Positions 1-64,000 of a stretch of DNA of 64,000 nt are shown piece by piece (the stretch's first letter is position 1; each line of letters starts with the position of its first letter). Source of the DNA: Arthrobacter stackebrandtii (GTDB taxonomy: Bacteria > Actinomycetota > Actinomycetes > Actinomycetales > Micrococcaceae). A program made the position numbers and the translations under genes. The DNA lies in NCBI RefSeq assembly GCF_017876675.1, contig NZ_JAGIOI010000001.1, positions 1,612,001-1,676,000 on the forward strand. Direction: 5' to 3'. The notes under the pieces were generated by a model. It ran no database searches. It was not told where the DNA came from and was given only the letters and a program-made list of their open reading frames with translations.

Positions 1-408
1 CAGCGTGTGCATGATTTTCTGGCCCATGCCCGTGGTCATCCAGGTCTGGACCACGCCGATGACGGCGGTTGCGGCGGCCACGGCGATCATGGCGCCGGCC
101 AGCAGCCCCAGCAGCCGCAGGTCCTTGTGGGGCAGCGCTTCGTCGATGATGCCGCGGACCAGGAACGGCTGCGCCAGGCCGATCAGGCTTGAGGCGCTGA
201 TGAGAAGCACGACGACGGCAATGGTCGCCTTGTGCGGTGCGAACAGGGCGGCGATGCGCTTCGGGTTCACGGGGTGCAGCTTGATTTGTTTCTTGTCGGC
301 CGGATTGATGCGGCCCGGGCCGCGGCCGCCATATTCGCCGCGGGCGTTGAAGTTAGAAGTGCCGGTGTCTTCACGGCCAGGTTTTTGAGTTCGGGTTTTC
401 TCCCTCAT
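1..408 (-). CDS. ABC transporter transmembrane/ATP-binding exporter, N-terminal part
   Basis: This is the first 136 codons of a reverse-strand gene that runs off the window. After a charged, disordered N-terminus (about 40 residues, with a GRGPGR stretch) come two hydrophobic helices (around residues 55-75 and 85-110) and the sequence QPFLVRGIIDEALP, which is typical of the start of the exporter-type ABC membrane domain. The nucleotide-binding domain would lie outside the window. The start at 408 is supported by a GGAGGT site eight bases upstream. The gene is divergent from a MarR regulator and shares a 102-base promoter region with it, a common arrangement for drug exporters under local MarR control. 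The substrate cannot be told from this fragment. Confidence 0.8.
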   Translation of the reverse strand, partial: MREKTRTQKPGREDTGTSNFNARGEYGGRGPGRINPADKKQIKLHPVNPKRIAALFAPHKATIAVVVLLISASSLIGLAQPFLVRGIIDEALPHKDLRLLGLLAGAMIAVAAATAVIGVVQTWMTTGMGQKIMHTL

Positions 409-456
409 GGGCGCCACCTCCAAATGGTGTGCGGGGTGCGGGACTCGCACCAACTA

Positions 457-477
457 ATAGAGAGGTTACCTCACTAT
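457..477. promoter_or_regulatory. Candidate MarR operator palindrome
   Basis: A 21-base palindrome with arms ATAGxGAGGT and ACCTCxCTAT around one central base; only the two x positions fail to pair. It lies between the divergent ABC exporter and MarR genes, 34 bases before the regulator's start. Length, symmetry and position fit a MarR dimer site that would repress both genes; this is inferred. Confidence 0.6.
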
Positions 478-510
478 GTGGTTGCGTGTCAATATTGGTA
501 TGCTGGCGGC

Positions 511-972
511 ATGGCTTCCCCTGACGATGCGCCGGACCTTGGCGAACTTTTTCACGCTGCATTCCGCGGCCTGCGCCGCACCTGGGCCGAGCAGCTGGCC
601 CCCTGGGAGCTGACCCCGCACCAGTGGCGGGCGCTCATGACCCTGCTCCGTGGGCGCGGCGGCTCCGGCCGCCCAGGCTCCGCCTGCGACGTTGCGGCGG
701 ACGTCCGACTGAAGGACCTGGCGGACCGGCTGCGCATCGCCCCCCGTTCCGCCACCGAGGTGGTGGACCAGTTGGAGGTCAAGGGGCTGGTCCGGCGGGA
801 ACCGGACCCCACGGACCGGCGGGCAACACTGATTGTGGCCACCGGTGCCGGGAAAAAGCTCTTCGCGGACGTCCAGGCGGAGCGCCGCGACAAGTCAAGC
901 GAGTACTTTGCCCGGCTCTCCCCCGAGGACCGCGCCGAACTGGCAAGAATCCTGGCCCAACTCCCCCACTAA
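511..972 (+). CDS. MarR family transcriptional regulator
   Basis: The 153-residue protein has the length and layout of MarR repressors: N-terminal dimer helices, then a winged helix (LKDLADRLRIAPRSATEVVD as helix-turn-helix, followed by LEVKGLVRREPDPTDRRA, the classic wing with the DxRR motif). The open frame continues upstream, but ATG 511 is chosen because MarR similarity begins here and the bases before it belong to the divergent promoter. It probably represses itself and the divergent ABC exporter through the palindrome at 457-477. The effector is unknown. Confidence 0.88.
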   Translation: MASPDDAPDLGELFHAAFRGLRRTWAEQLAPWELTPHQWRALMTLLRGRGGSGRPGSACDVAADVRLKDLADRLRIAPRSATEVVDQLEVKGLVRREPDPTDRRATLIVATGAGKKLFADVQAERRDKSSEYFARLSPEDRAELARILAQLPH

Positions 973-993
973 CACGCGCCCACCCAGGACGCT

Positions 994-1084
994 CTCGCAG
1001 CAATGGCTGATTAATTGCAAACGCTCTCGCACACCCTGGCAGGGTGTGCGAGAGCGTCCGGGGAAAACCAGCCATTGCTGCGAG
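994..1084. repeat. Nested double hairpin
   Basis: The outer arms 994-1009 and 1069-1084 are perfect 16-base inverted repeats (CTCGCAGCAATGGCTG and its complement). Inside lies a second hairpin, 1021-1057, with a 17-base perfect stem and a three-base loop. The word ACGCTCTCGCA occurs at the base of both structures. It sits between the convergent MarR and amidohydrolase genes and could end transcription both ways, but there is no T-tract; a REP-like element is an alternative. Confidence 0.6.
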
Positions 1085-1108
1085 ATCGTCACGGGTTAGG
1101 GGCAGGTG

Positions 1109-2308
1109 TCAGGCCACCACGCGGCCAGCTTGTATGACCGTTCGCGGGCGCGACTCGTCCCACAGCACGGAGGCGTCCTCAAAGGGGTTGCCGTCCAGGA
1201 CCAGCACGTCGGCATGGGCGCCCACGCCGATCCGCCCAATCAGCGGGTCCTGCAGCAGCTCCGCATTGACCGATGTCATGGACCTCAGCGTTTCGAGCAT
1301 CCCGGCGGCCTCGACCTGCAGCCGCACGCCGGCCAGCTGCTCGGTTTCCAGCGCTCCCATGAGGTCCGATCCGAAGCCCACCTTGACGCCGGCTGCGAGC
1401 GCCAGCTCAATCGCGGTCTTGCCGGCGGAGAGCACCTCCACATTCTTCGCCTGCGATACGGGGTGCAGCCCCAGTTCTTCGCCGAAGCGGTCCATCGCGT
1501 AGTAGGCGGCCAGGGTGGGCACCAGGAAACTGCCGTGCGCGGCCATCAGCGCGGCGGTTTCCGCGTCCAGCAGGTTGCCGTGCTCAATGCTCCGCACCCC
1601 GTTCTCCACCGAATGCCGGATGGCCTCGGGCGAATAGGCATGCGCGGCCACATAGCGGTTCCGGCGCCCCGCCTCCTCGGTCACGGCCCTGATCTCCTCG
1701 GCCGAATACTGCGGCACGCGGATCGGGTCGGTCAGCGAGACCACCCCGCCGGAGGTCATGATCTTGATGGCGTGCGCGCCCGTGCGGAAGCGGTTGCGGA
1801 CGGCCTTGCGCAGCTCATCCACACCGTCCACAACGTCGCACATGTGGCCGTGGCTGAAGCACAGGTCAAGGTCCTCGGCGCGTGGATCCCCGTGCCCGCC
1901 GGTCTGGCTCAGCGCCGGGCCGGTGAACAGGTAGCGCGGCGAGGCAAACAGTCCCTCGCGCACGGCCTTTGCCAGGCCGATGTCACCGCCGGCCACGTCG
2001 CGCACCGTGGTGAAGCCGCGGCGCAGCGCCTTGCCCAGGCGCAGCGATCCGGCCAGGGCGGCGTAGCTCAGGGGGCCGCGCTCCACTTCCATGCCGCCAA
2101 GCCCGACGGCGTACGCGTGGAAGTGCGCATCGATGAGCCCCGGGACCACCACCTTCCCGGACGCATCGAGCACCTCCCCTTCCGGGGCCACCTGCCCAAC
2201 CGCCGCGATGGCGCCGTCGCGCATGACGATGGAACCGGCCACCAGCTCGGGCGAGGTGCCGTCAAAGATCAGCGCATTGGTGATGGTTTGGACAGCAGCA
2301 GGGCTCAC
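1109..2308 (-). CDS. Amidohydrolase family protein
   Basis: A 399-residue metal-dependent hydrolase of the imidazolonepropionase/prolidase-like group. Visible signatures are the N-terminal beta-sandwich (ITNALIFDGT), the metal-binding GLIDAHFHAY, a Lys-region IKIMTSGGV, further ligands at VAAHAYS and SIEHGN, and GFGSDLMG with the catalytic Asp. The start is GTG 2308, which overlaps the stop of the VOC gene (GTGA), so the two are translationally coupled. The related family acts on cyclic amides and dipeptides such as Xaa-Pro; the substrate here is not evident. Confidence 0.85.
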   Translation of the reverse strand: MSPAAVQTITNALIFDGTSPELVAGSIVMRDGAIAAVGQVAPEGEVLDASGKVVVPGLIDAHFHAYAVGLGGMEVERGPLSYAALAGSLRLGKALRRGFTTVRDVAGGDIGLAKAVREGLFASPRYLFTGPALSQTGGHGDPRAEDLDLCFSHGHMCDVVDGVDELRKAVRNRFRTGAHAIKIMTSGGVVSLTDPIRVPQYSAEEIRAVTEEAGRRNRYVAAHAYSPEAIRHSVENGVRSIEHGNLLDAETAALMAAHGSFLVPTLAAYYAMDRFGEELGLHPVSQAKNVEVLSAGKTAIELALAAGVKVGFGSDLMGALETEQLAGVRLQVEAAGMLETLRSMTSVNAELLQDPLIGRIGVGAHADVLVLDGNPFEDASVLWDESRPRTVIQAGRVVA

Positions 2309-2727
2309 GCCTGTCCTTCCCCGGGGGTGCCGGCAATGTTGACCATCCACGGCACGCCGAACTTGTCGGTCAGCATGCCGAAGGTGTCGCCCCACGGGGC
2401 CTTGGTGAGGGGCTCGCCGATCGTGGCGCCGTCGGAAAGGGCGTCCCACCAGCCGCGCAGCACCGTCTCGTCGTCACCGCTGAGGGAGACACTGGAGTTG
2501 GCACTGATTTCCATGCTGTTGGGGACGTCGGCGCCCATCAGGACGATGTCGTTGTCGCCGGTCAGCATGGCGTGCATGATCTTGTTGCCCTCGGCGGGGT
2601 CGTCAAACATGGGCATCTCGGCGTAGGTGCTCAGGTCCAGGGTGCCGCCGAAGATTGAATGGTAGAACTCCATGGCGCCGCGGGCGCTGTCGCGGAAGTT
2701 CAGGTAGGGGTTGAGGCGTACTGTCAT
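2305..2727 (-). CDS. VOC family (PhnB/glyoxalase-like) protein
   Basis: This 140-residue protein matches PhnB-like vicinal-oxygen-chelate proteins: LNPYLNFRDSARGAMEFYHS at the start, a central acidic loop, and APWGDTFGMLTDKFGVPWMV near the end, which is the family hallmark. An AGGAG site precedes ATG 2727. It lies 85 bases after the siderophore operon on the same strand and overlaps the amidohydrolase by four bases. Small proteins of this group are often of unknown substrate or bind small metabolites; no function beyond the fold is claimed. Confidence 0.85.
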   Translation of the reverse strand: MTVRLNPYLNFRDSARGAMEFYHSIFGGTLDLSTYAEMPMFDDPAEGNKIMHAMLTGDNDIVLMGADVPNSMEISANSSVSLSGDDETVLRGWWDALSDGATIGEPLTKAPWGDTFGMLTDKFGVPWMVNIAGTPGEGQA

Positions 2728-2812
2728 GATGGCACTCCTGAAGTGGGGATTGGATCGGACACATGAAATTATGCTCCGCTTCCGGCGCCCTGTCAGCAGC
2801 CGCGGCCAAACG

Positions 2813-3844
2813 CTATCCCGGCAGGGCCTGGCCCTTGCGCCAATACCCCATGAAGGCCACCGAATTCCTGTCCATGCCGACATCGCGCACCAGGTAGCGG
2901 CGCAGCCCCCGGATGGTTGCCGCCTCCCCCGCCAGCCACGCATACAGGCCGTGCCCGGACGAAGCGGCAGGGGTTTCCCAGAGGATCGTGGCATCAACAT
3001 CCACGTCCTCGGGCTCCTCGCCAACATCGCAGGCGGCGGGGACAACAATGGTCCCAACGCTCCGGGCCAGCGACTCACCGTGGGCCCCGTCCCCACGCGC
3101 CAGCCAGCGCACCTCAACACCCGGCGGCACGCTCAGGTCCAGGAAGTCCGCTGCCGAGGGAACCTCCAGCACGGCGTGGCCGCTCACATGCTCCGGCAGG
3201 TTTTCCAGGATGGCGGCGATCGCGGGAACGGCCGTCTCGTCGCCCACCAGCAGGACCCTCTCAGCAGAACCCGGCGCAAACTCGATCCCCACGCAGTCGC
3301 CCCAGCGTGCGCACGGGCCGATGACCGTCATGGCGTCACCGGGCTGCGCTGCGGCGGCCCATTCGGCGGCCGGCCCTGATGCGGCACCCGGGCTGCCGTC
3401 TGCCTGCCCAGAGTCCAGGTGCAGGACAAAGTCGACGTCCAGTTCGGCCGGAACTGCCGGACGCCCGCCCGCGGCGGCAACCGCAGGGCGCAGGGCCCGG
3501 ACGGTGTAGGTGCGCATGACTCCGCGCACGGACTCATCCAGCTCTCGCCACTTTTGGTACCAGTCGTCCCGCAGCGAGCCGCGGTCCGCGCTGAGCGCCG
3601 GCAGCGGGTGCCCCGGCGAGGGGATCATGACCTTGATGCGCAGGTCCAGGGTCTGCCCGTCGGCATTGGAGCCAAACAAGTCCAAATCGGCGCCCCGAAA
3701 GGTGATCCGCCGGAAGTGCGGCGTCAGCTGCTCCACGGCACTGACTTCAAGCTCAAAGGCACGGATGGGCCGAATCCCATCCCCTGCCGCACCGCCGGCC
3801 CCGGCCACTGCATCCACAGCCCGTTCCTCAACCGTTGAACTCAT
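2813..3844 (-). CDS. Siderophore-interacting protein (FAD-dependent ferric reductase)
   Basis: A 343-residue SIP/ViuB-family reductase that would release iron from imported siderophore in the cytoplasm. The N-terminal FAD domain carries RTYTVR at residues 111-116, the flavin-binding RxYT motif; the C-terminal NAD(P)H domain has VLLVGDETAVPAI, YAWLAGEAATIRGLRRYL and a closing GYWRKG, all typical. It is longer than the usual 270-300 residues because of Ala/Gly/Pro-rich insertions. Its ATG overlaps the stop of the ATPase gene (ATGA), making it the last gene of the import operon. Confidence 0.92.
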   Translation of the reverse strand: MSSTVEERAVDAVAGAGGAAGDGIRPIRAFELEVSAVEQLTPHFRRITFRGADLDLFGSNADGQTLDLRIKVMIPSPGHPLPALSADRGSLRDDWYQKWRELDESVRGVMRTYTVRALRPAVAAAGGRPAVPAELDVDFVLHLDSGQADGSPGAASGPAAEWAAAAQPGDAMTVIGPCARWGDCVGIEFAPGSAERVLLVGDETAVPAIAAILENLPEHVSGHAVLEVPSAADFLDLSVPPGVEVRWLARGDGAHGESLARSVGTIVVPAACDVGEEPEDVDVDATILWETPAASSGHGLYAWLAGEAATIRGLRRYLVRDVGMDRNSVAFMGYWRKGQALPG

Positions 3845-4767
3845 GCCTGCACACCTTCCGATTCGGGAACCATCTCAAGATCCTGCAACTTCTTTGCCGC
3901 GGCATCCGCCAGCAGGGCCGCCCGGCGCCCAATGGGCACCACCATGGGCGTGCCCACCACGGGGTCTGCCACCACCACCGATTCCAGCCCGAAGACTTCC
4001 TGCACCAGCTCCGCCGTCAGCACCGTGGACGGCGCCCCCTGAGCCACGATTGCACCTGATTTCATGGCGACCAGGTGGTCCGCGTAACGCGCAGCCAGGT
4101 TGAGGTCGTGGAGCACAATCGCCACCGTGATCCCGCGCCGTGCATTGAGCTCGGAGACCACGTCCAGCACCTCCACCTGGTGCGCCAGGTCCAGGTAGGT
4201 TGTGGGTTCGTCCAGCAGCAGCACCTCTGTTTCCTGCGCCAGCGCCATGGCGATCCACACACGCTGGCGCTGCCCGCCGGACAGCTCGTCAATGTTGCGC
4301 CCGGCCAGCTCGGCCGTGCCGGTGACGTTGAGCGCGGCGGCCACGGCGTCGTCGTCGGCCGCCGTCCACTGCCGGAACCAGCCCTGGTGCGGGCTGCGTC
4401 CCCGCCCCACCAGGTCGGCAACGCTGATGCCGTCCGGCGCCGTGGGCGATTGCGGCAGAATGCCAAGCTCGCGCGCCAGCTTGCGGGTGGGCACCTTGTG
4501 GATGTCGGCCCCGTTCAGATGCACGACGCCGGCACTTGGCGCCAGCAGCCTGGCCAGCCCTCTCAGCAGCGTGGATTTGCCGCAGGCGTTGGCTCCCACA
4601 ATGATGGTCACCTTCCCTGCGGGCAGTTCCACGTCCAGCTGGTCCACAATCTGCCGGTCCCCGTAGCCCAGTGTCAGGCCGCTGGCGGACAGGGTTGCGG
4701 CGCGCAGTTGGCCGGCAGGATTTCCGGCAGAAAGACCGGCGGCACGCTGTTGTGTTGTGAAAGCCAT
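3841..4767 (-). CDS. fepC: Iron-siderophore ABC transporter ATP-binding protein
   Basis: A 308-residue FepC/FecE-type ATPase. Walker A is GANACGKST (residues 58-66), the signature is LSGGQRQRVWIAMALAQ, Walker B is VLLLDEPTTYLDLAHQ and the switch His lies in IVLHDLNLAARYAD. In the P-loop, Asn-Ala replaces the usual Pro-Asn-Gly, a variant known in this subfamily. ATG 4767 has an AAGGAGG site and is separated from the permease stop by one base. It would energise uptake through the two permeases upstream. Confidence 0.93.
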   Translation of the reverse strand: MAFTTQQRAAGLSAGNPAGQLRAATLSASGLTLGYGDRQIVDQLDVELPAGKVTIIVGANACGKSTLLRGLARLLAPSAGVVHLNGADIHKVPTRKLARELGILPQSPTAPDGISVADLVGRGRSPHQGWFRQWTAADDDAVAAALNVTGTAELAGRNIDELSGGQRQRVWIAMALAQETEVLLLDEPTTYLDLAHQVEVLDVVSELNARRGITVAIVLHDLNLAARYADHLVAMKSGAIVAQGAPSTVLTAELVQEVFGLESVVVADPVVGTPMVVPIGRRAALLADAAAKKLQDLEMVPESEGVQA

Positions 4768-4768
4768 C

Positions 4769-5812
4769 TCAGCCTCCTTGGTTGGCACGGTTGGATGAAA
4801 TGAGCAGCCACAGCAGGAACGGTGCCCCGAGCGCACCCGTGACAACGCCCACCGGCAGCGACGTTCCAGGGACGGCGTTGACGGCGGCAAAGTGGGCGGC
4901 CAGCACAATGGCCGCCCCCACCAGTCCGGACAGCGGCAGGCTCGCCGCTCCCCCGTTCAGCCGCTTGGCGATGGGTCCGGACAGGAACGCCACGAAGGCG
5001 ATCGGTCCCGCGGCGGCGGTGGGGAATGCCGCAAGCAGCACGCCGAGGACGATCAGCAGCAGGCGGGCCCGCGGCACGTTGAAGCCGAGCCCGGCTGCGG
5101 TGTCGTCGCCCAGCGACAAACCGCGTAGCTCGCGCCCGCCAAGGGCAACCAGCGGCGCCAGCACCACCAGCGCGACGGCCAGGATGCCCACGCGCTCCCA
5201 GTTCGCCGAGTTCAGCGACCCCGTCAGCCACACCATGAGCTCCTGGGCGCTGCTGATGTCCGCCCGGGACATCAGGAAGGTGACCACAGCCTGCATGAAC
5301 GCCGCCGCTCCAATCCCCACCAGGATCAGGCCTGTGCCGCCCCGGCCGCGCGCCAGGACGGAGATCAGCAGCGCCACCAGGAGCGCCCCGACGATTGCCG
5401 CCGCCGAAACACCGCCCCCGCGAATCCCAAAAAGCACCACGGCGGCCACCGCCGCGGCGCTGGCCCCGTAGCTGATGCCGATGATGTCCGGGCTGGCCAG
5501 CGGGTTGCGCAGCATGGTCTGGAACACCGCACCGGCCACACCAAACGATGCCCCCGCAAGCAGCCCCAGCAGCGCCTGCGGCAGCTTGTTTTCCATGACG
5601 ATGAAGCTGGCACCGGGAATGTTCTCCCCGCCCAGCATGGCCAGAAGATCGGGAACGGTGACAGTGAAACTTCCCAGCAGGACGTTCACGGCCAACAGCG
5701 CGAACACCAGCACGGCCATGCCGCCCATGATGCATGCCCGACGCCGGGCAGGAGCCTTGCGCTGCCCGCGCAGCCAGGCGCCGTCCACCACGGGCGGCGC
5801 GGCGTTGGGCAT
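4769..5812 (-). CDS. fepG: Iron-siderophore ABC transporter permease (FepG-like)
   Basis: A FecCD-family inner-membrane permease of 347 residues with about nine to ten hydrophobic segments. Family signatures include LLGLLAGASFGVAGAVFQ, RNPLASPDIIGISYGAS, LGDDTAAGLG and GPIAFVAFLSGPIAKRL. ATG 5812 has GGAG nine bases upstream; an alternative GTG at 5836 overlaps the stop of the preceding permease. It pairs with the permease at 5833-6981 to form the heterodimeric channel. Confidence 0.9.
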   Translation of the reverse strand: MPNAAPPVVDGAWLRGQRKAPARRRACIMGGMAVLVFALLAVNVLLGSFTVTVPDLLAMLGGENIPGASFIVMENKLPQALLGLLAGASFGVAGAVFQTMLRNPLASPDIIGISYGASAAAVAAVVLFGIRGGGVSAAAIVGALLVALLISVLARGRGGTGLILVGIGAAAFMQAVVTFLMSRADISSAQELMVWLTGSLNSANWERVGILAVALVVLAPLVALGGRELRGLSLGDDTAAGLGFNVPRARLLLIVLGVLLAAFPTAAAGPIAFVAFLSGPIAKRLNGGAASLPLSGLVGAAIVLAAHFAAVNAVPGTSLPVGVVTGALGAPFLLWLLISSNRANQGG

Positions 5813-5832
5813 GGCGTTCTTCTCCAGGAGGC

Positions 5833-6981
5833 TCACAGCTCGGCCTGCTTTCCGCGGCGCACCACGGCGATGAAGACCGGCGCGCCAATGATTGCGGCAA
5901 GAATGCCGGCGGGCACCTCGCTGGGGAGCAGGATGACGCGGCCCGCCACGTCGGCCGCCAACAGCACGGCCGGTGCGGCAAGCAGGGAAAGTGGCAGCAG
6001 CCAGCGGTAGTCCGGACCCACCAGTCCGCGCAACAGGTGCGGCACAATGAGCCCGATGAAGCCGATGGGCCCGGCCAGGGCGGTCGCGGAGCCGCACAAC
6101 AGCACGATGCCGACGGCCGACACGGCACGTCCCACTCCGGGGCGCTGGCCCAGCCCGCGCGCCATGTCATCGCCCAGGGCGAGGGTGTTGAGCAGGCGGC
6201 CCGTGCACAACAAAATCACCACGCCCACGGCAACAAACGGCAGCACGGCCAGAATGGAATCCCAGGACTTCCCGGCGAGGGCGCCCACCTGCCAGCGCCG
6301 GAACAGTTCCAGCGAGTCCTGGCTCGAGACCAGCATGGCGCTCATGAGCGAGCCCATCCCGGCGGCAACCGCTGCACCGGCCAGGGCGAGCTTGACCGGC
6401 GTGGCGCCGCTGCGGCCCAGGCTTGCCACAAGATAAACAACGACGGCGGCCACCGCACTTCCGGCGAAGGCGAACCACAGATAGCTGGAGACGCCGGCGG
6501 CGCCGAAGAAGAAGATGCCGGAAACAACGGCCAGGGAGGCTCCGGCGTTGACGCCGAGGATGCCCGGATCGGCCAGCGGGTTGCGGGCCACGCCCTGCAT
6601 GGAGGTCCCGGCCAGGCCCAGCGACAACCCCACCACGAGCCCGGCCACCGTGCGCACGATGCGGGAAAGCACCACGGCATGATCGCCGTTGGCGGGGTCA
6701 AAGGCGAACAGTGCATCCAGCACCGTGGCAGGTGCGATGCTGCGGGCGCCGATGGCCAGCGAAGCCAGTGCTACGAGCAGCAGGGCGGCACCCAGGACAG
6801 CGAGCCAGCACAGTCGGCGGCGGGTGTTGAAGCCCTTGGCCGCCAGCGACGGGGCGGGCCCCGGCGCCGTCCGCGCACCCGCCTGGGTGGGCACAGCGGA
6901 AGCGGCGGAGGGCTGGGAGGCGGTGTCCGGCGTCGCGCTTCCGGCAACGGACGTTCCTTCCGCCGCTGTTCCCTCCTGCAT
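5833..6981 (-). CDS. fepD: Iron-siderophore ABC transporter permease (FepD-like)
   Basis: A 382-residue FecCD-family permease. After a low-complexity cytoplasmic N-terminus rich in Ala, Thr and Pro (about 70 residues, longer than usual) come the hydrophobic segments with GLSLGLAGTSMQGVARNPLA, DPGILGVNAGASLAVV, ALGDDMARGLGQ and GPIGFIGLIVPHLLR, all hallmarks. ATG 6981 has a GGGAGGAG site. It is the first permease after the binding protein and is followed directly by its partner. Confidence 0.9.
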   Translation of the reverse strand: MQEGTAAEGTSVAGSATPDTASQPSAASAVPTQAGARTAPGPAPSLAAKGFNTRRRLCWLAVLGAALLLVALASLAIGARSIAPATVLDALFAFDPANGDHAVVLSRIVRTVAGLVVGLSLGLAGTSMQGVARNPLADPGILGVNAGASLAVVSGIFFFGAAGVSSYLWFAFAGSAVAAVVVYLVASLGRSGATPVKLALAGAAVAAGMGSLMSAMLVSSQDSLELFRRWQVGALAGKSWDSILAVLPFVAVGVVILLCTGRLLNTLALGDDMARGLGQRPGVGRAVSAVGIVLLCGSATALAGPIGFIGLIVPHLLRGLVGPDYRWLLPLSLLAAPAVLLAADVAGRVILLPSEVPAGILAAIIGAPVFIAVVRRGKQAEL

Positions 6982-7030
6982 GGCCACTCCTCCCGCCACC
7001 GTTGGCGCTGCGCCGCCCACCGGTCCGCCC

Positions 7031-8086
7031 TTAGGCCTTCTCGGCCGCGGCGGCGAGCTGGGGCAGGAACGCGTCAAGCGCCCAGGGCAGGCTCAGCGGG
7101 GAAGATGCGGAAATGGCCAGGGTGAGGGTGTTGTCGGAATCGGCCACGAAGGCACCGGACTTGACGGCGGGGATCTGGCCCAGCAGGGGGTCCTTGGTGA
7201 TGGCTTCCTTGGTCTTGGAGTCGGGCACCCAACTGACGAAGACCTGGGAGTCGAGCTCGTTGGCCTTCTCTGCGGACCAGGGGATGAAGAAGCCGTCGGC
7301 GTTCTTCTCTGCCTCGACCACCACGGGCGCCAGCTCCATGCCGATGCTGGTGAGGAACTTGGGGCGGTTGTCGCCGGAGAGGTAGACGTTGACGCCGTCG
7401 CTCTTGGCGGGCTCAAGGTTGCCGTAGATGAAGGTCTTGCCCTTGATGGCCGGGTACTTGGCGGCCTGTTCGGCGATGGTCTTTTCCGTGGCGGCGATGA
7501 GATCCTTGGCGGCCTGTGAGCGGCCCAGCGCGGCACCGATCATGGTGGTGGAGTCCTGCCAGGCGGTGCCGTACGCGGCTTCCGGGAAGGCGATGACGGG
7601 GGCGATCTTGGACAGCTTGTCGTAGTCCTCCTGCGTCAGGCCCGAGTAGGCGGCGAGGATGATGTCCGGGCTGGTCTTGGCGATCTCTGTGAAGTTCACG
7701 CCGTCCTCTTCGGAGTACTGGACCGGGGACTTCTCGGTGCCGATGGCTGCGCCGGCCTTCTCCAGGGCCGCATCCTTCCACGGCACGGAGCCCTGCTCGT
7801 TGCCGCCCCATTCATTCTTGGGCATGCCGACGGGGATGACGCCGAGGGCAATGGCGATGTCGTCATTGACCCAGGAGACCGTGGCCACGCGCTGGGGTGC
7901 GGCCTTGATGACGGTCTCGCCGTAGATGTGCTTGACCGTGACGGGGAACTTGTCTGCCGCAGCGGGTGCATTTTGGGTTTCGGTGCCGCCGACTGTTCCC
8001 GTGGAGCAGCCTGCCAGGCCCACTCCGAGGGCTGCGAGCGATACTGAAAGGCCCAGCTTGAGACCTTGGCGGCGCGAAAATTCCAT
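7031..8086 (-). CDS. Iron-siderophore ABC transporter substrate-binding lipoprotein
   Basis: A 351-residue FepB/FhuD-type binding protein. The signal peptide carries a twin-arginine-like SRRQGLKL and a lipobox LAGC with Cys27 as lipid anchor. The mature part has the class III features of this group: PQRVATVSWVNDDIAIALG, PDIILAAYSGLT, and a long helix linking two lobes. ATG 8086 is chosen for the AGGA site and the clean signal peptide. It is the first gene of the operon ending with the siderophore-interacting protein, and the DtxR-like box lies 43 bases upstream. Confidence 0.92.
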   Translation of the reverse strand: MEFSRRQGLKLGLSVSLAALGVGLAGCSTGTVGGTETQNAPAAADKFPVTVKHIYGETVIKAAPQRVATVSWVNDDIAIALGVIPVGMPKNEWGGNEQGSVPWKDAALEKAGAAIGTEKSPVQYSEEDGVNFTEIAKTSPDIILAAYSGLTQEDYDKLSKIAPVIAFPEAAYGTAWQDSTTMIGAALGRSQAAKDLIAATEKTIAEQAAKYPAIKGKTFIYGNLEPAKSDGVNVYLSGDNRPKFLTSIGMELAPVVVEAEKNADGFFIPWSAEKANELDSQVFVSWVPDSKTKEAITKDPLLGQIPAVKSGAFVADSDNTLTLAISASSPLSLPWALDAFLPQLAAAAEKA

Positions 8087-8128
8087 GTCGATTCCTAACG
8101 GTGACCCCAACGGCAAGGCATGCCACGT

Positions 8129-8147
8129 TTAGGCAAGCCTTAGCTAA
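8129..8147. promoter_or_regulatory. DtxR/IdeR-like iron box
   Basis: The 19 bases TTAGGCAAGCCTTAGCTAA match the actinobacterial DtxR consensus TTAGGTTAGSCTAACCTAA at 15 of 19 positions. They lie upstream of the siderophore-binding lipoprotein, the expected place for iron-dependent repression of the whole operon. Confidence 0.65.
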
Positions 8148-8317
8148 CACTAGGGGAACATTTCACCATTAGGCAAAGTTTTGCTGACCTATTAGCCTCT
8201 TCGCGTCGTGGTCGCAGCAAAAATCCGGGACTTTTCAGGGCGGAATGTGGGCAGAGTCACGCTTGGCAGGTTCGCAGCCCGAGCCGCATTCAGCCGACCC
8301 CGAGGGCACTGCGGCCC

Positions 8318-8815
8318 TCAGGCCCGCGGCCGCTCCGGGCGCAGCGTCCAGTGCGCTTCATCCAGGCCCCGCACGATCTTGCGTCCGATGCGGGCAAGGT
8401 CATCGACATCCTTCTGGCCCAGCTGGTCAAAGACGAATTCCCGCACAGTTTCCACATGGGCAGGCGCGAGTTTGCGAATAAGCGCCATGCCCACGCCGGT
8501 AATGGCAGCCTCGGTGACGCGGGCGTCGGCGGCGTGGACGGAACGCTGCACGAGACCGCGGGCCTGGAGCTTTTTCACCACATGCGACAGCCGGGACAAT
8601 GAAGCGGAGGTGCGGGCGGCAAGCTCGCTCATGGGGAGGGCCTCACCGTCGGCCTCTGAGAGCATGGCCAGCACGTTGTACTCAAAGAGCGACAGCTTGG
8701 CCTCCTGCTGCAGCGGGGCCTCGATGGCGCCCGGGAGCAAAGTGGTGACGGAGAACAGGGCCAGCCAGGCGGCGCGCTCCTGTCCATTGAGCCAGCGCGG
8801 TTCCATGTCAGTCAT
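8318..8815 (-). CDS. MarR family transcriptional regulator
   Basis: A 165-residue MarR protein. It has N-terminal dimer helices, a winged helix-turn-helix (LPMSELAARTSASLSRLSHVV then LQARGLVQRSVHAADARVTE) and a C-terminal helix pair. The wing has ADARVTE in place of the common DxRR. The start at 8815 is used, although Met-4 is possible. It is divergent from an F420-family reductase whose promoter carries TTCAAGTAA-type half sites, so it is the likely local repressor. The effector is unknown; electrophiles or quinones would be typical for such pairs. Confidence 0.87.
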   Translation of the reverse strand: MTDMEPRWLNGQERAAWLALFSVTTLLPGAIEAPLQQEAKLSLFEYNVLAMLSEADGEALPMSELAARTSASLSRLSHVVKKLQARGLVQRSVHAADARVTEAAITGVGMALIRKLAPAHVETVREFVFDQLGQKDVDDLARIGRKIVRGLDEAHWTLRPERPRA

Positions 8816-8875
8816 GGCGCCATCTTTTCACGTTTCCCGAAGCGAAATGGAGAGCCGGTCGGCCGCCAGAAGTTT

Positions 8876-8908
8876 TTACTTGACGCTTCAAGCAATGTCG
8901 TCTATTAT
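8876..8908 (+). promoter_or_regulatory. Near-consensus promoter overlapped by a MarR-type palindrome
   Basis: A -35 element TTGACG (8880-8885) and a -10 element TATTAT (8903-8908) are separated by exactly 17 bases. An inverted repeat with arms TTACTTGA (8876-8883) and TCAAGCAA (8888-8895) covers the -35, and another half site TCAAGTAA lies at 8921-8928 after the -10. This would let the divergent MarR protein shut the reductase gene tightly. Confidence 0.7.
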
Positions 8909-8963
8909 TTAGTTGTAGCTTCAAGTAAATAACTTCCAGCTAATCCTAGAGAGCAGGAACATC

Positions 8964-9599
8964 ATGAGCACAGTCACCATCATCGGAACCGGAAACATGG
9001 CCCGCGGAATTGCCGCCCGGGCACTCGCCGCCGGCCGCACCGTAGAACTTCTCAACCGCGATGCCGGCAAGGCCGCCGCCGTTGCCGCAGAACTGGGCGG
9101 CAACACCACCTCCGGCGCAGTGGGCCAGGTCCCGTCGGGCGACATTGTGGTTCTCGCAGTACCATTCGATGCGGCCAAGGAAATCGTCACGGCCTACGGC
9201 GAGGCGCTGGCCGGCAAGACCATCGTGGACATCACGAACCCCGTGAACTTTGAAACCTTTGATTCCCTGGTGGTGGCACCGGACACTTCGGCCGCCGAGG
9301 AGATTGCCGCACTGACCCCCGGCAACGTTGTCAAGGCCTTCAACACGAACTTCGCCGGCACCCTGGTCGCGGGTGAAGCAGGCGGGCACAAGCTGGACGG
9401 CTTCATTGCCGGTGACAACACCGACGCCACCGCTGCCGTGGCCTCACTGATGTTCGACGGCGGCATGCGCCCCCTCGTTGTGGGCGCACTCAAGCGTTCA
9501 CGCGAACTCGAGGGATTCCAGTTCCTGCTCATGACGCTGCAGGCCAACCCGGAGTTCGAGACGTTCAACTGGAACACCGGACTGAAGGTCCTGGTCTAA
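8964..9599 (+). CDS. NADPH-dependent F420 reductase family protein
   Basis: A 211-residue Rossmann protein of the coenzyme-F420-dependent NADP oxidoreductase family. The N-terminal TVTIIGTGNMARGIA is the dinucleotide-binding GxGxxA/G turn; DIVVLAVPFDAAKEI and TIVDITNPVNFETF are typical, and VVKAFNTNFAGTL and PLVVGALKRSRELE mark the C-terminal helical half. An AGGA site precedes ATG 8964. Members of this family in aerobic actinobacteria are frequently annotated as NADP oxidoreductases without a proven F420 role. It ends at a strong hairpin. Confidence 0.87.
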   Translation: MSTVTIIGTGNMARGIAARALAAGRTVELLNRDAGKAAAVAAELGGNTTSGAVGQVPSGDIVVLAVPFDAAKEIVTAYGEALAGKTIVDITNPVNFETFDSLVVAPDTSAAEEIAALTPGNVVKAFNTNFAGTLVAGEAGGHKLDGFIAGDNTDATAAVASLMFDGGMRPLVVGALKRSRELEGFQFLLMTLQANPEFETFNWNTGLKVLV

Positions 9600-9780
9600 C
9601 CACCCGGCGCGCGGCGTCCCGCCAAGAAGCGTGGCCTGTCAGCTTCCCGCTGACAGGCCACGCTTCTTGCGTTGCTTGACCGGCTTTCGCCCGGCCAACC
9701 GTCGTCGCAGGGAAAACTTCAGCGCTGGGCTGCTCAAACAAATCCGGCCAGCGGGCCTCGATATCAAACTCAGCGGCCAT
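9565..9780 (-). pseudogene. Possible short gene or gene remnant after the GST gene
   Basis: A 71-codon reading frame begins at ATG 9780 with a good AAGGGGG site and starts MAAEFDIEARWPDLFEQP. It runs through the reductase hairpin and into the end of the opposite-strand reductase gene, so the last half is unlikely to be native. I do not recognise it. A truncated gene joined to foreign sequence, or a chance frame, are both possible. Confidence 0.2.
9624..9668. terminator. Perfect 20-base-pair hairpin
   Basis: Arms 9624-9643 and 9649-9668 pair perfectly over 20 bases around the loop TTCCC, 25 bases after the reductase stop. There is no T-tract, but the stem is long and GC-rich, as is usual for actinobacterial terminators. 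Confidence 0.75.
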
Positions 9781-9822
9781 GACGGCCCCCTTCCACATCT
9801 AAGGCCGTTCTACCAAGCGGTC

Positions 9823-10842
9823 TTACGCGTCAACCGGGCGAGTGGGCGCCGTCCCGGACCCGAAGGGGCTCCCACCCAGTGACTCGCGGCCGTGCGCCGT
9901 CGACCATCCGGACGTGTCCGGGCCGAGCGGGACAATCTGGGTGGGGTTCAGGTCCTCATGGACGATGTAGTAGTGGTCCTTGATCTGCGCGAAGTTCACG
10001 GTGTCGCCGAATCCGGGGGTCTGGAAGAGGTCGCGCGCGTAGGCCCAGAGGACCGGCATTTCGGTGAGCTTGTTGCGGTTGCACTTGAAGTGCCCGTGGT
10101 AAACGGCGTCGAAGCGGACCAGCGTGGTGAAGAGCCGCACGTCGGCCTCGGTGATGGAGCCGCCCATGAGGTAGCGCTGGCCAGCAAGGCGTTCCTCGAG
10201 CCAGTCAAGGGCAACGAACAGGCGCTCGTAAGCCGCGTTGTAGGCCTCCTGCGAACCGGCGAACCCGCAACGGTAGACGCCGTTGTTGACCTCGGTGAAG
10301 ATGCGCTTCATGACCGGAGTCATCTCCTCGCGCAGCGCTTCCGGGTACAAATCCGGGGCGCCCTCGCGGTGGAATTCGGTCCACTCGGTGGAGAAGTCGA
10401 GGGTGATCTGCGGGAAGTTGTTCGTCACCACGGCGCCGCTGGGCACGTCGACAATGGCCGGGACGGTGATGCCGCGCGGGTAGTTGGGGGTGCGCTTGAA
10501 GTACGCATCCTGCAGGCGTTCGATGCCCAGGACCGGATCAACTCCGCCTTCGTCGAGGTCGAAGGTCCAGGAGCGGACGTCGTGCGTGGGGCCGGTGACG
10601 CCGATGGAAATGGCGTCTTCCAGGCCCAGCAGGCGGCGGACGATCGTGGAGCGGTGCGCCCATGGGCATGCCCTGGACACGACCAGCCGGTACCGCCCGG
10701 CCTCCACCGGGTAGCCGTCCTCGCCGCCGCGCGTGATCCGCGTTTCGATGTAGTTGGTGTCCCGCGTGTACTCCTCACCAGTGACGTAGGTGCCCTTGGT
10801 GCTGAATTCCGTCTCTGTTGACTGCGTTCCCGAAGTGTCCAT
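9823..10842 (-). CDS. Glutathione S-transferase family protein (glutathionyl-hydroquinone reductase-like)
   Basis: A 339-residue protein of the YqjG/ECM4 (Xi-class) family. The N-terminal thioredoxin-like domain has SRACPWAHRS with the catalytic Cys59; VTNNFPQITLDF corresponds to the substrate-binding region; the C-terminal helical domain contains YLMGGSITEADVRLFTTLVR, a near-invariant family motif. Xi enzymes reduce glutathionyl-hydroquinones. Actinobacteria generally lack glutathione and use mycothiol, so a mycothiol-linked substrate is plausible but unproven. The start at 10842 gives the usual length. Confidence 0.88.
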   Translation of the reverse strand: MDTSGTQSTETEFSTKGTYVTGEEYTRDTNYIETRITRGGEDGYPVEAGRYRLVVSRACPWAHRSTIVRRLLGLEDAISIGVTGPTHDVRSWTFDLDEGGVDPVLGIERLQDAYFKRTPNYPRGITVPAIVDVPSGAVVTNNFPQITLDFSTEWTEFHREGAPDLYPEALREEMTPVMKRIFTEVNNGVYRCGFAGSQEAYNAAYERLFVALDWLEERLAGQRYLMGGSITEADVRLFTTLVRFDAVYHGHFKCNRNKLTEMPVLWAYARDLFQTPGFGDTVNFAQIKDHYYIVHEDLNPTQIVPLGPDTSGWSTAHGRESLGGSPFGSGTAPTRPVDA

Positions 10843-10915
10843 GGGGCCAGCCTAGCGCCGGTGCCTGAACGGTGCCCGGATTCCTGCCCGGCCCGGCCAC
10901 CTCCATGGCCAGGCA

Positions 10916-10950
10916 CGACGGCGGCACTCGCCTTCCGGCGTCGGCCGCGG
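10916..10950. repeat. Degenerate copy of an intergenic hairpin repeat
   Basis: CGACGGCGG (10916-10924) and CCGGCGTCG (10935-10943) form an imperfect hairpin followed by GCCGCGG. The same layout recurs at 12547, 13901 and 15931, so this looks like a decayed member of one small repeat family. Confidence 0.4.
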
Positions 10951-10975
10951 TTGGGTGCGGATCCCCCAGGCGGCC

Positions 10976-12196
10976 CTAAACCTTGGCGTTTTGCTTCGGC
11001 ACCCACACCTGCCTGATGATCAGCAGGAGTGATGCCGTGACAGGAATGGCGATGAAGGCGCCCAGCAGGCCCATCAGGGTGCCGCCCGCAACGGCGCTGA
11101 TGATGACCAGCGGTCCCGGAACGGACACGGCGCGGTTCATGATGCGGGGTGTCATGACATATGCCTCGACCTGCATGTAAATGAGGTAGGCGATGGCGAA
11201 GATGATGGCGGGCGTGAGGCCCGTGAAGAGCGCCATGCCTGTGCCGATCACCCAGAACAGGACCGTGCCGATCATGGGAATCAGGGTGATGCAGAGAGCC
11301 GCGACGCCCATCAGCAGTGCGAAAGGCAGGCCCAGAATGGCATAGAGGATGCCCACCAGCGAGCCGTTGATGAACGCCAGAATGATCATGCCGCCGACGT
11401 AGGACCCCACGGATCCGGTGATTTGTTCGGTCAGTTCCGCCAGCTTGCCGCGGTCGCGGGCCGGGACCAGTGTGTACATGGCGGCTGTCATCTGCGGCAG
11501 CGAGGCCAGGAAGTACAGGGTCAGCACCAGAATCACAATGAGGCCGCTGCCCGCATTGAGCAGGGAAGCGCCCACCTGCAGGGCTCCGCCCCCAATGGCG
11601 GCAATATTGCCGGGGTTGCTCAGGAAGGTCTGAATGTCGGCGAGTATCCCGTTCAACGAATCGCTGAACTGTTTCTCAAGCCAGGCGTACGTTCCGGTGC
11701 CCTGGAAGTCCCGGACCATGGCCGGAACAGACTGCACGAATTGCGCAATTTGATCCACCACGGTGGGGATCACCAGGCTCAGGAGCAGTGCTATGACGGC
11801 AATGACCAGGCCAAAGGCCGTGGCGACGGCCGCCGGCCGTCCCATCCCGTGCTTCTGCAGCGCCACCACCACGGGATTCAAGCCGAGGGAAATGAATAGG
11901 GCCACCACAATGTAGATGATGACGCTGACAAGATCCTGCACGGCAAAGCTCAGGACGAGGGCCGTCAGGCCGCCAAGTGTCAGGAGGAAGCCGGTGCGAA
12001 ACGGGGAGTCCATACGGCTGGATACCTGCCGGCGGCGCCCTGTCTTGCGGCCGTACGTCGCAGCGTCCACACCGGTTGTGGCAACAGCTTCGTTTGGCTT
12101 GGCCGGAGCCTCGGCGGGCTCGGTCGCGGCAGGAGTAACTGCGGGCGCCGCGGTCCCAGTGGCCTGGGGGTTTCCTCCTGGGGTTATTTCAGCCAT
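10976..12196 (-). CDS. AI-2E family transporter
   Basis: A 406-residue membrane protein of the AI-2E (UPF0118) family. The first 60 residues are Ala/Pro/Glu-rich and cytoplasmic. Eight or so hydrophobic segments follow, with the long soluble loop after the third helix (QSVPAMVRDFQGTG onwards), IILAFINGSLVGILYAILG, and the conserved PLVIISAVAGGTLMGLLGAF near the end. Family members include autoinducer-2 exporters and sodium/proton exchangers, so the substrate is not predictable here. It stands alone on its strand after a gene-free stretch. Confidence 0.9.
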   Translation of the reverse strand: MAEITPGGNPQATGTAAPAVTPAATEPAEAPAKPNEAVATTGVDAATYGRKTGRRRQVSSRMDSPFRTGFLLTLGGLTALVLSFAVQDLVSVIIYIVVALFISLGLNPVVVALQKHGMGRPAAVATAFGLVIAVIALLLSLVIPTVVDQIAQFVQSVPAMVRDFQGTGTYAWLEKQFSDSLNGILADIQTFLSNPGNIAAIGGGALQVGASLLNAGSGLIVILVLTLYFLASLPQMTAAMYTLVPARDRGKLAELTEQITGSVGSYVGGMIILAFINGSLVGILYAILGLPFALLMGVAALCITLIPMIGTVLFWVIGTGMALFTGLTPAIIFAIAYLIYMQVEAYVMTPRIMNRAVSVPGPLVIISAVAGGTLMGLLGAFIAIPVTASLLLIIRQVWVPKQNAKV

Positions 12197-12732
12197 GACT
12201 GCACCTGCCCGTCATGAAAAGCGGCGGCAGCCCCAACTGGTCCAACGCCAGGCGCGGGGCGCAGGGAATGACGTCGACCAGAAGCGGCGCCATCGGTCAC
12301 GATCAGTTGATCCACAGATTTCCCCAAACTCAATGTGTAGCTTGCCGCGTTCGGCACGTTTGCTCATGATTATGGCATGCGGGCGCAGTTCAGGGAGCGG
12401 CATTGCGCGGCCGCGTCGGCGACTGAACACGGCCCGGCCTGGGCGAGAGCGCCATGCTCGGCAATTTTGGCCTGCACATGATCGACAAACCCGGGCGGGC
12501 AATCCACAAGAACGCCACCCACACAGAGGGCCGTCCATGGCGGCCCAAGTTCCGCCGTCGTCCGCGGTTGGGAGGGGAGTCATACCCGGAGAGCGGGCCG
12601 AATCTGTGATCTACTGACAATCACTGCCGTTCTCGAAGTTCAGGCCGGGCTCCCGCCAGGTCCATCCTTTGAGAAATCGCCGTACACGCGGTGGCGGTAT
12701 TGTCTTGACATCGATGGGGGACTTGAAACGAC
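12197..12732. other. Gene-free stretch of 536 bases with a diverged copy of the opuCA leader
   Basis: No convincing gene is seen here on either strand. From 12425 to 12544 it carries, in the same order and nearly the same spacing, the blocks found before opuCA (15980-16090): GAACACGGC, GGCAA with GGCCTGC and ATGATCGA, a 22-base identical run beginning ATCCACAAGAAC (12502 and 16047), and CCATGGCGGC. The likeness stops ten bases into what would be the coding region, where the hairpin half-element 12547-12567 begins. The promoter of the following hydrolase gene probably lies in the last 100 bases. Confidence 0.6.
12547..12567. repeat. Half of the intergenic hairpin repeat
   Basis: This 21-base stretch (starting AAGTTCCGCCGTC, ending CCGCGG) is identical to the right half of the hairpin element at 13914-13934. 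Its left arm GACGGCGG is missing here. Confidence 0.55.
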
Positions 12733-13815
12733 ATGGATCAGAGCGTCACAGCGAGCGGTGCCCACACGTCCGGGCGGAAACGACCACGCCGGCGCAGGCT
12801 CTTGGTCGCAGGTGGAATCGTGCTTGCAGCTGTTGTCGTTGCCGCGACCGTCGCAGCGGCCTCCCCGTGGCCGTCGGTGATGGTCATCCGCACGGTGTTT
12901 GAGAAGGGCGCTTCGGCAACCGTCGCCGAAATGGAGCCCCACGTTCCCGACACCAAGCTCACCGAGTACCGGGATGTCGCCTACGCGCCGCCGACCGGCT
13001 CGCTCCCGCAGTCGGACACCACCCTCGACGTTTTCACCCCTGCCAACGGCACCAAAAAGTTGACCACGATCGTTTGGGTGCACGGCGGTGCATGGATCTC
13101 CGGCCAGAAGGAGAACATCGAGCCCTACATGCGCATCCTCGCGGCCCAGGGCTACACAACCATCGCGCTGAACTACACAACGGCGCCGGAAGCCGCCTAC
13201 CCAACGGCGCTCACTCAACTCAATACGGCGCTGGCCTACATTGGCGAGCACGCATCCGACTGGAACGCCGATCCCAACCGGATCGTGCTTGCAGGCGACT
13301 CCGCCGGCAGCCAACTGGCGAGCCAACTCGCCACCCTCACCACCAACCCCCGCTATGCACACCTTGCGGGGATGGTCCCTGGGCTCAAGAAGGAGCAGCT
13401 GATTGGGGCCATCCTCAACTGCGGCGTCTACGACATGCCCGCCATGTCCGCACTCAACGGCATCGAAGCCTGGGGGCTGCAGGTTTCCCTGTGGGCCTAC
13501 GCCGGCACAAAGGACTGGTCCTCCAGGTCAACCGGCTCCCTGATGTCCACGATCGAATTCGTCAACGCCGACTTTCCGCCGACATTCATCAGCGGGGGAA
13601 ACGGTGACGCCCTCACCTGGTCGCAGTCGATCCCGTTTGCCCAGGCCCTTGAGGATGCCGGCGTGTCTGTGACACCGCTCTTCTGGCCGTCAAACCACGA
13701 ACCAAAACTTCCCCATGAGTACCAGTTCCACCTTGACCTCGACGAGGCGAATGTGGCACTGGCCGACACGCTCAAGTACCTTCAGTCGCTCGATTCAGCC
13801 CCAACCTCCAAGTAG
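12733..13815 (+). CDS. Membrane-anchored or secreted alpha/beta hydrolase (esterase/lipase type)
   Basis: A 360-residue protein with a basic N-terminus (RKRPRRRR) and one hydrophobic helix at about residues 23-44, acting as signal anchor or signal peptide. The hydrolase domain belongs to the hormone-sensitive-lipase/BD-FAE-like group: VWVHGGAWISG supplies the HGG oxyanion hole and LAGDSAGSQLA holds the nucleophilic Ser. FISGGNGDALT probably holds the catalytic Asp and the NHEPKLPHEYQF region the His. The substrate is probably a short-chain or carbohydrate ester. It precedes the HIT-like gene but a hairpin repeat separates them. Confidence 0.85.
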   Translation: MDQSVTASGAHTSGRKRPRRRRLLVAGGIVLAAVVVAATVAAASPWPSVMVIRTVFEKGASATVAEMEPHVPDTKLTEYRDVAYAPPTGSLPQSDTTLDVFTPANGTKKLTTIVWVHGGAWISGQKENIEPYMRILAAQGYTTIALNYTTAPEAAYPTALTQLNTALAYIGEHASDWNADPNRIVLAGDSAGSQLASQLATLTTNPRYAHLAGMVPGLKKEQLIGAILNCGVYDMPAMSALNGIEAWGLQVSLWAYAGTKDWSSRSTGSLMSTIEFVNADFPPTFISGGNGDALTWSQSIPFAQALEDAGVSVTPLFWPSNHEPKLPHEYQFHLDLDEANVALADTLKYLQSLDSAPTSK

Positions 13816-13900
13816 GGGTTTCGAGGCGGAATTTCCGTCGAGCCTGGAATCTGCGTGAGTTTTCGGCCGGCGGGGCGCGGCCACACCCAAAGCCAAGCCC

Positions 13901-13934
13901 GACGGCGGTAGGCAAGTTCCGCCGTCGTCCGCGG
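13901..13934. repeat. Intergenic hairpin repeat, complete copy
   Basis: GACGGCGG (13901-13908) and CCGCCGTC (13919-13926) pair perfectly around a ten-base loop; GTCCGCGG follows. The right half is identical over 21 bases to 12547-12567. It could terminate the hydrolase transcript. Confidence 0.6.
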
Positions 13935-14036
13935 TCAGCGCTGCGTGCGTTGGATGTGATCCATGGATCGACTACCCAGGCAGTGGGAACGACTGCTGGC
14001 AGTAGAGAATCTCGTTCACCCTACGAAAGGGCCGAA

Positions 14037-14534
14037 ATGGACTCCTGGAAACTAGATCGCGTCGGGTCAGCCATCAAGGGCGAAAATCCCACGGTAATGA
14101 CACGCCTCAACGGCGGATTTGCTGTTATCGGCGACGTCCAATGGCTGCCGGGCTACTCGGTACTGATCACTGACAGGATCGGAGTTGACAGGCTTTCTGA
14201 CCTCCCCCGCCCCGAACGGTCAGCATTCCTGAACAGCCTCGATATTCTGGCCGAGGCCGTCGAAATTGCCTGCAGCCAGCTGGACCCCGCATTTCTCCGG
14301 GTAAACATAGAAATTCTTGGCAACAAGGACCCATTCCTGCACGCACACGTTTGGCCCCGGTACCAATGGGAGGCGCCTGAAATGCGCTCGAAACCTGTCT
14401 GGCTCTACCCCGGAACCAACTGGTCAGACCCGGCCACATCGCTAAACTCCTCGCACGCCCCCTACAGGTCCGCCATTACGGCACACATCACGGAACTCGC
14501 GACGCCCAATGCAGTCCGACAAGTCCGGCGTTGA
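14037..14534 (+). CDS. HIT-like family protein
   Basis: A 165-residue protein resembling HIT-superfamily nucleotide hydrolases: FAVIGDVQWLPGYSVLIT early on, then FLRVNIEILGNKDPFLHAHVWPRY. The HAHVWP segment corresponds to the HxHxH motif, but the third His is replaced, so catalysis may differ from that of true diadenosine-polyphosphate hydrolases. ATG 14037 with an AAAGG site is chosen; the frame is open 29 codons further upstream but that part has no family likeness. It is convergent with the following hydrolase gene, whose end is 14 bases away. Confidence 0.72.
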   Translation: MDSWKLDRVGSAIKGENPTVMTRLNGGFAVIGDVQWLPGYSVLITDRIGVDRLSDLPRPERSAFLNSLDILAEAVEIACSQLDPAFLRVNIEILGNKDPFLHAHVWPRYQWEAPEMRSKPVWLYPGTNWSDPATSLNSSHAPYRSAITAHITELATPNAVRQVRR

Positions 14535-14548
14535 GCAGGCGGTTTGTG

Positions 14549-15388
14549 TTAGCTGAGGTCGCCCAGGAACCTGGCCACTGCCCGCTCCTCATCATCAGCA
14601 TGGGGTCCGATCCACAGGAAGTGGCTCACTGAATCGGTCATCACCAACGTTGAATTCCTGAGCTGGGCGGCAAGTGCCTGCGGGTGTTCGGGGCCCACTG
14701 CGGCATCGTTTCGGCTCGCGACGATGAGCGTGGGCTGGGCGGGGGAAGGAATGGTGCCGACAGGTTCGCGCAGGTCGTTGCTGAAGCCACTGCCGGATCT
14801 CATGCGGGACAGCAGGCCGGCGAGTTTCGCCCTGTCTTCCACCTGCAACCGGGCGTATGCGGTGCGGGCGGGCAGTGTTGACAGGGACGAGAGCATCACC
14901 CTCAGCATGGCTCCCGGCAAGGCAGCGAACGCATAGCGCGTGAGCGCCCAAGTCACGCGCTCAATGCGGGGGCGGAACGCAACCCTCGCGACGATTCTGG
15001 TGAATCGGCCCGGCCACGGCAGGAAGCTCGTTGAACTCTCCAGGATCAGCCCGGTGACCAGGTGCGGGTGGCGTTCCGCGAAGGTCATCGCCGTCCGGCC
15101 ACCGGCGGAGACCCCGACGGCAACAACGTCGTCGTACCCGAGCGTCTTGCACAGCAGAGCGATCCGGTCGGAGAACGCGGCCGGATCGGGCCCTGCTTCG
15201 AGGGGCGTGCGCCCGTAGCCCGGCCGTGAGGGTTGCAGGATCGAGCAGCCCGCATCAAGGAACACGTTTTGCCCAATGTCGAGTTCGGCGCGCATGTGGC
15301 CACCGTGGAACAGGACGGCGAGGCGGCGTCCCCCGGGGCGGAGCAGGTACTCAACACTCTCGCCGTCAATCATCCCTGCAGTGGTCAT
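14549..15388 (-). CDS. Alpha/beta hydrolase
   Basis: A 279-residue cytoplasmic alpha/beta hydrolase: AVLFHGGHMRAELDIG (oxyanion region), PSRPGYGRTP, the nucleophile elbow VGVSAGGRTAM, the acid region TLIVASRNDAAVGPEH and DSVSHFLW with the catalytic His. There is no signal peptide. ATG 15388 (MTTAG) is the likeliest start but no strong ribosome site is seen; Met codons at 15421 and 15373 are alternatives. The substrate is unknown. Confidence 0.82.
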   Translation of the reverse strand: MTTAGMIDGESVEYLLRPGGRRLAVLFHGGHMRAELDIGQNVFLDAGCSILQPSRPGYGRTPLEAGPDPAAFSDRIALLCKTLGYDDVVAVGVSAGGRTAMTFAERHPHLVTGLILESSTSFLPWPGRFTRIVARVAFRPRIERVTWALTRYAFAALPGAMLRVMLSSLSTLPARTAYARLQVEDRAKLAGLLSRMRSGSGFSNDLREPVGTIPSPAQPTLIVASRNDAAVGPEHPQALAAQLRNSTLVMTDSVSHFLWIGPHADDEERAVARFLGDLS

Positions 15389-15509
15389 GGATCGAGTGTA
15401 GGTCCCGCCTATGGGCCGCATCCACTGTGCCGTTCACGCTTGTCCCTGCGGTTGCCTGGCCCGGCCAATTCCAAACCTAAGCGCGACGGCGGCAGGCGGC
15501 ACCAGGCAG

Positions 15510-15671
15510 TTATCTGGAGTCGCTGCCTTCAGCCTTCCGGGCGAGCTGCTCTTCCAGCAAGGCAAGGGTTTTCTCGTTCGCATCACGGATTCGATGAAGC
15601 GCCCCCACAATGCTGATGGCCGCGAAAGCGACAACGAGGATCAATGCAACAAGCAGCCACGTGATGTCCAT
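15510..15671 (-). CDS. Small single-pass membrane protein
   Basis: A 53-residue protein: MDITWLLVALILVVAFAAIS is one strong transmembrane helix at the extreme N-terminus, followed by an amphipathic, charged coiled-coil-like tail (HRIRDANEKTLALLEEQLAR). It resembles small actinobacterial membrane proteins of unknown function. ATG 15671 is preferred over upstream starts because the hydrophobic segment begins there. It stands alone between the hydrolase gene and a gene-free stretch. Confidence 0.55.
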   Translation of the reverse strand: MDITWLLVALILVVAFAAISIVGALHRIRDANEKTLALLEEQLARKAEGSDSR

Positions 15672-16082
15672 GTACCCACTATGCCACCCCACCGTGAACG
15701 AGGAGCGTGCCTGCGTCATGAGCGTCGATGGCGTCATTCAGTCACCGTTGTTCACAAGTAAGGACGCCAGTGGCGGCCCAAGACACTCGGCCCAAGGTCA
15801 GCGAAAGCGCCAAGACAGTTCTCAGCTTGGACCTCCCTGACGTACAGCAACAGCAGCCTCAGGCAGACGCCAACTATTTGAGCCGGGCAAATGGCCCGCC
15901 CCGTCGCCATCATCACAGGCACCCGCGCGCGACGGCGGCACGCGCCTTCCGCCGTCGTCCGCGCTAAGCGAAACCCGCCGAACACGGCGCGGGGCGCTTT
16001 ACTGGGCAAATTGGGCCTGCCTATGATCGAGGGGCACAGGTGAACGATCCACAAGAACGCCACCCACAGTCAGGAAGTACCC
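15672..16082. other. Gene-free stretch of 411 bases with a hairpin repeat and the opuC leader
   Basis: No gene is supported here. It contains the hairpin GACGGCGG (15931-15938) with CCGCCGTC (15949-15956) followed by GTCCGCGC, a member of the repeat family. From 15980 it contains the opuCA leader, parts of which recur at 12425-12544. An isolated left half of the same repeat lies at 15485-15492. Confidence 0.55.
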
Positions 16083-17273
16083 ATGGCGGCACCAGAAACC
16101 ACCGCCGCACCACAGGCCGGCGGCACCACCGCGCAGGAAACCATCGACCAGGCCGGCGAGGCCATGGTTGAATTCCACAACGTCAGCAAGATCTATCCGG
16201 GCCAAGCTGCCGTGGAAAACCTCACCCTGAGCGTCGCCACGGGCAAGATCACGGTTTTTGTTGGCCCGTCAGGCTGCGGGAAGACCACCTCGCTGCGCAT
16301 GATCAACCGCATGGTGGAGCCCACCTCCGGCACCATCACGGTGGGCGGGCGCAGCGTCGCCACCATCCCGGCCCACGAACTGCGCCGCTCCATGGGCTAC
16401 GTCATGCAGCAGGCCGGGCTGCTCCCCCACCGCACCGTCTTGGACAATGTCTCCACAGTGCTGCGGCTCAACAAGGTGCCGCGCGCACAGGCCCGGAAGC
16501 GCTCCCTGGAACTCCTCGAGACGGTCGGCCTCCCCGCCTCCATGGCCCGGCGCTACCCCAACCAGCTCTCCGGCGGACAGCAGCAGCGCGTCGGCGTGGC
16601 CCGGGCCCTGGCCGCCGACCCGCCCGTGCTGCTCATGGACGAGCCCTTCTCCGCCGTGGACCCCGTGGTCCGCGCCGAGCTCCAGGCGGAACTGCTCCGG
16701 CTCCAGCGCGAGCTCGCCAAGACCATCATCTTCGTCACGCACGACATCGACGAGGCCACCCTCCTCGGCGACCGCGTTGCCGTGTTCGCCACCGGCGGCC
16801 GCGTGGCCCAATACGCCCCGCCGGAGGAAATCCTGCGGGCGCCGGTGGACGATTTCGTGGCCAACTTTGTGGGCCGTGACCGCGGCTTCCGCCACCTCTC
16901 CTTCAGCCCCGGCGGCGACGTTCCCCTGCACCCGGCCCCCACCGTTCTGCCGGGGGATGCCCCGGGCGGTGAAAATTCCACGCACGACGCCGGGGCTGCC
17001 GCCGCCTCCCGCTGGATGCTCGCCGTCGACGCAGACCGCCGGCCGCTGGGCTGGCACGCGCCGGGCGCGTCGGCGGCAGGCGGAAGCACGGAGCTGGTTC
17101 CCGGCGGCTCGCTGTTCCACGAGGGCGATTCCCTCCGCAACGCCCTCGACGCGGCGTTGTCCTCCCCCTCCGGGCTGGGAGTCGCCGTTGACGGCGCAGG
17201 GCGAGTGGCCGGCGTCGTGCATGCCGCCGAAGTCCTGGCGGCAATAGACGCCGCCCGCGAAGGCAGGCACTGA
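16083..17273 (+). CDS. opuCA: Osmoprotectant (glycine betaine/choline-type) ABC transporter ATP-binding protein
   Basis: A 396-residue OpuCA/ProV ATPase: Walker A GPSGCGKT at residues 61-68, MQQAGLLPHRTV (Q-loop), signature LSGGQQQRVGVARAL, Walker B VLLMDEPFSAVDPV and switch VTHDIDEATLLGD. The C-terminal 130 residues are Ala/Gly-rich and end in a CBS-like segment (LGVAVDGAGRVAGVVHAAEVL), typical of OpuCA, where it senses ionic strength. ATG 16083 begins the operon; the permease starts 16 bases later. Confidence 0.92.
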   Translation: MAAPETTAAPQAGGTTAQETIDQAGEAMVEFHNVSKIYPGQAAVENLTLSVATGKITVFVGPSGCGKTTSLRMINRMVEPTSGTITVGGRSVATIPAHELRRSMGYVMQQAGLLPHRTVLDNVSTVLRLNKVPRAQARKRSLELLETVGLPASMARRYPNQLSGGQQQRVGVARALAADPPVLLMDEPFSAVDPVVRAELQAELLRLQRELAKTIIFVTHDIDEATLLGDRVAVFATGGRVAQYAPPEEILRAPVDDFVANFVGRDRGFRHLSFSPGGDVPLHPAPTVLPGDAPGGENSTHDAGAAAASRWMLAVDADRRPLGWHAPGASAAGGSTELVPGGSLFHEGDSLRNALDAALSSPSGLGVAVDGAGRVAGVVHAAEVLAAIDAAREGRH

Positions 17274-17289
17274 TGGGCGGGGCAAGCTG

Positions 17290-18006
17290 ATGGACTGGTT
17301 CCTCGCCAACCTGCCTCAGGTGCTGGAGCTGACCGGCTACCACCTCATCCAGGCCGTGGTGCCGCTGGCGCTCAGCATGGCCATCGCGATCCCGCTGGCA
17401 CAGCTGGCCCGGCTCAACAAGACCGCCGGCGGCATCATCCTGTCGGTGGGCTCGCTGCTGTACACCATCCCGTCGCTGGCCCTCTTCGTGATCCTGCCGG
17501 GCATCCTCGGGACCCGGATCCTGGACTTCGCCAACATCATCGTGGCGCTGACCATCTACGCCGTGGCACTTCTGGTCCGCTCCACCCTGGACGCCCTGAA
17601 CTCTGTGGACGATTCCATCCGCCAGTCCGCCACCGCCATGGGCTACCGCCCGTTGAAGCGTTTCCTCCAGGTGGACCTGCCGCTGTCCATCCCGGTCCTG
17701 TTCGCCGGCCTGCGCGTCATCTCGGTCAGCAACATTTCGCTCGTGACCGTCGGCTCGCTGCTGGGCATCCCGTCGCTGGGCTTCTTCTTCACCGACGGCC
17801 TGCAGCGCAACTTCCCCACGGAAATCATCGTCGGCATCATCGGCACTCTCGTGCTGGCACTGCTCATGGATGTGGTCTTGGTGGCCCTGCAACGCCTGCT
17901 GACCCCATGGCTGCGCGGCGGCACGGCCGCGTCGGTCCCCGCGTCCGCGGATGCAGGCGCCCCTGCACCACCGGCTTCCCCCGGCACGACGGCGGTGCTT
18001 CCGTGA
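17290..18006 (+). CDS. opuCB: Osmoprotectant ABC transporter permease
   Basis: A 238-residue ProW/OpuCB permease with five or six membrane helices and the coupling-loop motif DSIRQSATAMGYRPLKRFLQVDLP, the EAA-type contact with the ATPase. GILGTRILDFANIIVALTIYA and NISLVTVGSLLG are typical. The C-terminus is an Ala/Pro tail. Its stop overlaps the GTG start of the second permease (GTGA). Confidence 0.92.
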   Translation: MDWFLANLPQVLELTGYHLIQAVVPLALSMAIAIPLAQLARLNKTAGGIILSVGSLLYTIPSLALFVILPGILGTRILDFANIIVALTIYAVALLVRSTLDALNSVDDSIRQSATAMGYRPLKRFLQVDLPLSIPVLFAGLRVISVSNISLVTVGSLLGIPSLGFFFTDGLQRNFPTEIIVGIIGTLVLALLMDVVLVALQRLLTPWLRGGTAASVPASADAGAPAPPASPGTTAVLP

Positions 18007-18773
18007 CCGTTCCCGCCGCCTATATGCCGATTGGGACATACCCTGCCACCGCCTACACCTCCGCCAACCCCTTCGGGCAGGGCTGGCAATGGCTCACGGA
18101 CCCCGCCAACTGGCAAGGGGCGGCGGGCATCCCCACCCGCATCGTGGAGCACCTGGGATTCACGGGCCTGACCCTGGCAATCTCGCTGGCCATCGCCGTC
18201 CCGATCGGACTGTATGTGGGGCACACGGGGCGGGGACGCGTCGTCGTGGTGGCCATGGCGGGCATGCTTCGGGCGCTGCCAACGCTGGGCATCATGACGC
18301 TGTTTGCGCTCATCGCCACGTCGACGCTGTCGCTCATGCCGGCCATCTGGTCGCTGGTGCTGCTGGCCGTGCCACCCATTTTGACAGGGACCTATGCCGG
18401 AATTTCCTCGGTGGACAGGGGCCTGGTCGATTCCGCGCGGGCCATGGGCATGCGCGAGCCGCAGATCCTGTTCGGCGTGGAAGTGCCCAACGGGCTGTCC
18501 GTCATGCTGGGCGGGCTGCGCTCGGCCGTGCTGCAGGTGGTTTCCACCGTGGCCGTGGTGGCGTTCATCAGTTTGGGCGGCCTGGGCAGGTTCATCATTG
18601 ATGGTTTGGCCGTGCAGGACTACGGTCAGGTATTGGGCGGAGCCGTGGTGATTGCCGTGCTGGCCATTGTGCTGGACGGCCTTTTGGCACTGCTGCAGCG
18701 CACCGTGGTGTCGCCCGGGCTGCGGAACGTTTCACGGGGAACGGAACCCGATGCAGTGCTCGCACAGCTGTAA
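18003..18773 (+). CDS. opuCD: Osmoprotectant ABC transporter permease, second subunit
   Basis: A 256-residue permease homologous to OpuCD: TRIVEHLGFTGLTLAISLAI, GMLRALPTLGIMTLFAL, and the coupling loop GLVDSARAMGMREPQILFGV. GTG 18003 overlaps the previous stop (GTGA), which indicates translational coupling and fixes the start; the frame open further upstream is a shadow of opuCB. It forms the channel with OpuCB. Confidence 0.91.
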   Translation: MTVPAAYMPIGTYPATAYTSANPFGQGWQWLTDPANWQGAAGIPTRIVEHLGFTGLTLAISLAIAVPIGLYVGHTGRGRVVVVAMAGMLRALPTLGIMTLFALIATSTLSLMPAIWSLVLLAVPPILTGTYAGISSVDRGLVDSARAMGMREPQILFGVEVPNGLSVMLGGLRSAVLQVVSTVAVVAFISLGGLGRFIIDGLAVQDYGQVLGGAVVIAVLAIVLDGLLALLQRTVVSPGLRNVSRGTEPDAVLAQL

Positions 18774-18805
18774 AAAGTAATGTCGGACAAAGTGGAAGAG
18801 AAATC

Positions 18806-19753
18806 ATGAAGCAAAATACCGTCACCACCCGACGCGCCCTGTTTGGCGCCGCTGCCGGGCTGTCGCTGGCCCTGACACTGAGCGCCTGTGGCGGGTCCCC
18901 GCTGGCCCCGGAGTCGTCCGGCAACGCGTCCGGCGGCGACGCCGGCCCCATCGTGGTGGGTTCTGCGAACTTCCCGGAAAACGCCATCATCGCCGAGATC
19001 TACGCCGGCGCGCTCAACGCCGCGGGCGTGAAGGCGGGCACCAAGCTGAACATCGGCGCCCGCGAGGTTTACATCAAGGCCCTCGAGGACGGCTCGGTGG
19101 ATGTGGTCCCCGACTACAGCGGCAACCTCCTGGGCTTCGTTGACACCGCCAACACCGTGAGCGACCCCGCCGGGATCCTGGCTGCACTGCCGGACAAGCT
19201 GCCCAGCGGACTGTCCGTGCTGGACGCCTCGGAGGCGGAGGACAAGGACGCCATGGTGGTCACCGCCGAAACTGCAGCCAAGTACAACCTGAAGACCATT
19301 GAGGACCTGGCCAAGGTTTGCGACCAGCTCACCCTCGGCGCCCCGCCGGAGTTCCAGACCCGCCCCTACGGGCTGCCCGGGCTGAAGACCAACTACAACT
19401 GCGTGCCCAAGTCCTTCACGCCCGTCAGCGACGGCGGCGGCCCGCTGACGGTCAAGGCGCTGCTGAACAACGAGATCCAGGTGGCTGACATCTTCACTAC
19501 CTCCCCCGCCATCCCGGCCAACAAACTGGTGGTGCTGGAGGACCCCAAGCACAACTGGCTGGCCCAGCAGGTGCTGCCGCTGGTCAAGACGGACCGAATC
19601 AGCGACGAGGCCAAGACCGCACTCAACAACGTCTCCAAGCTCCTGACCACGGCGGACCTGATCTCCCTGCGCGACGAGGTTGAGGGCGACAAGAAGATGG
19701 AGCCCCAGGCGGCAGCCGCGGCGTGGCTCGCCGACAAGGGCATCAACAAGTAG
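18806..19753 (+). CDS. opuCC: Osmoprotectant ABC transporter substrate-binding lipoprotein
   Basis: A 315-residue OpuCC/ProX-type binding protein. The signal peptide has a twin-arginine-like TTRRALFG and a lipobox LSAC with Cys28. The mature domain starts IVVGSANFPENAIIAEIYA, a hallmark of this subfamily, and has DVVPDYSGNLLGF for the ligand cage. It follows the permease by 32 bases with a GGAAGAG-like site, completing the importer. Confidence 0.92.
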   Translation: MKQNTVTTRRALFGAAAGLSLALTLSACGGSPLAPESSGNASGGDAGPIVVGSANFPENAIIAEIYAGALNAAGVKAGTKLNIGAREVYIKALEDGSVDVVPDYSGNLLGFVDTANTVSDPAGILAALPDKLPSGLSVLDASEAEDKDAMVVTAETAAKYNLKTIEDLAKVCDQLTLGAPPEFQTRPYGLPGLKTNYNCVPKSFTPVSDGGGPLTVKALLNNEIQVADIFTTSPAIPANKLVVLEDPKHNWLAQQVLPLVKTDRISDEAKTALNNVSKLLTTADLISLRDEVEGDKKMEPQAAAAAWLADKGINK

Positions 19754-19768
19754 CCCGGGAGCAACCAC

Positions 19769-21286
19769 ATGCCCTCCACGGAATATGCCGCAGCCGGGCT
19801 GCCGCCCGCCGAAGAAGTCGACGTCGTCGTGGTGGGCATGGGTCCGGGCGGCGAATCGATGGCGGGCGAGCTGGCCGCGGCCGGCCTGTCCGTGGTTGGC
19901 GTTGAGGCGAGGCTGGTCGGCGGGGAGTGCCCGTACTACGGCTGCATCCCGTCCAAAATGATGATCCGGGCTGCCAACACGCTGGCCGAGGCGCGGCGCG
20001 TTCCGGAACTGGCCGGCACCGCCCGCGTCTCCCCCGGCTTCGCCGCAGTCGCCCGCCGCATCCGTTCTGAGGCAACCGACAACTGGGACGACACCGCAGC
20101 CGCCGAACGCTTTGCCGGCAAGGGCGGGCTGCTGGTCCGCGGCACCGGCCGGCTCAGCGGCCCGCGCGAGGTCACCGTCTCCCCGGCGCCCGCAGCCCCG
20201 GGCCCCAAGCCTCCGGACACCGCTTCCCAGCCCGGCGGCGAACGCACCTTCCGTGCGCGCCTCGCCGTGGTGCTCAACCCGGGCACCAACCCTGCGGTCC
20301 CAGACGTTCCGGGGCTTGTGGGCACACCCTATTGGACCAACCGTGAGGCTGTGCAGGCGTCCGAAGCGCCCGATTCCCTGATCGTGTGGGGCGGCGGCCC
20401 GATCGCCGTGGAACTGGCCCAGTCATTCGCCCGCTTCGGCACAAAGGTCACCATGGTCCTGCGCGGTTCCCGGCTGCTGTCGCGGGAGGAACCTGAGGCC
20501 GCGGAGCTGCTGGAGGCGGTGCTGCTGGACGAAGGAGTGGAGATTCTGCGCAACCGCGGCGTCACGGCAGTGTCCCATGCCGGCGGGCGCTTCACAGTGG
20601 ACCTGGCTGCCGCCGGCGGCAGCCCGGGTGCGCCCGGCGGCGAGGCTGCCCGGCTCTCGGCCGGGCAGCTGCTCGTGGCGACGGGGCGCGCCCAGGCGCT
20701 GGCCGCCGTCGGACTTGTCGAGGCAGGCATCGCATGGGACGGCCACCATGCGCCGGCGGTGGACGGCCACATGCAACTGGCCGACGGCCTCTATCTCATC
20801 GGCGACGCTGCGGGAGCGGGCGCCTTCACCCACATGTCCATGTACCAGGGCAACATCGCCGCCGGGCACATCCTGTCGCGGGCCGAGATTGGCGGCGCGG
20901 GTGCCGGCCGGGACCGTGGCGTTGCCGAGGGGCACGCCGTGCCTCGCGTGACTTTCACGGACCCGGAAATCGGCGTCGTGGGCATGACCGAGTCGCAGGC
21001 CCGGGAGTCCGGGCGGGCCGTACGGACCGGATTTACGGAGCTGGGCGCCTCGACGCGCGGATGGATCCACGGGCCGGGCGGCGGCGGCTTCATCAAGGTC
21101 GTTGAAGATGCGGACGCAGGTATATTGCTGGGCGCCACGTCGGTCGGCCCCATGGGCGGGGAGGTCCTGTCCATGCTGGCGCTGGCCGTGCACGCGCGCA
21201 TTCCGGTGTCCACGTTGCAGGGCATGATTTGCGCCTACCCCACGTTCCACCGGGCCGTCGAGGCGGCGTTGGCAGACCTGCACTGA
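19769..21286 (+). CDS. FAD-dependent pyridine nucleotide-disulfide oxidoreductase
   Basis: A 505-residue class I flavoprotein disulfide reductase. VVVVGMGPGGESMA is the FAD Rossmann motif, GGECPYYGCIPSK carries the redox CX4C pair, SLIVWGGGPIAVELAQSF the NAD(P)H site, and GLYLIGDAAGAGAFTHMSMY the second FAD motif. The C-terminal dimer domain ends GMICAYPTFHRAVEAAL; here the His-Pro of the catalytic His-Glu dyad in lipoamide dehydrogenases is replaced by Tyr-Pro, so it is probably not an E3 enzyme. It follows opuCC by 15 bases and may be co-transcribed, though a functional link is not obvious. Confidence 0.87.
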   Translation: MPSTEYAAAGLPPAEEVDVVVVGMGPGGESMAGELAAAGLSVVGVEARLVGGECPYYGCIPSKMMIRAANTLAEARRVPELAGTARVSPGFAAVARRIRSEATDNWDDTAAAERFAGKGGLLVRGTGRLSGPREVTVSPAPAAPGPKPPDTASQPGGERTFRARLAVVLNPGTNPAVPDVPGLVGTPYWTNREAVQASEAPDSLIVWGGGPIAVELAQSFARFGTKVTMVLRGSRLLSREEPEAAELLEAVLLDEGVEILRNRGVTAVSHAGGRFTVDLAAAGGSPGAPGGEAARLSAGQLLVATGRAQALAAVGLVEAGIAWDGHHAPAVDGHMQLADGLYLIGDAAGAGAFTHMSMYQGNIAAGHILSRAEIGGAGAGRDRGVAEGHAVPRVTFTDPEIGVVGMTESQARESGRAVRTGFTELGASTRGWIHGPGGGGFIKVVEDADAGILLGATSVGPMGGEVLSMLALAVHARIPVSTLQGMICAYPTFHRAVEAALADLH

Positions 21287-21325
21287 GGGACAGCCAATTT
21301 CCACCCCTCCCGCCCACCCCTCCCA

Positions 21326-21394
21326 TCTATGACGCAGCAGATGCAGCGGAAAGCGCTTACTTGGACAGATTTTGTGCAGTATCTGCGTCATAGA
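21326..21394. repeat. Long inverted repeat between convergent genes
   Basis: Arms 21326-21345 and 21375-21394 match at 16 of 20 positions, with TCTATGACGCAG and its complement perfect at the base. The loop is 29 bases. It may act as a two-way terminator; no T-tract is present. Confidence 0.5.
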
Positions 21395-21420
21395 CGGCGG
21401 GTCAGGGTGTGGCGGCTGGG

Positions 21421-22533
21421 TCAGGAGGAGAGCAGGACCGTCCGGACGGCGGCACTCAGTTGCAGGGCCCGGCCGGTGGTGGTGCCTTCCTCGTTCTTGG
21501 CGGGAACGTAGCCGAAACCAACCCCGTACATCGGGTCGGCGTAACCCATGGCGGCGTTGGCGCCTTCGTGGCCGAAGGCCTGGGCGCTGCCGAAGTCCAT
21601 GCGCGGGTGCGACTTCATAAAGGTGATGGCAAAGGCGCTGGTGTCACAGAAGACCCGGTCCAGGCCCCACACCTGCTCCTCAGCCATGAGCGCGATGGTT
21701 TCAGGCGTCAGGTATGCGGGCACACCGTCGACTCCGGTGATGGCCCCTGCGTAGACACGTGCCAACCCGTCGGCCGAGCCCACACCGGCACCGCTCGTGC
21801 TGCCTTCCGCACGTACCGAACGGACGTTGGGCATGCCGAGGAGGTTCCCGGCCTGGACATTGCCGGAGACGCCGGCGATGGAGAAGGGGTCAAAGAACGC
21901 CGGGGCAGGTTCTTCGTCGAACAGCACGGGGCGGTAGCGGTGGTCCTCCGACTCCGGCAGGCCCAGGAACATGCCGGCGTCCAGGGGCACGCGGATCCGG
22001 CGGTTGTACACGTCCTGCAGGCGTTCGCCGGTGGTGCGCCGGCACAGTTCCTCGAGGAAGACACCCATGGTCAGTGCGTGGTAGCCGAAGATTCCGCTTC
22101 CCGGGCGCCACATGGGTGCCAGCGCGGCCAGGCGGTCGGCCACAGCGGGCAGGTCGTTGTACTCCTCCATGGCAAAGCCGCCCTGCACACCCACCAGTCC
22201 GGCCTGGTGGGAGAGAAGCTGGCGAACGGTCACTGCGCCCTTGCCCTGCTGCGCAAACTCGGGCCAGTAGCTGGCCACCGGGGCGTCCAGGTCCACGTGC
22301 CCGTCCTGGACCAGCAGGCTGAATGCCAGCGCGGCCACCCCCTTGGAGCAGGAAAACACGCCGGTCACCGAATCAACTGAGGAGTTCGGTCCGCCCACCA
22401 GGTCAATGGCCTTCTCCCCGCCCACGTAGACGGCGAGCTGGGCACTGTAGGCCGGATCGGCGTCGAGCATGGCGTCAAAGAGCTCGCGGACAGGGGCAAA
22501 TTTTTCGGCGGTGAAACCCTGGGAAGAAGTCAT
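21421..22533 (-). CDS. Serine hydrolase, beta-lactamase/EstB-like family
   Basis: A 370-residue class C-like serine hydrolase (family VIII esterase or DD-peptidase related). SVTGVFSCSKGVAALA contains the SxxK nucleophile motif (SCSK), FGYHALTMG the Tyr of the YxN-equivalent motif (Tyr-x-Ala here), and QAFGHEGANAAMGYADP the third box with HEG. There is no signal peptide, so it is probably intracellular. Its ATG overlaps the stop of the GH125 gene by four bases, so it is coupled to the mannosidase, yet its role with it is unclear. Confidence 0.86.
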   Translation of the reverse strand: MTSSQGFTAEKFAPVRELFDAMLDADPAYSAQLAVYVGGEKAIDLVGGPNSSVDSVTGVFSCSKGVAALAFSLLVQDGHVDLDAPVASYWPEFAQQGKGAVTVRQLLSHQAGLVGVQGGFAMEEYNDLPAVADRLAALAPMWRPGSGIFGYHALTMGVFLEELCRRTTGERLQDVYNRRIRVPLDAGMFLGLPESEDHRYRPVLFDEEPAPAFFDPFSIAGVSGNVQAGNLLGMPNVRSVRAEGSTSGAGVGSADGLARVYAGAITGVDGVPAYLTPETIALMAEEQVWGLDRVFCDTSAFAITFMKSHPRMDFGSAQAFGHEGANAAMGYADPMYGVGFGYVPAKNEEGTTTGRALQLSAAVRTVLLSS

Positions 22534-23903
22534 GGCTCCACTCTAGGAGCAAAATGGCCGCCCCGTGACTCATCCGGCAGGGCCCCAATCCCGCAATAGT
22601 CGAGCACCAGCTCGGCGAACATCGAGTTCGCCCAGGAGAACCACGGCCGGGTGAAATTTTCCGGCGCGGATGGGTCGAAGCCCTCGTGCATCATGCCGGT
22701 GCCGCCGGTGGTGTCGCGCAACAGCCGAAGCAGGCGCAGTTTTTCGGCACGGTCCGGCGTCGTCAGCCCCTGGACGGCAAGTGCAATGGGCCAAATGTAG
22801 CCCGGCGGCGTGTGCGGGCTGCCGATCCCGGCGGCCCGCGTGCCCTCGTAGTAGTGGGGGTTTTCCGGGCCCAGAATATATGCGCGTGTAGCCATATACA
22901 GCGGATCATCCGCTGCAATCCCGCCGGTCAACGGCAGCGACAGCAGGCTGGGCATGTTGGCGTCGTCCATCAGCAGCGTGTTGCCCAGCCCGTCCACCTC
23001 GTAGGCGTACATGTCCCCATGGGCGGGGTGGAGCACCACGCCGAAGGAGGCAACGCCGTCGGAAATTTCCCGGGCCAGCCCGACGGCGTCCGAGGCAAGT
23101 TCCGCGTCCCCGTACACTTCCGCGGCGATCTCCGCGAGCTGGCGCAGCGCCTGGGCGGCGAACAGGTTGCCGGGGATGTTGTAGCTGTAGGTGCAGGCGT
23201 CGTCGCTGGGCCGGAATCCTGCCCAGGTCATCCCGGTGCGGCCCGCCGCGGGCCCCCGCCCGTCCCGTGCGAGCATCTCGGTGGGCAGCTCCGTCTGCCG
23301 CACGAAAGTGTACGGGGAGCTGTTTTCATGGTCCTGCTCCAGCCGCAGCTGCGACACGATGGCCTGCAGGACTCCGCGGACCATGCCGTCAAAGACGTCC
23401 GCGCGGCCGGTGCGCCGCCACACCGCGTGGGCCAGCCAGATGGGGAAGGCGAGCGAGTCGACCTCGTATTTGCGCTCCCAGATCCAAGGGTCCTCGCACG
23501 CGTCCGCCGGGTCCCATGCGGCACCGCTGGCTGTCTGGTTGAAGGCGTTGGCGTAGGAGTCCTGCGCAATGCAGCCAAACTGGCGGCGGCTCAGCCCCGC
23601 CAGCACCTGGTACAGCTCCTCCGCGTCCGCGCCTCCCTCCGGCCCCAGAAACCGCAGGAACGGCAGCATTTGGGCCGAGGAATCGCGCAGCCACATGGCT
23701 GGGATGTCACCCGTGATGACAAACGTGGTGCCGTCCGGCTCACGCGACAGCGTGGTTTCGAGCGTGTCGCGCAGGCCGCGGTGGAAGATGTCCGCAAGTT
23801 CCGCATCGCCCGTCAGCCCCGCCACCCGGGCCGCGCATTCACGCAGCGGAACCTTCAGGAATTCCGCCGCATCCCATTGGCCGGAGGCTGCTGCACTGCC
23901 CAC
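22530..23903 (-). CDS. Glycoside hydrolase family 125 (exo-alpha-1,6-mannosidase)
   Basis: A 457-residue GH125 protein (formerly DUF1237). The signature ITGDIPAMWLRDSSAQMLPF is clear, followed by FGCIAQDSYANAFN, WERKYEVDSLAFPIWLA, TWAGFRPSDDACTYSYNIPG and LLMDDANMPSLLSLP. GH125 enzymes remove terminal alpha-1,6-mannose by inversion, for instance from yeast mannan and N-glycans. No signal peptide is present, so it acts on imported oligosaccharide. It is divergent from the GH38 gene across a 111-base promoter region. Confidence 0.93.
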   Translation of the reverse strand: MGSAAASGQWDAAEFLKVPLRECAARVAGLTGDAELADIFHRGLRDTLETTLSREPDGTTFVITGDIPAMWLRDSSAQMLPFLRFLGPEGGADAEELYQVLAGLSRRQFGCIAQDSYANAFNQTASGAAWDPADACEDPWIWERKYEVDSLAFPIWLAHAVWRRTGRADVFDGMVRGVLQAIVSQLRLEQDHENSSPYTFVRQTELPTEMLARDGRGPAAGRTGMTWAGFRPSDDACTYSYNIPGNLFAAQALRQLAEIAAEVYGDAELASDAVGLAREISDGVASFGVVLHPAHGDMYAYEVDGLGNTLLMDDANMPSLLSLPLTGGIAADDPLYMATRAYILGPENPHYYEGTRAAGIGSPHTPPGYIWPIALAVQGLTTPDRAEKLRLLRLLRDTTGGTGMMHEGFDPSAPENFTRPWFSWANSMFAELVLDYCGIGALPDESRGGHFAPRVEP

Positions 23904-23962
23904 TTTTTCTCCTTATCCGTTGGAACTCACCAGCTTATGCGCCGCCGCGTGAGCTGCCCCAC

Positions 23963-23987
23963 TAGACTGAATTTTTGAAGCGTTCAA
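23963..23987 (+). promoter_or_regulatory. Candidate promoter and operator of the mannosidase genes
   Basis: TAGACT (23963-23968) fits a -10 element. Seven bases later comes the palindrome TTGAA-GCG-TTCAA (23975-23987), which would cover the start of transcription. It lies between the divergent GH125 and GH38 genes and resembles LacI-family sites. The regulator is not in the window. Confidence 0.4.
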
Positions 23988-24014
23988 CCGACCGCCACGG
24001 GAAGGTCCACACTC

Positions 24015-27000
24015 ATGCACGACAAGCACGGTCTCATCCACGACCGGCTCAAGCGGGTCCTCACGGAGCGGATCATCCCCGCCATCCACACCCCCGTCGC
24101 ACCGCTGGAGCTGACGGCCTGGCATGTGGAGGGCGGCCAGGGCGAACCCGTGGACCCCTCGGTTGCGCTGGGCCTTCCTGCCGCAGACGACGCCGGGCAC
24201 TCCCCTTCCGCCACCACGGCGCCTGCCGCCGGGGTCGTCTACGCGCCGTTTTCCGTGGGCACGCCGTGGGGGCCTCCGTGGGGCACTAGCTGGATCCACC
24301 TCACCGGCACGGTCCCGGCCGAAGCGGCCGGCAAGACCGTGGAACTCGTGGTTGACCTGGGCTTCAGCCAGTCCTGGCCCGGATTCCAGGCCGAGGGCCT
24401 CGTGTACCGCCCGGACGGCACCACCGTGAAGGCGCTCAACCCGCTCAACACGTGGGTCCCGCTGGACGGCATCACCCCCGGCGGAGCGGCCCGGGGCGGC
24501 ACGGTTGGTGACAGCGCGGGCCTGGCCCGCGGGGGCGAGGCGGTTGACCTCTACGTGGAGGCGGCCGCGAACCCATTTGTCTTCACCGACAACCCGTTCA
24601 TTCCCACGCAGCTGGGCGAAAAGTCCACGGCCGGCGACACCCCCCGCTACATGATGGCCCGCGCCGACATCAACGTCTTCAACACCGAGGTGTGGGAGCT
24701 CGTGCAGGACCTGGAGGTCCTCGACCAGCTGCAAAACGAGCTGGACCTGGGCAACCCGCGCCGCTGGGACATCCTGTACGCCCTGGAACGCGCACTCGAC
24801 GCCGTGTCCCTCACCGACATCCCCGGCACCGCGGCCGCGGCCCGCGCATTGCTGGCGGAGGTGCTGGCGCAGCCGGCCAACGCCAGCGCCCACCGGCTCA
24901 CCGCAATTGGCCACGCCCACATCGACTCGGCATGGCTCTGGCCCGTGCGCGAGACAGTGCGCAAGGTGGCCCGGACGACGTCGAGCGTGGCCACCCTGCT
25001 GGAGCTCTATCCCGAGTTCCAGTTCGCCATGTCCTCCGCCCAGCAATACGAGTGGCTGAAGGAGCAGCGGCCCGAGGTCTTTGCCCGGGTCAAGGCCGCT
25101 GTGGCGGAGGGGCGCCTCATCCCGGTGGGCGGCATGTGGGTGGAGTCGGACACGAACATGGTGGGCTCGGAGGCCATGGCGCGCCAGTTCACGTACGGCC
25201 AGAGGTTCTTCCGCGAAAACTTCGGTGTGGAGTGCCAGGAGGTGTGGCTGCCCGATTCCTTCGGCTACTCGGCCGCGCTGCCGCAGATCGTGAAGCAGGC
25301 AGGTGCCAAGTGGTTCCTGACGCAGAAGATCTCCTGGAACACCGTCAACAAGTTCCCGCACCATACCTTCAACTGGGAGGGCATCGACGGCACCCGCGTG
25401 TTCACGCACTTCCCTCCCGTCGACACCTACAACGCACAGCTGTCCGGCCAGGAACTGGCTCACGCCGTGAGCAACTTCCGTGACAAGGGCGCGGCAAAGA
25501 ATTCCCTGGTTCCATTTGGCTGGGGCGACGGCGGTGGCGGGCCCACGCGCGAAATGCTCGCCAGGGCGAAGCGCACCAAGAACCTGGAGGGCTCACCCCA
25601 GGTGACGATCGCCTCCCCTGCGGAGTTCTTCACCGCGGCCGAGGCCGAATACCCCAACGCCCCCGTCTGGAAGGGTGAGCTCTACCTTGAAATCCACCGC
25701 GGCACCTACACGTCCCAGGCGCTGACCAAGCAGGGCAACCGCCGCAGCGAACACCTCCTGCGCGAAGCCGAGCTGTGGAGCGCCACGGCAGCGGCCCGGG
25801 GGCTCATCGACTACCCGTATGAGGAGCTCGACCGGATCTGGAAGCTGGTCCTGCTGAACCAATTCCACGACATCCTGCCCGGCTCCTCCATCGCCTGGGT
25901 GCACCGCGAAGCGGCGGAGAGCTACGCCTGGATCACCAGCGATCTCGAAGCCATCATCAGCCCGGCGCTGCTGGCGCTCGCACCGTTTGCCGAGCCGCTC
26001 GACCCCGGCTCGGAGCAGGATTTCGCGAACTCCACGCTATTCAACGCCTCACCCTACCCGCGCCGCGGCATCGCCCCCCTGAGCGCGGGCGTCCCGGAGC
26101 CGGACACCGCCCAGGTGACTGTGGAGCGGGACGGAAGTGACGTCGTCGTGCGCAACGGGCTCATCACCGTGCGTTTCGGCGCGGACGGCGTCATCAGCTC
26201 CATTCTGGATGTGGCGGCGGACCGCGAACTGGTGCCGGCCGGGCAGGGCGCCAACCTGCTGCAGCTGCACGCCGACTTCCCCAACATGTGGGACGCGTGG
26301 GACATTGATGAGTTCTACAAGAACACGGTGACGGACCTTCGCGAGCTTGATTCCATGGAGGTCACCATGCTGGGCAGCCAGCCCGAGGTCACCATCAAGC
26401 GCAGCTTCCGAAGCTCGCACATCACCCAGCGGGTGCGCATTGCCCCGGACTCCAAGGTCATCACGGTCTACACCGAGGTCGACTGGCACGAGCAGGAGAC
26501 GTTGCTCAAGGCCGCGTTCCCTCTTGACGTGCACGCCGACCACGCCCGTTTCGAGACGCAGTACGGCCACATCCAGCGCGCCACGCACGAGAACACCTCC
26601 TGGGACAACGCCCGTTTTGAGGTGTGCGCGCACCGCTGGGTGCATGTGGGTGAGCCAGGTTTTGGTGCGGCGGTCATCAACGATTCCACCTACGGCCACG
26701 ATGTATCCCGCCACCCCGGCACCAACGGTTCCAGCTTCACCACCGTGCGGCTGTCGCTGCTGCGCGGGCCCCGATTCCCCGATCCGCAAACGGACCAGGG
26801 CCCGCACTCCTTCACGTACGGCCTGGTGGTGGGATCCGAGGTGGCGGACGCCGTGGCCGCCGGCTATGCCATGAACCTGCCGTGGCGCGGAGTACCGGCT
26901 GGAGCCGCCGCCGTCGAACCGCTGGTGAGCACCGACTCCCAAGGCGCTTTGATCGAAGCGGTGAAGCTGGCCGATGACCGCAGCGGCGACGTGATTGTCC

Positions 27001-27212
27001 GCCTCTACGAGCCGCTCGGCGCGCGGGCCAAGGTGACGCTCTCGGCGTCGTTCCCCGTGGCCTCCGTGGTGGAGAACAACCTCCTCGAGCAGCCGTACGA
27101 CGCCGGTTCCCTCTCCCTGGGATCCCCGGACGCTTCCGGCAATCCCGCCATGACGCTCACCCTGCGCCCGTTCCAAATCCTGACCCTGCGCCTGCAGAAA
27201 GGCAACAAATGA
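24015..27212 (+). CDS. Alpha-mannosidase, glycoside hydrolase family 38
   Basis: A 1,065-residue GH38 enzyme, the usual length. IGHAHIDSAWLWPVRETVRK near residue 300 carries the zinc-binding His and Asp, WLPDSFGYSAALPQI has the nucleophile Asp414, and the QKISWNTVNKFPHHTFNWEG and FGWGDGGGGPT stretches are conserved. The C-terminal half holds the beta-sandwich domains (TLFNASPYPR, NGLITVRFGADG, DYPWHEQETLLKAAF-like region). It is cytoplasmic and retaining, trimming alpha-linked mannose. Its stop overlaps the GTG/ATG of the following glycosidase gene by four bases. Confidence 0.94.
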   Translation: MHDKHGLIHDRLKRVLTERIIPAIHTPVAPLELTAWHVEGGQGEPVDPSVALGLPAADDAGHSPSATTAPAAGVVYAPFSVGTPWGPPWGTSWIHLTGTVPAEAAGKTVELVVDLGFSQSWPGFQAEGLVYRPDGTTVKALNPLNTWVPLDGITPGGAARGGTVGDSAGLARGGEAVDLYVEAAANPFVFTDNPFIPTQLGEKSTAGDTPRYMMARADINVFNTEVWELVQDLEVLDQLQNELDLGNPRRWDILYALERALDAVSLTDIPGTAAAARALLAEVLAQPANASAHRLTAIGHAHIDSAWLWPVRETVRKVARTTSSVATLLELYPEFQFAMSSAQQYEWLKEQRPEVFARVKAAVAEGRLIPVGGMWVESDTNMVGSEAMARQFTYGQRFFRENFGVECQEVWLPDSFGYSAALPQIVKQAGAKWFLTQKISWNTVNKFPHHTFNWEGIDGTRVFTHFPPVDTYNAQLSGQELAHAVSNFRDKGAAKNSLVPFGWGDGGGGPTREMLARAKRTKNLEGSPQVTIASPAEFFTAAEAEYPNAPVWKGELYLEIHRGTYTSQALTKQGNRRSEHLLREAELWSATAAARGLIDYPYEELDRIWKLVLLNQFHDILPGSSIAWVHREAAESYAWITSDLEAIISPALLALAPFAEPLDPGSEQDFANSTLFNASPYPRRGIAPLSAGVPEPDTAQVTVERDGSDVVVRNGLITVRFGADGVISSILDVAADRELVPAGQGANLLQLHADFPNMWDAWDIDEFYKNTVTDLRELDSMEVTMLGSQPEVTIKRSFRSSHITQRVRIAPDSKVITVYTEVDWHEQETLLKAAFPLDVHADHARFETQYGHIQRATHENTSWDNARFEVCAHRWVHVGEPGFGAAVINDSTYGHDVSRHPGTNGSSFTTVRLSLLRGPRFPDPQTDQGPHSFTYGLVVGSEVADAVAAGYAMNLPWRGVPAGAAAVEPLVSTDSQGALIEAVKLADDRSGDVIVRLYEPLGARAKVTLSASFPVASVVENNLLEQPYDAGSLSLGSPDASGNPAMTLTLRPFQILTLRLQKGNK

Positions 27213-28471
27213 TCCCCGCAGTGCCCGGCTCGCCACGTTCCACCCCTCTGCGCTGGGGTGTGAACTACACACCGAGTGAAGGTTGGTTCCATTCCTGGCA
27301 GGACTTCGACGTGGACTCCGTCCGCGCGGACTTTGAATCCATCGCGAAGCTGGGGCTGGACCACGTGCGGATCTTCCCGCTGTGGCCGCTGCTGCAGCCG
27401 AACCGATCGCTCATCCGCCCCGCCGGCATTGCCGATGTGGGACGCGTGGTGGACGCCGCTGCCGAATTTGGACTGGACGTCTCGGTGGACGGGCTGCAGG
27501 GGCACCTCTCCAGCTTCGACTTCCTGCCATCGTGGGTGACCAGCTGGCACCGCCGCAACATCTACACCGATCCCGACGTGGTGGCGGCCGAGGCAGATCT
27601 CATCACCGCCCTGGCCAACGAGGTCACCTCGCGCCCCAACGTCCTGGGCATGACGGTGGGCAACGAGACAAACCAGTTCGCGGTGGAACGGCACCCCGAG
27701 CAGCAGCTCACCAGCCCCGCCGAGATGGGCGAATGGTTCAAAACCCTTCTCGCCGCTGCCCGCAAGGTGTGGCCCACGGGCATGCACCAGCACAGCTTTG
27801 ACGACAATGCTTGGTTTGTGGACAGCTGCCCCGTCACACCACGCCACGCCGCAACCCTGGGCGACGCCACCACCGTCCACTCATGGGTGTTCGTGGCCGT
27901 GGCGCACCTCTTCCCGCAGGGCCATCCGGCCCGCACGCTTTTTGCGGACTACCTGGTCCAGCTGGCCGACGCCTACTCCGACGACCCCGCCCGCCCCATC
28001 TGGCTCCAGGAGATCGGCGCACCGTACCCGGCCGTGCCCTTCGACGGCGCCGCGGACTTCCTCGAACAAAGCCTGCGCCCCGTGCTGGACACCCCGAACC
28101 TGTGGGGCGTCACGTGGTGGTGCTCGCACGATGTCAGCCGCAAGCTGGCCGATTTCCCCGAACTGGAATACACGCTTGGCCTGCTTGATTCGGACCGCCG
28201 CCCCAAGCCCGCGGGCTTGCGCCTGGCCGAGCTGATTGCTTCCGAGAGGGCAAACCCCACAACACCTGTCCAGCGGGATACGGCACTCACCTTCGATCCG
28301 GGCGACGAGGACACCGGCGTCGGCCGCTCGGTGGCCGATCCCTCCGGAGAGCTGTTCACCTCGTGGCTGGCGCGTGCCGCCTCGGGCACCAAGCCCGCCC
28401 TGGTGCGTGCTGCAAAGACGTCCGACGCCGACTACCTCGCCGCCCGCGGCATCACGAACGTCATCCCCTGA
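27209..28471 (+). CDS. Glycoside hydrolase, GH5-like (possible beta-mannosidase)
   Basis: A 420-residue TIM-barrel hydrolase of clan GH-A. LRWGVNYTPSEGWFHSW opens the domain; MTVGNETNQF gives the acid/base Glu153 and IWLQEIGAPYP the nucleophile Glu268. The sequence looks most like GH5 subfamily 18, whose characterised members cleave the Man-beta-1,4-GlcNAc linkage of the N-glycan core; I cannot confirm the subfamily without a search. There is no secretion signal. It is coupled by overlap to the GH38 gene, which supports a shared mannose-glycan pathway. Confidence 0.8.
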   Translation: MIPAVPGSPRSTPLRWGVNYTPSEGWFHSWQDFDVDSVRADFESIAKLGLDHVRIFPLWPLLQPNRSLIRPAGIADVGRVVDAAAEFGLDVSVDGLQGHLSSFDFLPSWVTSWHRRNIYTDPDVVAAEADLITALANEVTSRPNVLGMTVGNETNQFAVERHPEQQLTSPAEMGEWFKTLLAAARKVWPTGMHQHSFDDNAWFVDSCPVTPRHAATLGDATTVHSWVFVAVAHLFPQGHPARTLFADYLVQLADAYSDDPARPIWLQEIGAPYPAVPFDGAADFLEQSLRPVLDTPNLWGVTWWCSHDVSRKLADFPELEYTLGLLDSDRRPKPAGLRLAELIASERANPTTPVQRDTALTFDPGDEDTGVGRSVADPSGELFTSWLARAASGTKPALVRAAKTSDADYLAARGITNVIP

Positions 28472-28545
28472 CGCCGCATCAGATAAACCGCACTTTCGCC
28501 CGACGCGGCATCAGATAAACCGCACTTTTCGCCAACGCCGCATCA
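28471..28545. repeat. Two 32-base tandem repeats and a partial third
   Basis: Units 28471-28502 and 28503-28534 share ACGC-GCATCAGATAAACC-GCACTTT with a few differences; 28535-28545 starts a third unit. They begin on the last base of the GH5-like stop codon and end before the ribosome site of the next gene. Confidence 0.7.
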
Positions 28546-28577
28546 CTGGCGTTTCCCCGGACAAGGAGGCTGACCCC

Positions 28578-29036
28578 ATGCAAGGCACACTGGAGCACTG
28601 GGATCAGGTCGCCTTCAAGGACGCGGAAAGCGGCTGGGAGGCACTGGATGAAAACGGCTGGTTTGCCATGATGGCGTGGGCGGCCGGGCCGGACAATGTG
28701 CGCAAAACCGTCCAGTCCGACGAAGGCCGTATCATCCGGCGCACCGTCATCGCCGACGGCGTGGAATCCACGAGGCTGGAGCCCTTCACACCGGAGGACC
28801 GCGCCATTGTCGAGGACGCCATCAACAGCGACCTCGAGAGTGCCGGCATTCCACCTCGTCCGTCCGGATTTGTCTGGCACCTGCGCATCCCAGGGGACTG
28901 GTCCGGAGACTCGTCCGTGATTGACACGCTGGGCGCCCGGATTCTCAAGGAGCAACGGGACCAGCAGACAATGGCAGCACTACGGTCACACATTGAGAGG
29001 ATCGTGGCCGGATATTACACCGAAAACGGCTGCTAA
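28578..29036 (+). CDS. Hypothetical protein
   Basis: A 152-residue acidic, soluble protein that I do not recognise. It has a strong AAGGAGG site eight bases before ATG 28578. Features include a Trp-rich start (LEHWDQ, GWEALDENGWFAMMAW), a segment RIIRRTVIADGVESTRLEPF that may be a beta-hairpin, and a C-terminal helix rich in Gln, Arg and Ile. No signal peptide, membrane helix or Cys pair is present except the last residue Cys. It lies between the mannoside genes and a bidirectional terminator, on its own. Confidence 0.65.
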   Translation: MQGTLEHWDQVAFKDAESGWEALDENGWFAMMAWAAGPDNVRKTVQSDEGRIIRRTVIADGVESTRLEPFTPEDRAIVEDAINSDLESAGIPPRPSGFVWHLRIPGDWSGDSSVIDTLGARILKEQRDQQTMAALRSHIERIVAGYYTENGC

Positions 29037-29146
29037 CCGCCGCCCTTCCGGAACCGGGGGCAGATAACCTGTTTCGCCCCCTGTGGACCGGTGGCGAATC
29101 GCATTTGCTGCCCCGCGCCCGCCACCCTTTCCGGAAAGAAAGCACG

Positions 29147-29180
29147 AAACCCCCGCAACGCCTAGCGTTGCGGGGGTTTT
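29147..29180. terminator. Bidirectional terminator
   Basis: A 14-base perfect stem (29147-29160 with 29166-29179, AAACCCCCGCAACG and complement) around the loop CCTAG, with TTTT on the forward strand and a run of A before it. It serves the hypothetical gene and, on the other strand, the universal stress gene. Confidence 0.85.
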
Positions 29181-29192
29181 GCGAAACAGCAA

Positions 29193-29618
29193 TTAGCTGT
29201 CGGTCTTCACGATGTACACGTCGCACGGTGCGTTGTGTGAAACAGCGTTGGCAACCGAGCCGAGCACGCGGGCCAGGCCCTGCATGCGGATGTTGCCCAC
29301 AACGATCAGGTCAGCCTTGAGCTTCGTGGCTTCTTCGAGCAGGACGTCGGCGGGCTTGCCCAGCGCCGAGGAGTACTCGGTCTTGACGCCGCTGATCTTC
29401 AGCTCTTCGGCAACGCGCTGAGCAACACGCTCGGCCTCGTCCGCCGTGGAGAGGAACCATTCGTCGTTCCCGATGGCAACCTTTTCGGTCTTGTCCTCGC
29501 CGAACGCGGTCACAACACGCAGGGTGCGGCCGGTGGCCTTGGCCAGTTCCGCGGCGACGCGGGCAGCCTTCATGGACGTTGAGTTGCCGTCTACGCCGAC
29601 AATGATGATTCCAGCCAT
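29193..29618 (-). CDS. Universal stress protein (UspA family)
   Basis: A 141-residue UspA-fold protein: IIIVGVDGNSTSMKAARVAAELA at the N-terminus, LKADLIVVGNIRMQGLARVL and GSVANAVSHNAPCDVYIVK at the C-terminus. In ATP-binding members the loop is GxxGxxxxxxxxxG(S/T); here the second glycine is displaced (GNIRMQG), so nucleotide binding may be weak. ATG 29618 is favoured (AGGA eight bases upstream), with a Met three codons earlier as alternative. It ends at the bidirectional terminator. Confidence 0.9.
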   Translation of the reverse strand: MAGIIIVGVDGNSTSMKAARVAAELAKATGRTLRVVTAFGEDKTEKVAIGNDEWFLSTADEAERVAQRVAEELKISGVKTEYSSALGKPADVLLEEATKLKADLIVVGNIRMQGLARVLGSVANAVSHNAPCDVYIVKTDS

Positions 29619-29729
29619 TTGTTTCATCCTTTGCTTGCTTGCCAAACGCCGGTGCGTTGCACACTGGCGCCATTCCTGTCCCCTACTTTAGCCACAAAAG
29701 TGCCCAAATAGGCCTAAACGTGCCCGAAC

Positions 29730-32615
29730 TTACGCCCCTGTTACAGGATCCTTGCCGCAAACGGCGTCCGCGAGGATTTCCAGCACGTGCCGGTAGTCAC
29801 GGCCGGTGGCTCGCGTCATGCCCAGTTCGCACGTCCGGTTGCAGGATGCATGCCCGACGGCGTCCATCGCCGCTACATCCGCGGCCTGTGCCGCCGTGGC
29901 TGAGGCGGTGAGTTCCGGGTGCAGCATGCCCCGGTCCCCGGCAAAGCCGCAACAACCCCAGCGCTCCGGCACCTGGACGAATTCTGCGGCGGCCCCGGCC
30001 ACTGCCTCGAGCGCCGGGTTCAGGCCCATGCGCGCCGAGGAACACGTGGGGTGCAGCGCCAGCGACTCCAGCTTTTCCCATTTCTCGTCCAGCCGTGGCA
30101 GCAGCTCCTGTGCCGTGAACTCCACCGCATCAACCACGCGCAGCGGCCGCTGTCCGGGCACGAGCCGCTCGCTTTCAATCGTGTGCAGCAACCCTTCCGT
30201 GCAGCTGGAGGCGTCGCAGATGACCGCGAGCTCCCCGTCGCGTGTCGCCTCCCGCAGCAGCTTCAGCGTCCGGGCGTGCATCGCCGCGAGCCCCGACGCC
30301 ATCCCCTTCGAGGACCACGGCGTCCCGCAGCAGGCATCCGAAATTCCCTCCGGCACCAGCAGTTCCACTCCGGCCGCGGCGCACAGCTGCTCAAAGCTCG
30401 CCTGCACGCCCGACGCACCCTCCCCCGCGGGGCCGAACATGACGTTCACGCAGGCGGGGAAATACACGGCCGCCGGCTCCCCGGCAGGTGCCGCCCGCCG
30501 TCGGGCCGCTCCGCCCGCGGGCAGCTCGGAAGAGTACAGGGGCAGGGTGTCCTCACCGAGTATTTTTCGCGCCACCTTATTGACCGGAAGCACGACGGCG
30601 GCCGGCACCTTGGCGGCCACGCCCAGCGCCAGCCCGGCCCCCTGGGTGACGGCGCCCCAGTGTTTCGCGGCCGCGCCCCATACGGCGCCCTCCACCGTGC
30701 CGGCGTCGCGTTCGCGCAGGTGTTTGACCAGGGTGCCGGTGTTGATGTCCACGGGGCAGGCGGTTTGGCACATGCCGTCCACGGCGCAGGTGTCCACACC
30801 CGCGTAGTCGAAGTCCTTGGCGATGGCGTCCGCCAGTGCAGTGTTGCCCTCGCTGCGGGCCTGTTCCATGTCACGCAGGGTGACGATGCGCTGGCGCGGG
30901 GTCAGGGTCAGGTTCTTGCTGGGGCACACGGGTTCGCAGTAGCCGCATGAGACGCAGCGGTCTACCTCCGGGTCTACCGCGGGCGGCGCCGCCTTGATGT
31001 GGCGCAGGTGTGCCATATCATCGTCGTCGAGGATGACGCCTGGGTTCAGCATGCCGGCAGGGTCGCACAATTCCTTGATGCGGCGCATGACACCATAGAG
31101 CTCATCGCCGTACTGGCGGCGCACAAACGGCGCCATGACGCGGCCCGTGCCATGTTCGGCCTTGAGCGATCCGCCTTCGCCGAGCACTACGTCCACCATG
31201 TCCTCGGTGAACGCGGAATAGCGCTCAAGCTCCCCCTTGCTGGCAAACTTGTCCGTCAGCATGAAGTGGATGTTGCCGTCCTTGGCGTGGCCGAAGATGA
31301 CGGAATTGGCATAGCTGTACTTTTTAAAGAGTTCGCCCAGGGCGACGCAGGTGCGGCCCAGCACAGGGACCGGAACCACCACGTCCTCGAGCAGCGCCGT
31401 GGTGCCCAGCGGCCGGGCGCCGGCCACCGAGGTGTAGAGGCCCTTGCGAAGGTGCCACAGTTCGGCTCGGACCGTGGCATCGGAGCTGAAGTCGGCGGGC
31501 TCGTCCAGGCCGAGCGTGGCTGCCAGCGAGACGGCCTTCGCGTTCAGGTCCGCGAGTTCATCCCGGTCGCCGGTCTGGTATTCGACCAGCAGGGCCGCGT
31601 GCCGGTCCACGTTCAGGTCCCGCACCACGCCGGGGACCTGGGTGAGCCCCTGCCCCACCTTCAGTGAGAGCGAATCCATGAGCTCCACGGTGGCGGCGCC
31701 GCTGTCCACGAGCGCCGGCAGAGCCGAGTTTGCCGCCTCCAGGTCCTTGAAGACCAGCAGCCCCGACGTGGCGTGGGCCAGGCGCGGCACAGTCCTGAAG
31801 ACAGCCTCGGCCACAAAGCCCAGGGTGCCCTCGCTTCCGATGACCAGGTGGGCCAGGATGTCCACGGGGTCGTCAAAGTCCAGTAGGGAGTTCAGCCCGT
31901 AGCCCATGGTGTTTTTCATGGCGAATTGCGCTTCGATGGTTGCCCGCGATGCCGGGTTGCTGCGCACCCTTTCGGCCAGCTCACCCAGGCCCCTGAACAG
32001 TTCCGGCTCCTGGGCGCGCAGCCGGGCGGCGGCATCCGGAGCGCCGGTGTCGATGACGGTGCCGCTGGGCAGCACCAGGGTCAGGGATTCCAGCGTCCGG
32101 TAGGCGTTGTCCGTGGTGCCGCAGGCCATGCCGGAGGAGTTGTTGGCGACCACCCCGCCAATCGTGCAGGCAGCCTCGCTGGCCGGGTCGGGGCCGAATT
32201 TGCGGCCAAACCGCAGCAGACGCGCATTCAGCTCCCGCACCGTAACCCCCGGCTGCACTCGCACCCGGGCCCCGCCGTCGAGCACGTCAATGGAACGGAA
32301 GTTCTTTCGCACATCCACCAGCAGGCCTCCGCTGACCGCCTGGCCGCTGAGGCTCGTGCCGCCGGAGCGCAGGGTCAGGGGCAGGCAGCGGGAGGAGCTG
32401 ATGCGCATGAGCGCGCCCACCTCGGCGGCGTTCGCGGGGACCGCCACGGCCTGCGGGATGAGGAGGAAATGGGAGGCGTCGTGGGCGTTGGCGTGGCGGT
32501 CCAGGGCGCCCGTGCGGGTCTGCTCCGCGCCGCCCATTGCGGCCCTGACCTCCTGCAGCAGTGCGCCGCCAAGAACGTCCGTGGTGCCGCCATCCGCGCC
32601 TGTTTGTACCGACAT
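29730..32615 (-). CDS. FAD-linked oxidase with Fe-S clusters (D-lactate/glycolate dehydrogenase type)
   Basis: A 961-residue fusion of a GlcD/Dld-type FAD oxidase with a GlcF-like iron-sulfur part. Residues 50-280 form the FAD_binding_4 domain (LPLTLRSGGTSLSGQAVSGG, ACTIGGVVANNSSGMACGT), then the FAD-oxidase C domain with HAKDGNIHFML, then two 4Fe-4S motifs (CVSCGYCEPVCP and CAVDGMCQTACP), and two CCG-type domains at the end (CCGTPWSSKG, WGCCGFAGD). Such proteins oxidise D-lactate or related 2-hydroxyacids at the membrane face and pass electrons to quinone. AAGGGG precedes ATG 32615. A GntR regulator lies two genes upstream. Confidence 0.9.
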   Translation of the reverse strand: MSVQTGADGGTTDVLGGALLQEVRAAMGGAEQTRTGALDRHANAHDASHFLLIPQAVAVPANAAEVGALMRISSSRCLPLTLRSGGTSLSGQAVSGGLLVDVRKNFRSIDVLDGGARVRVQPGVTVRELNARLLRFGRKFGPDPASEAACTIGGVVANNSSGMACGTTDNAYRTLESLTLVLPSGTVIDTGAPDAAARLRAQEPELFRGLGELAERVRSNPASRATIEAQFAMKNTMGYGLNSLLDFDDPVDILAHLVIGSEGTLGFVAEAVFRTVPRLAHATSGLLVFKDLEAANSALPALVDSGAATVELMDSLSLKVGQGLTQVPGVVRDLNVDRHAALLVEYQTGDRDELADLNAKAVSLAATLGLDEPADFSSDATVRAELWHLRKGLYTSVAGARPLGTTALLEDVVVPVPVLGRTCVALGELFKKYSYANSVIFGHAKDGNIHFMLTDKFASKGELERYSAFTEDMVDVVLGEGGSLKAEHGTGRVMAPFVRRQYGDELYGVMRRIKELCDPAGMLNPGVILDDDDMAHLRHIKAAPPAVDPEVDRCVSCGYCEPVCPSKNLTLTPRQRIVTLRDMEQARSEGNTALADAIAKDFDYAGVDTCAVDGMCQTACPVDINTGTLVKHLRERDAGTVEGAVWGAAAKHWGAVTQGAGLALGVAAKVPAAVVLPVNKVARKILGEDTLPLYSSELPAGGAARRRAAPAGEPAAVYFPACVNVMFGPAGEGASGVQASFEQLCAAAGVELLVPEGISDACCGTPWSSKGMASGLAAMHARTLKLLREATRDGELAVICDASSCTEGLLHTIESERLVPGQRPLRVVDAVEFTAQELLPRLDEKWEKLESLALHPTCSSARMGLNPALEAVAGAAAEFVQVPERWGCCGFAGDRGMLHPELTASATAAQAADVAAMDAVGHASCNRTCELGMTRATGRDYRHVLEILADAVCGKDPVTGA

Positions 32616-32712
32616 GTTGCCCCTTCGCCATCGCTTTCCATGAGTATTGCACCTTCGCGGGAACCCCGCGGAGGCCGTGTCGGGCCCGGGCAGGTCCGCA
32701 GGGTACGCCCGG

Positions 32713-33204
32713 TCACGCCCTGAAGTTTGCCGGACCCTTCAAGGGGGCAAGCTGCGCCTTCTTTTCCGCCGTGAGCCGCACCAGGGAGCCGCTGGGTTCG
32801 TGGAAGAATGCCAGCACGGTTTCGGCAATGACGCACCTGCCGCCGGTGACGGGGTCAAAAATGGCATAGGCAACGGTGAAGCTGGCTCCCTTCACGGAGC
32901 TGATCCACACGTGCACGCGTGCCGGAATGTTGCGGTAGTTCAAAGGAGTCAGGTATTTGACCCGGTGCTCGACGACGAGGGCCTGCACGTCCGCGTCGAG
33001 CTCGGAGAAGATCGGTTGGGCCACGTCCACGCCGGGCAGCCCGGTCCCGGCCGGCGGGCCGAAGGCGTGCACGCGTGCCTCCTCGAGGATCCGCACCACC
33101 TCCACGTTGTTGATGTGGCCATACGCGTCCATGTCACCCCAGCGCATGGGGACGTCGAGCGCGAGGTGCGTGCCGCCGTCGGGCGTGCCGTTGTGGGCGG
33201 ACAT
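32713..33204 (-). CDS. Acyl-CoA thioesterase (4HBT hotdog fold)
   Basis: A 163-residue thioesterase. MRWGDMDAYGHINNVEVVRILEEAR is the 4-hydroxybenzoyl-CoA-thioesterase signature with the catalytic Asp; QALVVEHRVKYLTPLNY continues the hotdog sheet. ATG 33204 shares one base with the stop of the GntR gene (TGATG) and has a GAGG site, so the two are coupled. It would hydrolyse acyl-CoA in the cytoplasm; chain length cannot be told. Confidence 0.88.
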   Translation of the reverse strand: MSAHNGTPDGGTHLALDVPMRWGDMDAYGHINNVEVVRILEEARVHAFGPPAGTGLPGVDVAQPIFSELDADVQALVVEHRVKYLTPLNYRNIPARVHVWISSVKGASFTVAYAIFDPVTGGRCVIAETVLAFFHEPSGSLVRLTAEKKAQLAPLKGPANFRA

Positions 33205-33974
33205 CAATATCCTCGGCTTTCGTTGGGCATGGCTGCCAGCACCTGCTCCTGCGCGGCGGCCAGGTAGTTTGAGAGTTTCTCGGCGGCCTGCCCGCCCTGC
33301 CCCGCCTGCCACAGGGCCAGGATCTCGGCGTTTTGGCTGCTGAAGGGTGCGTGGAAGGCCGGGTTGGAGTCCATCGCATGGAAGACCAGGCGCATCTCCT
33401 GTTGGATGTGGGACATGAGCGCGTCCAGCCGGGCACTGCCCGCCAGGCCCACCACGAGCGCATGGAACTGCTGGTTGGCGGCCGCCATGCCGGGGATGTC
33501 GTTCCGCCCGCGGGCGTCGAGCCCCTGCCGCACTGCCGCCGCCAGGCCCGCCTCCACGGTTGCCTGCCTCCCCTGGAGCAGCGCGGCGGGTTCGAGGATG
33601 CGCCTGATCCGGTACATTTCCGCCACATCCGTGCGCGACGGCTTGGCCACAAACACGCCGCGGTTGGGGATGCGGGTGACGATTCGTTCCGCACTGAGCA
33701 CGGCGAACGCTTCGCGCAGCGTGTTGCGCGAAACGCCCAGCGACTCACCGAGCGCCTGCTCGGACAGCTTGCTCCCGGGGGGCAGCTCGCCACCCAGGAT
33801 CGCGGCCCGGAGCCGTTCTGCAAGGCCATTGCCGGCCGGTCCGGAGGCCAGTGCTCCGGCTGGTTTTTCGCCGGCCGGCTTTTGCGCGCCGGAACGGGCC
33901 GCATCGGCGGCAGGCACGCCCAGGCCGGGATCCGGCGTCGAACGCGGCAAGTTCCGGCGGTGCAGCTCAGGCAC
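33204..33974 (-). CDS. GntR family regulator, FadR subfamily
   Basis: A 256-residue regulator. After an Ala/Pro/Lys-rich N-terminus of about 45 residues comes the winged helix (LAERLRAAILGGELPPGSKL, LGVSRNTLREAFAVLSAERI, VTRIPNRGVFVAKPS) and then an all-helical FCD effector domain (VAEMYRIRRILEPAALLQG onwards). The start is uncertain: GTG 33974 is used, eight bases inside the end of the acetyltransferase gene. FCD members respond to carboxylic acids such as lactate or acyl-CoA, which would fit the thioesterase and dehydrogenase genes downstream. Confidence 0.85.
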   Translation of the reverse strand: MPELHRRNLPRSTPDPGLGVPAADAARSGAQKPAGEKPAGALASGPAGNGLAERLRAAILGGELPPGSKLSEQALGESLGVSRNTLREAFAVLSAERIVTRIPNRGVFVAKPSRTDVAEMYRIRRILEPAALLQGRQATVEAGLAAAVRQGLDARGRNDIPGMAAANQQFHALVVGLAGSARLDALMSHIQQEMRLVFHAMDSNPAFHAPFSSQNAEILALWQAGQGGQAAEKLSNYLAAAQEQVLAAMPNESRGY

Positions 33975-34548
33975 GGGCCTGCCACTCCCTCTTGAGAACG
34001 GCGTAGTGGCGCAGCGTGATCCATTCACCCTTGGACCAGTCGGCCTCGACAAACGTAGCCTCCAGGCGCATGCCGAGCCGGGTCATCAGTGCGGCGGATT
34101 TGTCATTGCGGTCATCACAAATGCCCTCGACGCGGTGCCAGCCAAAATGGTTGAAGGCAATGTCCAGGGCGGCGGTGCAGGCGGCAAAGGCAATTCCGCG
34201 GCCCTGCACGCAGGGGCTGAAGACAAAGCCGATCTCGCCGCGCTGTGGATTGGCGGCATCCCATTTCAGCAGGACCTCGCCGACGGCCTCCGCCGAATCA
34301 CCATGTTCCACCGCAAGATCCAGCCACTGGCCCGGTGTGGACAGCTCGGACTGCGAAGCCATCGACGCGACGGTGAGCCGGGTGTCGGCCATGGTGTGAG
34401 GCGGGTGGGGCAGGTAGCGGGCCACCTCCGCGAGCGAACGGTAGGCGTTGACGGCGGGCGCATCTGCCTCGGTGACCGGTCGCAGGCGGATGCCGCTGCC
34501 GGTGAAGGGATAGGCCGGCTGGGGCGGGGCGGAAATCTTGGGGGCCAT
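33967..34548 (-). CDS. GNAT family N-acetyltransferase (RimJ/RimL-like)
   Basis: A 193-residue GNAT protein: IRLRPVTEADAPAVNAYRSL at the start, then GEIGFVFSPCVQGRGIAFAA, where QGRGIA is the acetyl-CoA pyrophosphate loop, and HRVEGICDDRNDKSAALMTRLGMRLEA, the classic RimJ/RimL C-terminal half ending in EWITLRHYAVLKREW. The acceptor is unknown. It precedes the GntR gene with a short overlap. Confidence 0.9.
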   Translation of the reverse strand: MAPKISAPPQPAYPFTGSGIRLRPVTEADAPAVNAYRSLAEVARYLPHPPHTMADTRLTVASMASQSELSTPGQWLDLAVEHGDSAEAVGEVLLKWDAANPQRGEIGFVFSPCVQGRGIAFAACTAALDIAFNHFGWHRVEGICDDRNDKSAALMTRLGMRLEATFVEADWSKGEWITLRHYAVLKREWQARA

Positions 34549-34708
34549 GGAAAGATCCTAGTGCCGAATGCCCGCACCGCCCGGACGCCGGGCCTTGGCG
34601 GACGCTGCCGGGACGCGCCCGCGCGGCGTGAGGACACATGCCGGCGCGGCGGCGGACCGGTTGCGGCATTTCGCAGATTCCTACCGGCAAACGGTCAGGC
34701 TCGTTCGG

Positions 34709-34714
34709 TAGCAT
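34709..34714 (+). promoter_or_regulatory. -10 element placed for a leaderless transcript
   Basis: TAGCAT ends seven bases before ATG 34722, and no ribosome site is visible. This spacing places the first transcribed base at or next to the start codon. Confidence 0.45.
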
Positions 34715-34721
34715 GATTCGC

Positions 34722-35204
34722 ATGCCTGCCGCCCCAACAACCCGACGCCGCGTGGAACTCGTTCTGGTTCCGCTGGTCGCCGCCTTTTGCATGGCGTTCA
34801 TCATCGGCGCCATCGTGTTGGACCGGGATGGCCGCCCGTGCCCTTCGCCGAACTGGAACAACCAAGTCACGCTGTCGCTCTCGGGCAACCTCCCCAGTTC
34901 CACCCAGGCCGCAGCCGTGACGGCGTGCACCAGCACCGACTGCGTCCCTGCAGCACCGACCACGGTTGCCGCGGCGGCGCTCCATTCGATTGCCAGCAAC
35001 CGAATCCTGGCCCAGCAGGCCGACGGCAGCTGGCTGCTGAACCTGGGCGCCAAACCGCCGAACTCGGTCAGCTTCAGCGTGTTCGATCAAAATGGCGCGG
35101 TGCTCGCCACCCAGTCAACCGCCTTGAACTGGACCCGGGTTTCCGGCAATGAACGCTGCGGGGGACGCATGGCCGGCCTGCACGTAGTGGTGGACATGCC
35201 CTAA
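34722..35204 (+). CDS. Membrane-anchored hypothetical protein
   Basis: A 160-residue protein with a basic start (TTRRRVELVL), one hydrophobic helix (LVPLVAAFCMAFIIGAIVL, about residues 13-31) and an outside domain of about 125 residues rich in Ser, Thr and Ala. The outer part holds paired Cys (PCPSPNWNNQ and ACTSTDCVP) and a beta-rich segment (SVSFSVFDQNGAVLATQ) that looks Ig-like. I do not recognise the family. ATG 34722 is chosen for the leaderless spacing to TAGCAT; ATG 34713 in the same frame is possible. Confidence 0.6.
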   Translation: MPAAPTTRRRVELVLVPLVAAFCMAFIIGAIVLDRDGRPCPSPNWNNQVTLSLSGNLPSSTQAAAVTACTSTDCVPAAPTTVAAAALHSIASNRILAQQADGSWLLNLGAKPPNSVSFSVFDQNGAVLATQSTALNWTRVSGNERCGGRMAGLHVVVDMP

Positions 35205-35219
35205 TTTCCTCAACTGCTT

Positions 35220-35720
35220 TTAGCGGTTGAGGAAATACACCAGGACCCCCACGCCCCATGTGCCGGCGGCCAGGGCGGCAAAACCGAATTCAGCGAGAAT
35301 CCCCAGTCCCGTCGCCTTCAAGGCCGCCAGCGACGACGAAACGGCCGCCTTCGCGTCCTTCTGGCGCAGGAACTCGGAGGCGAACAGCCCCACGGCGAAA
35401 CCCACCAGCAGCCCCACCACGGGAATCACAAAGAACCCCACGATGCCCAGCAGCAGGCCGACAACCACCGACCTGCCCGGGATCGACTTCTTTTTCATGG
35501 CCCGCCCGGTCAGGACGGCACTCGAGGCCATGCCCGCCGCAACAAAAGTCACACCGACACCGAACACCACCCACCCCGTGGCGTTTCCCACCGCAAGGGC
35601 CCACGCCAGCAGGCTGATCGCGATCAACATGCTGCCCGGCAATACCGGGACGATGATCCCGGTGGCACCCACCAGGATGGCGAGGCCGCAAACAATGGTC
35701 CAAATGATCTGAGCATCCAT
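35220..35720 (-). CDS. DUF456 family membrane protein
   Basis: A 166-residue DUF456 protein with four to five hydrophobic helices: IIWTIVCGLAILVGATGIIV with the conserved VPVLPGSMLI, then LLLGIVGFFVIPVVGLLVG with glycine-zipper spacing and a C-terminal GTWGVGVLVYFLNR. ATG 35720 starts at the family boundary. The molecular function of the family is not established. It is convergent with the preceding gene, with a 15-base gap. Confidence 0.87.
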   Translation of the reverse strand: MDAQIIWTIVCGLAILVGATGIIVPVLPGSMLIAISLLAWALAVGNATGWVVFGVGVTFVAAGMASSAVLTGRAMKKKSIPGRSVVVGLLLGIVGFFVIPVVGLLVGFAVGLFASEFLRQKDAKAAVSSSLAALKATGLGILAEFGFAALAAGTWGVGVLVYFLNR

Positions 35721-35744
35721 CCTGCAATGATCCCATCCCGGATG

Positions 35745-35782
35745 CATCGAAGGGCTCCTGCAGTCGCAGGAGCCCTTCGATG
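35745..35782. terminator. Hairpin terminator after the HtaA-like gene
   Basis: A perfect 17-base stem (35745-35761 with 35766-35782, starting CATCGAAGGGCTCC) around the loop AGTC. It lies 66 bases beyond the stop of the giant haem-binding gene on the reverse strand. Confidence 0.8.
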
Positions 35783-35848
35783 TTTCTTATGTGACGGTAC
35801 TGCCGCGCGGCCGCACTGTCAGCGCTGTCTTATGGCAGCAATCGCGCC

Positions 35849-38800
35849 CTACGAATGGCGACGGCGGCCCGTTGCGCGGTTGCCGGCGATCACCCCGGCA
35901 CCCAGCAGCAGGATCATGATTGCGCCAATGACGGCCGCGTCCATCCCCGTTGCGCCGGTCTTGGCCAAGGTTCCTGCACTCGCCGCGGCAACGGTCGTCG
36001 GAGCGGTGGTTGCCGTTGTCCCGGGAACAGGCTGGGCTGTTGCTGAGGCCGTCGGCGCATCGGTAGGAGCACCGGTGGCACCACCATTGACCACGTCGAT
36101 GGCGGCAGCACCGGAGCAGCCGAGAATAAAGCTGAGGGGATCCATGGCATCGCCGGCTGCGTAGAAGTCAGCGAAGGGTGCAACGCCGCTGGAAGCCAGC
36201 ACGGCGGGGATGTTGGTGCCCGCATAGGCCACGCCACCGCCTGCCAGGGAAGCGCTGCTGAGATCCAACTCGGCCAGGACCACCGATGCATAGTTCACGT
36301 CGCCTCCCGGAGCTGCACCTTCGGTGGCCGATTCAAGCGAACGACTGACAACGTCTGCCTTCAACGAGCCTGCGTTGCCGTCCAGGACCAGCGTGACGTT
36401 GGAAATCGTCACGGACAGTACCGCCCCGGATCCGTAGTCGTGGCCCTGGAAGGAGGCGACGCCGTCGAACCTCACTTCACCGGTGCGCTTGGTTGAATCA
36501 ATCGTGCCAATGCCATTGCTGAAGGTGAAGACCTGATCGGCGGAAACCTCAGCACCGTTGAAGGTGATGTTTCCGTCGGCGATGTTGCCGGTGATGTATT
36601 TGCGGAAGGATTCCTTGACACCCCAGACCAGAGCACCGTCCACAATCGTGCCGTTGGTGCACTTGGCATCCGCAGGAACGTTGGAGACCGGGGGAAGGGT
36701 GTCCACCGGCTTTTCGACCGGCTTTGACGGACCGACCGTGGCTGGCGGAAGCTCGGGAGCAACTTCATCGTCCTTGCCATCTCCGGGATTGACGGCCGCG
36801 GCCGTCACTTCAAGCATCATGGATGCCGTCTGAACACCAGCCGTGACAAGTGCCCGGGCCTGCTGCGGTGCAGTTGCGGTGGCAGTCAGCGTGTAGCTGC
36901 CAGCCTTCTGCGTTGCCGGCACCGGCCATTGGCCTGAGAACGAGCCGTCCTCTCCAACAAGCAAGGAGTTGAGCACGGTTTCTTCGTGGATGTCGAAGCT
37001 CAGCGCATCAAATGACTCACCCGCCTCGTAGAAGGATGCGAACGCGGGCGCACCGGCCTCGGTCAGGACAGTGGACAGGTTCTTGCCCGACAGGCCGTTG
37101 CCGTCTCCGTCCAGGGACGTGGCGCCAATGGCAACCAGCGCGACATCGGTGAAGTTCTCCGAGGCCCCTGTCAGGGACTTGCTGACCACATCGGCAATGA
37201 GCTGCTTGTTCTTGGCATCCACACGAAGATTGGACAGGTTCACCTGAAGTGCACCTTCATGGCCGACCATCGAAAGGGTGCCTGCGTAGCCTGCAACCTT
37301 TCCGTCGGCGTCATAGGAAGCCGCGGGGAAGTGGAACGTGCCGTCGCCGTTTATGGTGGCACCTTCACTTGCCGTGATCGTGCCCTTGGCAATGTTGCCC
37401 TCGAGATAGCCACGGAACGAGGCCCGGACACCCCAATCCAGTCCGCCGGATATCTCCGTCGAAGCAGGTGTTCCCACCTCAATGGCGTTGCCGTCCAAGT
37501 CGAATGCCAGCTGCGAACCGGGAGCGAAGTCGCTGCCTGAAAGGTACAACGTCCCGCCTGCTGCAACGGTGGTGTTCATCGAGAACAGCTTGGGGAGCGT
37601 GAACTCCGGAATTTCGGGTTCGGTGACGACCGGTGCGGACGGGTCGGCCCACGCCAGTTCAACAAAGGCATCCTGGCTGCGGTCGGCGGCATCTTCGTTG
37701 TCGCTTTCCAGCGGTGACACAAACGTCGCGATGTAGAGCGTGCCGTCAACAGCGTTGAAGCCGCCATTCTTGAAGACCGTGGTGACGGAGAAGTCGATCG
37801 GACCGAACGTTCCATCCTTGTTTGTCTTCACGCGGGCAGCGTTCTCGTAGTCCTGGGGCCGGTCAGACCCTCCCGGGCCCTGGGCCACTTCTGCGAGGTA
37901 GATCCAGCGGCTGGGACCGTACCCGCTGCCGGAAACGGTGACCCTGCTGCCGTGTTTCAGGCCGGTTGCAGGCTCAACCGTAAGCGTCGGCTTGTCAGCC
38001 GGAACCTCCGGCTCCACCGGTCCAGGACCACCAACCGTGACAGGAGCGTAAAGCTCCTGCGCAGCATTGACCGTGCCACCGGCAGCATAGGTGTAAACAC
38101 CAAAGTTGCCAGCCTCCGGCCACTCAACCTCAGCACCAGAAACAACCTTCTTCTGCACCGTCAAAACCGTCGAGAACGAACCATCAGCAGAAACCTCAAC
38201 CCACTGACCACGCACAGCACCCTGGAACGCCGCAGGAACAGCATCAAAAGCAGCCTGACTCAACGCCCACTTCTGATCCCCCACCACACGAGCAGAAGCA
38301 GGAGCACTCACAGACGGCTGCCACACATCAGCAAACTTGCCAAAAACAACATACGTACCGGCAGGACTACCCCCAGCAATCGGCGGACGATTACCCTCCG
38401 GAGCAACATTCGCAGCAGGATCAAAACCAGACCCCTTCACCACAATCTGCGTACCCTCAGAAACCGGACCAACCAACGAAGTCACACCATCAGCAGCAAA
38501 AACCTCCACCTCAGGAACAAACACCGGAACCTCCGGCTCCACCGGTCCAGGACCACCAACCGTGACAGGAGCGTAAAGCTCCTGCGCAGCATTGACCGTG
38601 CCACCGGCAGCATAGGTGTAAACACCAAAGTTGCCAGCCTCCGGCCACTCAACCTCAGCACCAGAAACAACCTTCTTCTGCACCGTCAAAACCGTCGAGA
38701 ACGAACCATCAGCAGAAACCTCAACCCACTGACCACGCACAGCACCCTGGAACGCCGCAGGAACAGCATCAAAAGCAGCCTGACTCAACGCCCACTTCTG

Positions 38801-41317
38801 ATCCCCCACCACACGAGCAGAAGCAGGAGCACTCACAGACGGCTGCCACACATCAGCAAACTTGCCAAAAACAACATACGTACCGGCAGGACTACCCCCA
38901 GCAATCGGCGGACGATTACCCTCCGGAGCAACATTCGCAGCAGGATCAAAACCAGACCCCTTCACCACAATCTGCGTACCCTCAGAAACCGGACCAACCA
39001 ACGAAGTCACACCATCAGCAGCAAAAACCTCCACCTCAGGAACAAACACCGGAACCTCCGGCTCCACCGGTCCAGGACCACCAACCGTGACAGGAGCGTA
39101 AAGCTCCTGCGCAGCATTGACCGTGCCACCGGCAGCATAGGTGTAAACACCAAAGTTGCCAGCCTCCGGCCACTCAACCTCAGCACCAGAAACAACCTTC
39201 TTCTGCACCGTCAAAACCGTCGAGAACGAACCATCAGCAGAAACCTCAACCCACTGACCACGCACAGCACCCTGGAACGCCGCAGGAACAGCATCAAAAG
39301 CAGCCTGACTCAACGCCCACTTCTGATCCCCCACCACACGAGCAGAAGCAGGAGCACTCACAGACGGCTGCCACACATCAGCAAACTTGCCAAAAACAAC
39401 ATACGTACCGGCAGGACTACCCCCAGCAATCGGCGGACGATTACCCTCCGGAGCAACATTCGCAGCAGGATCAAAACCAGACCCCTTCACCACAATCTGC
39501 GTACCCTCAGAAACCGGACCAACCAACGAAGTCACACCATCAGCAGCAAAAACCTCCACCTCAGGAACAAACACCGGAACCTCCGGCTCCACCGGTCCAG
39601 GACCACCAACCGTGACAGGAGCGTAAAGCTCCTGCGCAGCATTGACCGTGCCACCGGCAGCATAGGTGTAAACACCAAAGTTGCCAGCCTCCGGCCACTC
39701 AACCTCAGCACCAGAAACAACCTTCTTCTGCACCGTCAAAACCGTCGAGAACGAACCATCAGCAGAAACCTCAACCCACTGACCACGCACAGCACCCTGG
39801 AACGCCGCAGGAACAGCATCAAAAGCAGCCTGACTCAACGCCCACTTCTGATCCCCCACCACACGAGCAGAAGCAGGAGCACTCACAGACGGCTGCCACA
39901 CATCAGCAAACTTGCCAAAAACAACATACGTACCGGCAGGACTACCCCCAGCAATCGGCGGACGATTACCCTCCGGAGCAACATTCGCAGCAGGATCAAA
40001 ACCAGACCCCTTCACCACAATCTGCGTACCCTCAGAAACCGGACCAACCAACGAAGTCACACCATCAGCAGCAAAAACCTCCACCTCAGGAACAAACACC
40101 GGAACCTCCGGCTCCACCGGTCCAGGATCAACAGTCTCCGCGACAGCCACCGTCAAAACAGCTGCGTCGGAGAATACCGTTCCGGCGCCATTGGTGAAGG
40201 CAGCGCGGTACTGTCTGCCGCTGCCACCGACTGTTGCCGTGAAAGTCAGCGTGGGCGCAATGGCACCGGCAATATCGGCCCACTCGCTGCCATCCGCACT
40301 GACCTGCCACTGGACCGACTCGTATCCGGTGCCGGCCGCGGCAAAGGTCGCGTCCTCGCCGTCCTTGACCGATGCGGCAGCGGGTGACGCGGCAACCTCG
40401 GGCTTGGCCGCCACGACAGGTTCTGTCACGGTCAGCAAGGCAGCGTCGGAGGGTGCCTCGCCGCCTGCATTAATGAACACTGCACGGTACTGCTTGCCGT
40501 TGTCGGCAATGAGCGGCGTGAATGTCAGCGTTGCGCCTGAAGCGCCATCAATGGGCGCCCAGTCACTGCCGTTGTAACTTGCTTCCCAACGAACCGATTC
40601 GTAGCCGGTCCCATCCGCCGAGAAAGTCACGGCCTGGCCGACCTCAACGGTTTGGGCCACGGGCGGGGCCGCAACCACGGGGATTGCGACCGGCACATCG
40701 TAGCTTGCCGTGAACGTCACGGGGTCAAAGGCGGAGCCTGCCCCGTACATGCTTGCGAAAGCAGGCGCACCTGACTCCGTCAAAGTTGTGGGCAATGCCG
40801 TTCCGGCAGCCTCACCACCGGAAATCGTTGCTCCCGCCAGCGGTTCGCCCGAGCCCAGGGTGGTGAGATCCACGTCGGCGTAGGTCACGACGCCATCTTC
40901 ACCCATGGACTTGCTCTGAACATCGGCGATCAGGATGCCCCGCGCCAGGTCAAGGCGAATGTCCGCGATGCTGATCGCGAGTGCATCGTCGTGGCCGGAG
41001 AAGCTGACAGAACCGCCGAAGGCCACAGTCTGTGCCGAGGGATCAACGGCGGCAGCCGGGAATCTATAGGTCCCGTCGGCATTCTCGATTGCTCCTCCCC
41101 CAAGAACGGTGGTCCCGTGGGCAATAGGAGACTTCAGGTAGTCGCGGAAGGATTTCCGCACACCCCAGTCGAGGCTGCCGCTGGTGGCCACAAAAGCAGT
41201 GTCCTCCGATGCCGTGGCCGCCGGTGCCGTGACCGCGAGTGCTCCGCCGGTCATGGACAGAGCGGCGATCACGGCCAGTGGGCGGCGCCACCAAGGGCCC
41301 CGTTGCAAGGTCATCAT
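35849..41317 (-). CDS. htaA: HtaA-like cell-wall haem-binding protein with four identical repeats
   Basis: A very long (1,822-residue) secreted protein. In order: signal peptide (to about residue 36), Htaa domain 1 (about 48-195, SGSLDWGVRKSFRDYL), two Ig-like domains (about 200-390, TVEVGQAVTFSADGTGYESV twice), four identical 175-residue repeats (about 397-1105), a neocarzinostatin-like domain (about 1112-1232, VTVSGSGYGPSRWIYLAEV), Htaa domain 2 (about 1289-1445), Htaa domain 3 (about 1556-1735), then LAKTG (about 1784), a hydrophobic helix and an RRRHS tail. LAXTG is the class E sortase signal, so it is probably wall-anchored. HtaA domains capture haem for HmuTUV. ATG 41317 has a GAGGAAAG site; ATG 41368, overlapping the previous stop (ATGA) with GAGGTGG, is an alternative. 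Confidence 0.9.
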   Translation of the reverse strand: MMTLQRGPWWRRPLAVIAALSMTGGALAVTAPAATASEDTAFVATSGSLDWGVRKSFRDYLKSPIAHGTTVLGGGAIENADGTYRFPAAAVDPSAQTVAFGGSVSFSGHDDALAISIADIRLDLARGILIADVQSKSMGEDGVVTYADVDLTTLGSGEPLAGATISGGEAAGTALPTTLTESGAPAFASMYGAGSAFDPVTFTASYDVPVAIPVVAAPPVAQTVEVGQAVTFSADGTGYESVRWEASYNGSDWAPIDGASGATLTFTPLIADNGKQYRAVFINAGGEAPSDAALLTVTEPVVAAKPEVAASPAAASVKDGEDATFAAAGTGYESVQWQVSADGSEWADIAGAIAPTLTFTATVGGSGRQYRAAFTNGAGTVFSDAAVLTVAVAETVDPGPVEPEVPVFVPEVEVFAADGVTSLVGPVSEGTQIVVKGSGFDPAANVAPEGNRPPIAGGSPAGTYVVFGKFADVWQPSVSAPASARVVGDQKWALSQAAFDAVPAAFQGAVRGQWVEVSADGSFSTVLTVQKKVVSGAEVEWPEAGNFGVYTYAAGGTVNAAQELYAPVTVGGPGPVEPEVPVFVPEVEVFAADGVTSLVGPVSEGTQIVVKGSGFDPAANVAPEGNRPPIAGGSPAGTYVVFGKFADVWQPSVSAPASARVVGDQKWALSQAAFDAVPAAFQGAVRGQWVEVSADGSFSTVLTVQKKVVSGAEVEWPEAGNFGVYTYAAGGTVNAAQELYAPVTVGGPGPVEPEVPVFVPEVEVFAADGVTSLVGPVSEGTQIVVKGSGFDPAANVAPEGNRPPIAGGSPAGTYVVFGKFADVWQPSVSAPASARVVGDQKWALSQAAFDAVPAAFQGAVRGQWVEVSADGSFSTVLTVQKKVVSGAEVEWPEAGNFGVYTYAAGGTVNAAQELYAPVTVGGPGPVEPEVPVFVPEVEVFAADGVTSLVGPVSEGTQIVVKGSGFDPAANVAPEGNRPPIAGGSPAGTYVVFGKFADVWQPSVSAPASARVVGDQKWALSQAAFDAVPAAFQGAVRGQWVEVSADGSFSTVLTVQKKVVSGAEVEWPEAGNFGVYTYAAGGTVNAAQELYAPVTVGGPGPVEPEVPADKPTLTVEPATGLKHGSRVTVSGSGYGPSRWIYLAEVAQGPGGSDRPQDYENAARVKTNKDGTFGPIDFSVTTVFKNGGFNAVDGTLYIATFVSPLESDNEDAADRSQDAFVELAWADPSAPVVTEPEIPEFTLPKLFSMNTTVAAGGTLYLSGSDFAPGSQLAFDLDGNAIEVGTPASTEISGGLDWGVRASFRGYLEGNIAKGTITASEGATINGDGTFHFPAASYDADGKVAGYAGTLSMVGHEGALQVNLSNLRVDAKNKQLIADVVSKSLTGASENFTDVALVAIGATSLDGDGNGLSGKNLSTVLTEAGAPAFASFYEAGESFDALSFDIHEETVLNSLLVGEDGSFSGQWPVPATQKAGSYTLTATATAPQQARALVTAGVQTASMMLEVTAAAVNPGDGKDDEVAPELPPATVGPSKPVEKPVDTLPPVSNVPADAKCTNGTIVDGALVWGVKESFRKYITGNIADGNITFNGAEVSADQVFTFSNGIGTIDSTKRTGEVRFDGVASFQGHDYGSGAVLSVTISNVTLVLDGNAGSLKADVVSRSLESATEGAAPGGDVNYASVVLAELDLSSASLAGGGVAYAGTNIPAVLASSGVAPFADFYAAGDAMDPLSFILGCSGAAAIDVVNGGATGAPTDAPTASATAQPVPGTTATTAPTTVAAASAGTLAKTGATGMDAAVIGAIMILLLGAGVIAGNRATGRRRHS
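38001..40127. repeat. Four identical 525-base tandem repeats inside htaA
   Basis: Units begin at 38001, 38526, 39051 and 39576; a 27-base partial copy starts at 40101. The units look identical base for base, and the four encoded 175-residue units are identical. Four 60-base lines inside a unit (38581, 38641, 38881, 38941) have 35, 33, 37 and 32 G or C, against 41 in a flanking line (36001), so the repeats are AT-richer than their host gene. Confidence 0.95.
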
Positions 41318-41364
41318 GGCTTTCCTCTGGTTGGTCGATTGGATTTCACTGCGGGGTGGGCGGC

Positions 41365-42171
41365 TCATTGTCCACCTCGGCGGCGCTTGGTCATCACCAG
41401 CGCACCGGCACCGGCGGCTAGGAGAACGGCACCTGCGGCGACGTAAACGGTGGTTGATGCGCCTGTCTTGGCCAAAGGATCGGTCGACTTGCCGGTGCGT
41501 GTTTCAGCCGCCGTGGCTTCGCCTGGCGCGGCATTGCCCGCGGCACCGCCTGAAGCGTTGCCGGCTTCACCGGCATCTTCGGCGGCGGGTGCTTCAACGG
41601 CACCGAAGCTGATGGGGACCATGACGTCCGCGCTGCGATCCGCGCTTCGGGTGTGGTCCGCACGGGTCACGACGACACAGCCATTCGGAGCCTGCCCCGG
41701 ATCTTGGCAATTGGTCATGCTGTCGGAGGCGACGACGCCCAGGGCGACCGAGAAGGACCCTGTGCCGCCGCTCTGGGTGAATGGCTGCGCCAGGCCCTGC
41801 CCGTAGCTCGGAGGGTTGGAGGAAATCCATACGGAGCTGCCTGAACCGCCGGACATGTCGACCCCGCCGAGGCAGGGCGTTGCCACGGCACCGGGACCGT
41901 TGTTGACGCAGATGCCAACGTAGATTCCCTTGCTCAGGTCGTATCCGGCACCGCTGACCACGACGGAATCCCCGGCAGCATTCAGCCCTTCGGAGCGATC
42001 CACGCTCAACGTTTGGCCCGAGGGTCCCGCGGCCGCCGTTGCCATGGAACTGGCACCGCCAACCAGCACAAGTCCACCCGCCAGAGCGAGGGCGCCGGCA
42101 AGGCGGCCGGCCCTCCGGACGCCGCTTCGGCGTGACACCCTGGCCGCTTCAGGGCGAGCTGTCCCGTTCAT
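41365..42171 (-). CDS. LAKTG-anchored surface protein with neocarzinostatin-like domain
   Basis: A 268-residue secreted protein. A twin-arginine-like basic start and hydrophobic stretch form the signal peptide (to about 48). The mature domain (about 53-195) matches the neocarzinostatin-like beta-sandwich: LNAAGDSVVVSGAGYDLSKG, IYVGICVNNGPG, then two Cys pairs (C-VNNGPGAVATP-C and C-QDPGQAPNG-C) and VTRADHTRSADRSADVMVPI. An Ala/Glu/Gly linker precedes LAKTG at 233, a membrane helix and KRRRGGQ. The same fold is embedded in the HtaA-like protein next door, so it is likely a partner in haem capture; binding is inferred. Its stop overlaps an ATG of htaA. Confidence 0.82.
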   Translation of the reverse strand: MNGTARPEAARVSRRSGVRRAGRLAGALALAGGLVLVGGASSMATAAAGPSGQTLSVDRSEGLNAAGDSVVVSGAGYDLSKGIYVGICVNNGPGAVATPCLGGVDMSGGSGSSVWISSNPPSYGQGLAQPFTQSGGTGSFSVALGVVASDSMTNCQDPGQAPNGCVVVTRADHTRSADRSADVMVPISFGAVEAPAAEDAGEAGNASGGAAGNAAPGEATAAETRTGKSTDPLAKTGASTTVYVAAGAVLLAAGAGALVMTKRRRGGQ

Positions 42172-42226
42172 TTGTCTCCTTGATTGTTCTGCTGCCGATG
42201 GCAGCCAAAAATTAGGCCATTTTTAT

Positions 42227-42266
42227 TTGACCTAAAGTAAACCTAACCTAGGGTAGGCTAACTTAA
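42227..42266. promoter_or_regulatory. Divergent haem promoters with a DtxR-like box
   Basis: The 19 bases CTAGGGTAGGCTAACTTAA (42248-42266) match the DtxR consensus at 16 of 19 positions. Forward elements TTGACC (42227-42232) and TAGGGT (42249-42254) are 16 bases apart; on the reverse strand TTAGCC and TACTTT are also 16 apart. Both the hmuTUV and the surface-protein operons would be iron-repressed from this one site. Confidence 0.7.
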
Positions 42267-42350
42267 GAAAACGAGCGATTTTCATTGCTCTGAAATTGCC
42301 TGTCCACAAACCCGCGTTCCACCTGCAGGACGCCTCCTCCTGGGAAATAC

Positions 42351-43553
42351 ATGATTCTCGCTTCATCCCGACCTTCCGCCGCGCGCGCCTCACGCCCCCG
42401 CGGGGCACAGCGGACGATTGCATTCTTTGCCTCCGTGCTGGTCGCCGCCGTGACGCTCTCCGCATGCGCACCGCCCACGCCCACGGCCGGGGAAACAGGC
42501 ACGACGGCGGCCGCCTCACCCCAGCAGGGCCCCGTTGCGGCCTGCACCGATGGCACCTCCGGCAAGCTCAAGCTGCCGGCTGACTGGCAGGCCGCGGACC
42601 CGGCGGCGAACCCCGTCGCCAAGGGCACACCCAATCATGGGCCGGTAACGGTCAATACGGACGGCATCACCTTGCCGATCGTGGCTCCGGCGCCCACGCC
42701 GCAACTCCCCACCACTGTTGCTTCATGTGACGGTGAAACCGTGGAGGTGGCTGACGTCAGCCGCATCGTCACGATCGACCTTCACGGAACATTGACAGAA
42801 ATCGTCTACGCCCTGGGACTGGGCGCGAACGTCGTGGGACGCGACCGGGCCGCCGACTTCAAGCAGGCACAGGGCGCCACCGTTGTCACTCCCATGGGAC
42901 ACGACCTCAACGCGGAAGCCATCACGGCCCTCAATCCGAGCGTCGTCCTGACCGACACCACGATTGGACCCCTGGAAGTCCAGGAACAACTGCGTGCGGT
43001 CGGCATCCCCGTCATCTTCTTTGACCCGTCCCGCACCATGGCCGGCATCAGCCACCAGATCACAGCCGTGGCACAGGCAATGGGGGTCCCGGCCGCCGGC
43101 GTTGAGCTGAACGGGATGGTGGGGGCGGACATGGCGGCTGCGCTATCTGCGGTTCCCGCCGACAGCACCCCTGTGCGAATAGCGTTTCTGTATGTTCGGG
43201 GAACTGCCGGCGTCTACTTGATGGCAGGCCCCGGATCGGGAGCCGACGACATTATCAAGTCTGTTGGCGCAACCGATGTGGGAACCGACATCGGCTTGAC
43301 CATGCCGTTCACCCAACTCACCTCCGAAGCCCTGATCAATGCCTCCCCTGACGTGCTGCTGCTCATGACCGGCGGGCTGGAAAGCGTTGGCGGTCCAGAG
43401 GGGCTGGCCAAGATCCAAGGCATTGCGCAGACACCGGCCGGGGCGGACCGGCGCATAATCGACGTGGCCGACGGCACCCTGCTCAGCTTCGGTCCGCGCA
43501 GCGGCCAAATAGTCAAGGCCCTGGCGGAGGCCGTCCATGGAGTGAAGTCATGA
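42351..43553 (+). CDS. hmuT: Haem ABC transporter substrate-binding lipoprotein
   Basis: A 400-residue HmuT-type lipoprotein: signal peptide with LSAC, Cys39 as the lipid anchor; a long Pro/Thr/Gly-rich linker to about residue 115; then a class III binding domain (VSRIVTIDLHGTLTEIVYAL, NAEAITALNPSVVLTDT, IPVIFFDPSRTMAGI, FLYVRGTAGVYLMAGPGSGADDII, INASPDVLLLMTGGLESVGG). It would receive haem from the wall proteins. It is the first gene of hmuTUV, overlaps hmuU by four bases, and reads divergently from the wall proteins. Confidence 0.92.
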   Translation: MILASSRPSAARASRPRGAQRTIAFFASVLVAAVTLSACAPPTPTAGETGTTAAASPQQGPVAACTDGTSGKLKLPADWQAADPAANPVAKGTPNHGPVTVNTDGITLPIVAPAPTPQLPTTVASCDGETVEVADVSRIVTIDLHGTLTEIVYALGLGANVVGRDRAADFKQAQGATVVTPMGHDLNAEAITALNPSVVLTDTTIGPLEVQEQLRAVGIPVIFFDPSRTMAGISHQITAVAQAMGVPAAGVELNGMVGADMAAALSAVPADSTPVRIAFLYVRGTAGVYLMAGPGSGADDIIKSVGATDVGTDIGLTMPFTQLTSEALINASPDVLLLMTGGLESVGGPEGLAKIQGIAQTPAGADRRIIDVADGTLLSFGPRSGQIVKALAEAVHGVKS

Positions 43554-44731
43554 CAGCCGCCCCGGCAACCAAGGATCCGACGCCTGCGGCAGGGTCCCCG
43601 GAATCGGCGGCGCCGGTCCTCGGCGGAACTGGCCGGCGTTCGACGCGCAACAGAAAACACCGCCTCATCGTGGGAATCTTGGCTGCCGCGCTTGCCGTTG
43701 CAGCCGTGGTCGCCGCAGGCAGCGGACAGCTGCACATCACCTCTGCTGAGGTGGTTGGCAGCGTCCTGCACGGCATCAACAACTGGATCCAAAGCTGGCT
43801 TGACTACTTCGGCGGGGGCTTGACCGCGCCGCTGGGCTGGGCGCCGCTTCCCGAGCACCCCCGGGGCTACGAAACCCTCTGGTCGGTGCGCTTTCCGCGC
43901 GTCGTCCTGGCCATGATCGTGGGGGCCGCACTCGCCTGCGCCGGGACGGTCATGCAGGGCGTGTTTGGCAATCCCCTGGCAGAACCCGCCGTCGTCGGCG
44001 TTTCCTCCGGCGCCGCTGTCGGGGCAAGCACCGCGATTGTGACCGGACTGGCCACGCACGGCAACTGGATCGTGGCCGCCTTTGCATTCTTCGGCGGCCT
44101 CATCACCACCCTGCTGGTGTACAGCCTTTCCCGCAGCAAGGGCCGCACGGAAGTTGTCACGTTGGTCTTGACCGGCATCGCCGTCAACGCCTTCACCTTT
44201 GCCCTGATCGCGTTCTACACTTACGTGGCCGATCCCAATGCGCGCGAGCAATTGGTGTTCTGGCAGCTTGGCAGCCTCAACGGAACCGGCTGGCTCAGCG
44301 TCGGTTCGGTGTTGCCGCTGCTTGTCGTCGGCTTGTCCATGGCCTTCCTCGCAGCAGGAAAACTCGACCTGCTGGCCTTGGGCGAACGCTCTGCGCGTCA
44401 CCTGGGTGTCAATGTTGAGCGGCTGCGCATGACCATGATCATCGCGGTGGCGCTCCTGGTCGGCGCCGGCGTTGCCTTTACCGGCATTGTGAGCTTCGTC
44501 GGATTGGTCGTCCCGCACCTCATCCGCATCATTGCCGGCCCCGGACACAAACTGCTCCTGCCGGCCAGCGCCCTGGGCGGCGCACTTCTGGTCCTGCTCG
44601 CCGACCTTGGCGCACGGACAATTGTCCCTTATTCGGACCTGCCCCTGGGCATGCTGACGGCGCTCATCGGCGGACCGTTCTTCTTCTGGCTGCTCCGACG
44701 CACCCGCAATGAGCAAGGAGGCTGGGCGTGA
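43550..44731 (+). CDS. hmuU: Haem ABC transporter permease
   Basis: A 393-residue FecCD/HmuU permease. After a 40-residue cytoplasmic N-terminus there are about ten helices, with RFPRVVLAMIVGAALACAGT, MQGVFGNPLAEPAVVGVSSG, ALGERSARHLGVNVERL and GIVSFVGLVVPHLIRIIAGP. The start overlaps the hmuT stop (ATGA) and the end overlaps the hmuV GTG, so the three are tightly coupled. Confidence 0.93.
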   Translation: MTAAPATKDPTPAAGSPESAAPVLGGTGRRSTRNRKHRLIVGILAAALAVAAVVAAGSGQLHITSAEVVGSVLHGINNWIQSWLDYFGGGLTAPLGWAPLPEHPRGYETLWSVRFPRVVLAMIVGAALACAGTVMQGVFGNPLAEPAVVGVSSGAAVGASTAIVTGLATHGNWIVAAFAFFGGLITTLLVYSLSRSKGRTEVVTLVLTGIAVNAFTFALIAFYTYVADPNAREQLVFWQLGSLNGTGWLSVGSVLPLLVVGLSMAFLAAGKLDLLALGERSARHLGVNVERLRMTMIIAVALLVGAGVAFTGIVSFVGLVVPHLIRIIAGPGHKLLLPASALGGALLVLLADLGARTIVPYSDLPLGMLTALIGGPFFFWLLRRTRNEQGGWA

Positions 44732-45558
44732 GCCTGCTCGACGTATTCCGTTCCCCGCCAACCGAGATTCCGGCAGCACCCGCGCCGGGAGAGCTGGCCA
44801 TTTCCGCCACGGGAGTTACCGTGAAACTGGGCGGCAAGGCTGTTCTGCGGGATGTTGACCTGCCGGTCAAGGCAGGGGAAGTCCTGGCACTGGTCGGCCC
44901 CAATGGTGCCGGAAAATCTACGCTCCTTGCCGCCCTCGCCGGCGACCTGGACCTGGACGGCGGCGAAATCATCCTCGGCGGTGAACCGCTGAACCAGTGG
45001 AAGGCCGAGGAACTCGCGCTGCGCCGGGCAGTCCTGCTGCAGCAGGTCCAGCTCAGCTTCCCCTTCACCGTCCTTGACGTCGTGCAAATGGGTCGCGCCC
45101 CGTGGTCCAACACTGCCGCTTCCGCGTTCGACGACGAGCGAGTGTCCGCGGCCATGCTCGCCACCGATGTCACCGCCTTTTCGGCCCGAAAGTTCTCCTT
45201 TCTGTCGGGCGGGGAAAAGGCGCGGGTCGCCTTGTCCAGGGTACTTGCCCAGGACACTAACATTCTGATGCTGGATGAGCCCACAGCAGCCCTCGACCTG
45301 CGCCACCAGGAACTGGTCCTGCAAGTGGCCAGGGCGCGCGCCGAGGCCGGCCGGGCCGTGGTTGTCGTGCTCCATGACCTCAATCTCGCAGCCGGGTACG
45401 CCGACAAGGTGGCGGTCCTGGAGCAGGGCCGGCTGGCGGCACTGGGCACCCCCAATGAAGTCCTGACAGAGGGGCTTCTCAGCCGTGTTTACCAGTACAA
45501 AATCGACGTCATGGCCCACCCAATGTCCGGCCGCACCGTGGTGCTTCCCCGCCGCTGA
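44728..45558 (+). CDS. hmuV: Haem ABC transporter ATP-binding protein
   Basis: A 276-residue HmuV ATPase: Walker A GPNGAGKST at residues 57-65, signature LSGGEKARVALSRVLAQ, Walker B LMLDEPTAALDLRHQ and the switch VVVVLHDLNLAAGYAD. The haem subfamily is supported by the operon and by VLLQQVQLSFPFTVLDVVQMGRAPW. GTG 44728 overlaps the hmuU stop (GTGA) and has AAGGAGG. Confidence 0.93.
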   Translation: MSLLDVFRSPPTEIPAAPAPGELAISATGVTVKLGGKAVLRDVDLPVKAGEVLALVGPNGAGKSTLLAALAGDLDLDGGEIILGGEPLNQWKAEELALRRAVLLQQVQLSFPFTVLDVVQMGRAPWSNTAASAFDDERVSAAMLATDVTAFSARKFSFLSGGEKARVALSRVLAQDTNILMLDEPTAALDLRHQELVLQVARARAEAGRAVVVVLHDLNLAAGYADKVAVLEQGRLAALGTPNEVLTEGLLSRVYQYKIDVMAHPMSGRTVVLPRR

Positions 45559-45597
45559 GCCCGCCCACGGATGGGGCGCAGCCAGGGTCCCGGCGCT

Positions 45598-45603
45598 TAG
45601 ACT
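45598..45603 (+). promoter_or_regulatory. -10 element for a leaderless transcript
   Basis: TAGACT lies six bases before GTG 45610 with no ribosome site between them, so transcription would begin at the start codon. This separates the DUF2079 gene from hmuV. Confidence 0.5.
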
Positions 45604-45609
45604 GTCCCT

Positions 45610-47031
45610 GTGACTACTGTGCAAAAAGCCGCCACGGATCCCAAACCTCCCGCAACTGCAGCCGGTTTGTCCGCACTTTCCCGCGCACGGCAGGCCCTGG
45701 CTCCGTGGGCCGTCCCCGCGACCGTGGGCACCCTGGCACTGGCCCTCTATTCTGTGTTCTCGTGGCTGCAGTGGCGAAGTTTCACCATTCGCTCCTGGGA
45801 TCTGGGCATCTTTGACCAGCTGGCCAAGGCCTATTCAAATTTCCAGCCGCCAATCGTCAGCCTGAAGGGCGAAGGCTACAACCTCCTGGGAGACCAGTTC
45901 CACCCGCTGCTGGTGGTGCTGGGCCCCGTCTACAAGCTGTTCCCCCATGCGTTCACGCTTTTGGTTGTCCAGAACATCCTCATCGCCTTCTCCGTCGCGG
46001 TTATCGCCCACTGCGCCATAAAGCACCTGGGCCGGTTCACCGGCGTCAGCATCGGTGCCGCGTATGCGCTCAGCTGGGGCCTGCAGTCGGCCATCGACGC
46101 CCAGTTCCATGAAATTGCCTTTGCCGTTCCGTTTTTGGCGCTCTCGCTCAGCGCGCTGCTGGACGAGAGGTGGCGGTCGGCCTGGATTTGGGCCGCATTG
46201 CTGGTCTTCGTCAAGGAAGACCTTGGCCTGACAGTTCTGGTCGTAGGCCTCGTCATGACCCTCCGCGCCCGCACCATGGCGGGATTGTGGCTTTCGGCAT
46301 GGGGCCTGGGCTGGTTCGTGCTCGCGACGCAGGTGATCCTGCCGGCGATGAACCCCGGCGACCAGTGGGCCTATGAAAGCCAGCTGAACATCGCGGGCCT
46401 GCTCAGCGATCCGCTCTCACTGTTCCACCCGGAGAAGGTCATCACGGTGCTGGCGCTGGTCGCCATCACCGTGGGCCTGTGCCTCTTCTCGCCGCTGACC
46501 CTGATTGTGCTGCCCACCCTCGCCTGGCGGTTCCTGTCCGAGCTGCCCGTCTACTGGGGCCAGGAATGGCAGTACAGTGCGGTGCTCATGCCCGTGGTGT
46601 TTGCCGCGGCCATCGACACCCTCATGCGCCGCCGGCCCCTCATTTCACTGCGCCTGCGCAAGCTGCTGGGTGCCGCCATGCTGCTGGTCGGCGTTGTCCT
46701 GAGCAGCCAGTACGCCTTCGGAATGCTGCTCAGCCCGGCCACCCATTTCCCCACCGCCACAGCCGAGTCCTCGAACAACGCGCTTGCAGCCGTGCCCGAC
46801 GGTGTCACCGTGGAGACCGACATCTCCCTCATGAGCTACCTCGTGGACCGCACGGAAGTCTATTGGATCGGCAACCAAAACCCGGCCCCGGAGTATGTTC
46901 TCATCGACGTCTCCGGCCGCCAGGGCGTCTCGCCCGACGCCGCCGCCATCGAGGCCGAACAGCGGTTCCCGGGCACCACCTACCAAATGGTGTTCGCCGA
47001 TTCCCGGTACCAGGTGGCCCGGCAGCCGTAG
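45610..47031 (+). CDS. DUF2079 family membrane protein
   Basis: A 473-residue polytopic membrane protein (about ten helices) of the DUF2079 family, distantly related to glycosyltransferases of the PMT/GT-C group. Characteristic parts are SWDLGIFDQLAKAYSNFQ, where the DLGIFDQ motif is the DUF2079 hallmark, GDQFHPLLVVLGPVYKLFP, QFHEIAFAVPFLALSL and LPVYWGQEWQYSAVLMPVVFA. The last 90 residues are outside. Function is not established. It starts at GTG 45610 with leaderless spacing and ends at a bidirectional terminator. Confidence 0.85.
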   Translation: MTTVQKAATDPKPPATAAGLSALSRARQALAPWAVPATVGTLALALYSVFSWLQWRSFTIRSWDLGIFDQLAKAYSNFQPPIVSLKGEGYNLLGDQFHPLLVVLGPVYKLFPHAFTLLVVQNILIAFSVAVIAHCAIKHLGRFTGVSIGAAYALSWGLQSAIDAQFHEIAFAVPFLALSLSALLDERWRSAWIWAALLVFVKEDLGLTVLVVGLVMTLRARTMAGLWLSAWGLGWFVLATQVILPAMNPGDQWAYESQLNIAGLLSDPLSLFHPEKVITVLALVAITVGLCLFSPLTLIVLPTLAWRFLSELPVYWGQEWQYSAVLMPVVFAAAIDTLMRRRPLISLRLRKLLGAAMLLVGVVLSSQYAFGMLLSPATHFPTATAESSNNALAAVPDGVTVETDISLMSYLVDRTEVYWIGNQNPAPEYVLIDVSGRQGVSPDAAAIEAEQRFPGTTYQMVFADSRYQVARQP

Positions 47032-47050
47032 CTGCGCCACGCTTAAAGCG

Positions 47051-47086
47051 AGGACGACGGCGGAACGCAAGGTCCGCCGTCGTCCT
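47051..47086. terminator. Bidirectional hairpin terminator
   Basis: A perfect 14-base stem (47051-47064 with 47073-47086, AGGACGACGGCGGA and complement), loop of eight bases, between the convergent DUF2079 and haem oxygenase genes. Its core GACGGCGG/CCGCCGTC is shared with the intergenic repeats near 13.9 and 15.9 kb. Confidence 0.75.
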
Positions 47087-47120
47087 CAGTTGCGTGGGTG
47101 GCCGCCCGGGCAGGGGCTGG

Positions 47121-47828
47121 TCAGGCCGCGGCCTTGCGGGCGGCGTCGAGGTCAACAAATACGGCGCGGTTGAGCTCGAAGGACTCGGCCGCAAAGTTCA
47201 AGATGGCGTCCTTCTGCCCACGGGTGAAGTTGGTGGTGTCGAGCAGGTCCCGGTAGCCGTCCTTGTAGGGCTTGGGCTTGGCGATCTCGTTGAAGGCGTA
47301 GAAGTTCAAGCCTTCATCGGCAATGCCGTAGTGGCGCTGGACCATGCGCGAGATGATCAGGCCGCCGGAGAGGTCGCCCATGTAGCGGACGTAGTGGTGG
47401 GCCAGCAGGAATTCGATGGACTCGCGGCCCATGGTGGACAGCGCGTCGGCGTAGGCCAGGGTGGCGGGCACAATGGCGATCCGGCCGTCGGCCAGCTGTG
47501 CATCCCAGTCGGCGCCGTGGTGGTAGGCCATGTCGGCCTCCAGGGCAGCAACCCGGGCCAGTTTCGGGTCGATGAAGGCGCCCAGCTGCGGGTGGTCAAC
47601 GTGCGCGGCAAGCGCAGTTTCCATGGCCCGGTAAATGACCAGGCTCTGGTCGAGCAGGCTCACCAGGGCTGCAGCGTCCAGGGTTCCGCCCATCAAGTCC
47701 GCCACAAACGTGGAGTCTTCCGCGGCCATGTGGGCTGCAGCTGTGTGGGTCTTGAGCTCCTGCGACAAAGCGGCAGTGGCTCCGGGAAGGGTGGATTCAA
47801 CGGCGGGCGCAGACACGGGCAACTCCAT
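47121..47828 (-). CDS. hmuO: Haem oxygenase (biliverdin-producing)
   Basis: A 235-residue HO-1-type haem oxygenase similar in layout to corynebacterial HmuO. His33 in KTHTAAAHMAAEDSTF is the proximal haem ligand; HHYVRYMGDLSGGLIISRM carries the distal-helix GDLSGG (151-156) with the flexible glycines; YKDGYRDLLD follows. It would open imported haem to biliverdin, CO and iron. No ribosome site precedes ATG 47828, which lies two bases from a DtxR-like box. Its catalysis completes the pathway of HtaA and HmuTUV. Confidence 0.93.
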   Translation of the reverse strand: MELPVSAPAVESTLPGATAALSQELKTHTAAAHMAAEDSTFVADLMGGTLDAAALVSLLDQSLVIYRAMETALAAHVDHPQLGAFIDPKLARVAALEADMAYHHGADWDAQLADGRIAIVPATLAYADALSTMGRESIEFLLAHHYVRYMGDLSGGLIISRMVQRHYGIADEGLNFYAFNEIAKPKPYKDGYRDLLDTTNFTRGQKDAILNFAAESFELNRAVFVDLDAARKAAA

Positions 47829-47830
47829 AA

Positions 47831-47849
47831 TTAGGTTAAGGTAACCTTA
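47831..47849. promoter_or_regulatory. DtxR/IdeR-like box in the haem oxygenase promoter
   Basis: TTAGGTTAAGGTAACCTTA matches the DtxR consensus at 16 of 19 positions. It begins two bases upstream of the hmuO ATG and reaches the -10 (reverse-strand TTAGCT, 47849-47854), so bound repressor would block both initiation and entry to the short leader. Confidence 0.75.
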
Positions 47850-47862
47850 GCTAATCAAAGTT

Positions 47863-47901
47863 GCTGACACTCTGTCAAGATCTTAATGACACAGTGTCAG
47901 C
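47863..47901. promoter_or_regulatory. Two TetR-like palindromes over the hmuO -35 region
   Basis: TGACACTCTGTCA (47865-47877) and TGACACAGTGTCA (47887-47899) are both palindromes, 22 bases centre to centre. Together they form a 15-base inverted repeat (47863-47877 with 47887-47901). The reverse-strand -35 TTGACA (47873-47878) lies in the first, 18 bases from the -10. Two dimer sites two helical turns apart fit a TetR-type repressor; a hairpin terminator for the MFS gene is an alternative. Confidence 0.5.
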
Positions 47902-47952
47902 GAAGTTGGTCACAGAGCTCCCGGCGGCGCCGGCCGGCCATTGGCTGGTCCC

Positions 47953-49227
47953 CTAGTCGACGCCCTTGATTTTCACAACGAACACCGCACCCAGCAGGCC
48001 AATGACGGCCGCCACCACGTAGAGCGTGACGTAGCCGCCCAGGATGGTGACCAAGGGCCAGGCAATGATCGGTGCAATGACCTGCGGAAGTGAATTGGCC
48101 ACATTGATCACACCCATGTCCTTGCCCCGGCTCGCGGCCGAGGGCAGGACCTGGGTCAGGAGGGCGAAGTCGACCGCCAGGTACACGCCGTAGCCGATCC
48201 CCAACACGGCGGCGCCGGCGAGCGCGCCCGGCCACGTGGGGAAGAACGCCAAAATGAGTGCGGCGGAGGCAATGATGGCCGAGGAGGCGATGACGAAGGG
48301 CTTGCGCCTGCCCACCCGGTCCGTCCAGCGCCCGCCGATCACGGCGGTGACCAGCGTCAGGATCGAATACATGCCGGTCAGGATCAGTACGCCCATCTCA
48401 GGGTTCTCGTAGCCCACCGCGTCGCTGAGGAAAAACAACAGGTACAGCGTCACCAGGTGGTTTCCCACATTCACCAGGAAGCGGGTGATCCAGGCCCAGC
48501 CAAAGTCCGGGTAGAGGCGCGGGGAGATCCAAAACCCCTTGGCGAAGGATACCCACGTAAACGGCGGCCTGTCGGCCGGGTCCAGCACGTGGTCGTTGGA
48601 GAGGAACAGGTAGGGGATCATCCCGGCGCCCAGTGCCACGGCACAAATGACGTATCCGAGCGGAAAGTTTCCGGCCACGGCGGCGGCGATGGCGGCACCC
48701 ACCAGGATGCCCACCACAGTGCCCATCGAGGCCAGCCCGCCAATGCTGCCGCGCTGGCGCACCGGCACCTGGTCGGGGATGGCGGCCGTGGTGGCCGCCA
48801 GCGCACCATTGCACCCCAGTTGCACCAGGCACCACAGAAGCGCCATCGCGGCAACGGTGGGGGCCCCCGCAAGGCCCAGCAGGCCGGCCATGCCCAGCAG
48901 CGCCCCGATGAAAACCCACGGGACGCGCCGGCCAAAACGGGAGACCGTCCTGTCGCTGAACGTCCCAAACAGCGGATTGGCCACGAGGGACATCGCGGCA
49001 CCGGCACCGGTGACCAGGGCCAGGATGCCTTCCTTGTCGGCCTCGCTGAAGTGTGCCGCCTGCTGGCCAAGCAACACCTGGATCGGGCCGAAGAATGCGG
49101 CGTTGATACCCACGTTGACCAGCACAATCGAGAGAATCCACCGGGGGCGGACATTCACGGCTGGTTCGGCGAGTGCCAAATGGGTGGGTTCCGGATGATG
49201 GTACCCGGCGGCGTCCTTGCGGCTCAT
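47953..49227 (-). CDS. MFS transporter
   Basis: A 424-residue major facilitator with twelve hydrophobic segments. GTFSDRTVSRFGRRVPWVFI is the loop 2-3 motif A and GGRWTDRVGRRKPFVI the equivalent repeat in the second half. The layout, with a large cytoplasmic loop in the middle, resembles GPH-like sugar cation symporters and related permeases, but the substrate cannot be stated. It lies upstream of hmuO on the same strand, but the intergenic promoter suggests separate control. Confidence 0.87.
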   Translation of the reverse strand: MSRKDAAGYHHPEPTHLALAEPAVNVRPRWILSIVLVNVGINAAFFGPIQVLLGQQAAHFSEADKEGILALVTGAGAAMSLVANPLFGTFSDRTVSRFGRRVPWVFIGALLGMAGLLGLAGAPTVAAMALLWCLVQLGCNGALAATTAAIPDQVPVRQRGSIGGLASMGTVVGILVGAAIAAAVAGNFPLGYVICAVALGAGMIPYLFLSNDHVLDPADRPPFTWVSFAKGFWISPRLYPDFGWAWITRFLVNVGNHLVTLYLLFFLSDAVGYENPEMGVLILTGMYSILTLVTAVIGGRWTDRVGRRKPFVIASSAIIASAALILAFFPTWPGALAGAAVLGIGYGVYLAVDFALLTQVLPSAASRGKDMGVINVANSLPQVIAPIIAWPLVTILGGYVTLYVVAAVIGLLGAVFVVKIKGVD

Positions 49228-49284
49228 GGTGGGCTCAGCCTCCCGCGGTGCGTAGGTCTATGGCTCGACAATTGTTCGCCCAGC

Positions 49285-50337
49285 TTACGTGCTGGCGGTG
49301 CGTTGCACATGGGCGGCACGTAATTCTTCGACAATGCGCAGCCCCGCCACGGAGTCTGCCGGGTCCACGGGGACGGGTCCGCCGTCGAGAATGGCTGCGG
49401 CCAGCAGCTCGTAATAGCGTGAGAAATTTCCGCGTTCGGTGGGCACGGGCACGGTGTTCCCGTCTGACCCCAGCCTGCCCCACGCATCTTCCGGCTCCAC
49501 GCCGTAGCCCGGCATCCCCGGGAGGACACCTGCCTGGATCTGCGATTCCTGCACATCGGCACGGCCCTTGACGTACGCCCCGCCGGAACCGAGCACCCGC
49601 AGCCGTGGGCCGTTTTGGGCCACGTTGGCGTTGACCCACAGGTGGGAGATGACGCCGCTGGCGTGCTCGAGGGCAATGAAGACGTCGTCCTCGGCCCGTT
49701 CCATCGGCCGCCTCGCCCGCAGCTCCCCGTAGCTGTGCACCACGGGACCAAAAAGCAGCAGCGCCTGGTCAATCAGGTGCGTGCCGAGGTCGAAAAGCAG
49801 CCCGCCGCCGTCGGCCACCCCAGCCTCCGCCTTCCACACCTTGGTGATGGCGGGCTGGTTGCGTTCCAGCCGGGATTCAAAGCGCCACACCTCGCCCAGC
49901 GCGCCTTCCGCCAGAAGCCGCTGCAGGGTCAGGAACTCACCGTCCCAGCGCCGGTTCTGGTAGCTGCTCAGCAGCCGGCCGCGCTCCGTCGCCAGCGCGA
50001 TCAGGGCCTCACCCTGCGCGCTGGTGAGCGCGAAGGGCTTGTCAACCACGACGTCGCACCCTCCTTCCAGCGCCGCCTCCGCCAGCGGCACGTGCGATGC
50101 CGGCGGGGTCGCCACCACCACAAGGTCGATGCCCGTGCGGTCCCGTCGCAACTCCCATTCCGCCCGGCTGAGAACCGCCGCCCCCGGGTGGTCCCGCCGG
50201 GCCTCCGCTTGGCGCCCGGGATCGGAGGCGACAATCACGTCGATGCTGAACTGCGGCAGCGCCGCCAGCGAAGGGGCGTGAAAAACGCGCCCGGCCAGGC
50301 CGTACCCCAGCAGCGCGGTGCGGATCACTTGTGTCAT
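49285..50337 (-). CDS. Gfo/Idh/MocA family oxidoreductase
   Basis: A 350-residue NAD(P)-dependent dehydrogenase. RTALLGYGLAGRVFHAPSL is the Rossmann motif with the GYGxAGxxFHAP variant seen in YdgJ/YvaA-like members; DLVVVATPPASHVPLAEAAL and GCDVVVDKPFALT contain the essential Lys of the DKP motif; GGGLLFDLGTHLIDQAL holds the catalytic His. Such enzymes act on sugars or inositols. ATG 50337 is preferred to an upstream Met because it begins the Rossmann strand. Confidence 0.88.
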   Translation of the reverse strand: MTQVIRTALLGYGLAGRVFHAPSLAALPQFSIDVIVASDPGRQAEARRDHPGAAVLSRAEWELRRDRTGIDLVVVATPPASHVPLAEAALEGGCDVVVDKPFALTSAQGEALIALATERGRLLSSYQNRRWDGEFLTLQRLLAEGALGEVWRFESRLERNQPAITKVWKAEAGVADGGGLLFDLGTHLIDQALLLFGPVVHSYGELRARRPMERAEDDVFIALEHASGVISHLWVNANVAQNGPRLRVLGSGGAYVKGRADVQESQIQAGVLPGMPGYGVEPEDAWGRLGSDGNTVPVPTERGNFSRYYELLAAAILDGGPVPVDPADSVAGLRIVEELRAAHVQRTAST

Positions 50338-50374
50338 GGGCCAACCATACCGGCAGGCCCCTGGTCGTGACGGA

Positions 50375-50380
50375 TACCAT
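50375..50380 (+). promoter_or_regulatory. -10 element for a leaderless transcript
   Basis: TACCAT ends seven bases before ATG 50388 of the small DNA-binding gene, and there is no ribosome site. Confidence 0.45.
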
Positions 50381-50387
50381 GTGTTCC

Positions 50388-50774
50388 ATGACAAACGATG
50401 CCCCCAGGGTCAGCCCGCCCCTGTCCCCAGCCCAGCAGGCGTCCCTCACCCGCGCCCTGTCAGGCAGCGACGACGTCACAGTCTTTGTGGATGGCACGGC
50501 GCACCGCCTGGAAGCAGGTGCCGGAGAGGCTGTCCTGGACCTCCTGCTGCGCCTCTCACGGGGTGACGCCGTCAGCGTGGCCAGCATTTCGGAATTGCTC
50601 ACCACCTCTCAGGCTGCGGACCTTGCCGGTATCTCCAACACGTTCCTGCGCAATTTGACGGACCGCGGTGAACTGGCAGTGCAGTACCGCGGATCGCACC
50701 GGCGCATTCGCCGCGAGGACATCATGGCGTGGCTGGCCGCGCAAAAAACGCGCAAGGAAGAGCCGGGCTCCTGA
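50388..50774 (+). CDS. Excisionase-type helix-turn-helix DNA-binding protein
   Basis: A 128-residue protein. Residues 1-65 are an acidic helical segment (VTVFVDGTAHRLEAGAGEAV, LLLRLSRGD) and 66-115 a MerR/excisionase-like helix-turn-helix (LTTSQAADLAGISNTFLRNL, then GELAVQYRGSHRRIRREDIMAWL). This architecture is typical of antitoxins paired with PIN-domain toxins; none follows here, so it may be an orphan antitoxin or a solitary regulator. It is short of a ribosome site and probably leaderless. Confidence 0.75.
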   Translation: MTNDAPRVSPPLSPAQQASLTRALSGSDDVTVFVDGTAHRLEAGAGEAVLDLLLRLSRGDAVSVASISELLTTSQAADLAGISNTFLRNLTDRGELAVQYRGSHRRIRREDIMAWLAAQKTRKEEPGS

Positions 50775-50849
50775 CCCTGCGCGGGGCCGCGTTACCCTGA
50801 GTGGAGATGCCCCGCACCCCGCGGGCTTTTCCCGACGCTAGGACGAGTC

Positions 50850-51629
50850 ATGCTGGAGCTTGCGGCAATTCTCCTGGCCGGCTTCTGGGCCGGCATGATC
50901 AACGTGGTGGTGGGTTCGGGCACACTCGTGACGTTTCCCGTGCTGCTCCTGTTTGGCTATCCGCCGCTGACCGCGAACATCTCCAACAACATCGGCCTCG
51001 TGGCCGGCGGCCTCTCCGGCACCTGGGGCTACCGCAGGGAGCTGGCCCCCAACAAGGCCACCCTCATGCGCCTGCTGCCGGCCTCCGCGGCAGGCGGTTT
51101 GGTCGGGGCTGTGCTTTTGCTGGTACTGCCCGCCACCGCCTTCAACGCCATCGTTCCGGCACTGATCGTCCTGGGCATCCTCATGGTGGCGTTCGGCCCC
51201 GCCCTGCAAAGGCGCATGGCAACGCGCCGCTACACCGGCCCCCGTGAGGACGGGGCAGGACCTTCCCGCAGCACCGCGGGCCTGGTCGCGGGCATCTTTG
51301 TCCTCGGCATGTACGGTGGCTATTTCGGCGCGGCTCAAGGCATCCTGATCGTGGGGCTCATGAGCATCGTGACCACCCTGGCCCTGCAGCAGATCAACGC
51401 CGTCAAGAACGTGCTGACCACCACCGTCAACGCCGTCGCGGCCCTGACCTTCATCATCGTGGCCGGCGCGTACATCGACTGGAAGGTCGTGGGGCTGATC
51501 GCCGTCGGCTCCCTCCTTGGCGGCCTCGTGGGCGCACGGTTCGGGCGCAGGCTTCCTCCCGCCGCGCTGCGTGCCACCATCATCATCGTTGGCACGGCGG
51601 CCCTGGTGAAAATGCTCTTCTTCCCGTAG
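50850..51629 (+). CDS. TauE/SafE family sulfite exporter-like membrane protein
   Basis: A 259-residue TauE/SafE (DUF81) protein with about eight helices and the two-repeat layout: AGMINVVVGSGTLVTFPVLLL with the glycine-rich loop, NISNNIGLVAGGLSGTWGYR, and the second repeat GMYGGYFGAAQGILIVGLMS. Family members export sulfite, sulfoacetate and similar organosulfur compounds; the substrate here is not known. It stands alone downstream of the helix-turn-helix gene with an AGGACGAG site. Confidence 0.88.
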   Translation: MLELAAILLAGFWAGMINVVVGSGTLVTFPVLLLFGYPPLTANISNNIGLVAGGLSGTWGYRRELAPNKATLMRLLPASAAGGLVGAVLLLVLPATAFNAIVPALIVLGILMVAFGPALQRRMATRRYTGPREDGAGPSRSTAGLVAGIFVLGMYGGYFGAAQGILIVGLMSIVTTLALQQINAVKNVLTTTVNAVAALTFIIVAGAYIDWKVVGLIAVGSLLGGLVGARFGRRLPPAALRATIIIVGTAALVKMLFFP

Positions 51630-51761
51630 ACGGTGCACGCCGTGACCGGGCCGCGACCAGATTGCATTTCAGGCCCCTTTGCACCGGGCCGCTGTCGGTC
51701 CGCGCGGCCCGCACGTAGCGTGTAGTGACGGGGAAAACCTGCACATCCAAGGAGCCACGAC

Positions 51762-52403
51762 ATGAGCACAATACGCATCTCCCCACTTGCCGCAATATTT
51801 GCCGCCGGAGCCCTGGCCCTTGCAGGCTGCACCGGCAGCCCGGGCACACCAGGCACCCCTCCGCCATCGGCCGGCGCCACAAGCAGCCCTGCGGGTGGCG
51901 CGGCAACCGGCCCAAGCCAGGCACCGGCGTCGACCATGCCGGAAAGTCCCGCCGTATCCCGCGGGTCCGCTCCCGGCGGTGAGCCCACCGTCCTGCCCAC
52001 CACGGCCTCCGTGACCATTTACTACATCGCGGTGGGCGACGGCGGGACGGCCGGCCCCGAGGTCGGCTGCGGCGACAGTGCAGTGGCCGCGACCAGCCCG
52101 GCGGTCACCTTCACCGACCCCGTGGAAGCCGCCCTGGAGGAGCTGCTGGGGAGCAAGGATGAGGAAATCGGCCAGTCGGGGCTGCGCAATGCGCTGTGGC
52201 AATCGGAGCTGGTGGTGACAGGGGTGGACAGGTCGGCAACGCCCCTCTCGGTGCACCTGGAAGGCACGCTGGCACTGGCGGGCGAGTGCGACATCCCGAG
52301 GGCCGAGCAGCAGCTCATGCTCACCGCAGAGCACGCCGCAGGGGCACCGGTGGCCATCACCGTCAACGGCAAACCCCTGGCCGAGGCGCTGAGCCTGAAA
52401 TAG
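51762..52403 (+). CDS. GerMN-domain lipoprotein
   Basis: A 213-residue lipoprotein: lipobox LAGC with Cys23, then about 60 residues of Ser/Pro/Gly/Ala linker, and a GerMN domain (VTIYYIAVGDGG, PVEAALEELLGSK, GVDRSATPLSVHLEG, RAEQQLMLTAE). In actinobacteria these domains occur in envelope lipoproteins such as LpqB; the role here is unknown. It follows the exporter gene by 132 bases. Confidence 0.8.
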   Translation: MSTIRISPLAAIFAAGALALAGCTGSPGTPGTPPPSAGATSSPAGGAATGPSQAPASTMPESPAVSRGSAPGGEPTVLPTTASVTIYYIAVGDGGTAGPEVGCGDSAVAATSPAVTFTDPVEAALEELLGSKDEEIGQSGLRNALWQSELVVTGVDRSATPLSVHLEGTLALAGECDIPRAEQQLMLTAEHAAGAPVAITVNGKPLAEALSLK

Positions 52404-52443
52404 CTGTTGAAAACTTTTGATGCCTATTTAGCAACAAAAGCTA

Positions 52444-52449
52444 TATCCT
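52444..52449 (+). promoter_or_regulatory. -10 element for a leaderless transcript
   Basis: TATCCT ends six bases before GTG 52456 with no ribosome site. Upstream, TAGCTGTTG (52401-52409) and CAACAAAAGCTA (52432-52443) form an imperfect inverted repeat that may be an operator. Confidence 0.45.
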
Positions 52450-52455
52450 GAGCAC

Positions 52456-53781
52456 GTGAACACTACAGCCCCCGGTGCCAATGCCGCCGCCGAAACCCTG
52501 TCCGAAGAAGCCGTCGACGCCCTGGCCAGGGCCGGCGGAGCGCCCCACGCCCCGGCGGGTCGCGGCGCGCCGCACCCCCACGAAGCACTGCTGTCCTCCC
52601 GGGCTGCGAACATCAAGCAGTCGGCCGTGCGCGATGTCTTTGAAATTTCCATGCAGCCCGGTCTCGTCTCCTTGGCCGGCGGAAACCCCTACCTGCAGTC
52701 GCTGCCCCTCGAGCGCCTCGCCGCCACGGCCGCCGAAATTGTTGCCGAACACGGCCTGGAGGCCCTGCAGTACGGGGGCGGGCAGGGCACGGAGGAGCTG
52801 CGCACGCAGATCTGCGAGGTCATGGCCGCCGAGGGCATCCTCGACGCCGATCCGGAGAACGTCGTCATTACGGCAGGCTCCCAGTCCGCACAGGATGTTG
52901 CGGCGAAGGTCTTTTGCGATCCGGGCGACGTCATCCTGCTGGAGGACCCCACCTATGTGGGTGCGTTGAACACCTTCGAGGCGTACGAGGTCGACGTGCA
53001 GCCGGTGGCCGGCGACGAGCATGGCATCATCCCGTCCCTGCTGCGCGAGCGGATTGCCGCCCTGCAGGCCGAGGGCAAGCGGATCAAGCTGCTGTACACG
53101 ATCCCCAACTTCAACAACCCCTCCGGCGTCATGCTGGCGCCGGAGCGCCGGCAGGAAATCGTGGATATATGCCGCGAGGCGAATATTCTGGTACTGGAGG
53201 ACAACCCCTACGGCCTGCTGAAGTTCGATGGCGTTCTGCCGGAGCCGCTGCGTGCGGCGAACCCCGACGACGTGCTGTACCTGGGCTCGTTCTCCAAGAT
53301 CTTCGCCCCGGGCCTGCGCATTGGCTGGGCCCTGGTCCCGGCACACCTGAAGCAGCGCTACTACCTGGCCAGCGAGGCCGTGACCCTGTGCCCGCCCACC
53401 CTGAATCAGATGCTGGTCAGCGAATATCTGCGCAACTACGACTGGCAGGGCCAGATCGCCACGTACCGGGCGCTCTATGCCGAACGCTGTGCCGCCCTTC
53501 TGGAGGCACTGGACGAATTCATGCCGGAGGGTGTTTCCTGGACGCGTCCCGAGGGCGGCTTCTTCGTGTGGCTGACCCTGCCAGAGGGCATTGACACATA
53601 CCCGCTGCTGCATGAAGGCATCGACGCCGGGGTGGTGTTCGTCCCGGGCGCCGCATTCTCGGCGGCTGAAGGACCCAGCAGCAAGCTGCGCCTGGCCTTC
53701 AGCGCCGTTCCGCCGGGGACCCTCCGCGAAGGCGTCAGGCGCCTCGCCCCGGTGCTTGCCAAGGCCATCGCCGCCGCATAG
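52456..53781 (+). CDS. PLP-dependent aminotransferase (2-aminoadipate/branched-chain type)
   Basis: A 441-residue fold-type I aminotransferase of the LysN/valine-pyruvate-like group, related to the catalytic part of MocR proteins. MQPGLVSLAGGNPYLQSLPL starts the domain; YGGGQGTEELRTQICEVMA and ITAGSQSAQDVAAKVFCDPG are standard; LYTIPNFNNPSGVML and LVLEDNPYGLLKF bracket the PLP ring Asp; LGSFSKIFAPGLRIGW has the PLP Lys. An N-terminal Ala-rich extension precedes. It is convergent with the bkd operon. Transamination of branched-chain amino acids to feed that complex is plausible, but the substrate is inferred. Confidence 0.88.
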   Translation: MNTTAPGANAAAETLSEEAVDALARAGGAPHAPAGRGAPHPHEALLSSRAANIKQSAVRDVFEISMQPGLVSLAGGNPYLQSLPLERLAATAAEIVAEHGLEALQYGGGQGTEELRTQICEVMAAEGILDADPENVVITAGSQSAQDVAAKVFCDPGDVILLEDPTYVGALNTFEAYEVDVQPVAGDEHGIIPSLLRERIAALQAEGKRIKLLYTIPNFNNPSGVMLAPERRQEIVDICREANILVLEDNPYGLLKFDGVLPEPLRAANPDDVLYLGSFSKIFAPGLRIGWALVPAHLKQRYYLASEAVTLCPPTLNQMLVSEYLRNYDWQGQIATYRALYAERCAALLEALDEFMPEGVSWTRPEGGFFVWLTLPEGIDTYPLLHEGIDAGVVFVPGAAFSAAEGPSSKLRLAFSAVPPGTLREGVRRLAPVLAKAIAAA

Positions 53782-53795
53782 CCCGCCCCCATGGC

Positions 53796-53833
53796 GCAGC
53801 ACCCGCGACAATTCCTGCCGGGAAGGGTGCTGC
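53796..53833. terminator. Possible terminator of the aminotransferase gene
   Basis: GCAGCACCC (53796-53804) pairs with GGGTGCTGC (53825-53833) around a 20-base loop, 15 bases after the stop and before the end of the convergent bkdC. The long loop makes it less certain. Confidence 0.4.
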
Positions 53834-53911
53834 CCAACAGCGGTGAAGGGATGCCATGCCGGCGCCTTGGACGGGACGCGGGGCGGCGCGCCTGTAACAA
53901 TGCGAACTACG

Positions 53912-55327
53912 TCAGTCGAGCAGCAGCGCGGGCTCTTCCATGATTGCTGCGACGTCCGCCATGAAGCGTGCGGACAGGTCGCCGTCCACCACTCGGTGGT
54001 CAAACGACCCGCCGAGCGTGGTGACCCAGCGCGGCACAACCTCGCCATCCACAACCCACGGCTTCTGCTTGATCGTGCCGAACGCCACGATCGCCACCTC
54101 GCCCGGGTTGATGATGGGCGTGCCGGTGTCAATCCCGAGCGCACCGATGTTCGTGACCGTCAGTGTCCCGCCCTGCATGGCGGCCGGGGCGGTCTTGCCC
54201 GCACGGGCCGTGGTGGCCAGCTCGTTCAGCGCAACGGCCAGCTCCTTCAGGCTCAGGTCCTGTGCGTCCTTGATGTTGGGCACCATGAGCCCGCGCGGCG
54301 TGGCCGCGGCAATGCCCAGGTTCATGAAGTGCTTGATGAGGATCTCATCGCCGGTCCAGGTCGCATTGACGGAAGGGTTGCGCGCGGCAGCCCAAATCAC
54401 GGCCTTCGCCAGGATGAGCAGCGGCGAGACCTTGATGCCCTCAAAATCGCGTGACACCTTCAGCCGCTTCACAAACTCCATGGTGCGCGACGCGTCAACG
54501 TCCACAAAAATGCTCACATGCGGTGCGGTGAACGCGCTGTCCACCATGGCCTTGGCAGTCGCCTTGCGCACGCCCTTGACCTTGATGCGCTCAATGCGGG
54601 GGTCCTCCGCCGAGCCCTGTGCGGCGGCGGGTGCCCAGAAGGATCCCGCGGCAGCCTGTTCGGCGGCGCGCTGGTCGTGGTAGCTGAGCAGGTCCTTCTT
54701 AGTGACTTCCCCGCGCAGCCCGGTGGCCAGGACCTCGCTGAGGTTGATGCCCAGGTCCTTGGCCGCCTTGCGCACCGGCGGCTTCGCCAGCACCCGGTTG
54801 GCCCGGGCCACCATGCGGTTGGCGGTGGCCGCCGCCTTGCCGATGATGCCCGACGCCGGATCCTGGCCGGGTGCCTTGGCTGCGGCAGGTGCCGGTGCGG
54901 CAGCAGGCGCAGCCGCCTGGGCGGGCACGGCGGAAGCCGCAGCCAGCCGCGGGCGGCGCTTGACGGCGTCGGCCTTGGGACCGGAGCCGACCAGCGGCTT
55001 GAGCACTTCAGCCTCTTCCGGGGCAGGGGCTTGCGGGGCAGCCGTCGCCGGGGCGGCAGGTTCAGCCGCCGAACCCTGGACAGAACCCGAGCCGATGGCG
55101 ATGATGGGCGTGCCGACGTCCACCGTCTCGCCCTCGGCAACCATCAGCGCCGCCACCACGCCCGCATAGGGGGACGGCAGCTCGACGAGCGACTTGGCCG
55201 TTTCAATCTCCACGATGACGTCGTTGACGGCAACGGTGTCGCCCTCCTTGACCTTCCAGGAGACGATTTCGGCCTCGAGCAGGCCCTCGCCGACGTCGGG
55301 CAGCTTGAACAGGTTGGGGGCAGTCAT
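53912..55327 (-). CDS. bkdC: Branched-chain 2-oxoacid dehydrogenase E2 (dihydrolipoamide acyltransferase)
   Basis: A 471-residue E2. The lipoyl domain at 1-80 has [21 protein letters not shown], with the lipoyl Lys in ETAKS; an Ala/Pro linker follows; the E1/E3-binding domain is [20 protein letters not shown]; the catalytic domain ends with [15 protein letters not shown], where HRVVDG carries the active His and Asp. One lipoyl domain is present. It follows bkdB by 11 bases. No E3 gene is in the window, so the complex must use an Lpd encoded elsewhere. Confidence 0.92.
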
Positions 55328-55338
55328 GGTGGGCCTTC

Positions 55339-56313
55339 CTAGTATGCGAAGGCGCGGTCCAACGCCTCCAGCATGCGGTCGATGTCCGGCAGGTAGTGCT
55401 CCTCGACGCGTGCCACGGGGTAGGGCATGTGGAAGCCACCGACGCGGATGGCCGGGGATTCCAGCGAATAGAAGCAGCGTTCGCTGATGCGGGAGGCGAT
55501 TTCTCCGCCGATGCCGCCGAAGGTGGGGGCTTCGTGGGCCACCACCAGCCGGCCGGTCTTGTTGACGGAGGCCTCGACGGTGTCAAAGTCGATGGGGGAA
55601 ATGGATCGCAGGTCAATGACTTCCACGCTGTGTCCGTCTTCCGCGGCGGCGTTGGCCGCGGCCAGGGCAACGGGGACCAGGGGCCCGTAGGCGACGATTG
55701 TGGCGTCGCTGCCTTCGCGGATCACGTGGGCCTTGAACGGGTCGCCGGGGCTGTTTTCGGTGTCGACCTCGCCCTTGAGCCAGTAGCGGCGCTTGGGTTC
55801 GAAGAAGATGACCGGGTCCTGGCATTCCACGGCCTGCTGGATCATCCAGTAGGCGTCGTTGGCGTTGGAAGGGGTGATGATGCGCAGCCCAGCCGTGTGG
55901 GCGAACAGGGCCTCCGGGGATTCCGAGTGGTGCTCGATGGAGCCGATGCCGCCGCCGTAGGGAATGCGGATAACGACGGGGGCGCTGAGCTGGCCGTCGG
56001 AGCGCGTGTGGATCTTGGCCAGCTGCGTGGTGATCTGGTTGAAGGCCGGGAAGACGAAGCCGTCGAACTGGATCTCGCAGATGGGGTGGTGGCCGCGCAG
56101 TGCCATGCCGATCGCCGTGCCGACGATGCCGGATTCGGCCAGCGGGGTGTCCATGACGCGGTGGGCGCCGAACTCGGCTTTCAGGCCCTCGGTGATGCGG
56201 TAGACCCCACCCAGGGAACCGATGTCCTCCCCCATGATGAAGCTCTTGGGATCGTTCGAGAGCTTGGCACGCAGGCCCTCATTGATGGCCTTGGCAATGG
56301 TCATTGTGCTCAT
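55339..56313 (-). CDS. bkdB: Branched-chain 2-oxoacid dehydrogenase E1 beta
   Basis: A 324-residue E1-beta subunit: [73 protein letters not shown] with the active-site loop, and [20 protein letters not shown]. The C-terminal transketolase-like domain ([34 protein letters not shown]) is complete. Its start overlaps the bkdA stop by four bases (ATGA). Confidence 0.93.
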
Positions 56314-57575
56314 GCGGCACCGCCCTGGATCTGCGAGTTGTTGGTGTCGGCATCGGCGAAGGAAGCCTCGTAGCTTTCAAACCAGGCGAGCTCCTCGGCC
56401 ACCAGCGGGTGGGCCTCGGCGTAGACGGTGGCGAACTTCTGGCGGATGTCCGCCCCGCCCAGCGCCAGCGTGGCGCGCCGGACGTGGGCAGCCAGCTCAT
56501 CGCCGTCGTTCTTCACCTGCTCAAAGAATTCATCATCGGCCAGCCCTTGGGCGCGCAGGTAAGTTTCCAGGCGCGCCAGGGGATCCTTGGCCTTCCAGAA
56601 TTCCTCTTCGGCATTCATGCGGTACTTGGTGGGGTCGTCGGCGGTGGTGTGCGCGCCGATCCGGTAGGTGGAGGCCTCGATCAGGACCGGCCCGTGGCCG
56701 TTGCGGGCGTGGTCGAGGGCCCACTGGGTCACGGCGTAGACGGCCAGGACGTCGTTGCCGTCCACCCGGATGCCGGGGATGCCGTATCCGCCCGCGCGGT
56801 TGACCAGCGGAATCTTGGACTGGACCTCGAAGGGGACGGAGATGGCCCAGTTGTTGTTCTGGCAGAAAAACACGACCGGGGCGTCGTAGGAGGCGGCAAA
56901 CACCATGGACTCGTGGACGTCGCCCTCGCTGCTGGATCCGTCGCCGAAGTAGGCCACGACGGCGGCCGGCTCGGTTGCGGGGTCGGCTGCCAGGTCCCGG
57001 GAGATGCCCATGGCGTAGCCCACGGCGTGCAGCGTCTGGGCCGCCAGCACCAGCGTGTAGAGGTGGAAGTTGGTCTCGCGGGGGTCCCAGCCGCCGTTGG
57101 AGATGCCGCGGAAAAGCTTGAGGAGGTCCGCAAGGTCCAGGCCGCGGGTCAGGGCAACCCCGTGTTCGCGGTAGGTGGGGAAGGCGTAGTCGGCAGGCTT
57201 CATGGCCCGTCCGGAACCGATCTGGGCAGCTTCCTGGCCAACGACGGGAACCCACAGGGCGAGCTCGCCCTGGCGCTGGAGCGCGGTGGCCTCGGCGTCA
57301 AAACGGCGCACGGTAGCCATGTCGCGGTAGAAGCCGCGCAGCACCTCGGGGTCCAACGCCTCAATGTAGGGGCTGAAAGTGGACTCGTGGTGCAAGGCGC
57401 CGTGCTCGTCGAGAAGCTGGACCGCCTCATCGGGGCCGACGGTTCGATTCTGCAGCACACCGGCCGAACCACCTGCCTGCGGGCGCCCGGGGGCAGGTGC
57501 GTCCGGGGCGGGCGCCCCCTGGATTGGCGATGCGTCGCCAGCGGTGCCACTGGCAGCGTGCTGGGCGTTGCCCAT
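56310..57575 (-). CDS. bkdA: Branched-chain 2-oxoacid dehydrogenase E1 alpha
   Basis: A 421-residue thiamine diphosphate-dependent E1-alpha. YRDMATVRRFDAEATALQRQ starts the domain; GYAMGISRDL and YFGDGSSSEGDVHESMVFA include the GDG(x)nN thiamine motif, ended by QNNNWAISVPFEVQ; TYRIGAHTTADDPTKYR is the phosphorylation-loop region. The 50 N-terminal residues are Ala/Pro/Gly-rich. ATG 57575 is chosen for GAGGAGAC; a Met nine codons earlier lacks one. It decarboxylates branched-chain 2-oxoacids together with BkdB. Confidence 0.92.
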   Translation of the reverse strand: MGNAQHAASGTAGDASPIQGAPAPDAPAPGRPQAGGSAGVLQNRTVGPDEAVQLLDEHGALHHESTFSPYIEALDPEVLRGFYRDMATVRRFDAEATALQRQGELALWVPVVGQEAAQIGSGRAMKPADYAFPTYREHGVALTRGLDLADLLKLFRGISNGGWDPRETNFHLYTLVLAAQTLHAVGYAMGISRDLAADPATEPAAVVAYFGDGSSSEGDVHESMVFAASYDAPVVFFCQNNNWAISVPFEVQSKIPLVNRAGGYGIPGIRVDGNDVLAVYAVTQWALDHARNGHGPVLIEASTYRIGAHTTADDPTKYRMNAEEEFWKAKDPLARLETYLRAQGLADDEFFEQVKNDGDELAAHVRRATLALGGADIRQKFATVYAEAHPLVAEELAWFESYEASFADADTNNSQIQGGAA

Positions 57576-57631
57576 GCTGTCTCCTCGTCTGCCGAACCTC
57601 ACGGGACCCGTAGTCCCACGTCGACTCGTTG

Positions 57632-57720
57632 GTATCGATATATGCCCTCAATGGAATACATTCCGCAGGCCGCATATATATACGTTTTCGATTTACAACT
57701 GTATCGGTACATGCCCGCAA
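57632..57720. promoter_or_regulatory. Direct repeats in the AT-rich bkd promoter region
   Basis: GTATCGATATATGCCCTCAA (57632-57651) and GTATCGGTACATGCCCGCAA (57701-57720) agree at 16 of 20 positions, 69 bases apart. Between them lies an AT-rich segment with TATATATA (57674-57681). This is the only region where the bkdA promoter can lie. The sites would suit an Lrp/AsnC- or other multimeric regulator, which is not in the window. Confidence 0.5.
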
Positions 57721-57739
57721 ACAGCGTCTTTGTTAATGG

Positions 57740-58861
57740 CTAGGAACGGTGCGGCTCTTTTGTATAGCCTGCACAGATTTCCAGGAACCGGGTGTTGGCG
57801 GCCACTTCGCCGATGCTGACGCGCACACCCTCGTCGCCGAAGGCGCGCACGGAGAGCGCGTGTTCTTCCGCCAATGCTGCAAACTCTTGGGTGTTGTGGC
57901 CCAATTCCAGCCACAGGAAGTTTCCCTGGGCGTCGGGAACCTGCCAGCCCAGGTCCGCAAGTCCCGCCATGACTCGGGTGCGCTCGTCGACCAGGCTTTG
58001 TACTCTTTCCACAACCTGGTCGTAGTGCTCGAGGGATGCAACAGCGGCCTGCTCGCCAATGCCGGAGACGGCGAACGGCGTGGCTGCGGCCCTCAGGTAT
58101 TGGGTGATGCCGGGCTGGGAAATCGAATAACCCACGCGCAGTCCCGCCAGTCCATGCGCCTTGGAGAATGTCCGCAGCACCATCACATTGGGGTATTTGC
58201 GGTACAGCTCAACACCGTTGACGGCGTCTTCGGCACGAACAAATTCCTGGTATGCCTCGTCAATGACGATGACCACGTCACTGGGGACGCTGCGGATGAA
58301 CTCTTCCGTTTCACCTGCGCGCAGCGCCGGACCCGTGGGGTTGTTCGGGGTGCACAGCAGCACCACCTTGGTGTTTTCGGTGACCGCTGCAGCCATGGCC
58401 GGAAGGTCGTGGCGGCCGTCGGCCTGCACCGGCACCTGGACGCTCTTTGCGCCGGCCAGCCCCACACAGATGGGGTATGCCTCGAACGACCGCCAGGCGT
58501 AGAGGACCTCGTCCTGCACGCCGTCGTCGTTCTGACCGGAAAAAGCGGCAAGGATCTGGTTCAGGGCGCCGAGGCTTCCGGCACCGGTGACAATGTCGTC
58601 GGCGGGGATGTCCAGAAAGTCGCTAAGGGCGTTGCGCAGCAAGGTGCAGCTCGTGTCCGGGTAGCGGTGAACACCCGCGGCACCGCGGAGGACCTCGAGC
58701 ACGGCCGGGACCGGCCCCAGCGGGTTCTCATTGGAGGAGAGCTTGAAGCTTTCTAGCCCAGGGACTGCCACGGGCGGCTTGCCCGCCGCGTACTTCGGCA
58801 GGCGGCCCACTACGTGGCGCGGCTGCACGCCGGCATGGTCGGAGGCATTCATGGAGGTCAT
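57740..58861 (-). CDS. hisC: Histidinol-phosphate/aromatic aminotransferase family protein
   Basis: A 373-residue PLP enzyme of the HisC/Pat group. SFKLSSNENPLGPVPAVLEV opens the fold; VLLCTPNNPTGPALRAGE and VVIVIDEAYQEFV bracket the pyridine-binding Asp; VMVLRTFSKAHGLAGLRVGY has the PLP Lys in FSKAHG. Actinobacteria usually have a hisC within the his operon and a second copy like this one acting on aromatic amino acids, so the symbol is tentative. The start at 58861 is used; Met-4 is possible. It stands upstream of the bkd operon but is separated from it by 164 bases. Confidence 0.85.
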   Translation of the reverse strand: MTSMNASDHAGVQPRHVVGRLPKYAAGKPPVAVPGLESFKLSSNENPLGPVPAVLEVLRGAAGVHRYPDTSCTLLRNALSDFLDIPADDIVTGAGSLGALNQILAAFSGQNDDGVQDEVLYAWRSFEAYPICVGLAGAKSVQVPVQADGRHDLPAMAAAVTENTKVVLLCTPNNPTGPALRAGETEEFIRSVPSDVVIVIDEAYQEFVRAEDAVNGVELYRKYPNVMVLRTFSKAHGLAGLRVGYSISQPGITQYLRAAATPFAVSGIGEQAAVASLEHYDQVVERVQSLVDERTRVMAGLADLGWQVPDAQGNFLWLELGHNTQEFAALAEEHALSVRAFGDEGVRVSIGEVAANTRFLEICAGYTKEPHRS

Positions 58862-58925
58862 GCCCCAAGCTTATTGCAGTGCTTCACATACCTTTCATGG
58901 TTCCATCCTGTGGAATCATGGACGC

Positions 58926-59345
58926 ATGGGAAGATTTGTGGTTCGAGTGCTCATTAACGGCCTTGCGATCTGGGTTGCCAGCTGGCTCCTGCCCGGGCTG
59001 ACCATTGCACCGGCAAAGGTGGTTGGTGGAGACATTGTCGGAACCGGCGCCACTGCGGACACCATCAACACGGTGCTTGCCTACCTCTTCATCGGCCTCA
59101 TTTTCGGCGTGGTCAACGCCCTGGTGAAGCCCATCGTGAAATTGCTGTCGCTGCCTGTCACCATCCTGACGCTGGGACTGTTCACGGTCATCATCAATGC
59201 CGCAATGTTGTGGCTTACGGCCTGGGCCAGCAGCTACACCCCCATCCAGTTCTCCATCGACGACTTCTTCTGGACCGCAATCCTGGCCGCCTTGATCATC
59301 AGCATTGTCTCCATGGTCGCCGGCAGCCTGACACGCACCCGGTAG
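58926..59345 (+). CDS. Phage holin family 4 / mycobacterial small membrane protein
   Basis: A 139-residue integral membrane protein with four hydrophobic helices: FVVRVLINGLAIWVASWLLP, VLAYLFIGLIFGVVNALVKP followed by IVKLLSLPVTILTLGLF, then a further helix pair up to SLTRTR. This layout with the conserved VNALVKPxxxxLSLPxTxxTLGLF core marks the phage_holin_4_2 (DUF360-like) family. It is widespread and not evidence of a prophage here. ATG 58926 begins the first helix. Confidence 0.88.
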   Translation: MGRFVVRVLINGLAIWVASWLLPGLTIAPAKVVGGDIVGTGATADTINTVLAYLFIGLIFGVVNALVKPIVKLLSLPVTILTLGLFTVIINAAMLWLTAWASSYTPIQFSIDDFFWTAILAALIISIVSMVAGSLTRTR

Positions 59346-59377
59346 GCCCCGACTGCGGCGCATTCCCGCCCGCCGCT

Positions 59378-60964
59378 TCACTGCGCCTGTGTCGGCGTGT
59401 AGTGCATTCCGGAATGCTTGAGCTTCTCGTGCCCCTTCGCGATTTCCGCCGGGCTCGGGCCTTGCTTTTCGGGGCGCGGGTCATTGATGTCACTGCCTTG
59501 GTAGGCCCATTTGGTGGTTTTCACGGTGGCCCCGGCAATGCCGGCGCCAAAGAACACGGCCAACTTGTCCCGGACCCCTTCAATGGCCGGATCGCCGCTG
59601 GCGTCAAGCATCCTTGCATCCTCGAGATAGTTCCCCATGTCATGGGCCTGCCCGGCGATGTCCACCGCACTGGCGCCCTCCGGCATGGGCGGGCGGCGGG
59701 TGGTGACGCTGACCCAGTTCTTTGATTCGTGCCTCTGCCCGGCATCAGCGGCGGCAACAATGTCATCAACGCTAGACAGCTCAAACACGTCTACGTCGTC
59801 GCCAATGTCGGCATGCCTGATGGGCGCGCCAGCCACCAATACAATTTTGACGTTGACTTCGGCCAGAAATTCCGGGTCTGCGGCAGCTGCGGCAACATGG
59901 ATCCCGCCACCGCTGTGGCCCGTCAGCAAAACCTCCTCCCCGGCCTTGTAGCCGGATTGCCGCAGGGCCTCCTTAATGAGTTCCTGCACCAGCACGTCCT
60001 GCTGGGCGAAGGCGGCCCTTTGTTCAGAGGTGAGGCCCTCGAGGTTGCCTTCCATGTCGAAAATGTTGGAACTGTCCAGCTTGCTCCACACCTCCGTGCC
60101 CGGCAGGTGGACCGCCCAGACAGCCGTGCCGTCGTACCGTTCCACCTTTTCCACCGAAATGGACCCACCAGGCAGGCCATAGGCTTCGTTGGTCGCAAGC
60201 ATGGCGCCTGCAAGGTCCACCGTCAGCTCACCGCTCTGCCCGCCATCTTCCCTCACCGCCTGTGCGGCGTTTCTGGGCGGCGACCATTCATGGACCGGGA
60301 CCTGGCGGACCTCGATGTGTCCAGGCCGCAGCAGGCCGGCAGCATCCATGAGGCCGCGCAGCACCACAGGCGCCTTCGAACCCGCAGCCGCGGCATCCTT
60401 GGTGCCGCCAAAGGCCAGCATGAAGGCCGCAGCGGTGCCCGGGCCGAACAAGCCGGCCAGGTATGCCGGCGTGTCATTGATCATGGCCTCGGCAGTGTCC
60501 CGGAGCCCCTTCTCCCTCGAATCCTTCAGTAGCCTGTGCAGGTCTGAAACGAGGGCCAGGGGCATCATGGGGCCAAGTGCCCACAGGAGCAGCCCGTGGT
60601 TGAGCGCCTTCGCCTGGCGCACGGTCGCCATCCTGTTAGCTGCTGCTGCCTCGGCGGCCTCGTAGTTGGCTGCAGCCTGGCTTGCCTGTTGCGCCAGGGC
60701 TGCCGTGTCCACGCGGAGGCTCTGGCCGTGCCACACGGCACTTTGGAGTGCATGGGTTGCGTCATAAGGATAGAAGGGAGCGGACAAGGCGGCGTCTGCA
60801 AGCCATGCGTGTTCGGTCCCCATCCGGTCAATGAGCGGGGACATTTGTTCGGCAAGGCGGGCAATCCGCGTCGCCGTGTCTGCAATTTCTGACACGGTAT
60901 AGCTTGCCGACCCGACCCCTCCTGTGACAGTGAACGAGGTGGAGTCCTGCGGTTCATTCACCAT
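59378..60964 (-). CDS. Alpha/beta hydrolase with type VII secretion-like N-terminus
   Basis: A 528-residue protein in two parts. Residues 1-200 are helical: SEIADTATRIARLAEQMSPL, a Trp-x-Gly motif WHG at 78-80, and YEAAE at 101-105, which fits the YxxxD/E signal of type VII substrates, followed by hydrophobic helices (about 123-145, 165-190). Residues 205-470 form an alpha/beta hydrolase with the nucleophile GHSGGGIHVAAA (Ser351), VLVAGAPIRHADIG and a C-terminal AHDMGNY that may give the His. Its start overlaps the end of the small WXG-like gene by seven bases. It may be a secreted lipase-like effector; export is inferred. Confidence 0.75.
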   Translation of the reverse strand: MVNEPQDSTSFTVTGGVGSASYTVSEIADTATRIARLAEQMSPLIDRMGTEHAWLADAALSAPFYPYDATHALQSAVWHGQSLRVDTAALAQQASQAAANYEAAEAAAANRMATVRQAKALNHGLLLWALGPMMPLALVSDLHRLLKDSREKGLRDTAEAMINDTPAYLAGLFGPGTAAAFMLAFGGTKDAAAAGSKAPVVLRGLMDAAGLLRPGHIEVRQVPVHEWSPPRNAAQAVREDGGQSGELTVDLAGAMLATNEAYGLPGGSISVEKVERYDGTAVWAVHLPGTEVWSKLDSSNIFDMEGNLEGLTSEQRAAFAQQDVLVQELIKEALRQSGYKAGEEVLLTGHSGGGIHVAAAAADPEFLAEVNVKIVLVAGAPIRHADIGDDVDVFELSSVDDIVAAADAGQRHESKNWVSVTTRRPPMPEGASAVDIAGQAHDMGNYLEDARMLDASGDPAIEGVRDKLAVFFGAGIAGATVKTTKWAYQGSDINDPRPEKQGPSPAEIAKGHEKLKHSGMHYTPTQAQ

Positions 60965-61359
60965 GGCGCACCCCCGCCTTGTTGCATCGGCATCCATGGC
61001 CCCGTGCTGCTGCCGTGGTGTCCCCCGAACCGCTGCGCCCCGAACCCTGCAGGGAGGGGGGCCGTGGGATCGTCCTGCGATTCCACGATCTGAAGCTGGC
61101 GCCCGTACTTGTCCACCAGGGCGGCGGCCTGCTGCACAGCGGAAATGGCCGCCACCATGCCCGCCTGGCGTTCCGCGAGCTGCCTGCGAAACCCTTCCGC
61201 CGCCGCGGATTGCCAGTCCCGGCCGTCGACCTGCGCCAGGCCTGACTGGAGCGTCATAAACTCCGCCGCAATCTGGTTGAGCCGCTGGGCCACCACCAAG
61301 ACCGCTGTTGAAGACAAAGCTGAGGCATAGCCCGTGGCCATTCCGTATGTGACTCCCAT
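60958..61359 (-). CDS. WXG100-like small helical protein
   Basis: A 133-residue helical protein. MATGYASALSSTAVLVVAQR and LNQIAAEFMTLQSGLAQVDG form the first helix, GRDWQSAAAEGFRRQL holds the turn with Trp49-Gln-Ser (WxG changed to WxS), and the second helix AERQAGMVAAISAVQQAAAL follows. The tail is Gly/Pro/His-rich. Size and shape fit the WXG100/ESAT-6-like superfamily whose members are paired with or chaperone type VII effectors. ATG 61359 is chosen because GGAG lies six bases upstream; ATG 61371 is an alternative. It is coupled to the hydrolase gene by overlap. Confidence 0.65.
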   Translation of the reverse strand: MGVTYGMATGYASALSSTAVLVVAQRLNQIAAEFMTLQSGLAQVDGRDWQSAAAEGFRRQLAERQAGMVAAISAVQQAAALVDKYGRQLQIVESQDDPTAPLPAGFGAQRFGGHHGSSTGPWMPMQQGGGAPW

Positions 61360-61516
61360 GGGGCACTCCATTGTGTAAATTTCCCGGCGAAAAGGTGCTT
61401 GGCTGCCAGCCTAGGAATCGGCCGGAACGCATTCCATGGGCTCCGGGCAATTTGTGGACAAGCAACGCCGCCGCACCCGCTGTGGAGGAATTGGCGGTCC
61501 ATGAAAGAATTGAGCC

Positions 61517-62959
61517 ATGTCTGATTCCGCAAATGCCACAGCCCGCATCCCTTCCGGCCGCCTGTCACTGGCCGCCTCCTCCGAGCGCATCGCACTTGGC
61601 CCCCTGGACGGCCGCTACGCCGGTGCCGTTGCACCGCTGGTGGACTACCTGTCCGAGGCCGCCCTGAACCGCGACCGCGTTGGCGTCGAAGTTGAATGGT
61701 TTATCCACCTGACGGACAACAATGTCCTTCCCGGCACCGAGACGCTGACCGCGGAACAGAAAGCCGGCCTACGCGCCATCGTCACCGAATTTGACGCCGC
61801 TTCCGTTGCGGAACTGGCCGACATTGAAAAGGTCACCGTCCACGACGTCAAGGCCGTGGAATACTTCATCGGCAACCGCCTGGCTGCCCTCGGCCTGGAG
61901 CGCCTAAAGCCGCTGGTCCACTTCGGCTGCACCAGCGAAGACATCAACAACCTCTCCTACGCCGTGGGCGTCAAGGGCGCCGTCGAGGACGTCTGGCTGC
62001 CCGCAGCCCGCGCACTCGTCGCGAAGATCACCGAAATGGCCGAGACCAACCGCGCCGTCCCCATGCTCTCGCGCACGCACGGCCAGCCCGCAACCCCCAC
62101 CACACTGGGCAAGGAACTGGCCGTCACGGCCTTCCGCCTGACCCGCCAGCTGGACCGCATCGCCAAGACGGAATTCCTGGGCAAGATCAACGGCGCCACG
62201 GGCACCTACGCCGCGCACTACGCATCCGTCCCGGCCGCCGACTGGGAAGTTGTCGCCAAGGGCTTCGTCGAGGCCCTGGGCCTGACCTGGAACCCTCTCA
62301 CCACGCAGATCGAATCCCACGACTGGCAGGCAGAGCTCTACGCGGACATGGCCCGCTTCAACCGCATCCTGCACAACCTGTGCACGGACGTGTGGAGCTA
62401 CATCTCCATCGGCTACTTCGCCCAGATCCCCGTTCCCGGCGCCACCGGTTCCTCCACCATGCCACACAAGGTCAACCCGATCCGCTTTGAAAACGCCGAG
62501 GCCAACCTGGAGATCTCCAACGCCCTCCTGGACACCCTGGGCGCAACCCTGGTGACCAGCCGCTGGCAGCGCGACCTCACCGACTCCTCCAGCCAGCGCA
62601 ACATCGGCGTGGCATTCGGCCACTCCTTGCTGGCCATCAACAACGTGCTGGGCGGCCTGGGCCGTCTGGACACCGCCGAGGCCGTCTTGGCTGCGGACCT
62701 GGACACCAACTGGGAGGTCCTCGCCGAGGCCATCCAGATGGTCATGCGCGCCGAGGCCATCGCCGGTGTCGAGGGCATGGAAGACCCCTACGAGCGCCTC
62801 AAGGACCTGACCCGCGGCCACCGCGTGGATGCCGCCCGCATGCAGGAGTTCGTCTCCGGTCTGGGCCTGTCCGACGGCGCCCAGCAGCGCCTGCTGGACC
62901 TGACCCCGGGCAAGTACATCGGCATCGCCGAGTCGCTGGTGGACCACCTGAACAAGTAA
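61517..62959 (+). CDS. purB: Adenylosuccinate lyase
   Basis: A 480-residue fumarase/aspartase superfamily enzyme of the E. coli-type PurB group. ALGPLDGRYAGAVAPLVDYL begins the family; VEWFIHLTDN, VHDVKAVEYFIGNRL and HFGCTSEDINNLSYA precede the catalytic SRTHGQPATPTTLGKE; GATGSSTMPHKVNPIRFEN is the fumarate-lyase signature with the mobile Ser loop. It removes fumarate at two steps of purine synthesis (SAICAR and adenylosuccinate). No other pur gene lies nearby. It ends at a hairpin. Confidence 0.96.
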   Translation: MSDSANATARIPSGRLSLAASSERIALGPLDGRYAGAVAPLVDYLSEAALNRDRVGVEVEWFIHLTDNNVLPGTETLTAEQKAGLRAIVTEFDAASVAELADIEKVTVHDVKAVEYFIGNRLAALGLERLKPLVHFGCTSEDINNLSYAVGVKGAVEDVWLPAARALVAKITEMAETNRAVPMLSRTHGQPATPTTLGKELAVTAFRLTRQLDRIAKTEFLGKINGATGTYAAHYASVPAADWEVVAKGFVEALGLTWNPLTTQIESHDWQAELYADMARFNRILHNLCTDVWSYISIGYFAQIPVPGATGSSTMPHKVNPIRFENAEANLEISNALLDTLGATLVTSRWQRDLTDSSSQRNIGVAFGHSLLAINNVLGGLGRLDTAEAVLAADLDTNWEVLAEAIQMVMRAEAIAGVEGMEDPYERLKDLTRGHRVDAARMQEFVSGLGLSDGAQQRLLDLTPGKYIGIAESLVDHLNK

Positions 62960-62988
62960 TTTTGAAAAAATTCCCCACAGGGAATGCT

Positions 62989-63039
62989 CGACGGCGGCAC
63001 CTCGCTTGCGCTTCAAGCGCTGGCGGGGTGCCGCCGTCG
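62989..63039 (+). terminator. purB terminator
   Basis: CGACGGCGGCACC (62989-63001) pairs perfectly with GGTGCCGCCGTCG (63027-63039); an inner hairpin CGCTTG/CAAGCG lies in the 25-base loop, and TTTGT follows. It has the same GACGGCGG core as the other repeats in the window. Confidence 0.75.
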
Positions 63040-63084
63040 TTTGTCAACGAATCGCCGGCCTACGTTCGAGCGGCCGCCGGTGAC

Positions 63085-63507
63085 TCAGGGGCTTGCGACG
63101 CGACTGCCCTTGGGCCAAAAGACCGCGGCAAACACGGTCAAGAGCAGCAGCACTCCCGTTGACGCGAGCCACAGGAACATGCCGCCGATATCCCCGGCCG
63201 CACCTGCGGACGACCCAAAGGACAGCAAAACACCAGCCATGACGGCTGATAATGCCCCAAGGACCGACAACGCGACCATCATGAACGTCCGAATACCTCG
63301 GTCCTGAGGTCGCGGACGCGCGCTCAGGACCGCATAGCTCAGCGGAACCGCCAGGGCAAAGGCCGCCGCAAGCGCACAACCAAGCACATACAAGCCTTCG
63401 ATCCGGGGCAGGAGCAGGCCGCAGGCAGCTGCCAGGACTGAGAAAAACAGCGGGATCACCCGGACGAGCCAATTCGCAGTATCTGAAATATTATCGCCCT
63501 TCATCAT
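63085..63507 (-). CDS. Four-helix membrane protein, candidate immunity protein
   Basis: A 140-residue membrane protein with four clear helices: VIPLFFSVLAAACGLLLP, VLGCALAAAFALAVPLSYAV, FMMVALSVLGALSAVMAGVL and LWLASTGVLLLLTVFAAVFW, with short loops (RPRPQDRG in the cytoplasmic or outer loop). I do not recognise the family. ATG 63507 overlaps the stop of the phospholipase gene (ATGA), a tight link. Given the toxic nature of the neighbour, a role in protecting the cell is plausible but inferred. Confidence 0.65.
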   Translation of the reverse strand: MMKGDNISDTANWLVRVIPLFFSVLAAACGLLLPRIEGLYVLGCALAAAFALAVPLSYAVLSARPRPQDRGIRTFMMVALSVLGALSAVMAGVLLSFGSSAGAAGDIGGMFLWLASTGVLLLLTVFAAVFWPKGSRVASP

Positions 63508-63998
63508 GTCGTCCAGGTTTTCACTGAGACCACGGCATAATATGATGCAGCAACCGCGGAGCAAGAATTACGGGTAACGCCCGGACCATAGGCAGTGCGG
63601 CAACTTGTCGTCAAATTGACTCCGAGCGCAAGGTCACAGCCCTTTCGCAATGACTTCTGCACTGCCTTGCTCTTGCCGAGATTCCCTTCAATGCACATGT
63701 CGTGGCGTGCACAGGAGCCCCGGAAATCGGCATTAAACCAACTATCTGGCGACATTGTACAATAGTCATGAAGCGATTTTCGAGAATGCTTCGTATTGTA
63801 TACGTAATTTCCGGGAATGCTCACGCCAGCGGCGCGGCTCTGCGCAAGCAAAGTTCCCTCTGCGCCACCCATCGACATGGATTTATTTACTGGTACTTCT
63901 CGAAAAAACTGATGATATGCGGAGATCAGCCGAATATCATCTTTATGACCCTTTCTGATAATCGCTGGAGCTAACGTAACAGGGAAGCTTGCATCCAC
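63504..63998 (-). CDS. Phospholipase A2 family protein, 5' end at the window edge
   Basis: The visible 164 residues end in a prokaryotic phospholipase A2 domain. SLHDYCTMSPDSWFNADFRG is the family start, CARHDMC carries the catalytic His99-Asp100 pair and VNLTTSCRTAYGPGVTRNSC the closing helix; six Cys (80, 96, 102, 121, 133, 146) would give disulfides, so it acts outside the cytoplasm. The first 70 residues are not part of the domain and no signal peptide is visible, so the real start may lie beyond the window, perhaps with a trafficking domain. GTG 63998 is only the first start seen. The coding sequence is clearly AT-richer than its neighbours, suggesting transfer. Confidence 0.8.
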   Translation of the reverse strand: MDASFPVTLAPAIIRKGHKDDIRLISAYHQFFREVPVNKSMSMGGAEGTLLAQSRAAGVSIPGNYVYNTKHSRKSLHDYCTMSPDSWFNADFRGSCARHDMCIEGNLGKSKAVQKSLRKGCDLALGVNLTTSCRTAYGPGVTRNSCSAVAASYYAVVSVKTWTT

Positions 63999-64000
63999 AC

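What the first reader, a model, noticed from the sequence alone, without database searches (positions are those of the whole stretch)
38001..40127. Four identical 525-base repeats in a giant haem-binding wall protein
The HtaA-like gene carries four tandem units that look identical at DNA level, plus a 27-base stub of a fifth. Repeats this identical must be recent or kept alike by recombination, so copy number probably varies between strains and could set how far the haem domains stand from the wall. Seen directly; the spacer role is inferred.
Basis: partly seen in the sequence, partly recalled or inferred. Interest (0 to 1): 0.72.

Follow-up and report, generated by a model that had tools for sequence, protein, structure and literature searches.

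The report
Haem protein repeats, strand-biased DNA
An Arthrobacter haem-uptake surface protein carries four letter-identical 525-base repeats whose silent letters are nearly all G or T; in related repeat genes this bias seems to follow the direction of DNA copying, so an unusual mismatch-repair enzyme may be rewriting repeats as they recombine.

Summary
The array is real: period 525, no mismatch, window 37999-40127 (four units plus 29 bases), in an 1839-aa three-HtaA protein beside haem-transport-type and haem-oxygenase genes. Five congeners carry 1, 2, 2, 2 and at least 3 units. Units are 99-100% identical within a gene but 69-81% between species: concerted evolution, as in a Periscope-type stalk.

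Unexpectedly, third positions of the units are 92% G/T ('K'); the rest of the gene 48%; the highest of 2707 own-genome windows is 67%. Across actinobacteria, 14 of 18 near-identical arrays of this unit are K-enriched, 3 C-enriched, 1 neither, against 6 polarised of 73 single-unit ORFs. Where dnaA shares the contig, 8 of 8 K arrays run with the fork and the one C array against it; congeners suggest likewise for 4 K and 2 C arrays.

Best explanation: exchange between units on the lagging-strand template, filtered by NucS, which rejects G.T, G.G and T.T but not A.C, C.C or A.A mismatches, ratchets the leading-sense strand to G/T. NucS is in 29 of 29 genomes tested. nucS-dependence is untested and several arrays do not fit.

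The parts
35849..41368 (-). HtaA-type haem-binding surface protein, 1839 aa
37999..40127 (-). perfect tandem array, period 525, 4 units plus 29 bases
   Evidence: none of 1604 compared bases differs
39574..40098 (-). unit (first complete one in the protein)
39049..39573 (-). unit (second in the protein)
38524..39048 (-). unit (third in the protein)
37999..38523 (-). unit (fourth in the protein)
40099..40127 (-). 29-base partial unit
40709..41182 (-). HtaA domain 1 (N-terminal side of the array)
   Evidence: genome coordinates minus 1612000
37769..37984 (-). Neocarzinostatin-like stretch after the array (weak, just below the Pfam cut-off)
   Evidence: protein residues 1129-1200
36995..37447 (-). 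HtaA domain 2
36128..36640 (-). HtaA domain 3
35852..35968 (-). C-terminal LAKTG + hydrophobic + basic tail, probable sortase signal
   Evidence: read by eye in the translation; no sorting-signal model was hit for this protein
37952..40387 (+). 811-aa antisense open frame: by-product, since the units have almost no A at third positions and so no stops in that antisense frame
41365..42171 (-). upstream gene overlapping by 4 bases: 268-aa sortase-type surface protein with a weak Neocarzinostatin match
42351..43553 (+). ABC substrate-binding protein (Peripla_BP_2); HmuT-like by context
43550..44731 (+). FecCD permease; HmuU-like by context
44728..45558 (+). ABC ATPase; HmuV-like by context
47121..47828 (-). 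haem oxygenase

Best explanation
The array is a row of repeated ~160-residue domains, probably a stalk, in a probably wall-linked haem-uptake protein. Its units keep exchanging sequence (concerted evolution) and gain or lose copies by recombination. I propose that the exchange is biased, as follows. During replication, nascent or displaced single strands of one unit anneal to the lagging-strand template of another unit. NucS, the mismatch endonuclease that actinobacteria use instead of MutS/MutL, rejects G.T, G.G and T.T mismatches in short patches and ignores A.C, C.C and A.A. A change from G/T to A/C on the lagging-template (leading-sense) strand makes a rejected mismatch; the reverse change makes a tolerated one. 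Silent sites of recombining units therefore ratchet to G/T on the coding strand when the gene runs with the fork, and to C (A being disfavoured by the genomes) when it runs against it. Shown: identity, concerted evolution, copy-number differences between species, the polarised composition, its close fit to the repeat, its association with near-identical arrays of this unit. Shown on few cases: the dependence on fork direction. Inferred: lagging-strand annealing and NucS as the filter in these organisms; the spacer role of the stalk.
For: Concerted evolution. Third positions of the unit: A 0, C .08, G .38, T .54 against A .12, C .40, G .31, T .17 expected from the rest of the gene (zK +11.8); own-genome windows max .671 of 2707. 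Near-identical arrays (95% or more): 13 of 16 at zK>3 and 2 of 16 at zK<-3, plus gap-split L035 at +9.5 and L179 at -4.5 to -8.2 in its separate pieces; single-unit ORFs 6 of 73 beyond +-3, one of these six a piece of the L069 array gene. On a FastTree of 101 units the label 'near-identical tandem' needs 12 changes, at least 9 on starred branches; with |zK|>3.5 as polarised, independent pairs agree 4-6 times, disagree 0, tie 3-5, median sign-test p .06. The maximum-likelihood biased segment (letter frequencies taken inside and outside the repeat) is codons 447-1178 for the repeat 455-1170 in W, 708-1006 for 709-1004 in L063. Fork direction. First-position silent change too: Leu TTR 31 of 95 in 14 K arrays against 80 of 884 in the rest of those genes (my sums). 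No genome-wide strand effect: K3 .456 in 130 co-oriented predicted genes.451 in 94 head-on. NucS in 29 of 29 genomes tested. Published: in M. smegmatis oligos annealed to the lagging template give more than 500-fold fewer recombinants if they make G-G, G-T or T-T than the other mismatches, nucS-dependently, with limited resection (PMC11551767 passages; PMC11551744 Results part 1); NucS lowers recombination between non-identical 517-bp copies (PMC5290159 passages).
Against: L040 (97.8% identical) shows no bias. The own genome's other array (396 nt, 98.8%, L133) is only +2.2; further repeats of related genes without clear bias are L046 +1.1, L043 +2.1, L099 +2.6, L106's 741-nt -0.1, and L108's 273-nt -2.7. 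Two 96% arrays among 40 Big_3_5 stretches show none. In eight high-GC arrays two-fold C/T sites barely move (my sum: 15 of 182 T against 60 of 1374). C arrays gain C but not A. Two co-oriented genes with 84-87% copies are K-depleted (L095 -4.0, L092 -3.0). Head-on genes with diverged copies are mixed: G540 -4.2, but G547 +0.9, G606 +0.4, G351 +0.1. L029, L032 and L046 are biased with one unit. Only one C array has a directly placed head-on position. Differences between copies of K arrays show no lack of K/M types (30 of 38). A preprint suggests that NucS action is reduced in M. tuberculosis recombination (PMC13061034 passages).
Confidence: 0.5

Rival explanations
1. Strand-biased mutation without NucS: repeats spend more time single-stranded on the lagging template or are copied by an error-prone polymerase, so fork-dependent mutation alone makes them G/T-rich.
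For: Same dependence on fork direction; in the window's own array most of the shift is C to T.
Against: Deamination gives transitions only, yet in several high-GC arrays four-fold sites shift mainly C to G (L081: C19 G73 T13 against C .43 G .40; L063, L053 similar). The genome shows no general strand effect.
Confidence: 0.2
2. Selection for recombinogenic DNA: G/T-rich strands are preferred by RecA or resemble Chi sites (recalled, not looked up), so G/T-rich units that keep recombining persist.
For: The bias goes with near-identical tandem arrays and with fork direction, as oriented recombination signals would.
Against: The bias covers nearly every silent site, not a motif: 98 of 106 four-fold sites in W are G/T. 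No motif search was done.
Confidence: 0.1
3. Avoidance of secondary structure in ssDNA or RNA of repeats.
For: As DNA, 14 of 18 polarised units fold more weakly (z above 2) than recoded versions. With RNA energies the antisense strand folds more weakly in 16 of 16 K units (z +2.4 to +14.7).
Against: Three strongly K-rich arrays do not fold more weakly as DNA (L081 -0.4, L037 +0.7, L063 +1.4), and codon-usage-preserving shuffles mostly fold alike. The sense (mRNA) strand shows no common trend in the 16 K units (z -2.7 to +6.2). It predicts no fork dependence.
Confidence: 0.05
4. Ordinary Periscope-type array whose codon choice reflects translation or a foreign origin.
For: Composition differs from the rest of the gene.
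Against: First-position Leu shift; borders close to those of the repeat; the bias recurs in several lineages with different GC content. T is high while A is near zero, unlike a whole-genome codon usage (inference).
Confidence: 0.1

Closest known systems
Periscope proteins (SasG, Rib, Sgo_0707; PMC8201768: outline and sections 7 and 21 seen)
   Same: Tandem, highly identical domain repeats of more than 50 residues in surface proteins, with repeat numbers that differ between relatives.
   Different: Haem-binding-type HtaA domains on both sides of the array, a unit without a Pfam match in the window protein, and a strand-polarised silent-site composition that the sections I saw do not mention.
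HtaA/ChtA hemophores (PMC12494546: abstract and outline)
   Same: HtaA (CR) domains, which capture haem in C. diphtheriae; here beside transporter and haem-oxygenase genes.
   Different: Three HtaA domains split by four identical units; haem binding not tested here.
NucS/EndoMS non-canonical mismatch repair (PMC8228993, PMC11551767, PMC5290159: passages; PMC11551744: passages and Results part 1)
   Same: Specific for G-T, G-G, T-T; short-patch in vivo on the lagging template; limits recombination between non-identical copies.
   Different: In what I saw, not described as a force that shapes the codon composition of tandem repeats.
Gene conversion in M. tuberculosis paralogues (preprint PMC13061034: passages)
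   Same: Links gene conversion, NucS and a shifted substitution spectrum; says repair asymmetries could reshape composition of paralogous regions.
   Different: Reports T>C enrichment and proposes reduced NucS action; the passages hold no fork-dependent keto bias.
GC-biased gene conversion (recalled)
   Same: Conversion bias drives the composition of recombining copies.
   Different: Here third-position GC falls in W (.47 against .70-.72) and the bias is keto/amino and strand-specific.

Membership tests
[quoted passage not shown]
   175 residues, 100%; criterion from PMC8201768 section 21
Periscope protein | repeat number varies between close strains | tested here: inconclusive
   varies 1 to 4 between species of the genus; no second strain of the species
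Periscope protein | stalk between an N-terminal functional domain and a wall anchor | tested here: inconclusive
   HtaA domain on the N-terminal side; LAKTG tail seen by eye, no anchor model hit; two more HtaA domains lie on the C-terminal side
Periscope protein | rod-like folded array | not testable with these tools
   structure prediction switched off; no convincing solved relative by sequence
HtaA family PF04213 | HtaA domain above the curated cut-off | tested here: met
   three domains over the cut-off
HtaA family PF04213 | haem binding through the conserved tyrosine | not tested
   needs expression and spectroscopy
NucS-filtered biased conversion (proposed) | NucS present | tested here: met
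   29 of 29 genomes tested, own genome included; the other genomes with the unit were not tested
NucS-filtered biased conversion (proposed) | keto/amino polarisation tied to recombining copies | tested here: met
   exceptions L040 and L133 (arrays without it), L029, L032, L046 (one unit with it)
NucS-filtered biased conversion (proposed) | direction set by replication orientation | tested here: inconclusive
   8 of 8 placed K arrays co-oriented, 1 of 1 placed C array head-on; 4 K and 2 C by congeners only
NucS-filtered biased conversion (proposed) | lost without nucS | not testable with these tools
   no nucS-lacking relative with such an array at hand

The most novel reading that the evidence does not exclude
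A strand-specific form of biased gene conversion exists in actinobacteria: NucS filters heteroduplexes on the lagging template so that recombining repeats are ratcheted to G/T on the leading-sense strand, overriding codon preference. Silent-site keto skew would then be a readable record of past intragenic recombination and of fork direction, and would also shift amino acids (first-position keto .659 in 16 K units against .609 in 82 others).
Probability: 0.45. Interest if true: 0.88.

Novelty: new variant of a known kind. Interest (0 to 1): 0.72.

Why it matters
Length-variable repeat proteins are usually explained by recombination plus selection on length. If mismatch repair biases that recombination by strand, it adds a directional force on bacterial coding DNA, gives a sequence signature of repeat recombination that may remain even where one copy is left, and makes NucS action in natural recombination testable from genomes. 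It also warns that extreme codon usage in repeats, and long antisense open frames, need not mean selection or foreign origin.

Tried and rejected
Antisense ORF 37952-40387: rejected as a gene; it is open because the units have almost no A at third positions. GC-biased gene conversion: rejected for W, GC3 falls. Pure deamination: weakened by C-to-G shifts. Secondary-structure avoidance: weakened. Generality in Big_3_5 domains: from the capped match list of 74 of 238 genomes I picked 40 stretches; they held two arrays of 93% or more (both 96%), neither biased; a weak test, negative as far as it goes. E. coli K-12 yeeJ as a control from a bacterium with MutS (recalled): its repeats are only 65% alike, so no test. 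Genus of G418: 3 genomes, no new near-identical array. Genus of G403: 14 of 44 genomes have the unit; I fetched the two not seen before: one near-identical array (L179, C-rich, frames broken in that assembly) and one 75% array without bias (L178). Within-unit gradient: K arrays weakest in the last fifth of the unit, C arrays weakest in the first (13 of 41 G/T against 14 of 158), but controls also fall (.46 to .33), so I build nothing on it. Literature: searches listed no paper whose title or abstract start reports keto-polarised repeats; I saw listings there, and most subscription papers are not in that library. Rows left out of the counts: L020, L021, L022 and L025, duplicates of L036, L035, L091 and L106. 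Copies were recounted by HMMER in the fetched stretches, since searches scored at most nine candidates in most genomes; short-read assemblies may hide copies. Gene prediction is a simple script.

Full report
1. The observation. The window holds a perfect tandem array of period 525 at 37999-40127: 2129 bases, four letter-identical units and 29 bases more. It lies in frame (175 codons) in a minus-strand gene of 1839 aa with three HtaA domains. The genome is one contig of 4.43 Mb in which the array is the only match. The neighbours are a second sortase-type surface protein, a Peripla_BP_2/FecCD/ABC_tran transporter set and a haem oxygenase, so this is probably a haem-uptake locus. Two congeners are named Arthrobacter in their records (contigs of the same lengths).

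2. Relatives. Of 23 genus genomes, 6 (own included) have the unit. Orthologues carry 1 (L032), 2 (L033, L034, L036) and at least 3 units (L035, with an assembly gap inside the array), against 4 in the window. Within a gene the units are 99-100% identical in DNA, between species 69-81%. That is concerted evolution. A profile of ten units found the unit in 55 of 396 order genomes and 44 of 394 class genomes (the sets overlap); I fetched one stretch from each of these genomes other than the own. The window unit on its own hits no Pfam family and no solved structure convincingly.

3. The unexpected part. Third positions of the window unit are A 0, C .08, G .38, T .54, where the codon usage of the rest of the gene predicts .12.40.31.17. 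In 304 kb of the same genome (226 predicted genes, the array gene left out of the counts), the highest window of 158 codons has K3 = .671 and none has C3 at or below .10, among 2707 windows. All six genus orthologues share the bias, the single-unit one and L034 less strongly.

4. It goes with near-identical arrays. One search classed 119 ORFs: 16 with copies at least 95% identical (13 with zK>3, 2 with zK<-3, 1 neither), 30 with more diverged copies (3 and 5), 73 with one unit (3 and 3). Gap-split L035, counted as diverged there, is identical over 853 bases and +9.5. L179 adds an array with copies identical over at least 300 bases; its separate pieces give zK -4.5 to -8.2, two of them against few flanking codons. 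Together that is 18 near-identical arrays: 14 K, 3 C, 1 neither. A second repeat type of about 370 bases in related genes is K-rich too: L056 +3.8, L060 +4.7, L039 +4.1. Other repeats are not clearly so: L046 +1.1, L106's 741-nt -0.1, L133 +2.2, L043 +2.1, L099 +2.6, L108's 273-nt -2.7. On a FastTree of 101 units the array label needs 12 changes, at least 9 on starred branches; with |zK|>3.5 as polarised, independent pairs agree 4-6 times, disagree 0, tie 3-5, median sign-test p .06.

5. It fits the repeat. A maximum-likelihood search for the biased segment, with letter frequencies taken inside and outside the repeat, returns codons 447-1178 for the repeat 455-1170 in the window's ORF, 708-1006 for 709-1004 in L063 and 372-728 for 373-716 in L081. 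L033, L034, L036 and L023 begin within three codons of the repeat and end 13-32 codons early; L037, L106, L108, L053, L049, L047 and L069 are off by up to about 60 codons at one end or the other, and L038 (91.6%) fits badly. In the window K3 is .42 in the 40 codons before.98 in the first 40.72 in the last 40 and .41 in the 40 after.

6. It is not a wobble effect. Leucine uses TTR in 31 of 95 codons in 14 K arrays against 80 of 884 in the rest of those genes (my sums over the rows), a first-position C-to-T shift. In high-GC genomes the four-fold sites go from C mainly to G. Two-fold C/T sites there hardly move and C arrays do not gain A; both are weak points, perhaps held by codon or GC preference (inference).

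7. It seems to follow the fork. Using dnaA as a proxy for the origin (gene coordinates), K arrays W, G012, G013, G477, G488, G636, G951 and G764 all point away from dnaA (8 of 8 placed); the C array in G418 points towards it (1 of 1 placed). By congeners, L033 and L036 (G000, G002, G012, G013 all co-oriented), L063 (G515, G642) and L053 (G488) would be co-oriented, and the C arrays L069 and L179 head-on (G351, G509, G547, G606, G629, 5 of 5). L023 and L031 (K) and L040 (no bias) are unplaced. Counting all 15 as independent, the chance of this split is 1 in 455; with direct cases alone, 1 in 9. Related arrays are not independent, so the fork rule is likely, not proven. Against it: co-oriented L095 and L092, with copies at 84-87%, are K-depleted; head-on G547, G606 and G351, with copies at 59-72%, are neutral, while head-on G540 is -4.2.

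8. Mechanism. The needed filter has been measured in M. [quoted passage not shown] PMC11551744 agrees for G-T and G-G. The review PMC8228993 (passages) gives the same specificity. On the lagging template (leading-sense strand) a K-to-A/C conversion passes through a K.K mismatch and is rejected; the reverse passes through A.C, C.C or A.A and survives. Repeats that exchange strands there must drift to K on that strand (my deduction). Treating conversion as a biased walk among copies, the observed odds ratios imply a modest bias per step: r 2.3 in the four-copy window array, 1.8 to 10.9 in two-copy K arrays (a back-of-envelope model of mine). NucS is in 29 of 29 genomes tested, a part of those with the unit.

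9. Alternatives. The genome has no general strand skew at third positions, so ordinary replication asymmetry looks too weak. Weaker DNA folding (14 of 18 polarised units at z above 2) looks like a by-product: three strong K arrays lack it. With RNA energies the antisense strand folds more weakly in 16 of 16 K units, the sense strand shows no common trend. RecA/Chi preference and error-prone copying of arrays remain open.

10. Verdict. Observation confirmed; a Periscope-like, concerted array in a haem-type protein, copy number differing between species. The lasting interest lies in the keto polarisation and its apparent fork dependence, which I did not see reported in the listings of searches.

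Noticed in passing
37952-40387 (+): 811-aa antisense open frame over the array, explained by the near absence of A at third positions in the units.
   Followed up: yes
L133 9631-16119 (own genome C1 about 2,989,631-2,996,119, +): A second large surface protein (SdrD_B-like by eye) of the same genome with 396-base repeats 98.8% identical; weak keto excess (+2.2).
   Followed up: partly
28470-28545: 2.4 copies of a 32-base tandem repeat found by Tandem Repeats Finder.
   Followed up: no
L035 (Arthrobacter sp. GMC3), inside the array: The assembly breaks with a run of N inside the array, so the copy number there is a lower bound.
   Followed up: yes
L179 (G1010): Three C-rich units with period 452 (not a multiple of three) and broken frames, probably assembly errors.
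   Followed up: partly
units of K and C arrays: The bias is weakest in the last fifth of K units and in the first fifth of C units, i.e. at the end copied last in both if the fork directions hold; controls also show a slope.
   Followed up: partly
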